A stretch of 64,000 bases of DNA, from contig CM045762.1 of assembly GCA_025200525.1 (NCBI GenBank), forward strand, positions 23,873,374-23,937,373, read 5' to 3'. Numbering within the stretch: position 1 is the stretch's first letter; every line of letters begins with the position of its first letter. The DNA comes from Camellia lanceoleosa (taxonomy: Eukaryota > Streptophyta > Magnoliopsida > Ericales > Theaceae). The position numbers and the translations under genes are program-made. Shown here piece by piece: positions 1 through 64,000 of this stretch. The notes beneath the pieces were generated by a model. It ran no database searches. It saw only the letters and a list, made by a program, of their open reading frames with translations, and was not told the DNA's origin.

Positions 1-1108
1 AAAATATTTGCGTTACGTTCTTAATAAACTTTTGAGCTAACCATGTTGGGCATCTTTAAAATTATACAATTCTTGTACAGAAAAATGAGTGGGAGCTCTA
101 ATTAGAACTACCACTAGTGATGTGACAGTGAGTCCCACCCACTGCTACAGTATGTATTGTGTCTATTTTTTCTTCTTTTTTTTCTTTTTTTTTTTGGCTT
201 TGCCACCTCATTAGTAGTGGGTTTAGAGCCACTAAATTAGTGGTCTCTAGCACCACCGTTCTTGTATATTATTGTGACATTTCAGTTGATAGTGTTTCTT
301 GAAAAAAAAATAATATATTAAAGCTTATGAGAAAAACATGTTACCTAAACAAACACAATTAATTTGATGTATCCTAGCTACTTAACTCTTAAAACATTTT
401 CTTTTACAATGATTAGTATGGAAAATGTTATACAAACTAATAAATTTTATAATTTTTTTATTTACGTCATGCAATAAAGAAAAAAATTGAAATTTAAACA
501 TAATTCACTTTACTTCAATAATGTGATAACAATACATCAATGTGAATAATACAATAGTGAGAAATTCAATGAACACATTCATTTATACAACAATGTCAAA
601 AAAAATATTCATGAAAGTACTCAAATTTAAAATGTATATACAAAATTAATTTTAAATGTAGTACATACCATATTAAATTTTAATCTAGACCATGGTCTAC
701 TTGTCCCAGCAGTATTTTCTATTTTCTTGGACTACTTTCTTTCTATATATTTGTGTGGCAAGTAAACTAGCATCATGGATTCATCATAGAATAATAAAAC
801 AAGTATTCCCAAACCCACCACTAGTCTTTTAAAACAATGAAGATCAAATGAGAACCAATTGCATGATCACAAAATCTGAGTGAAAATTAAAGCAAGAGAT
901 CACTGACACACATTCTGAGAGAGAGAGAGAGAGAGAGAGAGAATTGGCAAGAATCAAAAACATGTATTGCTCTATTTTGGAAGTAGAAAGTAGTTTGACA
1001 AGAAAAGGGTAATGAAAAAGCTGTGTTTGGGTGCTTGGATCACATGCATTACACACAAATGTGAAAAGACAAAAAAACAAAAACAAACAAGACCCATGTG
1101 TATTGCTG
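1..1108. other. intergenic DNA downstream of the SPL/NZZ-like gene
   Basis: AT-rich sequence with no supportable gene. The part next to the SPL/NZZ stop codon is probably its 3' untranslated region. A perfect (GA)13 microsatellite lies at 917-942. A poly-T tract lies near 170-195, between two oppositely oriented stretches rich in CTAATTAG/CCACTA motifs (about 95-125 and 210-250), which may be a decayed foldback element. Nothing else was seen. Confidence 0.5.
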
Positions 1109-2799
1109 CTAATAAGAAAGCTTGAGAGACAAATCAACAGAAGTAGAGGAGGAATCAAAACCAGTGAATGTTGTTGTTGAGGCATTGAAACAAGAACCTT
1201 GATCTGCAGCAACAACAACTGAAGCTTCTGATGAAGAAGAGCCACCTGTTAAGTCCATGTATTCCTTGGAAGAAGTGCCTCTGACACCATCTTTCCCTGG
1301 AAAGAACTCAAACTCCATGAATACATTTCCACCTCCTCCTCCTGAGCTTCCCTTCCTATGAACAGCCACAACCTCCACTTCCTACAATACTCATCAAACA
1401 AAAACCTAATCAAAATCAACTTCTATACTATTCACACAATTTAATCATACAATATTTAAAAAAGTTGAGTTTCACATAATGTCATAGTACCTTGATTAAT
1501 TTTGTGATCAATTTTTATGCATGTATTTTTTTTAAAGTAATGACGTATTAATTAAAAACACAAAAATTATACAAAATGATATGGTGTTAAATTTGTATTC
1601 ATCCATTTTAAATTAAAAAGCCAATCAAAATTTCTTATTATTTCAAAAGATAATACTATATAAATAGAATTTTCATACAAAACAATGTGTTTTTGTATGG
1701 AGCTTTCATTTTAGGATAAAACCATGATCATTGTAGTTTTAAAGTGCAAAAAATTCACATCATTTTATATTGAAAATTTGATTCTATTGCTTTAAAACAA
1801 AAACAAAATCATTATGCTGTTAAAAATGCTATTATCATAATATCATATCATTCTTGTTAAAAATATTAATATGAAAATTTTGTATAAAATCAAGTTTATA
1901 CATCATCATTTTAGTGGGTTTTTTTCTCTATAAAATTTTAGTTTTCAAATCATATTTTTTTTCAATCACAATTCTCCATAACAAACACATTACACAACTT
2001 TCAGTAATTAAACTTGATAAAAAAAAAATAAAAAAAACACTATATGTTGAGTCTCTTGCATCTGCTTAAGGCTTCTTCTTCACCTGATCAACATTGATAC
2101 CGCCATAACCCAGAGCTCCCATGCCGAGATCCTGATTCTCTCCATCGACAATTCGCTTGTTTCGTAGATTCAATCCTAGAAAATCACATCCATTGATCGG
2201 ACGAGATAACCCAAAGTTTTCGCCATTAACGCGCTTCTTCTGCAACAAATCCCAAAAAGATTAGGAAAAAAAAAAGGGTTTTGATTTTGAAACATTACCT
2301 TGTGGCAGAGACCACAGTGTTGATCATCAGAGTAATAATTATAAGACCTTAAGTTTGGGATTGAAGAGAGCTCTTCCACATTGAACCCACTCTGTAAACC
2401 CAGATTCAGACCTCCAAATCCATACGAATCAGTCCCAGAGAAGCATCCATTTCGAATCCTCTGACGCATCAAAGCCTGGTTGAGACCCAACTGTGCTAAC
2501 CCATTGGATGAAATCGGATTGGGGAACGAAGAAGATGGTGGAAAGAAGGGATTGAGAGATTGTGGAAGTGGGTTTGTCGTTGTTGTTTGGGTTATCTTCT
2601 TCCAGCGGTCTTGGTCTTGCAATCTGAGACGCTCGAGCTGAGCCACACCCATTCCTCTCTGTGGTTGTTTCTTCTTCTTTGGGACTGACTCGTTAGATTT
2701 CGACTTTCTTCTTCCACTCTGTTTCGTGTTCTCGGATCTAGAGAAGTCTTCCAACTCAGCCAAGTTCTTCTCGGAACCCATGAGAACTGAGGTAGCCAT
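1109..2799 (-). CDS. SPL/NZZ: SPOROCYTELESS/NOZZLE-like transcriptional adaptor
   Basis: SPL/NZZ is an angiosperm nuclear adaptor needed to start sporogenesis. It has no enzyme activity and recruits TOPLESS-type corepressors through a C-terminal EAR motif. The model has three exons: 2799-2299, 2239-2084 and 1381-1109. All introns are phase 0 with GT-AG borders, and the product is 309 aa, close to the 314 aa of the Arabidopsis protein as I recall it. The start is at MATSVLMGS, which matches the family N-terminus; an in-frame ATG at 2835 is possible but less likely. Visible motifs are a lysine-rich stretch followed by RGMGVAQLERLRLQ (SPL motif, about residues 40-65), CGLCHKKKRVNGENFGL across the first splice junction, VEVVAVHRKG then FMEFEFFPGK at the start of exon 3, and the terminal EAR motif DLSLKLSY. 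No break was seen. SPEAR/TIE relatives share the SPL motif and EAR, but the VVAVHRKG block favours SPL/NZZ itself. Confidence 0.9.
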
Positions 2800-2954
2800 G
2801 CATTCAGAGACAGAGATAGGTTTTAGAGAGAGCAAAATGGGTTTGATTATGGAGAGAGAGAGAGTGAGTGTATGTTTATGCTGAGAACCAACTAGAAATA
2901 CCAGTCATGGCTTATGCCTGTGCTCTGCAGCTCTGCTTGTGTTATTCCAAGTTG

Positions 2955-2972
2955 ATATATATATATATATTA
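2955..2972 (-). promoter_or_regulatory. possible TATA region of the SPL/NZZ-like gene
   Basis: An uninterrupted AT-dinucleotide run lies about 155-170 bp upstream of the SPL/NZZ start codon, with a GA/CT-rich leader between them (GA tract at about 2850-2868). Position and composition fit a core promoter, but such tracts are common in AT-rich plant DNA. Confidence 0.3.
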
Positions 2973-4008
2973 TTAGTAATTTTTTGTTTTTTTTGTTTTT
3001 TTAAATATTATCCATTGATTGATATTTGCTCACCTTTTTTGACTAATCTCGAAGAGAGATTATTCGTCTAGAGGGTTACTATGAAACAGTGACATTTACA
3101 TTTTTTTATTTTAAGGTTGTGCCAGAGACCTAAATTGTTTTATTAAAATTTTTATCAAATCTCTCGGATGATTATGAGATTCATACATATATGAGATTGT
3201 ATAAGTCTTACACCTATGTGAGAGATTTCGTAAAAATTTTAATAAATCATTTGAGGTTCATGACATTTTCCTTTATTTTAAGTTATTTTTATTTTGCAGG
3301 CAAATCTCCTCCAGTCCAAAATCTAAACGAGAGGGTATTATTTGGATCCTTGCAGCCCATCACAAGTACTATTTTAATGATTCGAATCATTCATTTTGTC
3401 CGGTATTTGGTATAGTTTATTCACACAAAAAATTAAATGAATTCGATAATCGTAACATATTCATTTTACCATCTTTGTTACCAAATAAATGGATGACAAT
3501 TATGTTTTTAAAAATAAATCCTATATTTTTTTTATGACAAATGCAATAAATTGAACAAATTAAAATTATTGAATCGATTTGAATTTTTTTGTGGATGAAA
3601 TACACAAAGTATCCGATAAATGAACAATATAAATTATCAAAACGAGACTCATGTTGGACTATAGGCTCAAGTAACACCTTTCAATCCAAATTTTGGGCAG
3701 AAGAGATCCTCCTCCGTTTATGTTTTAACCTCCTATAAAAAGTGTGAAACCCTAAATGAAAACAAAATTGACACAATAAAATGTTATGATGAAAATTACA
3801 CAAGATACATATTTTAAAGACTAAAAATATATGCAAATTATAGTGTGAATACACACTATATAAAAATAAAAATAAAAATTAGTCTAACATCCCTCTCTAA
3901 TTTTTACTAGTAGAAGAGATCTGCAATATATTTTGTATAGTGTAAGGTCCTCAGATCCATCACCCGTAATTACAGACATCAAATTTCTTCTAAATCTATA
4001 CACACAAA

Positions 4009-4048
<40 letters not shown>

Positions 4049-7000
4049 GTATAGCAAAGCAAAAAATCAAAGCAGCAATGGTTCTGTGGATGGACAAAGG
4101 TTTAGAACCTCTGACCGAAAATAAGATAGCCATCCTTTTGTGATTTCGTTATTCGTTGTTCTAGTGGAGTTGATTTCAAGTTGTTATTTGTTCTTTATTC
4201 ATTGATTTTGATTTGATTTGTGTAAGGATTCTGATTTCGCATTAGATTTTTAGTTATGATTTGTGGTTCTCATTAGGTTTTTTATTTTAATTTGTGATTT
4301 GGAAATTACATTTTTGTAATCTTGTTGAGATTTTTGTTTTTGGAACATTATTCGAGTTGATTTGCAGTAGACATGTTCGTTGTTCATTGATTTTGAGTTG
4401 ATTTGGCCAAAGAAAATCACAGAAAGGAATATATGATTTGGCCAGAGAAAATCAACAAATTTTTCTAGCTATCACACGGAGAAATTGAGTCCAATTTTTT
4501 AAAATGTTCACTCTAAAGGTAGAGAAATCTCATAATAGAGAAAATCAATATGCCAAAGAAAATTATATACATAGATTTCAAGTTGATTTGCAGCAGAGGT
4601 GTTCCTTATTTATTGATTTCGAGTTGATTTGGCCAGAGAAAATTATAAGTCAGAGTGTGTGATTTGGCCAAAGAAAATCAACATAATAAGGGGAAGAAAA
4701 TCAAATTTCTCTTGTCGTCACATAGAAATTTATCCCAATCTTTTAAAATGTTCACTATAAAGGAAAACAAATCCCGTGACAAATAAAATCAATATACTAG
4801 AGAAAATTATACACACACAACTAGCTTGAAGAAGAAATTCAAAGGGAAAGTAGTAAGTAAATTCCAAAAAAAAATTATAATAGGCACAAGGAAATTCCAG
4901 AGAAATTTCATGTCTCAAAGAGATATTTTATTGCCAGATAAATTGTAGAGAAAATCAACATGTTAGAGAAATTTCATTTTTACAAATTTCTCTGGCTATC
5001 GTATACAAATTTGGGAGTCTAATGTGATTAGAGAAATTTCAAATGCCAAAGAAAATTTCGCACACACATACGCACACAACTGCCAAAGTTATGTCATATA
5101 TATATTTCTTCATATGAGTTTTCTTATTATACTCAATTTAACTACTCCAGTTAATAAACTCAGATTCAAGCATAAATTTGAGTAAGAGCATTTTCAATCC
5201 TCAATCTCTTTTTGTGTATGTGTTTGTTGAATGTTGCCTGAAATTTCTTTGTCACAAGACACAATTTTCTCTAATTTGGTTAAAAGATAAAGAAAATTAT
5301 GAGTAAATCAGAGAAAATTAGTCAAATACACAAAGAAAATTGTGAGCAAATTACAGAGAAATTTGTGAGCAAATCAGAGAAAATTTAACTCAGAGAAATT
5401 TAGCAAACCAAAATTTCTCTGGATCAAAATTTCTCTAAGTCGCAATTTCTCTGGATCGAAATTTCTCTGGAAAAATTTTGAGAGATCCCAACCACTATGA
5501 AAATATTGCATGTCATTTATACTATAAAATCTTAATACAAGAAATCTTAAAAAAAATTTCCCAAAATAAAATAGTAAAATATATTTATTCGCTAATAAAA
5601 ATTTCCATTTGTCTTTCATATTTGAAAATGTTCCTCCTATACAATTTTCAAATTAAAAAAAAAAAAAAAATCATATTTTTCATCAAATATATTTTTGCTA
5701 AAATAATCAAGTAGGCGTATTGTAGCCCCACGGTCAGCTGTAGCAAAATTAGTAACAAATCATTAGTTCTAAATTAATGCAATTTTTTTAATTTTTTATA
5801 ACAAAATGGTTAGTTGTGCATATATTAATAATTTTATAGACATAAACTCAAAATTAATCATCAAAAAAAAAAAAAGAAAAAAAAAAAACTTAAAATTTCT
5901 AAAAATCAAACTACATAAGCCTCCACCTCCTGTCACATCATAAATAATAAGGTCATATTTTAAAGATATTTATTATGTCTCTAATAAATAATGCTTATCA
6001 TATACAAATAAAAACTATATAGAATCAGTCACAAAAAAATTTGTTTCATTGACATTGTTCAATACATATTAAGCAGTGTTAGGGGCATAGAATTAGAATA
6101 CATAATGTGTAAGGAAAATTTCTGTGTGGTTGAGATTTATTTAAATATGGCTTAGATATTCAAAATAAATTTTAACTATACAATACATTTTTTTGTGGAC
6201 ATTATGAGTCCTAATTTTATGCATTTAGTATTATTAATTTATATTTTTTGTAGTAAGTTGTGTATTTAAATCTGTGTCTTTATTATTATTGCACATCAAT
6301 ACATAACAGTCCACAAATAGTTCTCACCATCTTGATCATGAGAGGGTTGAGTCCATGTCAATTTATTTTATTAAATTATGGGTCAGTGTTACATATGCAT
6401 AGCAATCATATAAAGTAAGATTTGGTCATTAAGATGTGAATCAGCTTTGAAATAGACTGGGTAATTTAAGAGCTGGTCATTAATTGTAAAAATTTTACGT
6501 AAATTTGCAACTGTTATTACGTTATTAACATTTTTTTTTTTTTCTGAAGACATACATGTTTAACAGTTAAGTATTGGCATGACTGTTAAACATATCTTCT
6601 ACATGTTGAAGAAGGAATTTTGTGAATTTGACTTTTTCAGGCAATTATCTTTATCTTCTGAAAATTTTACTAAACATTAAATAAATTTGTTGACTTATAT
6701 TTTCTATGAATAAAAATATCATAAATGTGAGCGTGTCAGTAAAGATTTTCAATCTTTACAGATTAAATTCAAGCCAATTATTAAGCTATTGTGTTGACTG
6801 TTCTTTTGCCTCAATGAAAAGGATTTCAAAATTGTCAAGTGTAGAGAAAAGAAAAATAAAGGAGACAGAAAAAAATGATTGAGTGAATAAACGGGTGATT
6901 GAATAAACAATCAAAATAACCATTAATTTACTTCTACTTCTATGCTTCGAAAAGGGGGTGCATAAAATAAAGTGTAGAAAATTAAGTGCAAAAAATATAA

Positions 7001-7296
7001 ATGACAAGAAAAATAGAAATCAATTGTTTTTTATTTGAGTTTTGAATCTTTTATAATGTAGCCATTAATGACTATTTATAAAGAAAAAAATACAATAATA
7101 ACTACTTAGTAACTATTAATTTCTCTCATCTTCATCATTGTCTTATCATGTGTCCTTCCACTCATCCACTTTATCCTTCATGTTCTCCATAACTTTTTTT
7201 AACTTCCAAATGAATAAGAGGATGTCACGTATCTTAAAAATAATAACAATAATAATACTAATAATAAGAATATTTTATGGTGTCAACAAAATTATA
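2973..7296. other. intergenic DNA with microsatellite and degenerate repeats
   Basis: No gene is supportable over 4.3 kb. A (CT)17 microsatellite occupies 4011-4045. A duplicated block with GAGAAAAT-type motifs is listed separately (4365-4815). Poly-A/T tracts lie at about 5656-5671 and 5863-5889. Open reading frames here are short, AT-driven and without recognisable domains. Confidence 0.5.
4365..4815. repeat. degenerate two-copy tandem repeat, unit about 226 bp
   Basis: Copy 1 starts near 4365 and copy 2 near 4591. Both contain, in the same order, TGATTT(T/C)GAGTTGATTTGG, repeated AGAGAAAATC/AAAGAAAATC motifs, a TCACA(C/T) stretch, TTTTAAAATGTTCACT and AGAGAAAATTATA. The short motif GAGAAAAT(C/T), and its complement AAATTTCTC, continues irregularly to about 5475, with a dense run of AATTTCTCTGG units at 5400-5472. 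No coding potential or transposon ends were found. Confidence 0.55.
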
Positions 7297-7790
7297 GGCT
7301 GTGTTTGGTTGTGCTTTTGAAACGTGATTCTACACCTGTGTTTCAATATGATGTTTGTTTAGAATTTTGTAATCACGTTTCAAAAGCTCTGCTGAGAGCT
7401 CTGAATCAAATCTGTCTCAGCCGCTCTTTTGCTCTGTTTTTTTTTTTCAAAAATTTTGCTAAGGAGACGTCCGGCCAATCGACCGGCCAGCTGTCCGAAA
7501 CAGTATTTTTTTTTTTTTTTTTTGCAATTGATTTATATAATCGAAAAAAATATTTTCTGAAATTTTTAAAATTTTTTATGTGTTTTAAAATAATTTTGAG
7601 TTATATGTTTAGTTATGAATTGTAAATTTTGTATCACATATCAAATGTCACATCAACAATTCTTCACTCAAATCAAAACTCTTTTCAAAACTCTTTACCA
7701 AACAAACTTTTTACACTCAAATCATAATTCTACAACACACAAATTCAAAATACAACTCATACTTTCAAATCACATTTACAAAACACTACC
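7297..7790. mobile_element. MITE-like element, PIF/Harbinger type
   Basis: The left end reads GGCTGTGTTTGG. The right end, reverse complemented, reads GGTAGTGTTTTG, giving 9 of 12 matches. Both ends are flanked by ATA (7294-7296 and 7791-7793), a 3-bp target duplication. The interior has a poly-T tract and ends in A-rich sequence partly complementary to the left arm. No transposase is present. Class assignment rests on the terminal sequence style and 3-bp TSD only. Confidence 0.45.
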
Positions 7791-8027
7791 ATAATATTTC
7801 ATTAGTCAAGCATATAAATGCGTACAATTATTTTTTGATTTCTTTGACGAGTTTAGAAAATTAAAACCGCGTGATCCACCCAACACACAACACCTTTGTC
7901 GATACGATTTGGGTGAAGAGGAAGAAGAAGAAAGACTGAAGATTATAAGATCTCAACAATCATCTCCATAATCTTTTTAGAGAGAGAGAAACAGATATAC
8001 GTATAGAGAGAGAGAAACAAACATAAT

Positions 8028-8078
8028 ATGGAGCCCAGGGTGTACGGTAAGCGCGCCGTCCTGGGTTGGAAGGCATGA
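8028..8078 (+). CDS. candidate 16-aa ORF in a GC-rich transcript-like island
   Basis: This short ORF starts at the first ATG after a purine-rich tract typical of plant leaders (GAAGAGGAAGAAGAAG and GAGAGAGAGAAAC, 7917-8020). A TATA-like TATAAATG lies near 7813. The local GC content (8030-8110) is far above the surroundings. An overlapping minus-strand ORF (8143-7943, 66 aa, starting MEKVEPKEFTWRF) covers the same island, so the true strand is uncertain. The island also contains a short hairpin (CCCAGG...CCTGGG, 8034-8065). No family was recognised for either reading. A small-peptide gene, a non-coding RNA or a remnant exon are all possible. Confidence 0.2.
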   Translation: MEPRVYGKRAVLGWKA

Positions 8079-8149
8079 AGATCGTGACGATCCCAACCAC
8101 TCGTAAACCGCCACGTAAATTCTTTGGGCTCTACCTTTTCCATATGTAG

Positions 8150-9327
8150 ATGTCTTGTTTGTTAGTGTGTATGAGAGAGAAGTCTGGGACGACGCGTACG
8201 ACGTCGTTATCTGGGGTATGTTTTTATGTTGGGGACCATCGGCCTATTTTGCTAGAGTAATGATATGAATTTTAAAAAAAATATCATGAGAGATTTTTTA
8301 TTTTTAAATTATAAATATAATAAAATATTATACACTAATTAAAATAATAAAATTATCATGAAATATTTTATGATATTTTTTTATGATCCGTAATATTAAT
8401 CATTTTGTTAATTAACTGGATTGAAAATTAACTTTTTAACGTTTTGATTTTTTTAATTATATTATTTCATTTTTTTGCATATTTTTTTTTAAAAAAAACT
8501 TAAAAATTAGTTTTTAACCTACTTCTTAAAATAGGATTAAGGTTATGTTTGACATAAATTTTTTTAGCTATTTGAACCGCAAAAAAAAAAATAAAATAAG
8601 TTATAACGTCAATAAGATAAAATGTTATATTTAAACTATAATCATTTTATTTTTTTCTCACAAAACTTAAAAAAGCTTAAAAAATTCATCTCAAACAAAA
8701 TTTTTGAACTACAAATTAAAAAAATTAAAAAATCAATTCACATAGCAAAAGAAGGATTAGTGGTGAGTCTTTGGGGTCACATTGGGTTTTTGTTCTGTTT
8801 TGTAAATAAGGCGGCTGGGGTTAAATATCGACGTGGATGGTACTTTAGTTTGATTTTAATTGATTTTTTAAAAATTTTAAGTTTTTTATTTTTTGTATTT
8901 TTTTTTGTTTTAAATAATTTTTTTTAATATTTTAAATAAATATTTTTATTTTATAAATATACATAACTTAGATATATTTAAAAAATAAAATATTTATGAA
9001 AAATATTTTAAAATTTTAAAAAATACAAAACAATACAAAAATATACTGAATTTTTATATTTTTTTATATTTGATGAATTTTTAAAAGTTTTTCTATAAAT
9101 ATTATACTTTTTAAGTTTATCTAAATTAGGTGTATCTAAAAAATAAATAAATTTTTTTAAAAATATTAAATTTTTTGACTACAAACAAAATAAATAAATA
9201 AAAACTCAATTTTATAAAAAGTTAACTTAATTTTCTGAAATGCTAGAGTGATACGTGTGATATGCATTTTGGTAAAGAAAAATTACTAGGGTAAAACTGG
9301 AAAAATATTATGATGTGCATCCCTTCA
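8150..9327. other. AT-rich intergenic DNA
   Basis: No gene is supportable. Most of the stretch is A/T homopolymer-rich. Blocks near 8235-8535 (GGCCTATTTTG ... AAAATAGG) and 8535-8720 resemble eroded foldback elements, without clear target duplications. Confidence 0.45.
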
Positions 9328-9592
9328 GGTCATGTTTGATTCCTAAAATTAATAGTGAAGTATTAATAATCCTATTAAATTAGTATGGTATTCACTATAT
9401 CCAATTGGAATAATATCTATTGGATTAATAATCCCACCCCTACCCCATTACTAATAATCCTACAAATTTGTTGGATTAATTATCCATTTGATTAATAATC
9501 CTAAACCAAAATGTTAAACAAACATAGGATACTTGGACCCACGGATTAATAATCCCAATCCCATGCTCTAATCCACCCAATCAAATATGCCC
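9328..9592. mobile_element. Tourist-like MITE (265 bp)
   Basis: The terminal inverted repeats are GGTCATGTTTGATT and, from the right end, GGGCATATTTGATT (12 of 14). Flanks are TCA (9325-9327) and TTA (9593-9595), compatible with a mutated 3-bp target duplication. The interior is built from many copies of the palindromic core ATTAATAATCC. It has no coding capacity, consistent with a PIF/Harbinger-type MITE. Confidence 0.6.
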
Positions 9593-9595
9593 TTA

Positions 9596-9864
9596 GGGTG
9601 CATATCATATTCATCCTATTACAAAATATATAATTTTATTATAAAATTTTATAACATTAATCACAAAATGTATAATTTCGTCACAAATTGACGTAACAAA
9701 AAATATTGTAACTAAACCACAAATTTTTGCAATATCAATTACAAAATTTTAAACATTTTATTACGTTAATTTAAAATGAGATTATGCATTTTATAATTAT
9801 TATTACGTAATTTTATAATAAAATTATAATTTTTTGTTATAGGATATATATGTTATGCACACCA
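9596..9864. mobile_element. AT-rich foldback element next to the preceding MITE
   Basis: The ends are GGGTGCATATCATAT... and, reverse complemented from the right, GGTGTGCATAACATATAT..., both followed by TCCTAT. The interior consists of TATAATTTT/AAAATTATA segments able to pair along their length. Target duplications are unclear. A similar GGTGCATACGGTATGCACC palindrome with TTATCACAAAATG sequence occurs near 18842-19035. Confidence 0.4.
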
Positions 9865-10234
9865 TAAGATCTCCGGTAAAATTGATATGATCTTGATAAT
9901 TTGACTGTCATTTTCGTTTTGTAATTTTGTCTTCATAATTATGATTTTATGAATTTTGTTTTTCATAATGTGCCTACTTACGCAAAATTGATAACATTGT
10001 TAAGAAATATGACACAAATTAAACATAAAATAATCTATTCAAATTGAACCTGGACTCCTCAATCACATTGAAGAGAGTTAGTAGACTATTTTTAACCTTT
10101 GATTTTAATTTAAATTTTAGAAAGACATACCAATTAGGCTAAATTAAAATAGGTACCATTGTTTCAATTTTAAAATTTTTCCACTGTATTATTGGCACGT
10201 TAGTTCTACCGTAAAACATTTAATAAATTTTTTA

Positions 10235-10397
10235 TGCTATGTTTGGTTAGAAAAAAAAAAATTTTAAAAAAACTTGAAAATAGAAGGGGAAATGAGGTAT
10301 AGAACTAAATAAAATATAAATATATTTTATTCACATTTTAATTACCTTTTTCCTTTTCTTTTTCAAATCTCTTCTCAAATTCCTCAACCCAACACAA
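10235..10397. mobile_element. Tourist-like MITE (163 bp)
   Basis: It is flanked on both sides by TTA (10232-10234 and 10398-10400). The left end is TGCTATGTTTGGTT and the right end, reverse complemented, is TTGTGTTGGGTT. The interior pairs AAATGAGGTAT with an AAATTAC/CTTTTTCC arm. It resembles the element at 10947-11100 in layout, suggesting one family. Confidence 0.6.
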
Positions 10398-10483
10398 TTA
10401 TAGGGTCTCAAATTTTTCGAGAGAGAGATGGGTGTTTTGTGTGGGTGCTGGTTATAGGCAGACATGGGTAGATACTGGGTTGC

Positions 10484-10617
10484 TGGGGAGGGAGATCATG
10501 CCCTGCAGAAGAATGATTGGGATTTGTGCAAATACAAAATTGATGATCTCCTTCCCATTGATTCTCTCTCTCTCTCTCTCATCCACCTCCACCTAGAAAG
10601 TGTTTTGATTCCTATCG

Positions 10618-10643
<26 letters not shown>
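10484..10643. other. hairpin-forming region with complementary CT and GA tracts
   Basis: The arm at 10484-10499 (TGGGGAGGGAGATCAT) pairs with 10543-10557 (ATGATCTCCTTCCCA): 15 pairs, one G-U and one bulge, with a 43-nt loop. Directly after it, a (TC)n tract at 10562-10580 can pair with a (GA)n tract at 10618-10642. No known microRNA sequence was recognised. The ORFs covering this stretch on both strands are products of the dinucleotide repeats. Confidence 0.35.
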
Positions 10644-10648
<5 letters not shown>

Positions 10649-10946
10649 AGAGGGAGAGAGAAGGGGTTGGCTGGGGACCATTTCACAAGTGCTAGTAGTT
10701 CTTCTACTCTCCATGCCTTGTGTTGTCTGGTCTTGAATAGTTTTCTCGCGCCATAGACACAGCAACACCATGGGTCCAACCAAAATGCTGCTCTACAGGA
10801 TTATAATGTATCATGCTCTATTTGTTTCCATTAAGAAAAAAAAAAAAAAATTACGTTCTTTTTAGTATTTGGTACAATAAAAAAAAAAAAGTTAATGAAA
10901 AATATATTTCATTATGGACACACAAAAAAAAAAGGACTTTCTTTTA

Positions 10947-11100
10947 CAATGTGTTTGATTGGGAGATTTATGAAGAAATTTGAAAAGAAAAAGAAAAAAA
11001 AGTGTGTGAAACTATATGAAATGTAGGTATATTTAATTTACATTTCATCTACTTTTACCCATTCCCTTTTGCTTTCCAAATTCCCCAATCAAACACAGCA
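10947..11100. mobile_element. Tourist-like MITE (154 bp)
   Basis: It has a TTA target duplication on both sides (10944-10946 and 11101-11103). The left end carries TGTGTTTGATTGGG and the right end, reverse complemented, TGTGTTTGATTGGGG. The whole element folds on itself (GAAATGTAGGTATA against TTTACATTTCATCTAC). Confidence 0.7.
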
Positions 11101-11656
11101 TTAAGTGTTATACTGAAACAAACAGATGAAATTAGCCCCAATAATGCTAGATGCTCTCACAACTGCAATCACAAAGTCATCAAACCCACCAAAATTAATC
11201 TACAGGTTGCTATAAACCGCAAGGTCAGCTTTACCATTTTTTTTTTTACCTTATTTGTAAATTCACACAAGAAAATGTCATGCATACACGTAACATTTAT
11301 CATATAAATTTATAAATGACATACAATGACAAAAGATTACAAAATTTATCCAATAGTAAAATATCATTTTCCTTATAAAATATAAAATAAAAAATTATCG
11401 TCCATGATCTGTGAAGATAGTTGGTTCCTAGTGGTTGCTAAAAGGAAACCAGGGTATGTGAGTAACTGTTAGTTCGGCTTTATGCAACTTCTGTGAAACC
11501 TTATCTACTTCTCGCAAACTTGCCAAATAACACCCCAACCCCTCTTCCCTCTTGTCTGTTCTTCTACCCACATACAGATTTAGAGAGAGAGAGAGAGCAT
11601 ATCTCAGTTCAGATTCATATCTATACAGTAATCTCCTCCAGGCACTACTGCATTGA

Positions 11657-11722
<66 letters not shown>

Positions 11723-12975
11723 TAGCATTCACACCTTCCGGACCACTTTCTCGTACAAGTTCTACACACCCCAAGCAAGCATTTTATGGGCAAACAATAT
11801 CAAATATAAGGCAGTGCCCAGAATAAATCTAGGCCCTTCAGAGAAGTCTCAGAGAGAACTATTCTCACATGTATATCCATGTGGTTTCTTTAATAACAAT
11901 TTACTATTTACTATTATTTATTTATATAAGATCGTACATTTGGCTGCTGCTGCTTCTTCTTCTTCTTCTTCTTCTACTATGTATGTATGAATAACACAAA
12001 CAAACAAAAAGGAGTCTCTGTCAGACTGCTCCTTTATGTGTTTGTACCACCAAATAAAGACGGAAAATAACAAAATCTCAGAGGTCTCTCTGCCCCTGCA
12101 AAAGCAAAGATATATGTCCCACAGATGTCTGGCCCTCTCTGGGGATCACAGCCTACAGGGGTTTCTGCTGCTTCATTTTTTTAATTGGTGAACATTTGGC
12201 ATTACCATGAGAGATAGGTCTAGATTATCTATAAGCTAAAAATTCTACCATGTTTCGCATATGATAAATAGTGGGATAAGATTCTTTTGAGATAGAAATT
12301 ATCGGGTATTTTTGATTCACAATTAATGACTCGGGATAAGTTATTTCTGGGCTCGTTTGTCACGCACATGTAAGATTAACGTCTTCCAGGTGGTTATCCC
12401 AAAATAAGACTTTCATCACAAAATGGCTAGTTTATCCAAATATCGCATCATGTCTTATTGCTGAATGACTTCTCTCATCTTATCCTATTGCGAGCATGAC
12501 CTATTTTGATTTTTTCACAATGTAAGACGACCTAAATCTTAATTAATTTATTTATTTTTATTTTTTTTGTGGGAAGTAATCAACCTCAAGCTTCTTTGCT
12601 GGCCAAGATCATTTATGATTATGTACATACACCAATTATAGATTTGTACTCACTTGGGCATTGGGGATTGATCAAACATGAAACACGAATGTCTGAAGAA
12701 ACTGATAAGATAATTTGAGCTCAAGGTTTTAGAGTTTATGGTCAGCAATTGAACAAAGGCTCTATTGTTTTTCCAGCTATTAGTACGCATCATCATTATT
12801 GTTTATTTTACATTTTTCAATTTTTAATCAGATATCACAATGAAAAACTTCATAAAAATTGCTACATTTACATTGTCAGCTTAATAAATATTGAAAGAAT
12901 ATAATTTTAATTTATAAATTGAAAATGTTATATAACAAAATTCAGGATCACTTCCATCTTTCAAATCCAAGTAAC
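11101..12975. other. intergenic DNA 3' of the TRM5-like gene
   Basis: No gene is supportable. It contains a compound microsatellite (listed separately), a (TTC)n tract at about 11952-11974, and a possible decayed foldback element at about 12260-12510 (GGGATAAGATTC versus a reverse-complemented AGGATAAGATG). The ORF at 11493-11990 is repeat-driven. Confidence 0.45.
11661..11721. repeat. compound (CT)n(CA)n microsatellite
   Basis: About 14 uninterrupted CT units are followed immediately by about 15 CA units. It is a perfect compound dinucleotide repeat and likely length-variable. Confidence 0.95.
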
Positions 12976-13384
12976 TTACATATTTGACGTTGCTTTTGCG
13001 AATGCCACACTCTCAGGGAGAATGAATGATGCACACAACATCCACTTTCCCGGTGCAACAAGACGGACTCTATGCATTTCTACCTCAAATGCCACTTCTG
13101 ATAATGCAATTCTTATCCGCTGCATTATGAGTTCCAACACAGAATGAAATGGTACACAATCAGGAGGGAAAGAAAGAGACAAAATCAGAGCTCTATACCT
13201 AAGTCCACGGGGAAAGGCCAAAGTTATTGATGATATTGTGAGGAAACATACCTCATGAAAATCGAACTCCGGATCTTGGGCTTTTGAGAATCCATAAACA
13301 TAGATCTTTGGCAAGGTAATTTCTCTCTGCTTGGGCTTTGTTCTAAATATTCCCCTGAATACATCTGCAATAATTGGGCAAAAT

Positions 13385-13421
<37 letters not shown>

Positions 13422-16400
13422 TATTGAATGCTAATGTTGCCAAATTTGAAAATCGCAACATATTCTGTGGTTTCCATTATATACTCCATTCCTTGTATAA
13501 CTTCAATACCTTCTCCACTCTTTTTTATATGAGATTCAGGTAATAATTTTGAATGACTAAATTATTGATCATAGCGATTTCTTTGAATCTTCAAACTCTT
13601 GCCATCCAAGTTCCACATGCTGATGGAACTGAACTTTTTAAAATCCTAAGAGAAATGCATCGTGAAGACTGTTCACTGAATATAATCTTAATGCCTCATA
13701 AGAGGTCCCCAATAAACACATCTAAAAAATCCTTTTTTCGAAGTGATTATGAAGGAGTTAACCAGAGCCAAAGTAGGCCATGGCAAAGTACCTTACTCTG
13801 CTAGCCAAAATAAGAATCCTATAACTAATGTTGTAATGCTATTCCCAGGGCTTCTGTCCCATGATAAATTCACAAGAAACGTTAGCCACCTTGAAACTAT
13901 ATCACATCATATGTCCTATTTAAAAGTAAATACATCAATTCCTAAGGATAGAAGTCAATAAGTAATTATTACCATCTAAATCCTTAACAATACATCACCT
14001 AGTAAGTAGCATTTAAAATGGTAGCGCAGTAAAAATGGAAAAGCTATACGAGCTACTCTCAATATTTAATTTCAGAATACAAAACTTCACTGCTGAAAGA
14101 AAAAGAGAATTTTATGCTCTATCAGAATAATTACATACCTAGATACTCTGCAGCGTCATTTGGCAAATTCATAACCACTTGTGTGATGGATTGAGCTTTT
14201 TGACTCGCAAACATAGCATCAATGAACCTCCTTCCATCCATGTTAAAAACCTAGACATACAAAAACAAAATAATTAAGCCCACATGATACAACTTAGTCG
14301 AATGCAAGTTGCAGATATATAAATATACACACTTTCTAAATAGAAAAATGAATCTACGAAAACCATTAAACAATAATTGCATGACTGGCTAAATTCATAC
14401 TTCTATCTTCCTCTCAAGTTTGTTGAGAACACAATTCCTTTCCAGATATTCAACCGCGAAGGGGTTTAAATCATTAGCAAATACATGTTTCACTTTTCTT
14501 GCTGCAGATATAGCTATAGGACCAACCCCAGCAAAAACATCACCTGTTAATAGTGAAGAGGAAAAAAGTATATACTGCGGAGTCAGAGACTGCAGTATGC
14601 TAGTGGAAAACAGCAGAAAATATGATGCAACTGAGCCAACATAAACATACAAACAACATCATAACATGTGAAGCAATTCAGAAGCCTCCGCCTTTCAGTT
14701 GCAAGCCTTGAATTCCAATACCTGCATAAAACAATAGGAAAAATTAAATCCAATTAACATTAAAAATAAAATTAAAAATCATTATTCTTTTGTTTTAGAT
14801 CCTTGTTTCTAGACTTCTTAGAAAGACAACTAACGTTCTACATGATGAACAGTAGAGCTTAAAATATATTGAGAGAACTCTTGCACCAATAGTTATAGCC
14901 TTCAATAAATTTTTGGCTTCTGGCTAAAATATACAGGGAGGAATGTATTCTGGATGTACCTAAATTGAGTCTTCAAAGCAAAACAACCTAAAAATTCTCA
15001 AATTCATCTTCAAGTGTGAACAAGTTTAGTATTAGACACCTAATTGCATAATATTTTTCTTGAGAGTAAATCATGTCTTAATTCAAAATGCCTAAATATT
15101 AACCAGAAGCAGTTGGCTGTCAGTCAAAATCAACAAAAGTTAATCATCAATAGTTATGGTAGCCTACTTCAACACTGCAAAATGTGGTGCACCAGCTCCT
15201 CATAATTTAAAACTTTGAACCTCCAATTCCGTTTTGCCTATATGATATAGCATCTAAAGACAAAGGTACTACCCATGTATGCTATTCCGCACAATTCACT
15301 AGCGATTGTATCATGCCCCAATCTCGTGTCGATGAACAATAGTCCAGATGTCTCCGACAGTATTGAGAGCAGAAAATTATGTGCAGAGTCTCCAAAAATA
15401 TGCTCACATTATTGCATCAGGAAATTCCTGTTTTCTTTCAAGTTTCACCCAGTTTGCATTCTTCAACCATGACGGATAAGGATCCAACAGATATTTTACA
15501 CATTAAACATTAAAAACTCAAATAAGTGATCAAGTGGAAATAATGTGAATTCTAATCCGTAGAAATGAATGTTGAGCAGTCAAAACTTCTGGTGTGTTAA
15601 GCCCTGAAGTTGATTGATCAACAATTTCAAATTAGTACATCAAGAAAACAAACCTTAAATGACAGGATCATCTTGACTTCTATGTAACAGTGAGACATAT
15701 GTGGGTGAAACAATTCATATTTACAGAGAACATAGATGCAGGGACCTCAGAAAACTCAAACGAGCAAACATGTAATACTTGGAAAGATTGAGGACTTATC
15801 AGTGTTGGGTGATGATATGATAATTGTGCAATTAAATTCTGGTTATACTACACCAGATTGCAAGAAAAAAGAACCTACACTGTTGCCAAATCAACATGAA
15901 AACGCAGTCCATTCTCAACAACTATAGTCACAAGGAGCGATTTCCAGCTAAAACTTCAAGCTGCATCGTCCTATAATCATTATGAATGGCATCAATCTTA
16001 TTGACAACTGTTTGTATCTTTGGCTTGTTCTTATCCAAGATTACCTGATAACAAAAACCACCTCTGACCGTTAGAGACAGTTTATGAGAACACATATAAT
16101 GCCTACTTAATTTGATGACATTGCAAAAACAGTGATAATATTTCTAAAAACAATGTACCTTTGCAATAAGCTTCTTGTATGGAAGATGTTCATCCCTCAG
16201 GTTCAGATGAGCAATGTGCCCAACTGTTTCAAAAGCTGAAGGAACAATCATACCGTTAGGTAGCAAGGCCTCTAAAATCTGCAAGGAACACATAAAGGAT
16301 GAAAAAGAAAGTATGAAAATGGAGGATATACGAACCCCAAGGGGGACAAGAAGGGGGAGGAGGAACGAAAAAAATAAAAAGAGAAGAAGAAGAAGAAGAA

Positions 16401-19400
16401 GAAGAAGAAGAAGAAAGAAAGGGATAACTGCAAGTCCAAGTATGCACTAGACAGGAGGCCTCCATTATTTAGTACTTAACTAATAGATGTCATAATTATG
16501 AAATGGAGTATCTATTATCCCATGTTAAAAAGTAATCACAAGTTCATGTCACAAATATCAAAATTGATTACGATCTATCAGTTTAACATCTTTGTATCAC
16601 CAAAACGCCAAGACTTGCCAATGTAAATTTTGTGATTGATGGTAACCTCTTCAACAACATACTTACAAATTTATAATAATTCTTTTTACATCCCTATTTC
16701 CAAAAGATTCCATCAACTGTTTCAACAACCTATCATATGTACAGGAGTGCAAACAATGATTTTATTTGTTCCTCCTTTTATAAGGGTCGTGTTAAGCTAG
16801 CAAGGAGAGCACGATTTAATCCTTACTTAATGAGTTGTCTTTATATCACCTACCCTGCTCTGAACAATTCTGAATCGCAAACATGTCAAAAGTATTCAAG
16901 CAAAAAAGCAATAGCCCACCTAAATTTCAAATTGAGATGAACATGTCTATAATTTTAAAGATGAAAAAAGCAACAAGGTTAAAATTGTGAAGAAGAATAG
17001 CAGGCAAACAGATTCAGAGAAACATAAAGCAACAAAAGAGAATGACACAAGAAGAAGGCATGCAGACACAAGAAAATTAAAGAAACATGCTTAGAAATGG
17101 TATTGTTCAGGTTTATTACCTCATTCATCTGCCAGTAATTATAAAACAAAGTCAGCTTGCATCTCACAAGCTCGAAAGTTGATGTTGTATCCTCCCTCCC
17201 ATTCTCATTTAACACCACCTGCAGAGTATGTTTTGAATAGTTGATATATTGTCACCAAAACAAGAAAACTGAAATCAATCATTTGGAATTGAATCGAAAC
17301 ATGTGCATTCTACCACACTATAAAACATAGAACAAGCATGCGAGTATCGGATAAATTGAAAGGTATCCGGTCCACCCCTCCCAGAAACCCACATTGGGAA
17401 GACCAACCCTGTAATGACCTCTCTATCTCCACATGAATGAAGCAATGGAAGGATTTAGGGTGTCAAAGCATACATGCCAAGGACTAACTAGCAGTTTATA
17501 AGTGAACTCACAGCCAGACAAAATTCTTCATTCACAAGTAACTAGGATTTGATTACAGTCTGCATCACATAGTATCTGACAGACTTAAAAGAATTTGCAG
17601 CCATATAGCCCATGCGTGTGGATACTTTTGCGATCACTAGACCACCTACACACTAAATCCATAATACATGGTTTTTCTTTTTTGTAAAAGAAATCCATAT
17701 CAATGGCTATCAATGGACAAGCTTTCTACCGTCCGGACAAATGAATTGTGACATAACTACCATAAACAGACAATAAATTAATCTAATAATGGAGCATGTA
17801 TGAGGAGAATAGGCACAGTCACATAGAAAGGTTACTGTTTTTATTTTTTATTTTTTTTTATCAGCAAATATTAGTTGTTAGATTAGCACCCCTGAGAGAA
17901 AATCTCTCCACCCTTGGCAAAGCACCTAAATGCTTACATACTCTTAATTCAACCCCCCTAATGGGAATTGAACCCATGACCTCCTTGGAACTAAGCCCAA
18001 AGGAAGGTATGGTAGCCAACTAGGCTAGACCTAGTTGGTTAGAAAGATTGCTGTTAAGTTACCAATTTTCCCAAAAGCATAAGCTATTACAAAATGGGCC
18101 CAACAATGTATACCAAGCTATCTAACACCCTCCCTCACATACAATCCCGTCTTGCACGTGGAGAGACAAATAAAGAACCAAACAGAATGAGAAGCAAACA
18201 ACCAAACAGAGAGGAAGATGCCAAACGGGAATATAATACCAAATCTTGATAGGGAGACTTGAACCAAGAGCTCTCTCAACCAGAGCTTTGATACTATGTT
18301 AAGTTACCAAATTTCTCAAAAGCCTAAGCTATTAGGAAATGGGCCAAAAATGTATATCAATCTCTCTAACAGTTGCTAACAAAACTGTTTTTTAATAAAA
18401 TCTCTCAATCTTCTGCATTTCTGCCTTTACATAAGACCCTGGCAACACAAATATAGACTCAACCATTGTAGCCTTAATCAAATTATGAAACCAAACAATT
18501 AATCAACATATTCCAAACCAAACCAAACCAAGCCAAGCCTAAGTTCCATCAAATGGGGTCGGCTACATAAATCATTCTTCTCCATGCGGTTCTATCAAAG
18601 GTCATTTCGTTAATCAAATTAATCAACATATTCCAAGATATAAAATTCCTAAAATATTATAACAGAACTCTACAACAAACAACTAAATAATATAGTAAAA
18701 ACTTGGTTTAATCTGGCAACAGCCTCTGGGCTTTCTATCAATCTCAGCCCCTAATTGGTCTACGGATTTCGAGCAGATACCCCTTTGAGAAAATTAAGCA
18801 ACCTAACAATACGGGAAAGGCTACTATGTTTGCCCTTTTTGGGGTGCATACGGTATGCACCTTGTGCAAAAAGTAGTACTTTTATCACAAAATGTATAAC
18901 TTTAGTTATACATAACTTACTTTTAGATGCACATCACAACTTCACCATTCATAACTTTTATCATAAAAATCTTAACTTCCATCACAAAAATTCGCAACTT
19001 TTATCTCAAAAATCATAACTTTTATTACAAGTGCACGATGTAGCATTTCCCAAATATCACTAACCCAGAAACAAGAGTTGTATTACTGCGCATCAATCAT
19101 CATCCTCTATCGTAAAGCATTATAGAAAGGAATAGGATTAAATGCAAGGGAAATTTCAAAATCACAAGCAACAACTCACAGAGGATCAGAGTGTTGAAAC
19201 AGACACCTTAATTGCTTCAGGCAAACTGTCCAAGCTTTCGCTGCCATACCTCTCATCCAAAAGCAACAACCGAGTCGAACCCCTCCATTTCCTACCTTTA
19301 AAGTCATCCCCAAGCAACCCACTCAAGTCCTCCCCCTCCCCATGCCCATCTCCCTCATCCTCAACCACCTCCACCATATAAAATTCATTTTTCCCAACAA

Positions 19401-20061
19401 TCCCTTTCCTCTTCCTCTCCTCCCCAACTCCTTTCTTCCTCTTCTTCGGCCTCGACAGCTTCGCCAAATTCCTAAACTTGACAAACCCTAGCGAATTAAA
19501 AGTCCTCGCTAACCTATCCCTATACAAAACCAAACTCAATTTCTCACCATCTCCCTCAGCTTTTCCATAAATTCGCCGATTGAGACACACCAAGCTCTCG
19601 CCTTCACCATCATCAGATTCAGAACCAGAATTCGAATTGGTTTTAAGAAATTTCTTGAAGTCGTCTTCGATTTCGTCACCAGGAACCCTAGCGATGTTGC
19701 GGACGCGAGGCCAGTTCAAGAGGTGGCCTCGGAGGCGGCTCTCGAGGGAAAAGCAATGTTGGGAGGGGACTCGAAGGGCTGAGACGTCGTAGACGCGAGC
19801 GAAGCTCTCTCTGTCGATTAGGTCATCGTCGTCGTCTTCTACTTCTTGTTCTTCTTCTTGGAAGTGGTGGTGGTGGGGGAATTTGAGGCCTTTGTGGAGG
19901 GAGGGCCCATAGGAGAAGGATTGGTCTATGGCGGCGGCGGCGGCGGTGGTGGTGAGGAGAGAGAGGGGTTTGGAGAGAGGAGAGAGGTTGGGGGAGAAGA
20001 AGGGTGCAGATAGAAAGGAGAAAGGGAGAGAGTGAGGTCGGAGCATGAATTTAGTGAGCAT
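12976..20061 (-). CDS. TRM5: tRNA (guanine(37)-N1)-methyltransferase, Met-10+/TRM5 type, with a frameshift in exon 4
   Basis: TRM5 enzymes transfer a methyl group from S-adenosylmethionine to N1 of G37 next to the tRNA anticodon. Exons: 20061-19207, 17218-17120, 16278-16159, 16044-15879, 14721-14651, 14543-14401, 14250-14139, 13364-13252 and 13119-12976. All introns have GT-AG borders. Key motifs are [15 protein letters not shown] (exon 2), [21 protein letters not shown] (exon 3), the SAM-binding [14 protein letters not shown] and [14 protein letters not shown] (exon 6), MNLP (exon 7) and [11 protein letters not shown] (exon 9). The first exon starts with a Ser/Leu/Pro-rich stretch resembling an organellar transit peptide. 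An in-frame ATG five codons downstream of the chosen start is an alternative. In exon 4 the reading frame hits TGA after GNRSL; one missing base near 15930 explains it, because splice phases agree only if that base is added. Either the copy is decaying or the assembly has an error. Intron 1 contains a SINE and a TRIM, and intron 8 begins beside a (GA)16 tract (13388-13419). Length with the frame kept would be about 607 aa, typical of the plant TRM5b-like form. Confidence 0.85.
16381..16424. repeat. (GAA)n-type trinucleotide repeat in TRM5-like intron 2
   Basis: A GAAGAA run within the intron between exons 2 and 3. It produces artefactual arginine/lysine-rich and serine-rich ORFs on the two strands. 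Confidence 0.85.
17840..18040 (-). mobile_element. tRNA-derived SINE in TRM5-like intron 1
   Basis: Read on the minus strand, the element has an RNA polymerase III box A (TAGCCTAGTTGG, 18028-18017) and box B (GGTTCAATTCCC, 17974-17963) at tRNA-like spacing. A tRNA-unrelated body follows and ends in an A-rich tail (the poly-T at 17840-17861 on the plus strand). It is bounded by direct repeats AGAAAGGTTAC (17825-17835) and AGAAAGATTGC (18041-18051), 9 of 11 matching. About 200 bp is a typical plant SINE size. Confidence 0.75.
18052..18371 (-). mobile_element. TRIM (terminal-repeat retrotransposon in miniature, 320 bp)
   Basis: Two direct terminal repeats of about 75 bp (18052-18127 and 18297-18371) begin TGTTAAGTTACCAA and end CTAACA, giving TG...CA ends. 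On the minus strand the sequence after the first repeat, TAGTATCAAAGC, matches 10 of 12 bases of the initiator-Met tRNA primer-binding site. The sequence before the second repeat, GTGAGGGAGGG, is a polypurine tract. Flanks ATTGC/GTTGC are a 5-bp target duplication with one mismatch. There is no coding capacity. It abuts the SINE, inserted at or inside that element's right target duplication. Confidence 0.8.
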
Positions 20062-20120
20062 GGCATGGGTTTACGTTCGGAATGTGGTGTGGAAAATGCC
20101 CGGGAAAATACCAGTTAAGG

Positions 20121-20163
20121 GAGTGAGTGAGTGTGAGTGTGAGTGTGAGTGTGAGTGAGTGAG
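20121..20163. repeat. (GTGA/GTGTGA)n repeat in the TRM5-like 5' region
   Basis: Tetra- and hexanucleotide repeats of GTGA and GTGTGA lie 60-100 bp upstream of the TRM5 start codon, between it and the hAT insertion. They probably lie in the 5' untranslated region. Confidence 0.85.
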
Positions 20164-20208
20164 GAGACGGAGTTGCCAACGGTTGATGGATAGAGGGCAC
20201 TCGGTGGG

Positions 20209-23200
20209 TATGGGTGTAAAAATGACTCGAGATTTTTGGGTGGTTTGAAATCTGCTTGAGAGTTAAGGTGGGCCGGCTTAATTAGGCTTGGGCCATTAAT
20301 TTGAAGTCTGGCTTGGTCCAAAAAATTTTGAGATCTTGTGGATGGCCCGGCCCATCTCACCCGGCTCTCTGTTTACCAATTATCAAATTTTAAAAAAATA
20401 AAATAGAAAATAACTTGTAATGATTAAATAATTTAAAAAATATAAACAAATAAAATAAATAAAAGATTAATCTTGTAAAAATAAAAATAAAAATAAAAAC
20501 AAAATAGCATAACAATTAATGTAATTTTTTTATAATGAATGAATTAAATATATATATATAATAATTCTAGACCCTCTCTCTCTCTCTCTCCTCCGCCCAA
20601 CCTACCCTTGTATTATCACATCATCACTTGACACATCTCCTTCACTTTGCTTGCAAATTTGAAATTGCAATTGAATGAAAAATAAATAAATAAAATTCAA
20701 ACAATTTGTTGCCTGCAGTCTGTCCCACCCCATACTAGCCTACTCTGTTGCATCTCAATCACTCAACTCACTCTTCATTCATTGAATGAAAAAAAAAAAA
20801 AAAATCAAACAGTCATAAATTAGTAAAGACAGTCATAAAAAAAATTGAAACGGTCATAATTCAAACAGTAATATATATATATATTTATAAATTTACTTCA
20901 CTCTTTCAAACTACTATAAATATTCTTCATTTTTCAAAATAAATCTCTTAAATAATTCTCTCTCTCTCTCTCTCTTAAACTCTCTCAATTTCTCTCAACT
21001 CTCAATTAATTTTGAAATGTCATCTAAGTGACAATTGCAATTGTGTAACAAGAAACTTTTATCAGAAGAAGCTAATTTCTATATCGCATTCGCCAGTCGG
21101 TAAATTAATTAGTTTAATTAAATTTATTAGCTACTCTCTTTTTTTATCAATTATTTGTGCACATATATTAATTGTTATTTTTTATTCATTGTATTTACAC
21201 ATTATTTAAATTCATTATTAATTCTTATATATTGTTTTACTTTTCTTCTTCTTTTTTTTTTATTTGTTAATTCTTAATTTTTTTTTCTTAATTCTTAATT
21301 ATTTGTGCACATTTTTATATATTGTTTTATTTACATTACTATGGATCCTAATATTCCTAATGTTTATGTCGATGTTGATATATATACTACACAACATGAA
21401 TCTATTGATTCTCCTTTTAATATCCATTTTCCAACAGTCGGATCATCATTTAGGAGCAGAACTAATAGTGTTTGAAAAACATTTTGAAAAAATATCTATA
21501 AATACTCCTGATGGTATAATTACATTTAAAGCAAAATGTAAATATTGTGCACATTTACTTAGTGTTGCATTTGCAGGTGTATTAGTCATCTAACAAAAAC
21601 ATGCTAACAAACATTTTAAAAGTCAACAACATGATATTTGAAGTTAAATGCAATTACGGGCTCCATCAACTGGTAATTTGTAAATATTTTCATATGATTA
21701 TATATGTACACAAAATTCTATAGTTGATTATATTGTTAAAAAAGAATAACCTTTTACTACTAGTAAATGTCCTAATTTTATCGAAATGATTCACGAAAGT
21801 TTTGCACCGCAATATCAAAATTTTTCAAAAAATACTACTAAAAACAGGATTTTAAAAAAATTTGAGGATGTTAAAAGTGAATTATTTGACATCTTTAAAA
21901 ATTTAAATGAAAGAGTTTGTTTAACATCTGATCTGTGGTCAAATAATAGTTTTGAAGATCAATGCATCACTGCACATTTTATTGATAATAATTGGAAATT
22001 GAATAAAAAAAATATTTCATTTAAATTAGTTGAACTTCCATACACTGGTCATTCATTTGATGTAGAAATAAGAAATATATTATATAAGTGGACTTTACAA
22101 AATAAAATATTTACGATTAGTTTAGATAATGCAACATATTATAATCAAACAGGAACCTGTTTAAAATCAACTTTACAATTACTTGTAAATGGTGATTTAT
22201 TTCATATTTATTGTTGTGCTCATATTTTAAATTTGATTGTTAAAGAAATTATGCATGTATACTAGGCTTATGTACTTGTAATAAAAAATGCAGCTGTTAC
22301 TATTATGTCTTATGCTAATCGAATTTCAAAATATAGAAAAATTTGTCAACAAGAAAATATATTATTTAAAAAGTTAATTTTAGATGTAGATAATAGATGG
22401 AATTCAATGTATAATATGTTTAAAATAGCTTATAAACAAAGAAGAGTAATAGATTTATTTTTTGTAAAAATATCAATAGGAGGAGTACTGACTCCTACAA
22501 AATTTAATTGGCTTCAAGTAACCTTATATGAAGAATTTTTAAATGCTTTTGATACTTCAACAAAATTATTTTCTTATATATATATATATATATTTCTATT
22601 TCACCATTTGTTTTACATATGTTAGTAAAAATAATTAAAGTTTTCATAAAATTTATGGGTAATCAATATTATGTAACTATTATTACTTCAATGAAAGTAA
22701 AATTTGATAAATATTTGAATCATTTACCTTATGTTTTAGGTTTAGCAATAATAATTGATCCTAGGTGTAAAGAAATTGGTTTACAATAATTTTTAAAACG
22801 TATTTTCGTTGATCAAATATAGTTTGCCCTATTATGCAAACATGCAACAAATTATTTGAAGAATACAGGGTAATTGTATCTGTAAATACAGTTATGCACA
22901 CTACACTAGGAGTCTCATCTCGAGACGGGAGATTAAGTGTTTTTTTAGCAATAAAAAGTAGAAAAATATCTCAACATACAAGCGTAAGTAATTCTGAACT
23001 ACAACGTAATTTGGAAATCCCATCAGTGGATGATTCTGATAATTTTGACAATTTGAAATGATGGAAACAAAATGAAACTATGTGATTTGTGGTTTCACAG
23101 ATGACCCGTGATATATTAACAATTCCTATTTCTCTGATTGAGCTTGACTTTTTAGTGCGGTGAAGCGGATACTAAGCGATTACCAGAGCAGGCTTGCACC

Positions 23201-24071
23201 CCAAATGGTTGAGGCACTGATGATATCTAGAGATCACATGCATACGCTTACATGAAAACAAAATTATAGTGAAAATGAGCGAATTCAAAATGATTTGGAT
23301 GACATATCATCGGGCAATGCAACTAAAATGTCTATCTCCTCCGAATGATTTGTTAACAATTTGTTTTTTTACTATTTTATTTCATTTATTTATTTGTATT
23401 AGATTATTAAGGTGGAGTATAATGCAAATAATTGGTAGGCTAGTAAATACCAACCTAATTGAGATATACTTGACCTATAGTGATATAATTGCTCCACCAT
23501 CATCAATAATCTACACCTATTTTATTTAATAATATAATTTTTTGTAATATTTTTATTTCATTTTGAAATAAAAATTATTCATTCAATAAATATTATATAA
23601 TTAATTTAATATTGTAATATTGAAAGTTTCATTTTCATATATATATAATTATTAATTTCAAAAGAAAAAAAAATTACATAATTACATACTTTTTTAGTTA
23701 TAAGTTCATAATTAAAAAAAAATCATAAATAATTAAATTTAAATATCACCATGAAACATAACCAAACAAAACATCTCATTAATTTTAACTAAAATATTCT
23801 GGTACAATTTTTCTTTTATTTTTATTTCTAATAAATAATTTACATAGATAATGTATTTATCTTTTATTTTTCTAACCAAAAAAAAAAGCCTCGCCTAAGC
23901 CCAGCCCGCGGCCCAAGACCAAGCCCTAGGCCCTATTATGAGTAGGTATGTGCTTGGGCCCGGGCCCCACTTTTTGGCCCATGGCCCATGGCTCGGCCTA
24001 ACCCGCTAAAAAAGCGAGATCCCGCAAGGCTCGGATAGGCCAGACTGGGCTAGACCATTATTACATCCCTA
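20209..24071 (+). mobile_element. hAT DNA transposon, degenerate (3.86 kb)
   Basis: The left terminus is TATGGGTGTAAAAATG and the right terminus, reverse complemented, is TAGGGATGTAATAATG, a typical hAT inverted repeat. It is flanked by an 8-bp target duplication with one mismatch (TCGGTGGG at 20201-20208, TTGGTGGG at 24072-24079). It contains a decayed transposase gene in the same orientation. Subterminal regions at both ends are rich in GGCCCGGCC/GGGCC-type motifs (20260-20355 and 23890-24060). It lies 148 bp upstream of the TRM5-like start codon. Confidence 0.88.
21341..23240 (+). pseudogene. hAT transposase (BED zinc finger / RNase H-like / hATC), inactivated
   Basis: Translation starts at MDPNIPNVYVDV and is broken by several stops and frameshifts. 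Recognisable pieces are a BED-like KCKYC motif near 21530-21550; the catalytic-core segment ERVCLTSDLWSNN (about 21910-21950) with ISLDNA and CCAHILNLIVKE (to 22257); LDVDNRWNSMYNM after an in-frame stop (from 22305); an insertion-domain remnant ending in an AT microsatellite (about 22575-22592); and a C-terminal dimerisation region in shifted frames (RDILTIPISLIELDF, ILSDYQSRLAPQMVEAL, 23105-23220). The plant RICESLEEPER-type hAT family fits best. The stops show it is no longer functional. Confidence 0.85.
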
Positions 24072-24079
24072 TTGGTGGG

Positions 24080-24837
24080 TCGGTGGGTCATTAAGTAGGT
24101 CGGGTCATGTTTTGGGCCAAGCGTTATTATTTGGAAATCTCATTTCAACCCAACTCTATGAGGAGTTTGTTTGGTATTTTTAAATAAATGCACTTGGAGC
24201 ATTTTTAACACTTATTTTTTTTAAATATTAAATTTGAATAAAAATTTGGGTCAATGTTTTATTTGATACCGAGAGTTTTAACGATTTTTTTAATATTTTT
24301 TTATCAAATCACCGGTCATTAAGAGGACGATCGGGCAGATATCTGATCGATTGATCAATTTTGTGTAAATTGACCAAAACATGAAGGACAATTTTGCAAT
24401 GAAGAGGTTGTCCAGAAGGACAATTAGCCAGTCGTTCGATGTACCTGAAAAACTAAAGACATCCTCAATTTGATGAAAAATTGAAGACATCCTCAAGTTA
24501 ATATAGATTTGACGTCATGGTTGGAGTAGCAAACCTAAACTTATTTTATCAAATTTAAATTTGATGAAAACAAAATAGTAACCGTTGGATATGGTCCTGT
24601 GGATGGTCATTTTTCCCGCCCTACTCCGCACTTTTATCTCTCGCCTTGTCCTACATGGATTTTTCCTACCTTGATTAAGAAATGAAATGGGGACGAATTT
24701 TGCTTCCCCAATCCTGTTCCATTTGAACTTGCCAAGATTATGTTTATATATTTGTATGTATAAATATATATAATTTATTTATTTTTCATTATAATAAAAT
24801 AAAAACACTACAATATTATACTTGATATTAATTTTTA
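24080..24837. other. intergenic DNA between the hAT and the non-autonomous MULE
   Basis: No gene is supportable. It contains AT-rich sequence and a small GC-enriched patch (24590-24730) without coding potential. Confidence 0.4.
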
Positions 24838-25854
24838 GAAAAATTTATTCATAAATCTCATATGAGGGAATGTTGATCCATTTAGTCCTAGGAGTTTTCT
24901 TATAAACCAATTAATCTTTTTTGTTGTGAAAAGTTATATTTATTTGATTTGATATCATTTGACTTTAAGTGAATGCATTTTTATAATTCATTTTTCTAAT
25001 TTTCTAATTCATTTTTTTTTTTTATGAGAATGGAAATGTGAGGTGTGAAAATTTATTTTTGAAGGAATTGTTGGTTAAAGTATTGGTTGTCAAGCATAAA
25101 AATCTACATTTTTGTAGTATAGTTTTTTGGTGTTACATTGGAGTGTTATATTAGAGTGTTATGTTTAGAAAAAGTACATTAGGGAATTTTTGTATGTTAC
25201 ATTGATTAGAGTGTTACGTTGAAAAAAATACACTAAGGAATTTTTTTAGAATGTTATGTTGTTATGTTTGGAGAAAATACACTAACGAATTTTTTAATGT
25301 GTTACATTAAAGTGTTACATTTGGAAAAAGTACAATAAGAAATTTTTATTTGTTATATTGATTGGAATGTTACGTTTAGAAAAAAAATACACTAAATTTT
25401 TTTTTTTTAGAATGTTATGTTATTACGTTTAAGAAAAATATATTAATGAGTTTTTTAATGTTACATTGATTAGAGTGTTATGTTTGGAAAAAGTGCACTA
25501 AGGAGTTTTTCAGTATGTTACATTGGAATGTTACGTTTGGGTAAGAAATTTTTGTGTATTACATTGATTGGAATATTATGTTTGGAAAAAATATACTAAT
25601 TTTTTTTTTTAGTGTGTTACATTGAAGTATTATGTTTTTGGAGTGTTACATTAAAGTATTACATTTAGAAAAAATAGATTAGGAAGTTTTTTTTTTTTGA
25701 AATGTTACGTTTCGTAATTTCGACATTATGAGAAAACCTACATTTTGGTCATTTATGTAATTCACACTAAAATGGAAACTTCGGGTTCATAAGAGAAAAA
25801 GGAGGACTAATCAGTTCATAAGATCACTATCTAGGATTTATTGGTGCTTCACCA
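24838..25854. mobile_element. non-autonomous MULE (1.0 kb) with perfect 9-bp TSD
   Basis: TAATTTTTA occurs exactly at both borders (24829-24837 and 25855-25863), the 9-bp target duplication expected for Mutator-like elements. The ends share about 70 bp of degenerate inverted repeat (ATAAATC, then ...ATTTAGTCCT, ACCAATTA on the left; AATAAATCCT..., GATTAGTCCT on the right). These match the ends of the larger MULE at 32518-41230. The interior (about 25110-25700) consists of irregular copies of a 50-60-bp unit containing GTGTTACATT, GTTTGGAAAAA and TACACTAAGGAATTTTT. There is no ORF, so mobilisation would need transposase from a relative. Confidence 0.85.
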
Positions 25855-25863
25855 TAATTTTTA

Positions 25864-27165
25864 TTTATTTTTTTTCTATCTTATATAATATAATTTTTAT
25901 TTAGTATAAATTAGTAGTCATAATATACTATATTATTTATAATTTTTATTAATATTTTCAGTTTTCAACTTACAAAATTAACCTGTCTCTCGCTCTGGTC
26001 CATCACTCCCGATTCGGCCCAACCCGATATGACATGAGAGGGGAACAGATTTCTATAAACTCATCCCAAACCTGACCTGTTAATCATCCCTATAATGCAT
26101 TTATTTGGATCAGATCATCTTTCTACTTTTTTGCATATTATTTGTAAAAAATTAGATTTTAAATGAGTTGGGCAGGCCATTGGACAAATGTTTTTCCCTC
26201 CTCTCTAGCATTCTTTTGTCCAACACTCTTCAGCCATGTTCAGCAAATAAAAATGTGCGGCAACCAGCGATTCATAGGCGAGGAAGAGACCATGTTTTGT
26301 GCATGCCGGTCGATCGTTCGAATAACCGATGTAACACTTATCTATCGTGATCGTCATCCTTACTGAACTTGATTGTCACCTTATTGCTAGATGACTAGCT
26401 AAATGACTAACAAAAAGTACAAAATGATTGCTTGATTACATAGCCAGCCACCCTAAAGTCAACTACATGGACTTCAAATGTTTATATCCAATACCAAGAT
26501 TTCAATTAAAATTTTCACCAAAAAAAATAAAAAAATCAATGAAGATAAAAATACAATAAAGTTGTGCATAATTTAAAAATCAAAATGTCACAAAACAAAG
26601 TATTTTGAACATCACGTGTATACTTGTACCTTTTGATTTTTTTAAGACTACATTACAATTGATGTAAATCAATTTAGACGCTAAGAGTGTTAAAAATATT
26701 TAAATTCATATTTTGCAGTCTAAAAATCAAACTGATAAAATAAAATTATTAAAGACTAATGTAGAACAAAATTACATCCATTAAAGGCCATTTGCATAAT
26801 TAGTCTTAAGACCCAAATTATTTTTGCTCTTTAATAATAATTTTTTTTCATAAGAACATCAAACAAATGGCACCAAACAACTAATAAACAACATGAGAAA
26901 AATGGATGGTAAATTTCATTTGGCAAAAAATAAAAAATAATATATGTATACACATTTGTTCATCCCCTTCAAACAAACAAATAAAAATGTGAACGGAAAT
27001 TTAATACGCACTCTACCACACGGGCCGAACAGAGGAAACAAAAATCTGTAAACAAATCATGTTTTGTTTCGCATCATGAATAAGCTCATACTCTACCAGA
27101 ACGAATTCATCGCTCTAGAAAGAAAACAAAATACTAACACATTAATGACCATTCGATTCCATAGG
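25864..27165. other. intergenic DNA
   Basis: Mostly AT-rich with no recognisable gene. A GC-richer patch at about 26160-26400 has short overlapping ORFs without a recognisable domain. The right end is probably the 3' untranslated region of the minus-strand gene ending at 27166. Confidence 0.4.
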
Positions 27166-30102
27166 TCACTTTATTATAGCACCCCGATTGCAATTACGCT
27201 CGAGCAATCCTTGCATGACGACTCTCTTCTTATGCTCTTCGGACTCAATCTCGGATGACTGAACGTTTTTTATCGTTGACCCAACCCTCTTAACATTGTT
27301 AGGGACTAGGAAAAAGCACGTCGAAGTGCATACTATGGCACAAACTTTTCCCCAGAGGATCAAAACCAATAGGCATAGAAGAAGCAACAACATCACCATA
27401 TTTGAACTGTAATTTTCCACAACTTTCTTTGTTGAGATTGATCTGTCTACTTGTTTTGATTCAACTGGACTTGCTTGAGGTTTTGATTCGACTTGACTTG
27501 CTAGAAACGATTCCTTTCGTTCTGATGAAGACCTGGAGTTCAAAGTAGATGAAGCAGATGAGGAGGAACAGAACGGAGCTGAGGAAGTTACAGAAAACGA
27601 TCGATTGTAATTCATTGAACTGTTGCTGGATTCTGAGGATTCTCTAAGCTTTTCGTTTGCGGATTTTGAAACCTTCTTGGTTTTGGCAGAATCTTTTCTA
27701 CTGCTACGAACCTTCTTGGCCTATTCAAAAAAAAAGTAAGTTCATTAATCAGTTTGAACATTGAAAAACTGTAATGATTTATCAAACAATCTACAGTTCA
27801 ATTTGAACAATAATAAAAGGTGAAAAGTAATAAGCACAATCATGTTGATAGAGCCAATTTCGTCGTCAAAGATCATCATGCAAAAAAAGTGTGGAAAAAA
27901 ATAGGGAATTCGAAAAGCAAAGTGAGATTGAAAAGGAAAAAATTGAGATTCATCAAATTTAGAAAGTGTTCAAATAAAAAATAAGAAAAATCACAATTCA
28001 GTGCACTTTTAAAAAATTAATTATAAATTTAGGGAAAATTTATGATTTTAATTATTAATATTTATAAAATTTATCACTAATTTATAATTATTTTTTAAAA
28101 TTACCGCTAATTTGATATTTCTCCTGCTGTTGACAAAGTCTAATTTTGGAATGTTCATGGGACTAACAGGATTTAAATGCTCTCTAACGTCATTAAAATT
28201 TAAATTTCAAAAAATCTTAACATTATTTTTTAATTTATATTGTTTTTGAATTTGAAATTAAGTAATTTGGTGTGACTGTTACTACTACCATTAATAAAAA
28301 AAAAAAGACAACTCACCGTTCACTAATTAATCACTGTCATCAATGTTTAATTTGATGCTTTGATTTAGCCCTGGTTTGACTATCATTTTGGGGCTAAAAT
28401 AGTACAAAATGACAAAATAGATTCTGCTAATAATACAAAATATCACATTCAACTTATAATTATTATATTTTTTCTCGCACAAAAGTCAAAAAAGTCAAAA
28501 AATCTAAACCCAACGATGCTAAAAAAGTCCTAACACAAAAAAATTTGCTATATTAATCAATGCCAAACGAACCTTTAATATCACCAAAAATTACAAATTT
28601 GTATGAATTCTAAGTAAAATTTCTAAAACACCAAACTATAGTATGATTCATGTTTAACTTGTTAAAAATTCAAAATTTGAGAATTGTTAGTTAAATAGAC
28701 AAATTAAAAAATGCGAGTCCAAAAATTTTACCAAATATCACCCATGTGAGACTGTTGATAGAAATTTTGAAATCTCTAGTATTACTCAAACAAATTAACT
28801 TTAAGCAAATTTTTTTATTTACATGCCTTAAAAACTTAGTAGATTCAATCGATAGTTCATCAATGACGGAGAAAATTTAACAATAGTTTAGAAGTATAAA
28901 ATGTAATAAACCCTTAAATTAATAATTTTTTGAGTTTGACTCAATAAATTTATAGGCATTATAAATAAAAAATTAAGTTTAGTCAATGAGTTTGATTAAA
29001 TTAAATTTAAATAAAAAAAATCAAGTTTAAACAAATTTTAAGAATGGTTAAATTTTCAACTACTCATTTCATTCATTCATGCCTATATTCATGCGTATGA
29101 CAATAAGAACTTTGTTTATTATTTGAAAAACCAAAAAGTAAACAGAGTTTTTATACACAATGATGGGATGCAATGATCTCAAAGCTAACTTTTTTGAGAA
29201 ATGGGTTAAAATTAATTTTTTGATTTTTTTTTTCAAATATATTAAAAAAATAAAGAAATAAAATATGACTAAAAAAAACCTCCTGCGAGATCACATTACT
29301 TTTTTAAAAAAATAAAAATTTCAATTTTTTCACAACTTCATTGGAGTTCACATTCATATATATTTTGTTTGTTCTTCATTCAGTAATTTGTTAGATACTC
29401 TTAGGCCAAGTTTGGGAACATCCCAAAAAGTCAAAAAGTTAAAAAGTTACTCAAAAAGTTAAAAAGTTATCACTATTTACTAAAAGTCAACAATTACGGC
29501 CGCACAACTCCCAATTCTAATTTTCCCTTACAAACTAATTTTTACAATTTTTTATTACACATTTTTCCATAAAAAGTCAACAAGTTAACCCAAACATTCA
29601 TATTTTCAACCACAACTTTTTAGTCTAAAAAGACAAAAAGTACACTTATTTAGGACACCCCAAACAACCCCTTACCTTTAATTATTTTTTTCAAAAATAA
29701 AACGAATTTAAGAATTCAACGACGAGTCAACCAAACAGACCAAGAATTAATCAAAGCAAGTAAAAAACGCAAAATCAAAGAACTAACCAATGAAGTCTCG
29801 AAGAACACAGCTTTAATAACTCGAGACAAACTCCGGCGAGACCTCTCATTATTCCTCCGCCCTCCGCCGCCGCCGAGACACGAAGAAACGTTCAACTTCG
29901 CTTCGGACAAGGACGTCAGAATCTTCGGAATCACCATCTTCTTCTCTTGGCCTTTGTCAACTGTGATGTACGCGAGGTCCGGATCGCCTGTTCCTTCGGT
30001 TCGGCCAGGGCTCTTCTTCCCTTCTTCTTCTTCTTCGATGGCGATCGGTCTCAGACACAACCACAACTTGCTCCTCCCTCTGTTCTTCTTCACACAATCC
30101 AT
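27166..30102 (-). CDS. uncharacterised plant membrane-anchored protein (At5g23160-like)
   Basis: Two exons, 30102-29788 and 27720-27166, are separated by a 2.07-kb GT-AG intron (phase 0). The product is 289 aa. The N-terminus is basic with KLWLCLRPI. Residues about 90-105 (RSLSRVIKAVFFETSL) run across the junction into AKKVRSSRKDSAKTKK. A long Ser-rich, probably disordered region follows (about 110-200). A single strong hydrophobic segment lies at about 213-245 (MVMLLLLLCLLVLILW... CFFLVP), and then a charged tail. This layout recalls the Arabidopsis At5g23160-type family of unknown function; that match is from memory. The intron carries two Tourist-like MITEs. Duplication copy A begins only about 180 bp upstream of the start codon, so part of the promoter may lie in repeated DNA. 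No biochemical role can be inferred. Confidence 0.7.
28368..28574. mobile_element. Tourist-like MITE in an intron (207 bp)
   Basis: It is flanked by TTA on both sides (28365-28367 and 28575-28577). The ends are GCCCTGGTTTGACTATCA and, reverse complemented, AGGTTCGTTTGGCATTGA. There is no coding capacity. It lies in the intron of the minus-strand gene at 27166-30102. Confidence 0.6.
29404..29671. mobile_element. Tourist-like MITE in an intron (268 bp)
   Basis: It has a TTA duplication (29401-29403 and 29672-29674). The ends are GGCCAAGTTTGGGAACATCC and, reverse complemented, GGGGTTGTTTGGGGTGTCC. The interior has repeated AAAAAGTCAA/AAAAAGTTA units on both arms. It lies near the 5' end of the intron of the gene at 27166-30102. 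Confidence 0.7.
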
Positions 30103-31129
30103 CTTAACAATGCTGGATTTCTAGATTTTGTACTGAAAAAAGTTTGTTAGGATTTTGTGGTGTCGTGTATTTAGGGGAAGAATGGAATGAACGATCGGGT
30201 GCGAATGTTGTGTTGGTGGCGTTTCGGAATCGGCGGAGAGGCTGTGCCGCTCTTCGTCTTCTCTCTCTCTGATATTGTAAAACTTTAGAATTGTTTTGGT
30301 CCGATTATTAAAGGGAAGCGACGACGTAGTGTGCCCGATAATATAGGACTTGTCAAAAAAGATTTTGGATATTTTCCCTCCCCCAAGTCTCTAAAAATAG
30401 TCACTAAAAAAGTCGTAAATGGATTTCCTTTTGTGTCCCAATAATATAGGACTTGTAAAAAAGGTTTAACTTTCTAATCACTATCAATTTTGGGTATGTT
30501 TACTCCCCCAAGTCTCTAAAAATGGTCACTAAAAAAGTTGTAAAAAGATTCTACTTTTGGTTTGGTTTTATCGAAATTTACTTTTCTAAAAATTTAAAAG
30601 ATAAAAATTGATTTAGTGAAAATTAATAAATCAAAAAAACTTGTCGTTCTTACTTGGGGTCTCGTAATTATGTTAGTACAAGTCGGGTCAAATGTGTTTT
30701 CATCTGGCATCTGCCAAACTTAACGAATGGGTTGATTGGTTGACAAGTGGATATATATTGATTTAACAATTTGAATTTTATTGTTTTGGGACTTTTTTTA
30801 GACTATTTTCATAATTATTAACTATTTTGCACTCAAGAGTGTTGGCTTATTGGGTTGGATCCTGTGGCTCCCATCCGCTATCCATCCAAACTTAAGCGGA
30901 TTAAAATAAATGCATGTGCATTCATCTGTTCGTTTCATTGAAATCGTCCATTCTATGACAAATTGATTCGGGTCATTTAGTTTTGATAAGTTGGATCAAT
31001 ACTTCACTAGCCATAATCTTCATATGATTCTATTTTAGTTTTAGAATAAAATAATTTTAAAAAAAATAATAATGTTTATTTTTACAAAAATGTGAAAAAG
31101 CTTAAAATAGGATGTTAATACAACAATAA

Positions 31130-31855
31130 CTGAGCATGCTTGGTTAGCGTTTTCCAAAAACTCTTTTCAGAAAATTATATTTTCTTGTTTTTCGTATTTT
31201 TTTGTTTTTATTGAATTTTTTTAATATTTTAAGTAATTTTTTTTACTTTTTAAACATACCTAACATAAATATACTTAAAAAGTAAAAAAATTGTGAAAGA
31301 AACCTTTTAAAAATTCACTAAATACTAAAAATACAAAAAAATATATGAGAATTCCGTACATATTTTGTATTTTTATGTATTTATTAATTTTTAAAAATAT
31401 TTTTTCACAAATTTTTTACTTTTTAGATACATCTAAGTAAAGTGCATCTAAAAAAGTAAAAAAAAAGTTTAAAATTTAAAAAATATTCAATAAAAACAAA
31501 AAAATACGAAAATTAAAAAAGTCTTCTTGTTTGGTTTGTATTTGAGAAACATGTTTTGAGATAAAAAGTACGAAATTTTGTTTGGTTTGGTTTTTCTTCA
31601 AAAGATGTTTTGAAAAATTATTTTGAGAGAGAGTTTTGAAAAAAGTGATTGATTTGATGTGTATGAGAGAGAGATTTGTTTGGAAAATTTGTAAACCAAA
31701 TAAGTTTTGAAAAAAAAATTTGAAAAAATTTGTTTAGTTTGATTATTTTTAAAAACTTATTTGTAGAGAATTTTTTTCAAAATTTTTTGAGAAACACAAG
31801 CAAAACAAGGCCAATTTTCAAAAAACTTAATCAAAAAAATTCAAACCAAATAGGT
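31130..31855. other. copy-A-specific AT-rich insertion with foldback ends
   Basis: This 0.7-kb stretch is absent from copy B, which has about 45 bp of different sequence there (47940-47985). The left edge carries GCATGCTTGGTTAGCG and the right edge, reverse complemented, CCTATTTGGTTTGAA. A second pair of arms (CTTCTTGTTTGGTTTG near 31523 and, reverse complemented, CCTTGTTTTGCTTG near 31810) suggests one foldback element nested in another. No target duplication is clear. Confidence 0.45.
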
Positions 31856-31910
31856 GTGTGTTTTTAAAATAGCGTGATGATTTGACCACAAATTCTATTT
31901 TTCAGACATG

Positions 31911-32162
31911 AGCCCTGTTTGGCACAGCTTATAATCAGCTTATTCCAGCTTTCAGCTTAATTTAAGCTATTTTGATGTGTTTGGTTTAGCTTATACCTTA
32001 TAGCTTATAACTTTTTGGAAGTCAGAAATCAGCTTATTCTTTGAGTGGGGCAGGAGATGCTTTAAGAATAAGCTGAAAATCAGCTTAAGCTGAAAGTTAT
32101 AAGCTATAAGCTGTTTAGGCATAAGCTATAAGCTGTTTCCCACAGCTCTACCAAACGGGGCT
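31911..32162. mobile_element. MITE with 3-bp TSD and confirmed empty site (252 bp)
   Basis: The termini AGCCCTGTTTGGCACAGCT and, reverse complemented, AGCCCCGTTTGGTAGAGCT match at 15 of 19 positions. ATG is duplicated at the borders (31908-31910 and 32163-32165). Copy B has the uninterrupted site CAGACATGTTTATAATC (about 48032-48048), proving the insertion limits. The interior is repeats of AAGCTTATAAGCT-like sequence. A 3-bp TSD that is not TWA leaves the superfamily open. Confidence 0.9.
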
Positions 32163-32234
32163 ATGTTTACAATCAAATCAATTTTCCCTTTTTTAATAAG
32201 ATGAAATTAGTTACGGTGGAAATAATATTACATC

Positions 32235-32426
32235 GGCCTATTTTGAAAGTAGATTAAAAATTGGCATTTTAATTTTTTTTGAAAAAATATGCAAAAAAAT
32301 AAAAGATAAAGTGACTTAAAAAAATCAAAAAATTAAAAAATATATAAAAATAATTGAAAAATAATGTAATATAAAAAAGTCAAAAAATTAATAAACTGAT
32401 TTTTAAACTAATTATCAAAAGAGACT
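32235..32426. mobile_element. second MITE in copy A with confirmed empty site (192 bp)
   Basis: ATC is duplicated at the borders (32232-32234 and 32427-32429). Copy B reads continuously ATTACATCAGTTGAG at 56098-56112. The ends GGCCTATTTTGAAAGTAG... and, reverse complemented, AGTCTCTTTTGATAATTAG... are loosely complementary. The sequence around 8235-8535 may be a relative. Confidence 0.8.
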
Positions 32427-33266
32427 ATCAGTTGAGTTCGTGTCTTAAGTTATCATATCATCTCAGGAGGATTGGTATTTGAATTTGGGGTTCATATGAA
32501 AATTTCATTAACATTAAGGAAAAATTACTTATAAATCCTAAATGAGAAAAAGTTAAATCATTTGGTCCTGAGAGTTTTCTTGTACACCAATTAGTCCTAC
32601 TTTTTTGATAAGTGTTATTTAGATGGGTTTGAATTTATTTTGATTTTACATTATTGTCCTTGGTGTGATTGTGTTTCCATAATTGATTGTTTCATATGCG
32701 GAGAAGATAAGGAAATGTAATCGTGGGGGGATTTTGTTTTGAAGTTTTTAACATTGGTCTCATTATTTTGAGGAGTTATTGTTTGGGGCTATTCTCTGGG
32801 GTGTTGGACATTTGCATTCCGACGCGACGGTATTACGAGTTTGTGTTCATTTCCGGTGGTTTTTTGATCTATTTCGTTAGTTGTGGTCTACAGTCATCAT
32901 AGTGTAACGTGTCAGTAGTTTGATTGTGTTCTTGTTTTTGTTTTTTGGGGAGGGGGGTTGGTGTTGGTGATGTGTCGTGGGAGGGTGTTTGGTGTGTTGA
33001 GGGGGTGGTGTTATGTTTTTTTGAGTGGTAACTGCCGATATGGTCTATTGGGACCGTAATAGCACATACGTATGACAGGGTAGTAGTTTGATTGTGTTTT
33101 GTAACGGTAATAACACATACATATTGTTGGGTTTTCTTATATGCACGTTAAATTCAATTTGTTGTATTGTGTTTTCCATAACGGGTTTGGAAATGTTGGC
33201 GTTACAGGTATGGGTGATGGTATATTGTTAGTGTGCACGTACAATTAGACTAATGTTCTGGTTCGG

Positions 33267-36200
33267 TTGCAATACAGGTTGACATTCGTACGGTTGGTTG
33301 ATGTTATTTGTGGAAAATTTGATAGGTTGGTGCCCGGGGTGGTATGTATATTGTTTGATGTCCCCGGATATAAGAAGTTTAAGGTGGATAGTGATGATGA
33401 TATCCAAAATATATTGTGTCTTGGTAAGTCGTTTGGGCTAAATCACATTGATGTATTAATTCAGGCCCGTAACATTAGGGCGGGAGGCAATGTTATAATG
33501 GTGGATTGCATGGAGGATGGTGTGAATCCCCTTGGTAATCTGAATTTTGGCCATGACGATCAAATGAATTTATTACCAACATATTGCCTTAACAGGTCGA
33601 AGACTTTTTTGTCCGTTCAATGGGTGTATGTGATTACCCATGTGGGTCAATATTTCAACGGGAGAGCCAATGAATTCTGTGAAGTTCTACACAAGTATGC
33701 AGTGGAACGTGGATTCCAATTCAAGTATGTTAAAAATGAATTGGTTCGTATTACTGTAGTGTGCAAGTTTGCAGTGTCCACGGGATGTAATTGGTCAGTT
33801 CATGCGATGGTGTTATGTGTTAAGAGGTTCAATAGTGTCTGTACTTGTGGCGCTGCAGTACGGACTTATAGAAACCCATGTACGGGGTCTGAATTGGTTT
33901 CTACTGTTGTCGCAAATCAGGTGTTTGGCCAGCCATTGGTACGCTTCACGGATATGGTGTTTGATTTAAAAAATGATTATGGATTAGACATTAGTTATTG
34001 GGTAGCATGGTTGGGTATCGAGAAAGTGAGGGATGAAGTTTATGGGGATCATGCCATGTCGTTCGACCAACTAAGGTGGTACAGCGAGTTCGTTATGGAA
34101 AAAAATCCCAACAGTTACATTAATCTTGAATTTGATCAAAAAAGTGAGAGGTTTGTTCGGTATTTCATATCGTTCCGTGGTTGTATAGATGGATTCAATC
34201 ATTGTTGGCCTTTACTCTTTCTAGATAGAACATTCCTAAAAGGCAGATTTAAGGATAATTTGCTTGCCGCTACCACTAAAGACGGCAATCAAGGTACCGA
34301 ACTGTTCTTCTTTTTTTCTTTCATGTATGACTACGCACATAGTGCTCTGTTCGATATTTTTACAATTTAACTTGCTCATATAATTTTACCCATGTACAAA
34401 TGTGATGTCATGAAATAGACAACACATGGTAATGTAAAACATCTTCACATTCTTATTACAGGGTTATTATAGTTTCTCATGTATGTGTTGTACAAATGGT
34501 TATACAACATGACACATTGTAATACCACTTTCGATTATACTATTTCCATGCCATCCAATTTATATCATTTTTTATTATACCATGTGCTTTCATTATGTAT
34601 TTGTAGGATTGTTTCTGGTTGCATTCACTATTATTGATTCTGAAAATTCAGTCAATTGGGAATGGTTTCTTCGAAATTTGAAAGAAGTTGTTGGCGATGG
34701 TCGGATGTTGACATTCATATCTGACCGCCACGTTGGACTGATGCAATCTATGCCAAACATATTCCCATCGACACAACATGGATATTGTTTGTTTCATCTT
34801 CAAATGTGTTACCCAAAAGACAATCTAAGAGGGGAGGTGAATTAGATTTTTACAAATAAAAATAATAATACCCTAATAAAAATTATGACTAGCATAATAG
34901 ATAAATATAGTTAATAAAATAAAAATAATTAAAACAAGTGTTCTAACAACTATGTCAGTTAATGATTTTAGTACACAGTGAAAATGTGAAATATAACTAT
35001 AGCAATTTAAATAAAATAAAGAGATAAGGGAGAGAGAGGCAAACAAATTTATAGTGGTTCAGCTTTAACTCGGCCTACGTCCACTCCTCAAGCTTTACTT
35101 GAGATTTTCCACTATACTCTAGCTTCACAGGGTGCTAACAACCTTTTCACAGATAGAGCAATTCTCCACAAATTTTATACAGACTTTCTAAGTTAAGAAC
35201 ATTTAATGTACTACACTTTTACAAGATTGAAAAGAATGTGTTTTTGCTTTCACAGAAAGCTACAAGAATTATCTCTCAAAGATAGATATAAAAATGAAGC
35301 TTTGATTTTTTTGTAAATCTCACACAGGAAAGATGGACTTAAAGCTATACGTCTCAGTGTATAATTTCTTAAAGAGGATGTAAACAAAAATTGAAGAACA
35401 CTTCTCAGAGAATTTTTCAGAGAATAGATATGAGTGATTATAGATCAAAGAATATTTTTTGATTTTTTTTTTGTCATTTGTTTACATTAGAGGCTTTGGT
35501 ATATATAATGAAACTTATAGCCGTTTATAACCATTGTATTCATTTGAATATCTTCCACTCCATCATTACTAATTTGAATATCTTCCACTTGAACCTTTTG
35601 GCCTGCTGCTGTACTGAGTTGTTTGAACCTTTGTTTTGGACTATTTAAACCTCTGGTTTGGGCATTATTTTTGGTTTGAAATAAACTCATGATTTAAGCA
35701 AATATTAAATACATTCAAACAATATTTAGGATAAAAGTTTAGGTGGAAAATAATGGGACAAAATAAATTTTGATTCTATTTTTCTCTCTCAAATAAATTA
35801 AAACATAATTAAATAAATCATCAAAATAAATTTTGGATTCTATTAAAACATAATTAAATAAATTATCAAAATAAATTTTGAATTCTATTTTTCTTTTTCA
35901 AATAAATTAAAATATAATTAAATAAATCATCAAAATAAATTTTGGAGTCTATTTTTCTCTTTCACATAAATTAAAACATAATTAAATAAATCATCAAAAT
36001 AAATAAGTCTAACAAAATGAATTTACGAGATCGAATGAAGTACGTTAATGCTTCGCACAAGTTTGGCTTGATGGGCAAGTTATGGGATTGTGCTTACAGA
36101 CCCACCGTCGCTTGTTTCAATGAGAAATTGGATGTGTTGAAGAAGTCCAACCCCCTTGTAATTGAGGATTTTATGAAAGACTTACATCCCAAACACTGGG

Positions 36201-36990
36201 CTAACACGTATTTCAGGTAGTACACACTTCGCCCAATGATTTACGTGAGTGCACAGTACTTGTCAACCATTATGGTTCATGTTAAGTAGTTGTTTGTTCA
36301 TCATCGTTTGTGTCCTCCATTTGGATTCATATTGGGTATTTTACAGGGGCCAACGTTACGGAGAGATGTGTTCGCACGCTGCCGAGTCTTTCAACAATTG
36401 GGTAAGTGATGCTTGTCATTTTCTTATTACTAGACTGGTTGACATGATAAGGGGGCAAATCATGGAGCAAATGGCAGAACGTAGAGTTAAATACACCAAA
36501 TGGTTCGGCGTAATATGTCCAAAAATGGAAAAAAAGAGAGCTAGCAACGACATACAACGACAGCAGATCTTGGTGTGTCAGTCAGGCTAATGACAATGTA
36601 TATGAGGTCCACTCTCATCCGTCAGTATTGGTGGATGTGGCCAGGCGGGTGTGTTCTTGTTTTCAATGGCAAATAAACGGGTTCCCATGTTCTTATGCCA
36701 TTGTTGCGTTTCGTAAAAGTGGGAGGGACATTCATGAATTGATAGACCATGCATTCCACATTGACACGTTCAAAGCAATGTACAACGGAACAATATATCC
36801 TAGTTTAACTATGGGAAGCCATCTTCCACACCAGTCAACTACATGATTACACCACCAGTAATGAAATGTCCACCAGGCAAGCCCAAGTGAAAAAGGATTC
36901 CATCGAGAGGCGAAGTAGTACGGCGCATCAGGTGCAGTCGATGCGGAAAGTTGGGCAACCACAATAGAAAGACATGTAAAGAGCCAATAT
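33267..36990 (+). pseudogene. MuDR-type MULE transposase, interrupted by a solo LTR
   Basis: The order of domains is normal for MULE transposases. A PB1-like N-terminus (VPGYKKFKVDSDDDIQNIL) is followed by a MuDR DNA-binding region (FCEVLHKYAVERGFQFKYVK ... CTCGAAVRTY) and the DDE core start FLDRTFLKGRFKDNLLAATTKDGNQ (exon ending near 34293). The core continues in a second exon (VAFTIIDSENSVNWEWFLRNL, FISDRHVGLMQS, 34606-34806). A 1.2-kb solo LTR then splits the coding sequence between HLQM and NLRDRMKYVNA. Coding resumes at 36020, with AAESFNNWV (36380-36405) and a SWIM-like zinc finger CSCFQWQINGFPCSYA (about 36650-36697) in which the usual final His is Tyr. A zinc knuckle (RCSRCGKLGNHNRKTCKEP, 36932-36988) has five rather than four residues before His. 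A stop lies after QILVCQSG near 36590. The insertion and stops mean no complete transposase. Confidence 0.85.
34807..36014. mobile_element. solo LTR inside the MULE transposase coding sequence (1208 bp)
   Basis: The ends are TGTTACCC...GTCTAACA, a TG...CA terminus with a short TGTTA/TAACA inverted repeat. The target duplication is AAATG (34802-34806 and 36015-36019), which also restores the reading frame HLQM|NLRDRMK when the insertion is removed. The LTR contains four irregular copies of a roughly 60-bp unit (35755-36000; AAATAAATTTTGNATTCTAT, TTAAAACATAATTAAATAAA). No internal retroelement domain is present, so it is a solo LTR left by recombination. Confidence 0.88.
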
Positions 36991-37544
36991 AAACTAGTTG
37001 TTTAATTCGTTTTCCAAAAATTGGGTTTGTGACAAAAACCATTTTGTTTCAATGTCATTTGTTTTTCTTTTCAATTGCCAACCATTGATTGATTTTACAT
37101 TTTCACCACATGCAGCGACAAATATAATGGCCCCTCGCACATCATTTCCCTTCACACTATCCCTATGCCATACACTGCATACTTGTTGCCCATTTGCGTT
37201 TTCCAACATATTTGTATTCTATTCCACTTGTGGTATTGTGCATTACATTAGCCAATATCACCACACACCCCTTCAATGTAATTGATTAGAGTAAAATATA
37301 TTTGGACCACAACACACACCAACACAGAACAAAATTTACGACGACAAACTAAACAAGTCAACCACACCAAAAACCCCCTTGCAATAACATTTGTTCACAT
37401 CACCAAGCTCGTAATGTAAATATAAATCACTAGACGAGCAATTTAACAATTTCATAATCATACGATGTAATTAACATATACAAACATTGTTCTTAACGTT
37501 ACCTTACATTATTCACATTAACCATTTTGTTTCAATGTCATTCG

Positions 37545-40450
37545 CAGCTAACGTAAAACCTTCTGATTGAGGAAGTTGATCCTTTGGCAGTAAAGTGGGT
37601 TTCAAGCTATTGATAAAATTGTTTATGAAACTGATTAGTTAGTAAGGTGGGCTTACCAACAAAGGAATTATTTCATTATCCATTCAATGTCAAAAACCAC
37701 ACTACATTCGCATCTAACATTAACAACTCATGATTGATAAAGCTGATTTTTTTTTTTAACAAAATGGGTTTTAAGCTTTTGAAAAAATTGGTTACGATAT
37801 TGATTAGTTAGTAAGGAGGGTTTAACAACAGAGGACCTACTTCATTCTCCCTTCAATTCTAAAAAACAATCCACATCTGCATCTGTCACGACCCAAACCC
37901 GGCCCTATGGGTTTAGCATCAGAATCGCGATGTCAAGAGATTACCAAAGGCTTCTGAAACGATATCTGATCAAAGCAGAGAGGGCTGGCGGAAATATCTG
38001 ATAAATAACTAGTGTCCATTGAGTCATGAAAATCGTATGCCAAAAACATTTTTATGCATTCATACGGTTCAACACAAGACATTCTATACAATCATATACA
38101 TCAACAAGACGGGATTGAATCCTCGATAATGCAGTAAGAAATCTATACAAAAGTACAATGTCTGACAAGGAGACCGATGGGGACACAAAAACACCCCAAG
38201 CCATAACATGGCAACTCGGAACCTCATGAGTGAGGCACATAGTGGCTTGACAAAGCGGGGACCAATCACGCTCCTAGCTCGATGCAGTTCTTTGAGAACC
38301 TACATATATATATATAAGCAGTGAGCTAAAGCCCAGTGAATAACATACGATGTAAAGAGGTTATGAATGAATGTCCCTTACGATAATGAAATCAATTCAT
38401 TATCTGATATTCACCAATCGATATTTCAATCAATCGGTCATGTGGTACATCCATTAGCCTATAAAAAGAGGGTCTAGAAAGAATAGGGCCTTACATATGA
38501 ACCCAACAATAATGATGGCCATCAATCAAGAACATGATATGGTTCCACAAGGAAACCGACAGAGCTCAGAATCCAATAACAATGGGTGCTAAGGATGCCT
38601 GTCTGATTGAAATACAAGACATACATTCATTCCATAAACGATATCAGTTCAATAAGCAGTTCGATTCGATTCAAAATATAACCATTTGAACATATCTTTA
38701 CACAATCATTACTCATTGAGATTGGGCTATAGCGACTAGAGCGCGTCCGAGAGCCAACCCTAAGCAGTTAACAAATAGAACACACACTAAGTTCACGATG
38801 GAAGGATATAATTTAAATCCTAAATTTCCTCGGTGTGGTTCTCGTCTAAATCCTCATTAAGATGCCTTAAACTAGGCCTAAGAATGCCTAGGATGGGATG
38901 AGGATGCAAAAATGTGCACAGAAATCAGTTTCAGAATTTTCAGAAAACAGGGCCTACGCTCCAGCGTCAACCTCCCTTTCGGCGGACAAATAACAAAGGT
39001 CCCCGCCGGCGTCAACTTCCCGCTTCGGCGGTGATCTGATGCAAGATCTTTGGATCGCGATTTCCCGCTGAGCGTGAAACTCTCCGCCGAGCTGTAAAAC
39101 AATGCTTGAAGAAATCTTTGGGAGCATGAATTCCCGCTCGGCACTTCGCTTCGGCGGACCCAAATTCTGGAAAATCCAGATTCGACCTCTGAGTTTCAAA
39201 CCAAGTTTCAATGTTCCAAATTCGATCCTCTTGAGCCCATTTTCTGGAAAACTCTTTCAAACACATAGAATAACAAGTTTTAAAGCTCAATTTAAGAAAT
39301 CAAGGCCCAAGGGTGTTTCAATTAAACTCAATTTCAAACCATTTTCAAGAGCAATGCTCAAACATGACATGCATGCATTCAAAACAATTTTAAGCTTCAA
39401 ATCATGCTCAAATGAGCTCAATTCTTTGAAAAGCAAGCTGAAAACATGGACTATAACAATACCATGAACATGCATGTGACAAATTGCCATGCACTTAACT
39501 CAAAACCCAACAATATTAACATGCATGCAAGAATTATGTTACAATCCAACATTCTTGAACTCAAAACATGGCTTAATCCTACAATGGAGTATGGACCATG
39601 CAAGATGAAGCTTAAAGACAACAAGAGGATGGTGATTTCACTTACCTAAATCTCAATTACAAGGTTGTGAGCTAAATTAGCAAGTATACTTCAACTTCCA
39701 AGCAATTCTTCAAGCAAAACAACAATTTGAGTCCAACTCTCACTCTTCTCCCTCACTCCCTCTTGTTGGTCGGTCAAGGCTCAAGAATGAGCTGAAGAAA
39801 TGTTTGACTCAAGTGTATAAGGCTCAAAGATAAATAAACAAGGGGCCACTAAGGGTGGCAATTTGGTAATTACACCTAAGTTTGCAATTAACTCACTTTA
39901 TTCTAATTTAATCATTCCTAATCAATTTTCAGATAAATGTACCATAAATTCAGAAATATTCTACTGATTCTAAAACATCAAACGGGTTCTAAATCGGCCG
40001 CCGATAAGGCCTTCAATTAGCAGTTTAAACACATAAACTCAAACAGATAATCATTCAATTAAACAGATAGAAATGCAATTCAATAGATAAACGTATTCAA
40101 TTTCAGTTTCAGTTTCATTCAGTCTGTTCAGTAGTTCATCCAGTTCACTTATCAGTCATTATCAGTTCAGTTTAGCAGTAATCAGTAGATAATTCAGTGG
40201 TTTAACGGTAATCAGTATGAGGGTTGTTACAGCATCTAACTATACCCTCGTACCTACAATGACAAATGCCACAACACATTCGTAGCTATCATAAAACCTC
40301 CCGATTGAGGAAGTTGATCATTTGTTACTAAAGTGGATTTTAAGCTATTGATAAAATTGTTTATGAAACTGATTAGTTCGTAAGGTGGGCTTAGCAATAG
40401 AGGAATTTTTTAATTCTCCCTTCAATGTCAAAAACCATTCCACATCTACA
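37545..40450 (+). repeat. three-copy direct repeat in the MULE right half (split by a solo LTR)
   Basis: Units near 37545-37715, 37716-37880 and 40285-40455 share GATTGAGGAAGTTGATC, TAAGCTATTGATAAAATTG and ACTGATTAGTTAGTAAGG, followed by TTCAATGTCAAAAACCA. The period is about 170-185 bp. A 2.35-kb solo LTR separates the second and third units. They may be internal binding-site repeats or untranslated sequence of the MULE. Confidence 0.7.
37884..40231. mobile_element. solo LTR, TGTCACGACCC family (2348 bp)
   Basis: It begins TGTCACGACCCAAACCCGG and ends GGGTTGTTACA, with a perfect 5-bp target duplication GCATC (37879-37883 and 40232-40236). The body shares blocks with the other members of this family in the window (GGTTTAGC(A/G)TC, GCCGATAAGGCCTTCAATT). 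No gag-pol sequence is present. GC-rich ORFs at 38878-39467 overlap in several frames and are not genes. Confidence 0.9.
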
Positions 40451-41563
40451 GCTAATGTAAACTAGTACCATGCATAAATCCCAACAAACACTTAACTGCC
40501 CACACAAAAAACCCACACTTCAAGTAATCACTCTAATTCAAAACACAATTTCTCAAAAACATATGCATCAAAACACCCCAAAAAATGCAAACAACATTAA
40601 CCTGAACATACTATCAACACTACGTATCAACATTAACAATAACCACAATTCAACAAATTACAACACACATATAACCACTATCACAGATTAATGTGAACAC
40701 CAGGGAGAACATCATGAGTGCACATACATAACGGAACAACTTACCCGATGTCATTTGTTGATGACACAATTACCGGCGAGGAAGAATCGATGTTGTTTTG
40801 TCATCACAAGACACACACAATCACACGGCCACTCCAACTTCACCACGTAAACGTATTGCCAAAATAGGGGCTTCGTCTGCCTCTAGGGTTTACAAAGCAA
40901 AAGAAAGGTTCAACTTACAATACAAATCCACACTGAATCAACGTTGCCTGCTGCGAATAGATCACTAACATCGGAACACAGCACAACTTCTCTATTATGT
41001 CTCTTCCATTCTGATTGGTTTTGAGGGAAACCAAAATTCCCCTTACGAAAGATTTGGGACATAAATTTAAATGCAACATCAACAAAACCCACAATTACCC
41101 CTTACTTTACGTTATAAAACATGGGGTAATATGTCTTTCACACTAGGATGGAACCTATTGGTTCATCAAATTAAAGTTAGGACTAAATGGATTAGAAGAT
41201 TGGAATTTAGGATTTAATGGTGCATCTCCCAACAAATTATACTTTTCCTCTTTAACCTACACTCAGTAAAACATTTAATCTCTTAACTAAAACTACTATT
41301 TTGTACTATATTGAACTATCAATTTAACAATTTGCATTATGATAACTCAACTTGAGAAATTCTTATGTATTCTCATTTTAACAGCAAATAAGAATATTAG
41401 AAGCTATTGCATGATATAAATTATAGTTAAAATATATCATTTGGAGACAATGTTAACAACTCTTTGAAATACATTCATTCATACCCAATATTTATGTTGG
41501 AAATTATTATTATATAAACTAATAAATCTTATAATTTTTTTACTCATTAATGTGTCACCTATC

Positions 41564-44500
41564 TGTCATGACCCAAACCCACCCTTGTAGGTTTAGCGTC
41601 ATAATCGGCCAATAACCCTAAGATTACTGAAGGCCTTTGAAACAAATTCATAATATAAGGGGCTAGCGAAAGCAAATAACAAATATATAATGTGCATAGA
41701 GTTGTGTAGATTTATGTGAGACAGAATATTTAAACTTATATTTACATATAATATGATGTCAGCCTTACATACCAACGGAACATAAACTTGTCCAAACAAA
41801 AGAAAATAAAATAAAACGTAGACTTGATCACAAACACTACCTGTAGAACTTGACCACAAAAAGACTTCCAGAACCTCCTCGGAAGGTGCACAGGTTATGT
41901 CACGACCCAAACCCGCCCCGAGAAGGTTGGCATCGTAACCGGCCAGTAATCTTAGATTACCACAGGCCTTCCTGTACATAACATAAATAAAACGGGGCTC
42001 GCGGAAGCGAAAACACATAACTATAGTCCAAAGAGCTGTGCGTTTATATGAACATATATTACATGCCAAAAAAAATGTGTTAATTTACCCACTATCTTTA
42101 CATAACAAGACCAAAAGAACATATACAACTCAAGCTACATATACAAACAAAATAAAACAAAACTCTCCCACGGCCTTCCAGGCCTAGCCCCAGCTCGGAG
42201 GCACACAAAACATCTGGTTAGGCTTCAAAACGGCGGCTCGACAAGACCCCGCCTAAGCTTGACTCCCTGAAGGCTCACCTATAAAAACATAATTACAAAC
42301 AATGAGCTAAAGCTCAGCAAGTAACATTATCGTAAAGGGGTTAGTGAACGAACTCCAACATTTCATAAATCTGTAAAACGTAACATTCATAAACATAATC
42401 ATAACCATCTCATAAGAACATACATAATGGCATATTCCATAGAATATAACATGTGTCGACTAACGACTAGAGTAACCGGTCCCGGACACCGATTAAACAC
42501 ATACCGAGATCTCGTAAACTGGTCCACTTAGGACTATCTATGGATGCCATACTAGATTCACAAACAGGACATTCGTTCACGGAAAACATTTATCATTTCA
42601 TAAATATATCATAACGTAACACTTTGAACCTACGTCATAAGAACATACCATTTACAGAAATGTTACTTACAGTGGGTTTCCAATACCGAGGGCACGGTCT
42701 TCACTTCTTGACCTGCAAATCATCAACAGTATAATACATTTCTTATCATTCATCATCAATTCATCACATAAGTCATGCCATTAACATGTGAGAATCACGT
42801 AATTCAATTTTTCCAAACTTTTCTGAAATAAGCCCTTCCGCTCGAGCGCCCACTTGTCCGTTCGAGCGGACTGCACATTTTTCCCAAAACTGCTGAGAGG
42901 CCGATTTCTACGCCGAAGCTCCTCATTCGGCGGACCCTGCGAAAGTCTGAAATTCTGGTTTTTCTTCTATACTTCATCATTTCTTTGAAACATTAACTTC
43001 CAATTTTGAAATCAAAGCTCAAAACTATTGATCAACAACATGATTTAATCATCAAACCTCATCACAAAGCCCATATAGATCATAGCTAAGATCAAACCCA
43101 TAAACTAAGATGAAAAACCATGAACATACACATTAAAGCTTCATTTCTTTACATCCATGGAGGTTTTCCCTCAACAATGCCAAATAAACATGAATCATAC
43201 TATTTAAGGTCATATGTGCTCAAATTAAACATAACTTCCCTTCAATTCCATTTACTAGCCATGAGATTCTAGATGGTCCAACCCTAATTCAAGAAATTAG
43301 AAGGAGATCCTTACCTTACTCACTTAATTGGAGAGATTTGAGCTTAAACCCTTTTCTTTCTCTTCTTCCTTCTCCTTTCAAAATTCTCTCACTCTCCCTC
43401 TAGATATTTTCTTTTCTTTGGTCTTGAGTCAAATGAGGCAAAAAGGCATCACATCCTTATCTATATAACATATATATCCAATTAAGCCAAAAACGTGAGC
43501 CAAACGGGGCTTAACGAATCAGACAAAATTCAGTTCTCAATTTATCGTTTCGAATGGTTCTAAAAATTCCCGGTATCACATAGACATGTTCAATTTCATT
43601 TTCTGAAGCCATTACGGTTGTCAATCGAAGTCCCATAGTCGCAATTCCAACAGATATTTTACTAATTCAAACAAATAATCTTCAATTAAATCATATAAAT
43701 GCATATTCCATTACTGATAATTGTGACACACGGTTCTGGGTCATTACAGGTTAGTTGACAGAACAGAATCCAAATTGGAAGTCTCAAGTCTGGTCACGCA
43801 TTTGATCACCTACATATATAATATAAATAATGAGCTGGAGCCCAATGAATAACAACAGAGTAAAGGTTTTATGAATGATGTCCATAACAGATTTAGAAAT
43901 CATAATTTAGATCAGAAACAGATTCATATACACTTTCAGATTTGTAAACAGTCATACGTGGTACATCCATTGGCGCTAACAGATTAGATTGATCATAAAG
44001 ACTCATATACAGAGCAGATGGTCATTAAGACCCATATTCATATCAGACAGATGATTGTGCACAATCGTAACAGATAACCTTATAGGTTTCACAAATAGTT
44101 CTATGAATGAAACCCACAGAGATCCTTGGTACCAGGTAACAGATAACAGATAACAGATTCACATGATGCTAAGGATACCATAATACATTTCAGAAATTGG
44201 ACAATTATTCATCTATATAGAAAATATCATTGAAGAAAACATAGCTTATCATATCCGTTAGAAATTACTTATAATTGAACATATCTTTACAAGGTTGTTA
44301 CTCATAGATAGCTCCAGAAGCAAAACAGACGATCAGACAGACGGTAACGCGTGACCTACACAAACACATGACAGATACACATTGAAACACACGCTCTGTA
44401 AACACTTGTCTTATTGCATTTCTTTCTAGGTGTGTTTATAACCCTTATCCTCATTATTATAACCGAAATCATGGCTTAAGAATGCCTAAGATGGAATGAG

Positions 44501-45747
44501 GATACAATTATGCACTTTGAAACACTTTGCAAAATTTCATAAAACAGGGCAGTTCGCTCAAGCGGTTGCAAAAGTATTGGGAGCTCGAATTTCAAGCTCG
44601 AGCCAACTTCTTGGTCGCTCGAGCTAAGACTGAAAATAAGATGTGGTCGCTTGAATAGTCTTTTGGTTGCTTGAGCCAACCATCAAACTCTGCAAAAGTA
44701 CTGAGAACTTGCAAAGTATGATTGAACGAAGGAACCATCGCTCGAGCGAACCTTGTGAATTCTAGAATTTCCAAATTTGTGCGCTAAGTTCAAAATCCAA
44801 TTTCAAAGTACCAAAACACATTTTTTTGGGCCAAAACTTGAAGAAACACTTAGAAACTTGTAGAAAAACATGAAATGAAGTTCAATTGTCAAAATCAAAA
44901 TCCAAAAACAAGTTAATTCTTCATAATCAAGTTGAAACTTTATGTATATTCACATGTATGTAATGATATGAATTCAAAACTTCTCAAACATACACAAATG
45001 AAGTGTTTGAGTGTTGAATCATAGTGAGCTCTTATAACTTGACAAGGGTAAACACTTGCATATAAGAATTGAGTGAAAACTAAACTCAAAATCCATAAAC
45101 TATGTATGTATGCATGTAATGGGCTTTAATTCTTCAATCGTAGTTTAATTCTCATGCCTAGTCTCCCATTTCACTTGATTTCTCATAATTTGTGACTTAA
45201 ACACAAAAGTTGGGAGTTGATTACTCACCTAAGTTTTTAAAGTAGCAAGAATTTTAAGTTGTTGTTCCCAAATTCCCAAATCTCTAGCTAGATTCTAAGC
45301 CAATTCTCTAATCTCCTACAAAGTTGTTTTTCTCACTCCAAATCTCTCTCTTCCTCACATCTTTGAGGCTAAAGAAGTGAAGTGTAGAGTGTATATGGAA
45401 TATTCTTGATGCAACTTTAGCCTTATATAGGCCTACTTAGCATTTACTAATTAAGAGTGAATAAAACTAATCAATCTAGCTTAATTTAATCAATTTATTA
45501 TAATTATTTGATTCCAAATTGAATTCTAATTAAACTGATCATAAAATTCTAAAAATGCAAATTAACACATTAACGTAGTCAAATTCATGTTCGGATGCCG
45601 ATAAGGCCTTCAATTTACGTATCAAAACAGAATTTCAAACAGATAATCCTACTACAAACAGATATAATCACAAATTCCACTTAACCACTTGATTAACATT
45701 CTTAAGTATAGATTATTGGTTAATTATGGATCAGAGTTGTTACATTA
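41564..45747. mobile_element. solo LTR, TGTCACGACCC family, containing a nested solo LTR
   Basis: It begins TGTCATGACCCAAACCCAC and ends GAGTTGTTACA. The flanks CTATC (41559-41563) and TTATC (45748-45752) are a 5-bp duplication with one mismatch. Without the nested element it is about 2.33 kb, the size of the solo LTR at 37884-40231, with which it shares the GATAAGGCCTTCAATT block near its right end. It lies in copy A; copy B is uninterrupted at the same point (CACCTATTAAAGTGAG, about 56843-56858). Confidence 0.85.
41898..43748. mobile_element. nested solo LTR, TGTCACGACCC family (1851 bp)
   Basis: It begins TGTCACGACCCAAACCCGCC and ends TGGGTCATTACA, with a perfect 5-bp target duplication GGTTA (41893-41897 and 43749-43753). 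It sits 334 bp inside the outer LTR. It is shorter than the outer element and is a different subfamily, but keeps the same start and the GGCCAGTAATCTTAGATTAC block. Confidence 0.9.
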
Positions 45748-45752
45748 TCACA

Positions 45753-46805
45753 TTTATTAAAGTGAGTCATGTCTTATATGTTAGGTTTTTATTCTTGGCA
45801 ATCCCGTTTAACAAAACTCAATTCAGTTGTAATTTTATTCAACTTTTATTTCAGTGAGGCTATGAATTTTTAGATGTGCCTTGCAGAGATGTTTCAGAAG
45901 TTAATTCTTTAATGTTTGCCACTTCGCTAACTATGTTGGGGATCGAGCTGTCTGGTCAGCTTGCGGGGGTCCAGGAGGCAACGCCTCTTAGTGGCTCTGG
46001 GGCAGCGCCCAAGCGAGGTCGAGCCCCCGGAGCAAAGGGCAAAATTGCATTCGAAGTTGTTTGTCTGCTTAAACAACCATTCCTGCGCTCAAACGGAGAT
46101 TGCGACCTTTCAGAAGTTTCCCCCGCCTGCAAAAGTACTGGGAGTTTTTTTTTCCACTCGAGTGGCAAATTCTTGCCCTCGAGCGGCCATTCTTGTGCTC
46201 AAGAGGAGATCGCAGATCTGTTTTCTATAAATATGTGTTTCAGTTCGATTTTAGGGTATGGCTTCCAAATATTCTTCTTGGGTATTAGGGTTTTCATTTG
46301 GAGCTTCTTTGTTTGTTTCCTTTGATATCTGTGAGAGTTTAATCATGAATTGAGTGGATTGTATCAAAGGGTTTGTTTGTTTTATTTATTTAATACAAAA
46401 GAGAGAGTTGTTCTTTAGTGGATTCCGTGGAATTTGAGCCTGAAGCTTTAGTGGATTCTGGAGCGGCTCATCGTCGTGGATTCGACATCAACGTTGTAGA
46501 TTTAACGTTGGGTAAGACAATTCCGAAGTGAATATCGTGGTGGAAGAAGCATATAGAGGTCGGTTCAATTCGGGCGTGGATTTGCTAGGTAATTGAGAGT
46601 ACGCTTGTGTAATTGCTTGTCTTCTTAGTGGATTGTTTTGTGACTTTTGTCCGTGGTTTTTTTATTACAATTGAAGGCGCTTCAAATGTGATTTTTTCAT
46701 GTTAAAATCGTTGTGTCGATTTGTCTTGATTGTTTAATTGAGATTGTTATTTACTGTTCAAAATTGATACATAATCACAAATCAATATGTAGGAAATTTC
46801 TAGAT
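45753..46805. other. unassigned, partly GC-rich insertion in copy A
   Basis: Copy B lacks this sequence and has another unassigned stretch at the same relative position. The part at 45990-46210 contains CTCGAGCGG-type and CTGCAAAAGTACTGGGAG motifs also seen in the outer solo LTR (about 44540-44760). The part at 46330-46640 has repeated TTTAGTGGATTC(C/T) motifs reminiscent of a retroelement LTR. No domain and no clean TG...CA ends were found. The ORF 45876-46325 has no recognisable homology. Confidence 0.35.
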
Positions 46806-48089
46806 TTTTCATTATATTTTATTTTATTGTTTTTATTGCATGACAATCAATGAGTAAAAAAGTTACGTAAGTAACATTTCAGTGGTATGTTAAATATAAT
46901 ATAAATTTGATATAAAAGTTTATAAATTTATTTTTTTTATGTTGCAAATTTTTTATTCATTTCATAATATTTTTCCCTCACTCCACCTGAGTGATAATTT
47001 TTTCAAAAAATTTGTAAAGATTGTTAGTTTGTACTGTATTTTCATGTTAAAAATAATACACGATAGTTATGTTATGAAACTGAAAATTGTTTTGCTCCGA
47101 CTATTAAAGGGAAGTAGTGTCCCCAATAATTATAGGACTTGTAAAATAAGATTTTGGATATTTTTCCTCCCCCAAGTCTCTGAAAATAGTCACTAAAAAA
47201 AGTTGTAAAAAGATTACTTTTGTGTCTCAATAATATAGGACTCGTAAAAAAGATTTAACTTTCCTATTACTATCAATTTTGGATATTTTTACTTCCGCAA
47301 GTCTCTAAAAATAGTCACTAAAGAGTTGTAAAAAGATTACTTTTGGCTTTGGTTTTCTAAATTTGCTTTTTGGAAATTTAAAAGATAAAAATTAATTTAG
47401 TGAAAATTAATAAATCAAAAATGCTTGCCGTTTTTACTTGGAGTCTCGTAATTAGGTCGGGTCGGGTGAGTTTCCAGCTGTCATCCGTTCATACTTAGCA
47501 GATGGATTGATTGGTTGAAGAGTGGATATATGGTTTAACGGTTTGAATTTTACTATTTTGAGACTTTTTTAAGACTATTTTCCAATAATTATTAACTATT
47601 TTGTACTTAAGAGTGTTGGTTTATTGAGTTGGGTCGGATGGCTCCCATCCGCCATCTGTCTAAACTTAGACGGATTGAAAGAAATGTATCTGCATATGTC
47701 TGTTCGTTCTATTAAAATCGTCTATTTTGTAACAATTTGATTTGAGTCATTCAATTTTGATAGGTCGGATGAATGCTTGACTAGTCATAATTTTCATATG
47801 ATTTTATTTTATTTTTTGAAGAAAATAAATTTCAAAAAAATAATAATGTTTATTTTTATTAAATTAATTTTTGTTTTGAAAATGAAATTAAAGATTAATA
47901 CAAAAATGTGAAAAGCTTAAAGTAGAATGTTAATACAACACTTTTACTCTATTGTATTCGTGTATGTGGCAGGTTGGATATATGGATGTGTCTTTAAATA
48001 GCATGATGATTTGACCGCATATTCTATTTTTCAGACATGTTTATAATCAAATCAATTTTCCCTTTTTAATAACACTACAAGAATTAACA

Positions 48090-48770
48090 CTTTTGGCAAC
48101 AAAAAAATTGGTCGCTAAAAGTCTATTTTTAGTCGGCAAAAGTTATCCGCGACCAATTTTTTTGGTCGCTACTTTGGTCGCCAATTGAGGGTCGGCAAAA
48201 GTAATTCGCGACCAAAATTTTGGTTGGTCGGCAAAAGTTGGATTTGCCGACTAAATTCTTGGTCGCTAATTATTTAATTACCGCGACTAATTTATTTTGT
48301 CGCTAAAACATTTTGGTCGCGAAAAGTCGCCTTTTGCCGACCAAATTTCTTAGTCGCCAATTGACACATATCGCGACCAAAAAATTTGGTCGCCAATTGC
48401 GACATTCCGCGACCAAAAATTTTGGTCGCCAATCGTGACATTCCGCGACCAAAAATTTTGGTCGCCAATCGTGACATTCCGCGACCAAAAAAGTTTGGTC
48501 GCCAATCGTGACATTCCGCGACCAAAAAGTTTGGTCGCCAATTGTGACATTCCACGACCAAAAAAGGTTTTGGTCGCCATTTGTTACTTTTCGCGACCAA
48601 AACTTTTGGTTGGCAAAAGTGAGTTTCCACGACCAAGAGCTATTTTGGTCGGCAATAGATGTATTTTTTGCGACCAAAACTCTTGGTCGGCAATTGTCAT
48701 TTTTTGCAAAAAAAATTATTTTGGATGTCGCGACTAATAAATTGGTCGCCAAAACAGGAAAACAATACAC
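48090..48770. repeat. left subterminal palindromic repeat array of the CACTA element
   Basis: There are roughly a dozen units. The best-preserved (48365-48560) have the core CGCGACCAAAAATTTTGGTCGC followed by CAATNGTGACATTC, spaced 35-45 bp apart. Each core is an inverted repeat in itself. In En/Spm such subterminal motifs are TNPA-binding sites. ORFs on both strands over this array are by-products of its periodicity. Confidence 0.9.
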
Positions 48771-49065
48771 CTGTAATTCCTAATAATTCATTCAATCCAT
48801 AATAAACCTATAATTTTAAAGTATCATTCAAATTAACTGAATCATTAACATTCGACACAATACATAATTCATTAACATTCGACACAATACAACTATTCTA
48901 AGTTTTCATTCACAAGTCACATCCATCTAGCATAACAATTTGAAACATAACTATTTGTTATCCATGCGCAGCTATCAACAAATAAAACTACTAATATTTG
49001 TTATCCATACATATCCATCCAAAAATATTTAATCCTCCCAAAAATGCTCATACTGCCAAGTAGTC

Positions 49066-50462
49066 TTGTACAATTTTCTTTCATCTTATTTGTATGAATC
49101 TGAAGAATTTGTAAGCGACCATGCTCATCAGGAAGGCTTATCTCCACTTCGACTTCCAAACGTCCAACTGAAAAAGAAAAGAGTCAAAATCCATTTCAAG
49201 AAGAGAGAGAGAGAAGAATTAAAATCTAATTTAGTAAGAAATCTTTATTTAGGAACTTGTCCATATAAAATAATTTCTCTTGAAAATGTCAAACAATCAT
49301 CAATTTTATACCCATTAACCATAATGAAATAATTTTATTTAGCACAACAGAGAAGAGGTATGCACTATAGAAGTCACCTCAAAAGTGCTTCATCAAGCAA
49401 ATCCTTCTGTTGGTCACCCAATCAAAAAACATTGTTCGTTGACTCAACACCATCTATCTAAACAAAGAAGTAATTTTCAATCGGTTCACGAAATTTGTTA
49501 GCTTTGGTGTAGCTTTACCACAGTGACATTTTCCTACTAATATTACAGAGAAGTTGAAATACAATTAAACAAACCTTTGTTAGGAGCTAGTTGACAATGC
49601 TATCATGAACTCCAGTACCATCTCTAGTTGAACCTCTTGACTGCAAGAGCAAGCCAAAGAATAAATTACATAACCAAATAATCAAACTGTTATAGCAATA
49701 ACAAATTATCTTAATTTATTGGATAACATAACACCAGAAGAGATTGCAGAATGGCTAACAATTACATGGCTCATCAACTAAATATTTACTAACATCAACT
49801 AAATCAAAATAGACGTTGGGACCTAATTTGCAGATTGAGCAATGAAATTAAAAACTAGTTGTCGGCAAATGCAAGTCCTCAGAAGTGTGAATGTTAATAA
49901 GACTTGTCAGACAAGCTCTCGAAAGTGTGATGTTCTCTAGACTACATTCATATAATGTAAAAACATTTATTTGAGGATTCAGATTGTTTGCTCAATCTGA
50001 AAATCAAACATTCAAATCATTACTCAACAGTTCTTTCATGATGAAGCAGCAGTTGAATGTGCACTTCAACAAAACTCTTTTTCTTCATAAGAAAAGCAAA
50101 AGGGAAGAGAACCCAAAAAATTCCATTCATCATATAACCACCAAAACTTATACTCAGCGACCCCATGGCAAATAATAGCAGCTAATTGTTCTGCCAACCC
50201 ACAAGTTCAAGAAGCAGTGAGAAACATTCAACTAAAATTTTGAGAGCTCCTACCTTACAAATTGCATCAATTTCATCAAATAACATGCAAGTCACTTTGA
50301 TCCCCTGAAAAGAAGAAATGAAAGCATTAGACATAGAAGGGAACGACCAAAAGTAACTTTAGCCAGTGTGGCCCTCTTACCTTGAGTTCTCTGGTCCTGT
50401 TCAACATCAGCAAATAAATCTCTCACATTCTTCTCAGTTTCACCAACAAATTTGCTTAACAC
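49066..50462 (-). pseudogene. NSF: captured fragment of NSF (AAA+ ATPase, D1 domain), five exons
   Basis: NSF is the ATPase that disassembles SNARE complexes. Exon-like blocks, with intervening introns and mostly intact borders, read as follows. Block 50462-50381: [20 protein letters not shown]. Block 50304-50254: MLFDEIDAICK, the Walker B region. Block 49640-49575: SRGSTRDGTGVHDSIVN, then a stop where Gln is expected, then LLTK. Block 49457-49378: IDGVEST, then a frame-disturbed TNRKDLLDEALL region. Block 49167-49066: [20 protein letters not shown] followed by [11 protein letters not shown]. The Walker A part and the D2 domain are absent. Retained introns show capture at DNA level rather than by retrotransposition. 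Stops and frameshifts rule out an active ATPase. Confidence 0.88.
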
Positions 50463-51019
50463 TTAAGGCCCATTAACACTTCAGGCCCACTGTGAGGTCC
50501 AAACATTTTTTGGTTTTTAAGCCTTGGAGAAGTAGAGTCGACATATTTCTAAATCCTTTTTGAGAACTAAGGCATTGGACAAAACAATACCTTAATTAAA
50601 TAGCAACTGTTTGATGGTTAATATTTAAGATGGCTACAGGCAATAATTAGACCCTTAACAGTGGCTACCCTTCGGAACTAATATGAAAGAACTTCTGAAA
50701 CCACTACATGGACAACATAGAATTTAAAAGAACATTAACATGGAAAAACGAAACTCTCCAGTACACCTCTTTCATATATACCTAACTAGTACTCTTATTT
50801 CCAAAACTCTCCACATTATCCCTCTAGAAACCCAATCATGTGTTTTTTTTTTGTTTATGTCAATAAACACCTTATGGAGGTCTATGTTTTTCATTAGTCG
50901 ACTAAGTAGAAAAATAGCTCTATGTGAAAATTTTCTCAGATTTCGATCACATCATCGCGAGATCCTTTACTATAGTTGATGTCTAATGGGCACCCCAGAT
51001 GCAAGGGAAGAGCACATAC

Positions 51020-51150
51020 CTGTGGTTCAGAAAACTTGATTGTGGGTGATGCTATAAGTCCAGCAAGATCATGCTCCATATATTCAAATACAAGGCATAA
51101 ATTGCCTAACACCTTTGAAATGACTAGACCCTCAAGAACAAGGAACCAAG
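51020..51150 (-). pseudogene. captured exon of a CDK-like protein kinase
   Basis: The translated segment contains LEGLVISK and [17 protein letters not shown], then IKFSEPQ followed by a GT donor at 51019-51018. YMEHDLAGL is characteristic of plant CDK-like kinases of the CDKC/IBS1-like group, at the hinge between N- and C-lobes. Catalytic motifs (HRD, DFG) are not present. It is joined in frame to the dymeclin fragment upstream within one 108-aa ORF (51262-50936). Confidence 0.8.
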
Positions 51151-51186
51151 AGAACAAGGAACCAACAAAGCTTGGAACATTTTTCA

Positions 51187-51843
51187 GAATTATGATCATC
51201 AAGGAACCAAGAGAAGTTTGATGGAGCAGGCGTTCTTGGTACCATGGAACACTTGGCAGCATCTGTTCAAATAAATAAGATGTTAATATGATCTTTATAT
51301 AATCCAGTTAAATGATAGCCTAAAGAGGCAGTACTCACCAGCTTGTGAATACTGGCATTGAAAGAAGAATCTTGACTAAGTACTAGCAGAATAATCAGCA
51401 CCATGTAGATTTGATTGGATGTCCCTTTTGAAGCATTATACAGTGTTTCCAGTATGGGCATCAACTGTTGATTTCATTGCATAATGCAAATAAAATTAAG
51501 ATATGTGGCATTTATGTTACGTAAACTACTAAAAATGATGACTGCTCATAAGATTTTTTAGTTACCATTGTACACAAAATTTTGTAAATCGTGTCCATGA
51601 CATCACTTATCTGACAAGTAATAACCATTGTTCTTTTTTTTTCTAAAAATTTTATTTTATCTCTTGCCAAGGTTACCACACAACAATAGGTGGGCTAACT
51701 AAATACAAATAAGATGGAAATGATAGCTGCAACTCCATACCAGTGTATCCAAATCTGTTCGTACCAAGACATACTCCAGAAAATCTGAGTTCCCATGCAC
51801 TAATGAGTAAAGCAGTAAGATAGCAGTTTCATCAGCCAAGTAC
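51187..51843 (-). pseudogene. captured fragment of dymeclin, three exons
   Basis: Dymeclin is a conserved Golgi-associated protein. The blocks are 51843-51741 ([20 protein letters not shown] then [14 protein letters not shown]), 51464-51339 ([20 protein letters not shown] ... [14 protein letters not shown]) and 51262 to about 51187 ([20 protein letters not shown] then MIIIL). Each is bounded by AG acceptor and GT donor signals. The order and orientation are those of the parent gene. The last block runs without a stop into the kinase fragment. Confidence 0.85.
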
Positions 51844-52029
51844 CTGAGGAGACAGTAGTCACAAAACCAATAAATTTACTTAAAGGATAAACAAATAGAT
51901 AATACAATTTGATGATATGCACATAAAGTTTTTAACGGTGAATGCATTATGCTAGGCACTTTACCCCTTGTGACGCAAGGTATAAGCCTCAAGGCGTAAA
52001 CATTTTGAATTTTTATATTTAGTGAACAA

Positions 52030-52330
52030 CTAAAATGGCTTAGTGTCATCATCCCATTCAATAAATTTTCTGTGGCATAACCATCTGAGAGAATCCTGTG
52101 CTGACTTCACTACATCTTCAAATGGCTTTGTAGAATTGAGAAGAGTACACCTCACATATCGATGAATATCATTGGCAGTTTGAACAATTCCACCAGCGAC
52201 AACTTCTAAGATTGCATGGGTCATCCCATTCGTATCTTCAGAAAGACAAGAATGCAGCAGACAGCTGTCACTAAGAATTCCCATAATTCTTTTGACATCT
52301 TCTAGTTTGCAAAGTAGAACCTAGTTAGAT
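52030..52330 (-). pseudogene. captured fragment of a DNA polymerase theta / TEBICHI-type helicase
   Basis: The open segment reads [14 protein letters not shown], then [31 protein letters not shown] and [19 protein letters not shown]. This resembles the winged-helix region after the helicase core of Pol theta/HELQ proteins, where a similar ILE-I-x-GG and CTLL pattern occurs. Helicase motifs and the polymerase domain are absent. Identification is from memory of the family; a different HELQ-like parent is possible. Confidence 0.65.
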
Positions 52331-53220
52331 GAAATCATAAAAATGATCAAAATTAGAATATTACACTGACTTCCCTGTTAGAGTTGTTGGCTGACCAAGA
52401 TTAAAGGGAAACGTGAAGTTAACCTTTTGCTCTTTAACAATACCAAAATTCCATCACTATATTTCTATCCAAACAAATCCTTTCCTTTAGTATCTGTTAC
52501 CAAACAAACACATATTTCAAAACCATCCATTTTGCTCTCTAACCAAACACTATCACCACCCACAACCTCCCCTATTTCATTAGCCAAACAAAATCCAATG
52601 CCATCCCCCATTCCATTGTTCCCACCTGTGCCTCCACCTTCACTACTCCACACTCTCTGTCCCACTCATTCTCCCATTCTGTCTATTGATTGCATCACCT
52701 AAAACCCACAACACAGTTGGTGAATCAATTATAGGATTATGGGGCTACCACCACCACCGTAGCATACAAATCCAAAGAAATTCACTGCATCTATTTGGTA
52801 AACTAACATTGATTGAAATAAGGATTTTATGTTAGGGAAGGGTTTTAGCCATGGAAGTCGTGCATTGATCACACGATTTCAATGAAATCGTGAAATCAAT
52901 ACACATATTAACTCTCCATTGCTTTTAATATCATATTTTCAAAAAACGTTTTATCTTAAAGTCATGTTTTGAAAACATGATTTCAAAAACAAACTTGGTT
53001 TGGTATATAATTTCACAACGGCTCGAGTTTGGGAAATTTGTTTCGAAATGACGTGTGTTTGGTATAAAAAAAAAAAAAAACTATCTATTCACGTTACACA
53101 GCCAACGTGGTCTCATATTTTAAAATTTCATTAGGGCTTAGATATTCACACTGCAGCAGATCCCCCTAAACATACAAGACACATATAGGCTTGAACACGA
53201 GAGCAGGAGGAAGAAACAAA

Positions 53221-53282
53221 CCGCAGACATCATCTCCAGTGGCATATTTCCCAAAGATAATCTTTTAATAGCTTCTCAAGAG
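53221..53282 (-). pseudogene. captured exon resembling zeta-class glutathione transferase
   Basis: After an AG acceptor (53284-53283) the sequence reads ALEKLLKDY, then, after a one-base shift, GKYATGDDV. This matches the ALEKLL...GKYATGDEV segment of GSTZ/maleylacetoacetate isomerase. It is only about 60 bp, so the call is tentative. Confidence 0.5.
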
Positions 53283-53289
53283 CTGCAAT

Positions 53290-55130
53290 GTGTGTACATA
53301 GAAATCAGCTCAAATTCAACACTCAATTTTCAAAGCAACCTTAATCATATCATAGCAAACTTGATTTTTGGTCACTGTTTGCCCAGAAATTACCAAACTC
53401 TAATGGAAAATTTCCCAACTTAAAAGTTAAAATAGGTTAGGATTTTTTCAGAGGAATTCTACAAAAAGAAACTCCTATCGATGATGAATTTAAATCAGCA
53501 GTGATTTTTTTCCTAATGCTTAGTACAAGATCAAATTCTCACCTAACTTCATGGTAATTGAAACTTAAACCAATAGGAAGACATGATGCACTTTCAATCC
53601 ACTCCCCACATTCATGGAGATGATTACCTATTGAATATGCTAATCCTAATTATGTATGTTCAATCAGATAAATTGATGCATTCTTATTGAATGCGTTGAT
53701 TAATCCTTTTAAAGCACCAGAACTTCTGTGCAAAGTCCTATATTTGATACAATACTAAGATCATTTGAATGGTTTGTAGATCCTCATGGCATAAAATATA
53801 AAGTTGCCTCAAATTTAACTTGCATTGCACATAAGTTGTCTGGCTTGAAAAAAAGGAAAAAGAAAAAAAGGATAGAACATGTTTCCATTGGACTGAACCA
53901 TAGGTTGTATTAAAAAAGTTCCATCTTTTCAATATAAGGCATACTAAAACAAGGTATATTAATGACATGCCAATTTTCATTTGTTGAACTCCAACACTCG
54001 TCTTTAGACACTTCTGACACGTGTCAAACACGTCCAGTTATTATTATTATGATGATTATTATTATCAACTAAAATTTAAACTCAGACACACTTTGGAAAT
54101 TTGAGGGACACATAACATTACAAATTTGAACAAAATAAATTAGGAACTAATAATTATAAAAAAAAAATGTAAATTTATACCCATTAATCCATTCTCATTT
54201 GAACTTTGGAAATGCGTGTTATGTTGTGTATTTTTATTAACTTTGACTGAAATATTTATATATATAACATATGATAAATATAAAAAAATTATATTTTACT
54301 CATGACCCCACGTAATGTCCTGCACTTTTTTTGAAAACTGTTGTATCGGTGTCCATGTCCATGCTTACTAGATTATAGGGTTTTTGGTAGAGGACAAAGT
54401 GAAGATTTGAATAGATAACAAGATCATATCTTCTACTTTTTATGTATTTGTTTGATGATCCTAACAAAGTGTCCATGCATACTTTTTATGTATTTATTTT
54501 ATCAAAATAAAACTTGTTCTTGTAGTGAGAGTGTATTTTGAAATAAAATAAACAAATAAATAAAATCAAGATAGGAGAAGATGAGAGCAGAGAGCTTTCC
54601 ATTTTTGTAAAAAAACACTAATAGATGCAATCACTATCCCTTTGCTCTGTTTCTCGCAACCAAACAAATGTTAAATAAGCAAGATCGAGCATAAAACACC
54701 AATTAAAGTTTAAGGACCAGAGCTTGACGGCAAATTTTCAAGTTTAACGATGAAACCCAAATTTTCCAAATTTCCCAAGAGCTTCAGCAGACTTTCAAGA
54801 ACAAATCACAAAATCCCCAAATTTGAGAATAAATTTAGAACAAATCAAACCCAAATTTCCAAGAAAAAATCAACCCAAATTTCACAAATTTAAATAAATT
54901 TCTGAAACGAATTTACAAAATAAAGACCTGGATTCTAGTATGATTGATGAATTTCTTCTTTGGGATTGATTTGCAGATGAGCTTCTTCTTTGGGATCGAT
55001 TTAAACCGTAGTTAATCGATGAGACTTCTCTAACGCAATACAAAACATATATATATATACATAAACCCTAAAACCATTGTAAAACCCCAAATCAATGACC
55101 TTTGAACAACACAGTCATACAAAATCAACT
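53290..55130. other. unassigned interior of the Pack-CACTA element
   Basis: AT-rich sequence between the GSTZ-like and CSN8 fragments. No coding match was recognised. A palindromic ACACGTGT motif is at about 54019. Some stretches (54720-54930) are rich in CCCAAATTT-type repeats. It may contain captured introns or promoter DNA that cannot be traced by eye. Confidence 0.4.
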
Positions 55131-55133
55131 CAC

Positions 55134-55352
55134 ATGTCGCCGATGTAGATGTGGCCTAGAAGATGAATCGAGTAGGGCCATTCATCACGAATGTAATCCC
55201 TGCGTTGAAACCTAGGCGAGAGAGAGAGCGAGTAAATTAGGGTTTGATAAGAAGAGAGATCAATAATAGAATAGAAGGATGGGTAGTGTATGTGCCTGGA
55301 GGATGAGGTCGTCGCAGATATCGGCGATCTTGTCGTAGGATTTGGAAGCCAT
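55134..55352 (-). pseudogene. CSN8: captured first two exons of COP9 signalosome subunit 8
   Basis: CSN8 (COP9/FUS7) is a subunit of the complex that removes NEDD8/RUB from cullins. Exon 1 (55352-55296) starts with ATG and reads MASKSYDKIADICDDLILQ. Its donor is GC rather than GT. Exon 2 (55199-55134) encodes DYIRDEWPYSIHLLGHIYIG followed by D and a GTGAGT donor. The remaining exons are missing. It is the most 5' gene fragment in the element, so it could bring a promoter, start codon and leader for transcription through the other captured pieces. Confidence 0.8.
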
Positions 55353-55699
55353 TGCGTCGCTGTGGATCGCTCACGACGGTTAGATCTCGGCCTAGGATTC
55401 AAATCTGATTTAGATTTCGACGATCTTCTCGGATCCGGCAGAGGCACCAGTGGAGGAGGAGGAGAAGGAGGCGGATCATCGACGGCGGTGGGTGTTTAGG
55501 GGAGAGAGAGAGAGAGAGAGGCACCAGAGGAGGACGGATGAGGATCATCGACGGCAGTGCTCATCTGCGGCGGTGGCCGTGGCGATCTGTGCCGGTGGTG
55601 GTGGCCTGCGGTGAGGTGAGGCTTGGTGTGAGAGGTTTGAACAAATGGTTGTAAACAGAGAACAGGGGCGGTGATATGTATCCCACGGAAAAAACATTT

Positions 55700-56045
55700 C
55701 ATCTTTAGCGACAAAATTTGTTTTTTGTTGCAGAATCTTAACATATAACGACCAAAATTTGGTCGGCCATTGTCTACCAGTGCATTTACATATCAAAACG
55801 ACGTCGTTTTGATATCTGCGACTAAATTGTGTTGGTCGCTAAAAGATATTCTTGTACCAATCTTTCACCTCCTGACATCATTTTTAGCGACCAATGTTTT
55901 AAATTGGTCGCAGAAAATCACCTTTTTGCAACAAAATTATTTTAGTTGGTAATAATATCAACTTTTAGCTACAAAATATTTTTTGGTCGGAAAATGTCAT
56001 TTTTTTGCGACTAAAATTTTTTTGGTCGGCAAAAGTGGTCGGCAA
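55700..56045. repeat. right subterminal repeat array of the CACTA element
   Basis: Degenerate copies of (G/A)CGACCAA...TTGGTCG(C/G) and TTTTAGCGAC motifs, spaced 40-60 bp, mirror the left array. They include AAACGACGTCGTTTTGAT, itself palindromic (55795-55812). Confidence 0.8.
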
Positions 56046-56866
56046 ATATGTAAATTCTTGTAGTGTAAGATGAAATTAGTTACGGTGGAAATAGTATTAC
56101 ATCAGTTGAGTTCGTATCTTATCATACATCTTAGGGTTAGTATTAGAATGGTTTAGTATTAGAATTTTGGGTTGGTATGAAAATTTCATTAAAATTAACT
56201 CCACTCATTTAATTTTTTATATTATTATATCAAGCTATATTAAATTAGTGTTTTATTTATATCTTGTTAATTTATCATATCAAACAATTTTCATATTTAA
56301 TTAAAAAATAAAAAATATATAGATATGTATAAGTTAAAATTTTATGAGAAGTAATCACTTGGAGCTGAAATTATTTATAAATATTTAATTTTAACTCAAT
56401 TTCAGTTATATTTAACATATATGAATATGTAAACTCTATTTTTAATTATATTGACTTTAAATAATAAACAAAGATGTAAGGTTATTTCAAATGGGAAAAA
56501 AAATAATTAGAACAAATTATACTTTACCTCTTTAACCTATCACTCAATAAAACATTTAATCCCTTAACAAAAAATACTATTTTGGACTGCATTGAACTAT
56601 CAATTTAATAGTTTGCATTATGATAACTCAACTTGAGAAATTCTTATGTATTCTAATTTTAACGGGGCAAATAATAAGAATATTAGAAGCTATTGCATGA
56701 TATAAATTATAGTTAAAATATATCATTTGGAGATAATGTTAACAACCCTTTGAAATACATTCATCCATATCCAATATTTATGTTGGAAATAATTATTGTA
56801 TAAACTCACAAATCTTATAATTTTTTTACTCATTAATGCGTCACCTATTAAAGTGAGTGATGTTTT

Positions 56867-58442
56867 TGTAGAAGGTCAGAAATTAAATCCCAAATTAAGT
56901 ATGGGCCTAAGTACTGAGGTCGCCCTTCTGAGACGACTAGGAAAGAAAAAAGAGTATGAGCTAAAGCCCAAGGGAAGTGGGCCATCAATGGGCTGAAGTA
57001 GGTCCGACTCGCCAAGGGTTCAAAAGGACTCCACGAAGGAAAATGCCTAAGTCAAGTTGCAGAGGCAACACATGCGACGGTCAAGTTGTAGAGGGAATAC
57101 TTGCGGCGGTCAAGTTGCTGAGGCACTTTGTCTCAGCGCCGCCATTCCCCAATGATGTCGGTTCAGCCCCCACTTGGAGTTGCTGAGGGAAGGAGAGAAC
57201 CGAAGCAACTAAGTTGCAGAAGCATTACTTGCAGCGCCCAAGTTGCAGAGGCACTTTGTCGGCGCCGCCATCTCCAATATTGTCGGTTTTGCCATTTAAA
57301 CTTGCAGCGGGAAATGACTACCGCAGCAACTACAGCCGCCGCAACCAACTTACGGAGGGAACATTCCACCAAGGTGATAGCAACCTTTGGGAAAAGCTCC
57401 CCTCTGCAAGTAGAGGCTAATACTTGACGCAGATAGCAGGCCCCAAGGCATTACTAGCCTAGGGTTGATAGCAGGCGCCAAAGTTCATTACCTTGGCGCT
57501 GTTAGCAGGCCCCAAGACTTACTGGTTAGAGCTGATAGCAGGCCCAGAGATACCAGTTTATCGTGGCAACCCCGCGAAGATGGGAGTAGGGCAGCCCGAG
57601 CGCGAGGGACTCCCTTTCCATTTACCTAGGTCATGAACCTACCTTAATCACATAGGTAGGACTAAGGAAGCCTTCTTGGGCTTGGTACTACGGCACAACA
57701 TGACTGATAGCAGGCTTGGCTGTGGCCTTCGCCCTGGGAAGTTGAAGAGTTTGTGGTTAGGTGGCTAAGGGTGGAGGCTTCACTGAGGTGAGCACGAACA
57801 TAGTCGATAGCAGACTAATGGAGTCTTGAGAATGTATGTATTGGGCAAGTAGAACTGAGAAGACAAGTGCAGCAACAAGGTTTACCGTTACAAGTACACT
57901 TGCTGAGGTTCAAGCTGAGAAGGCTAGTGCAGCAACAAACTCTCCTGTTACAACTGCACTTGCTGAGGCTCAAAAGGAAGTTGCAGCGCCAAACACTCTC
58001 GTCACAACTACACTTACTGAGGCTCAAAAAAGGTAGTTGCAGAGGCAAACAGATAGTACATAGTACATGTATAGGGACACGTGACACATCTTGTCAGGTG
58101 GTTCAAGGCAGAATATTCCACGTGATCCTTTAGGACACATGTCATCTCTCTATTTGGCCATTTGGTGTCCTCTTGGTACCAATAAAAAGCTTATAAATAG
58201 GACCTATTTCCCAAGATTCCAGATGATGGATTTTGGGGATTTAGGGGAGATGCTGCCCATTTGTGCACTGCCATACCTTTCTTCTGGAGCTACCTGCTTC
58301 AACCTCACTCAGCTATGCACTCTTCAACTTCCCAGACAGTTGTTACTGCCATCCTCCAGCCATTCCACCATTGTTGGACCATTAGCATAGTTTTGCCTCT
58401 CTAATCACCTTCCTAACCTTGAACCCCTCTATAGTTTTACAT
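56867..58442. other. unassigned GC-richer stretch in copy B, LTR- or promoter-like
   Basis: It is absent from copy A. It contains repeated phrases AAGTTGCAGAGGCA / AAGTTGCTGAGGCAC (57050-57250) and CTGATAGCAGGCCC-type units (about 57430-57560). A coding-like 60-bp minisatellite (listed separately) is followed by a TATA-like TTATAAATAGGACC at about 58191-58204. This resembles the regulatory part of a long terminal repeat, but no matching TG...CA ends or target duplication were found. Confidence 0.35.
57857..58033 (+). repeat. 60-bp minisatellite encoding a 20-aa repeat
   Basis: Units start at 57857, 57917 and 57977 (60, 60 and 57 bp), all in frame within an ORF. The peptide units run EK(T/A)SAAT..., VT(S/T)(T/A)LAE(V/A)Q(A/K), with the third lacking one codon. 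No protein family was recognised. Confidence 0.75.
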
Positions 58443-58654
58443 TTTATTTTATTATTTTTATTGCATGACAATCAATGAGTAAAAAAAGTTAACGTAGTTA
58501 ACATTTCAATGGTATGTTAAGCATAATATAAATTTGATATAAAAGTTTATAAATTTATTTTTTTTATGTTGCAAAATTTTCATTGATTTCATAATATTTT
58601 TCCATCACTCCACTTGAAAAATAATTGTTTCAAAATATTTGTAAAGTTTGATAC

Positions 58655-59215
58655 AAGAAATTGCATTTTTCGCAACACAACAAAATATATTGTTAAAAGA
58701 GAAAACTCGTCGTTAAAAGTTTTGTCGACACACGGAGCTACATCAGCAGCTCGTAGGTAAAAGTGTGTCGGCAAAACTTTTTACCAACGAAATTATCATT
58801 GTGTTAGTAAAAGTAATGCATTTTGCAACAAACATAGTCGTCGGTAAAAGCCTTCATCCATTGTCGGCAATTTACCTTGCGTCGGTGAAAGTAGTTCAAA
58901 TATGATGATTGTGTGGCACTTTTCTCGACAAAAATTTGCGTCGACAAAAAATATACTTTTAGCAACACAATATGAGTCGGCAAAAGTAAACTTTTGGCGA
59001 CACATTCATGTTGGTAAATGTTGCCATTTGCCGGCGATTTGTTTGTCGAGAAAACTTTACTTTTAGCGATGACAAATTTGCATTGGCAAAAAATACACTT
59101 CTAGCAATACAATATGAGTCGGCAAAAGTAAACTTTTGGCAACACATTTACCGACAAATTGTTTTTCGAGAAAGCTCTACTTTTTGGCAACGATAAATTT
59201 GCATCGACAAAAATA
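58655..59215. repeat. subterminal repeats of the second CACTA element
   Basis: Irregular copies of GTCGGCAAAAGTAAACTTTTGG, TTTTAGCAACACAATATGA and TTTGTCGAGAAAACTTTACTT motifs occur with 40-60-bp spacing on both strands. They resemble the TCGGCAAAAGT motifs at the ends of the first CACTA element, suggesting related transposase-binding sites. Confidence 0.75.
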
Positions 59216-61489
59216 ATTGAAAATCATTTATATTTTTTATAAGATTTACAAATTTATAAGAGGCATCCCTCAGACACAGTAGATCTATCAACAACAAAAC
59301 ACAAGAGAGAGGAAAAAAAAAAGGGAAAAAAAAAAAGAAGAGCTAAATAAGGCACCAGAGCCTAACAACTAAACAACACTTCCCACCAGCTCTACCAGCA
59401 TAACAACAAACCAGCAGCAGCACTTGTTCAAATAGCAAACCAACACTAGAAACACACTAACCTGTTCAAGAACCACACTTTTTTTTTTGGGTGAATAAGT
59501 CATAAAATAAAACAATAAAATATACAACTTACAAGGGGCATTCCCAAGCCTTACATCACCAACAATATAAATAAAACAAACAAAATCCAAACACTACACA
59601 AAACTAACCAAGGAACCTAACAAAATACAAATATAAAGATCATTGTCCAGCCCACAAAGGAGCAACAAAAATAAAATAAATGATTAAAACTTGTAGAAGC
59701 AAATGATTGACCAATACAGAACTAGAGTTCCATCAACAGCCGTAGCCATAACCTTAGCTACATTGTAGTCACTGGATCCTAGCTCATACCAAAACAGAGC
59801 CACGGACAGAACCATTACAGGAATAACATTGTAACAGACAACATCTAGTAGCAACCACCTCACAGCAACATTGCAACAGCAGCCCAGCAAGCATCAGCCA
59901 CTAGGGCGACAGTAGCAGCAATAGTAATAACAATAGACTAGCAGCTGCAGCAGACTAGCAAGCAATAACCATTAGCCACTAGCAGCATTAAACTAGCAGG
60001 GCATCACCATTGCTCCAGTATCAATTCGACCAACTACCAAACAACACCAGCACCTCCCAACAACATCCAAAAAAATAACACTGGCAAGGTAATGAAAAAA
60101 AAAACCAAAAACCATGTAGCAAGAATTTAATCTGCCAGGCAGAGAATACTAGATCAACTTGATCACTTTATTTGCTAGGTGGAGAATCTTAACAACAATA
60201 TATATTAGCACAAGAAGATACAACACACTCAAATTATATGCTCACCTCCACTAACCTGTTCAAGAACCATACTAATATGTTCAAGAACAACATACAATAA
60301 TATGGATGTCTAGAACAGGCCCAAACAAGGCATATAAACCACCTAGGAAATGGAACTCAACCAATGTTATTACAAACAAAAACAATAATCATCTAAGCCA
60401 TCACAAAAGAAGTCTATGTACAGTTCACATGGGAGAACAAATCAAAATAAAAACAATATCAAACACAAGCACTAACATCTGAAAGGAGCCACCAAGAAAC
60501 ACGAGTATAATCTAATTTCTCTATAACCTATATTTCTCTATAAAACATACAAGAAAAATCTATATATAACAAATAGTACAAACTAAACTTAACACAACAT
60601 CATAACAATTAGTAATGTAACCAAATTAATATCAAATGCATTTCCATATTCCAAATTTTATTCAAATATCCAATAATACAAAATATAAGAATCCTAAAAT
60701 GTGTCTAACTATATCCAACAATCCTAAACATAATAATTCCAAAAAGTACATAAATATTCAACAAAATAACCTATAAAACGAAACAAAGAAAATTAAAATG
60801 AATGCCTACGTGCGAAACGATAAATTATCATATCTTTAATAACCTTATATATCAGTATTGAACCACGAACATCCATCACCAACTTGTGAACAAAAGAATA
60901 AAAACATGAGTATTTTATCAATGCATTAACTTCAAAAATAATATACAAATACAGTTAAAATTAATTGAATTAATTAAACTTATTTCCTTTTTAAGTGTAA
61001 AAACATGAGTATTTCATCTTTTTTTGAATTAGTTAAAAATTGAGCCTAATTTCCAAACCAAAAGTTTCGTGCTTATACCGTGAGTTTCTACAAGTCACTT
61101 TTGTCCTTAATAAGGTGTTCAAACCAATTCATGGGCATTTTCATGATTATTGCATGGTTTTCTCTATTTTAAAGTTGAAGAGTTCAAAAAATGCAAGTTT
61201 GAGCTTAATTTTGAAATCGGAAGTCTAGTGCTTGTCCCGTGAGTTTTCATAAGTCACTTTGGTCCTTACTAAGTGTTTGAATTGATTTTTGGGTATTTCT
61301 ATGGCTAATTCAAACTTTTGGTGATTTTCTTCACGGAGTTTTGTATCCTATTTTAAAACCTAAAGTGTTATGTTTTAGATTGTTATAGAAATGTATTGCA
61401 TGTTATGAGTTTATATAATTTTAGATTGTTGACACATGTTATTCAAGTTATATAAAATAAATCAGTTTAATGAGGTGACAAATTTACCT
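59216..61489. other. AT-rich interior of the second CACTA element
   Basis: No gene is supportable. The composition is A-rich with CAGCAGCAGC/AGCAACA-type low-complexity patches at 59740-60070. Short ORFs show no recognisable domain. It is probably the 3' non-coding part of the element. Confidence 0.4.
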
Positions 61490-63541
61490 CTATTTCAACC
61501 GAGAAAAGTTTCATCCTCCCTCACACCCGATGCATTCTCCCCGACACTGTTGCTTGGAACTAACTCCGGAATGCTTACAAGATCTATCCCATTTTTGCAG
61601 CCAACATTTGAATGACAACTTGCATTGTACTCATATTTTGAGCCTGGTCAAGTAACTGTTTTCTCTGGTCAACTAATTGTTGTCGTTGGTCAACTAACTG
61701 CTATCGAAGAACAATCACCTCGGAGTAAGGAGCCTCAAAATGTGTAGAAGATGAACTAGTGTCCTTGCGGATCCCATATCTCTTCAAGTAGACCGACCTC
61801 TTCCCAAGTACATCCTTGGAAATCTGTTCCTCAGATAATGGATGTGTGACACTAGGTTGAGACTGCTTAGTGATCTTTGAAACCATAGTGGCCTATGAAT
61901 GAAATTTAAGTTAGCTTAAAACATAATATCAAAATGCAAACATATATTATTGAAATTGAAATAGTTATGGTGACATGATGTTCCTTAGCCGTGCTATTTA
62001 TCCACACTCCCCCTTGTCGGTGACGTTTGTGAGTGTCCTCGAATAGTTTCGTAATAGTTACTTTGCTTCCTTGTACTTTTCATTTCATTAAATTTTCTAG
62101 TTAAACAATAATTATGTATTTATAATTTAGTATGTTCAAATTTGTAAATCTACATTTACAAGCATTAATGCTTGCGATGCAAATGATCTCGAGCCACTCG
62201 TATGATTATACTTCACACAATAAGCTTAAAACATAATATCAAAATGCAAACATATATTATTGAAATTGAAATAGTTATGGTGACATGATGTTCCTTAGCC
62301 GTGCTATTTATCCACACTCCCCCTTGTCGGTGACGTTTGTGAGTGTCCTCGAATAGTTTCGTAATAGTTACTTTGCTTCCTTGTACTTTTCATTTCATTA
62401 AATTTTCTAGTTAAACAATAATTATGTATTTATAATTTAATATGTTCAAATTTGTAAATCTACATTTACAAGCATTAATGCTTGCGATGCAAATGATCTC
62501 GAGCCACTCGTATGATTATACTTCACACAATAAGCTTAAAACATAATATCAAAATGCAGACATATATTATTGAAATTGAAATAGTTATGGTGACATGATG
62601 TTTCTCAGCTGTGCTATTTATTCACACTCCTCCTTGTCGGTGACGTTTGTGAGTGTCCTCGAATAGTTTCGTAATAGTCGCTTTGCTTCCTTCTACTTTT
62701 CATTTCATTAGATTTTCTAGTTAAACAATAATTCTGTATTTATAATTTAGTATGTTCAAATTTGTAAATCTACATTTACAAGCATAAATGCTCGCGATGC
62801 AAATGATCTCGAGCCGCTCGTATGATTATACTTCACACAATAAGCTTAAAACATAATATCAAAATGCAGACATATATTATTGAAATTGAAATAGTTAATA
62901 TCAAAATGCAGACATATATTATTGAAATTGAAATAGTTATGGTTACATGATGCTCCTCAGCCGTGCTATTTATCCACACTCGCCCTTGTCGGTGACATTT
63001 GTGGGTATCCTCGAATAGTCGGTTTGCTTCCTTGTACTTTTCATTTTATTAGATTTTCTAGTTAAACAATAATTTTGTATTTATAATTTAGTATGTTCAA
63101 ATTTGTAAATCTACATTTACAAGCATAAATGCTCACGATGCAAATGATCTCGAGCCGCTCGTATGATTATACTTCACACAACCTCTTGCTTTCATCGCAT
63201 TCTTTGACTTTTCCAACAACTAAAAACAAAAATAAGTAACATTAATTAACATACAAGGAGGATATTACTTTAGTAAATATTTTTATAAATACCATCCAAC
63301 CGTCAGTTTCCCATAGATTGTTAATCATCCATTTCCAATTATCCTATGTACAAGGACATAATGTATGACTTTTGAGGTCAGATACTTTGTCTTTTTTAAG
63401 GGATTTATAGAGCGTGTGTAATCTACTTTTCCATTCAGTGTATAAAGTTTGGCACTTCTGATCAATAATACATCTTATATCCATCATTATTATAGTCTCC
63501 AAAGTCAAAAGTTTGCTACAATTGGAAACAATAAAGCTCAA
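61490..63541 (-). pseudogene. TNPA-like En/Spm (Ptta-type) transposon protein, decayed
   Basis: Fragments in transcript order are as follows. Block 63541 to about 63300 includes TEWKSRLHTLYKSLKKDK and, after a stop, NWKWMINNLWETDGW. Block about 63225-63180 reads LLEKSKNAMKAR. After the tandem array, block 61886 to about 61590 reads MVSKITKQSQPS, LGKRSVYLKRYGIRK and then, past an in-frame stop, a coiled-coil heptad series QLVDQRQ/QLVDQRK/QLLDQAQ. The KSKN...R block followed by VLG-RS-Y and a C-terminal coiled coil is the pattern of plant TNPA/Ptta transposase proteins. Several stops make it non-functional. Confidence 0.7.
61913..63181. repeat. four tandem copies of a 310-bp unit
   Basis: Units begin at 61913, 62223, 62533 and 62843 with AGCTTAAAACATAATATC and end with TATACTTCACACAA(TA). 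The first three are exactly 310 bp. Units 1 and 2 differ at very few positions; units 3 and 4 share extra differences. Unit 4 has an internal 42-bp duplication (TAATATCAAAATGCAGACAT...) and a deletion, and ends near 63181. The array sits between two TNPA-like coding blocks, probably in an intron. Confidence 0.95.
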
Positions 63542-63626
63542 TATATTTTATATATCATTGCGATTAAGATAAATAACATGTTGAATAAATAATACGTATA
63601 ATTAAAATTACGCAAACTCTTGTAAC

Positions 63627-64000
63627 TGTCACGACCCGCTCCCCGTATCCAAGGGTTAAGCATCGTGATGGCCAGTAACTAAAGTTACCTATGGCCAATT
63701 CATAAACAAATAAATAAACGCAAGCGAAAGTAAAATTTAAATAAGGGTACCAAAATAATCATCGGAGCTTCTATTTTTATTACAAAATTATATTGACCAA
63801 AAAGGCCGATATTTACATATAAAAATATCATAGAAATACTCTGTGTGTGTCTATTCCGCAGTCTCGCATCTAAGACTTTCCAAAGGCTATTTCTGAATTG
63901 CATGCTTCCTGAAAATTGGTAAATAACTATAAGCACATGGCAGAGTGAGAAGTATTATACCAAGAGTATAAGGGACACGAAATAACCATGGATCGTTAGT
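63627..64000. mobile_element. LTR of the TGTCACGACCC family, cut by the window end
   Basis: It begins TGTCACGACCCGCTCCCC and continues GGGTTAAGCATCGTGATGGC and GGCCAGTAACTAAAGTTACC, in register with the starts of the three solo LTRs of this family. The right end is outside the window, so solo or full-length status is unknown. It lies upstream of the TNPA-like fragments. Confidence 0.75.

Follow-up and report, generated by a model that had tools for sequence, protein, structure and literature searches.

How DNA transposons acquire genes is still debated. In soybean, the 5.7-kb CACTA element Tgm-Express1 carries five unrelated gene fragments which, according to the available part of the account, are spliced into chimeric mRNAs (PMC1947982). 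For the Pack-TYPE elements, the part of the account at hand reports conserved orientation of neighbouring insertions, and no statement was found in it on which strand of the element the captured genes occupy (PMC8903248). On wheat chromosome 3B, 13% of the captured genes are reported, in the portion of the source available, to be transcribed and under purifying selection (PMC4290129). A literature search, with most subscription journals outside it and sources available in part, returned no statement that genes captured by CACTA elements favour one strand. The CACTA family described below brings together, within a single genome, intermediates, an empty site, probable donors, and amplifications that can be dated; a possible bias in orientation could in addition separate a mechanistic cause from transcript selection.

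The element occupies positions 48073–56065 (7,993 bp) of the window, i.e., the whole analysed stretch of 64,000 nucleotides from Camellia lanceoleosa. It is bounded by 13-bp inverted ends, CACTACAAGAATT at 48073 (48073–48085, plus strand) and AATTCTTGTAGTG at 56065 (56053–56065, minus strand), and flanked on each side by the target site duplication TAA, read from the sequence at 48070–48072 and 56066–56068. Subterminal repeats, built of 36- and 39–40-bp units, lie at 48338–48694 (the 36-bp unit, with GGTCGC cores) and at 55904–56034; self-comparison revealed them in both direct and inverted arrangement at 48311–48602. The empty site, where a diverged version of the flanking sequence is uninterrupted by the element, is located at 32163–32234 (plus strand): the joined flanks of the element align with it over 72 bp, with a single TAA and three differences. 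The exact CACTA element described in the initial annotation, with its inverted ends, TAA duplication, subterminal repeats, and empty site, was thus recovered in full, and the CACTA-type ends, the 3-bp target duplication, and the direct and inverted subterminal repeats place it in the CACTA (En/Spm) superfamily. Helitrons are rolling-circle elements possessing neither inverted ends nor target duplications, unlike the Camellia element, and a Helitron identity was rejected on these grounds. Rfam and tRNA scans gave no matches.

No open reading frame of at least 150 aa is present inside the element except a repeat-coded one (48303–48770), and no Pfam transposase was found in its minus-strand frames, in agreement with the earlier remark that the element has no recognised transposase. 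Judging by the minus-strand frames and the list of open reading frames, its own transposase is absent, while host DNA is present inside and the composite transposes, as is characteristic of Pack-CACTA. CACTA transposase genes are abundant in the genome (2827 candidates; 150 of the 150 scored were above the cut-off). An autonomous partner with matching ends was not identified, nor was a TNP2-type (Transposase_21) gene of an abundant family tied to these ends. PDB searches with two other open reading frames of the window returned no matches.

The interior was confirmed to hold pieces of NSF, CDK, dymeclin, DNA polymerase theta, GST zeta, and CSN8 genes, all on the minus strand. The fragment of NSF (vesicle-fusing ATPase), comprising several D1-domain exons with introns, lies at 49072–50480 (PDB matches, 6.8e-9); its junction with the next piece bears a 17-bp duplication (50456–50489) resembling templated filler. 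The CDK12/13/9-like kinase fragment at 50489–51136, a part of one exon with downstream sequence, takes its identity from the matching locus (CDK13/12, 9e-20). It is followed at 51137–51180 by filler in which a 16-bp unit is doubled and whose core motif recurs in the adjacent dymeclin exon. The dymeclin fragment itself (51181–52036) retains three exons and introns (Pfam Dymeclin, 5.2e-20), and the DNA polymerase theta-like exon with the HTH_61 domain (52039–52345; Pfam 1.3e-19, PDB 5.5e-5) occurs in eight other places at 92–97% identity. A 2.1-kb block (52351–54466), common to C6:181.31 Mb, includes one GST zeta exon near 53231–53290, likewise named after the matching locus (PDB 1e6b, 0.0038). 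Two further segments, for which minus denotes the query strand only, are one at 54505–54688, recurring at no fewer than nine other sites with 89–93% identity, and one at 54753–55070 common to C9:65.13 Mb and C1:36.93 Mb (89–92%). The CSN8 5′ region at 55035–55583 harbors exon 1 (ATG at 55352–55350) and exon 2; by protein match it is the weakest of the six pieces (PDB, E 0.2), and it is backed by six loci with the same block that have a PF10075 match immediately adjoining. The proposal of six host-gene pieces in one orientation is therefore borne out by the minus-frame Pfam and PDB matches together with the matching loci, least strongly for CSN8; of the named families, the profile search matched HTH_61 and Dymeclin directly, and NSF and DNA polymerase theta were matched via PDB.

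Elsewhere in the genome, matches to the pieces are scattered over separate sites on several chromosomes. The best matches outside the copies of the element are on C7, C6 (two sites ca. 10 Mb apart), and C5, either on a different chromosome or at a distant position on C5: NSF at L041 (93–94%), dymeclin at L042 (79–84%), the GST zeta block at L043 (87–92%), and CDK at L044 (88% over 51136–50939), with the matches of DNA polymerase theta and CSN8 located on several further chromosomes. Homology continues beyond both block edges for NSF and DNA polymerase theta, and beyond one edge for CDK and CSN8. On the basis of this identity and continuity the loci are probable donors, the dymeclin locus, at 79–84% identity, being a less certain candidate. 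The nucleotide comparison of fragments with loci upholds the suggested DNA-level capture from six donors with introns kept. A common origin of all pieces from one contiguous donor locus, which the initial annotation had named as a finding that would overturn its reading, is practically inconceivable given this scatter over chromosomes; nothing favouring such a locus was found.

Three additional full-length copies of the element have target duplications of their own (ATG, AGG, and GAT). The four full copies differ from one another by 0.8–6.3%, depending on the block, in a star-like manner, and their distinct target duplications indicate that the composite transposed in one piece. Relatives of the element hold nested subsets of its pieces: the left end and a part of NSF are common to L017; the left end, the NSF part, and CDK to L013 and L014; and the left end through CDK and dymeclin to L012, L015, and L016, whereas the right end with CSN8 is common to other places. 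Such nesting supports stepwise growth, as had been proposed, but the left-anchored ladder is partly a matter of ascertainment since the relatives were chosen by their left end.

The orientation of captured genes was counted in the relatives from six-frame Pfam scans as distinct gene families at E ≤ 0.01. Ten further families were on the minus strand vs. one on the plus strand (one-sided p 0.0059), or nine vs. one without GST_N_3 (p 0.011); at least four of the ten minus families (AF_C, LRR_1, PCC, and Pkinase) are under Pfam's own cut-off, and AF_C, CDC48_N, and LRR_1 were also matched in a strand-less scan of loci that were later rescanned. CDC48_N (0.0011, minus) was excluded as NSF again. 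Left out for E > 0.01 were, on the minus strand, ASTER (0.1/0.12), CDC48_2 (0.045), KH_1 (0.023/0.03), DUF5636 (0.017), CtaG_Cox11 (0.02), ODAPH (0.075), LRR_4 (0.3), LRR_8 (0.6), and a third CTP_synth_N row (0.098), and, on the plus strand, Atrophin-1 (0.58), DUF5475 (0.25), DUF5917 (0.098), DUF1516 (0.032), DUF3915 (0.027), and NCOA6 (0.041). A GST lambda piece in the relative L026 was confirmed (5.4e-13, minus strand) and kept out of the test because it had been spotted by eye on that strand; ATAD2-like and RecQ-like pieces read by eye in relatives had no PDB match and were not counted either. Other candidate pieces seen by eye, to be taken as leads only, are ETO1-like, LRR kinase, and VPS50-like ones and a GST zeta N-terminus in a C13 relative.

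Collectively, the element is very probably a non-autonomous Pack-CACTA which grew stepwise by DNA copying, with a suggested preference for one-way fragments, and whose composite was then multiplied. We infer that it is mobilised through its ends by a transposase from another locus. Between the conserved ends, the interior would have been enlarged stepwise by copying of unlinked chromosomal stretches, introns included, most likely through repair synthesis that switched templates while a gap was being filled; the finished composites would have been multiplied afterwards, giving, e.g., the four full copies. An alternative, which we consider possible while leaning against it, is capture by fusion, where two related elements inserted close by in the same direction lose their inner ends to decay and move as one, taking along the chromosomal DNA that separates them. 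The available part of the account (PMC8903248) sets out this model of Catoni for Pack-CACTA along with other Pack types, and the model agrees with outer ends being conserved while interiors vary. Within the element, an 11-bp stretch near a block joint reproduces the right terminal sequence exactly (54517–54527, plus strand; 0.0045 expected per element) and may be a relic end; however, it sits in the segment 54505–54688, which recurs at no fewer than nine other sites, and therefore need not be a relic, and as proof of fusion it led nowhere. Against fusion, repeat scans revealed no repeats of the subterminal type where the inner blocks join, two of these joints bearing duplicated filler instead; that duplicated filler is seen at two junctions only weighs, in turn, against the copying reading.

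In stepwise copying, fragments of one orientation with respect to the ends would be preferentially captured or kept, as the counts suggest. That the one-way orientation reflects chance or shared ancestry, with no bias, appears rather unlikely: the six pieces alone give a two-sided p of 0.031, inherited parts are common among the relatives, and the strong matches (E ≤ 1e-6) are not significant at four minus (CTP_synth_N, DUF7477, Vps54_N, and TOPRIM_C) vs. one plus (ABC2_membrane), but the families independent of the hypothesis stand at ten to one at E ≤ 0.01. Hence, the orientation preference put forward earlier finds support at the permissive threshold and, with four to one at the stringent one, is suggested, not proven. 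Its cause might be transcript selection, the captured CSN8 5′ region driving inward transcription so that sense fragments splice and antisense ones are harmful. CSN8 exon 1 with its ATG adjoins the right end in the element's one 400-bp interval at 57% GC, the CSN8 5′ region recurs at many other places, and splicing treats the fragments of Tgm-Express1 as exons (PMC1947982, in the part available). Still, this cause is doubtful: L017 and L023, with both ends seen, lack CSN8 at the right end, yet have minus-strand Pfam matches at E ≤ 0.01, and the exons carry stops and frameshifts. The NSF exon stops are common to all four full copies, which argues against selection for protein, and all four carry a shift in the GST zeta exon relative to the donor-like locus; protein-level selection was rejected on account of the shared stops and frameshifts. 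A capture polarity is comparably speculative: nearly all fragments would lie on one strand, perhaps because repair synthesis from a fixed break end would pair with the sense strand that transcribed genes leave exposed, and not owing to later protein selection. If so, the orientation of captured genes would reveal the way in which transposons acquire them.

Compared with known systems, as far as the available parts of the sources go, the Camellia element shares with Tgm-Express1 the unrelated host-gene fragments with exon and intron parts kept, a CDC2 kinase piece being included in the latter; it differs in its six genes, four full copies, and ladder of relatives, and chimeric transcripts are demonstrated for Tgm-Express1 (PMC1947982). 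Like Pack-CACTA and other Pack-TYPE elements of Arabidopsis, rice, and maize, it is non-autonomous and combines captured coding DNA from several loci with conserved ends (PMC8903248), and it resembles maize Helitrons in having several fragments per element and stepwise capture (PMC3288121). Families with many captured genes and possible exon shuffling are likewise known among the CACTA elements of wheat chromosome 3B, but the exons of the Camellia element, unlike the captures there, are broken (PMC4290129). Multi-gene-capturing CACTA elements are already known (e.g., Tgm-Express1), the initial annotation having overstated the case in holding that such elements usually capture one or a few genes, and the aspect deserving follow-up is the possible bias in orientation.

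The window (G000:C5:23873374-23937373), part of a plant genome assembled into 790 contigs totaling 3.0 Gb, harbors a CACTA element at 48073-56065, recognizable by perfect 13-bp inverted ends starting with CACTA, subterminal repeats, and TAA at both flanks. The corresponding empty site lies at 32163-32234 as a 72-bp match to the joined flanks with one TAA and three differences; hence, the insertion of the element and the target duplication are documented directly. The element has a single ORF of at least 150 aa, situated in the repeats, and none elsewhere inside, and no Pfam match to a transposase was found in its minus frames. It is surrounded by diverged repeat pairs (83-92% identity overall), i.e., 30289-31084/47085-47858, 41231-41562/56511-56848, and 46812-47023/58437-58650, the first of which, together with short matches up to 32517, represents the old local duplication that gave rise to the empty site. 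A tandem array (unit of about 310 bp, identity 91-98%) occupies 61913-63181.

The initial annotation named six host-gene pieces in the element, and all six stand by Pfam, PDB, and matching loci, CSN8 being the weakest by protein match. In the minus frames, the Pol theta piece matched Pfam HTH_61 (1.3e-19), which belongs to Pol theta and related helicases, and the dymeclin piece matched Dymeclin (5.2e-20). PDB searches, with whole frames as the query and X in place of stops, returned NSF at 6.8e-9 (with a further exon matching Sec18/NSF at 5.5e-5), Pol theta at 5.5e-5, and a weak match to COP9 subunit 8 (E 0.2). Two blocks were named via their matching loci: CDK (CDK13/12, 9e-20) and GST zeta (1e6b, 0.0038, the top of eight rows, with rows 2-4 likewise annotated as maleylacetoacetate isomerase or glutathione transferase). 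As for CSN8, six loci sharing the block (C13:10.117, C13:10.166, C2:17.26, C2:16.85, C9:58.18, and C8:35.04 Mb) possess a PF10075 match directly adjoining it.

The proposal of separate donors and retained introns was borne out by alignment to the same genome: the matching loci are unlinked, and introns came along with the captured pieces. Both edges of the NSF piece fall within exons, and exons continue beyond both edges of the block at C7:164960075-164961635 (93-94% identity). The CDK-like locus at C6:171.06 Mb (88% over 198 bp) has a kinase exon extending further upstream; dymeclin matches C5:171.15 Mb (79-84%), and the GST zeta block has two matching sites, C6:181.31 Mb (87-92%) and C6:181.35 Mb (93-95%). 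Pol theta-like sequence occurs at eight places (92-97%); in each of the seven inspected, it extends beyond the block on either side. For CSN8, exons 1-3 could be traced in copies at two loci (L052 and L054) and partly at a third, L053, which also matches the right terminal region of the element. These loci are probably the donors, a relationship that identity and continuity cannot prove.

Some of these sequences are multiplied elsewhere. The seven Pol theta-like places (L045-L051) are unlinked copies of one exon with flanking intron, its frame open in four of the seven, and this exon seems to have multiplied by a route other than the window element. The GC-rich 5' region of CSN8 together with exon 1 (55236-55484) recurs alone at no fewer than 13 other places (87-89%), and further places hold a longer right block. 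NSF-like copies occur in threes at C4:25.65-26.03 Mb and C5:26.5-27.3 Mb, a few hundred kb apart, as if the genes were locally multiplied there.

The left end of the element had at least 91 matches in the genome (40 of 2213 candidates scored), and 20 of these places were fetched for comparison. Three are full-length copies (8,062-8,134 bp) with TSDs of their own (ATG, AGG, GAT). The four full copies differ pairwise by 0.8-6.3% depending on the block, and the three possible splits among them are nearly equal (13, 12, 10), the pattern expected of a burst that started from a single source. Unlike the other three, the window copy is missing about 140 bp between NSF exons, at 49774/49780. The NSF VHDSIVN exon carries a stop in all four, absent from the donor-like locus and six relatives, and all four also have a shifted GST zeta exon when compared with the donor-like locus and the relative L019; hence, the protein-coding frame of these exons was already disrupted in the master copy.

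Other places share parts of the element. L017 has the left end with NSF as far as 50064, and the last 84 bp besides; L013 and L014 have the same left end and NSF part, plus CDK as far as 51133. L012, L015, and L016 combine the left end with NSF (to 49746), CDK, and dymeclin (to 52036), whereas in L019 the left end is accompanied by the 52351-54469 block. Ten further places have the left end alone, apart from L023, which also has the last 84 bp. Since relatives were chosen by the left end, this ladder is partly ascertainment. From the right, with 40 of 215 candidates scored, at least 13 places span most of 55660-55035 (77-91%), and at two more the block reaches further, to 54639 at C13:27.447 (the L019 element) and to 54674 at C15:130.896 Mb. 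L019 together with L033 forms an 11.3-kb element (TSD TCA) that has its two ends and its GST zeta block in common with the window element. Judging from the left and right alignments together, both ends are conserved and the differences lie inside.

At the joints, a 17-bp unit is doubled between NSF and CDK, and the filler between CDK and dymeclin holds two copies of a 16-bp unit whose core is also present in the neighboring dymeclin exon; both look like templated repair filler. Under the rival fusion model (PMC8903248), two neighboring related elements move as one with the DNA between them, and 54517-54527, an exact 11-bp match to the right terminus (0.0045 expected per element), could be the relic end of a fused element; however, the segment holding it was found at at least nine other places.

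An orientation preference had also been proposed. All six pieces lie on the minus strand (two-sided p 0.031, from an element whose Pfam scan covered minus frames only). For an independent test, Pfam was run on six-frame translations (57 frame-proteins from the minus strand and 57 from the plus strand) of the interiors of 12 partial relatives out of 17, leaving out L014, L015, L016, L025, and L028 as near copies of scanned relatives over the shared part. At E <= 0.01, where about 0.6 chance matches are expected per strand, ten families were on the minus strand (AF_C, LRR_1, PCC, CTP_synth_N, Pkinase, DUF7477, Vps54_N, TOPRIM_C, CNNM, GST_N_3) and one on the plus strand (ABC2_membrane, 2.3e-14, in L021), i.e., one-sided p 0.0059, or 0.011 without GST_N_3, possibly GST zeta; CDC48_N (minus) was kept out as NSF again. 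The exception is an ABC transporter piece in a 159-aa open frame at 4575-5051 of L021. For part of the scans, the matching member was given for the first match only, and the right ends of L018, L020, L024, L026, and others lie out of view, so a few counted pieces could be outside an element.

Thus, an orientation bias is suggested, not proven. That capture has a polarity, with nearly all host-gene fragments on one strand relative to the ends, perhaps as set by the copying step, seems a rather improbable reading. Chance or shared ancestry, somewhat doubtful as well, agrees with a count of 4 to 1 at E <= 1e-6, which is not significant, and with scores under Pfam's own cut-off for four minus families (AF_C, LRR_1, PCC, Pkinase), whereas the 10 to 1 ratio argues against it. 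None of three orientation terms occurred in the text of PMC4528327, and the possible bias of captures deserves a proper count. The element type as such is already known, given the 5.7-kb soybean CACTA element in which fragments of five unrelated genes are spliced as exons (PMC1947982), and other prior art on record (PMC13317346, PMC8978399, PMC4290129, PMC3288121).
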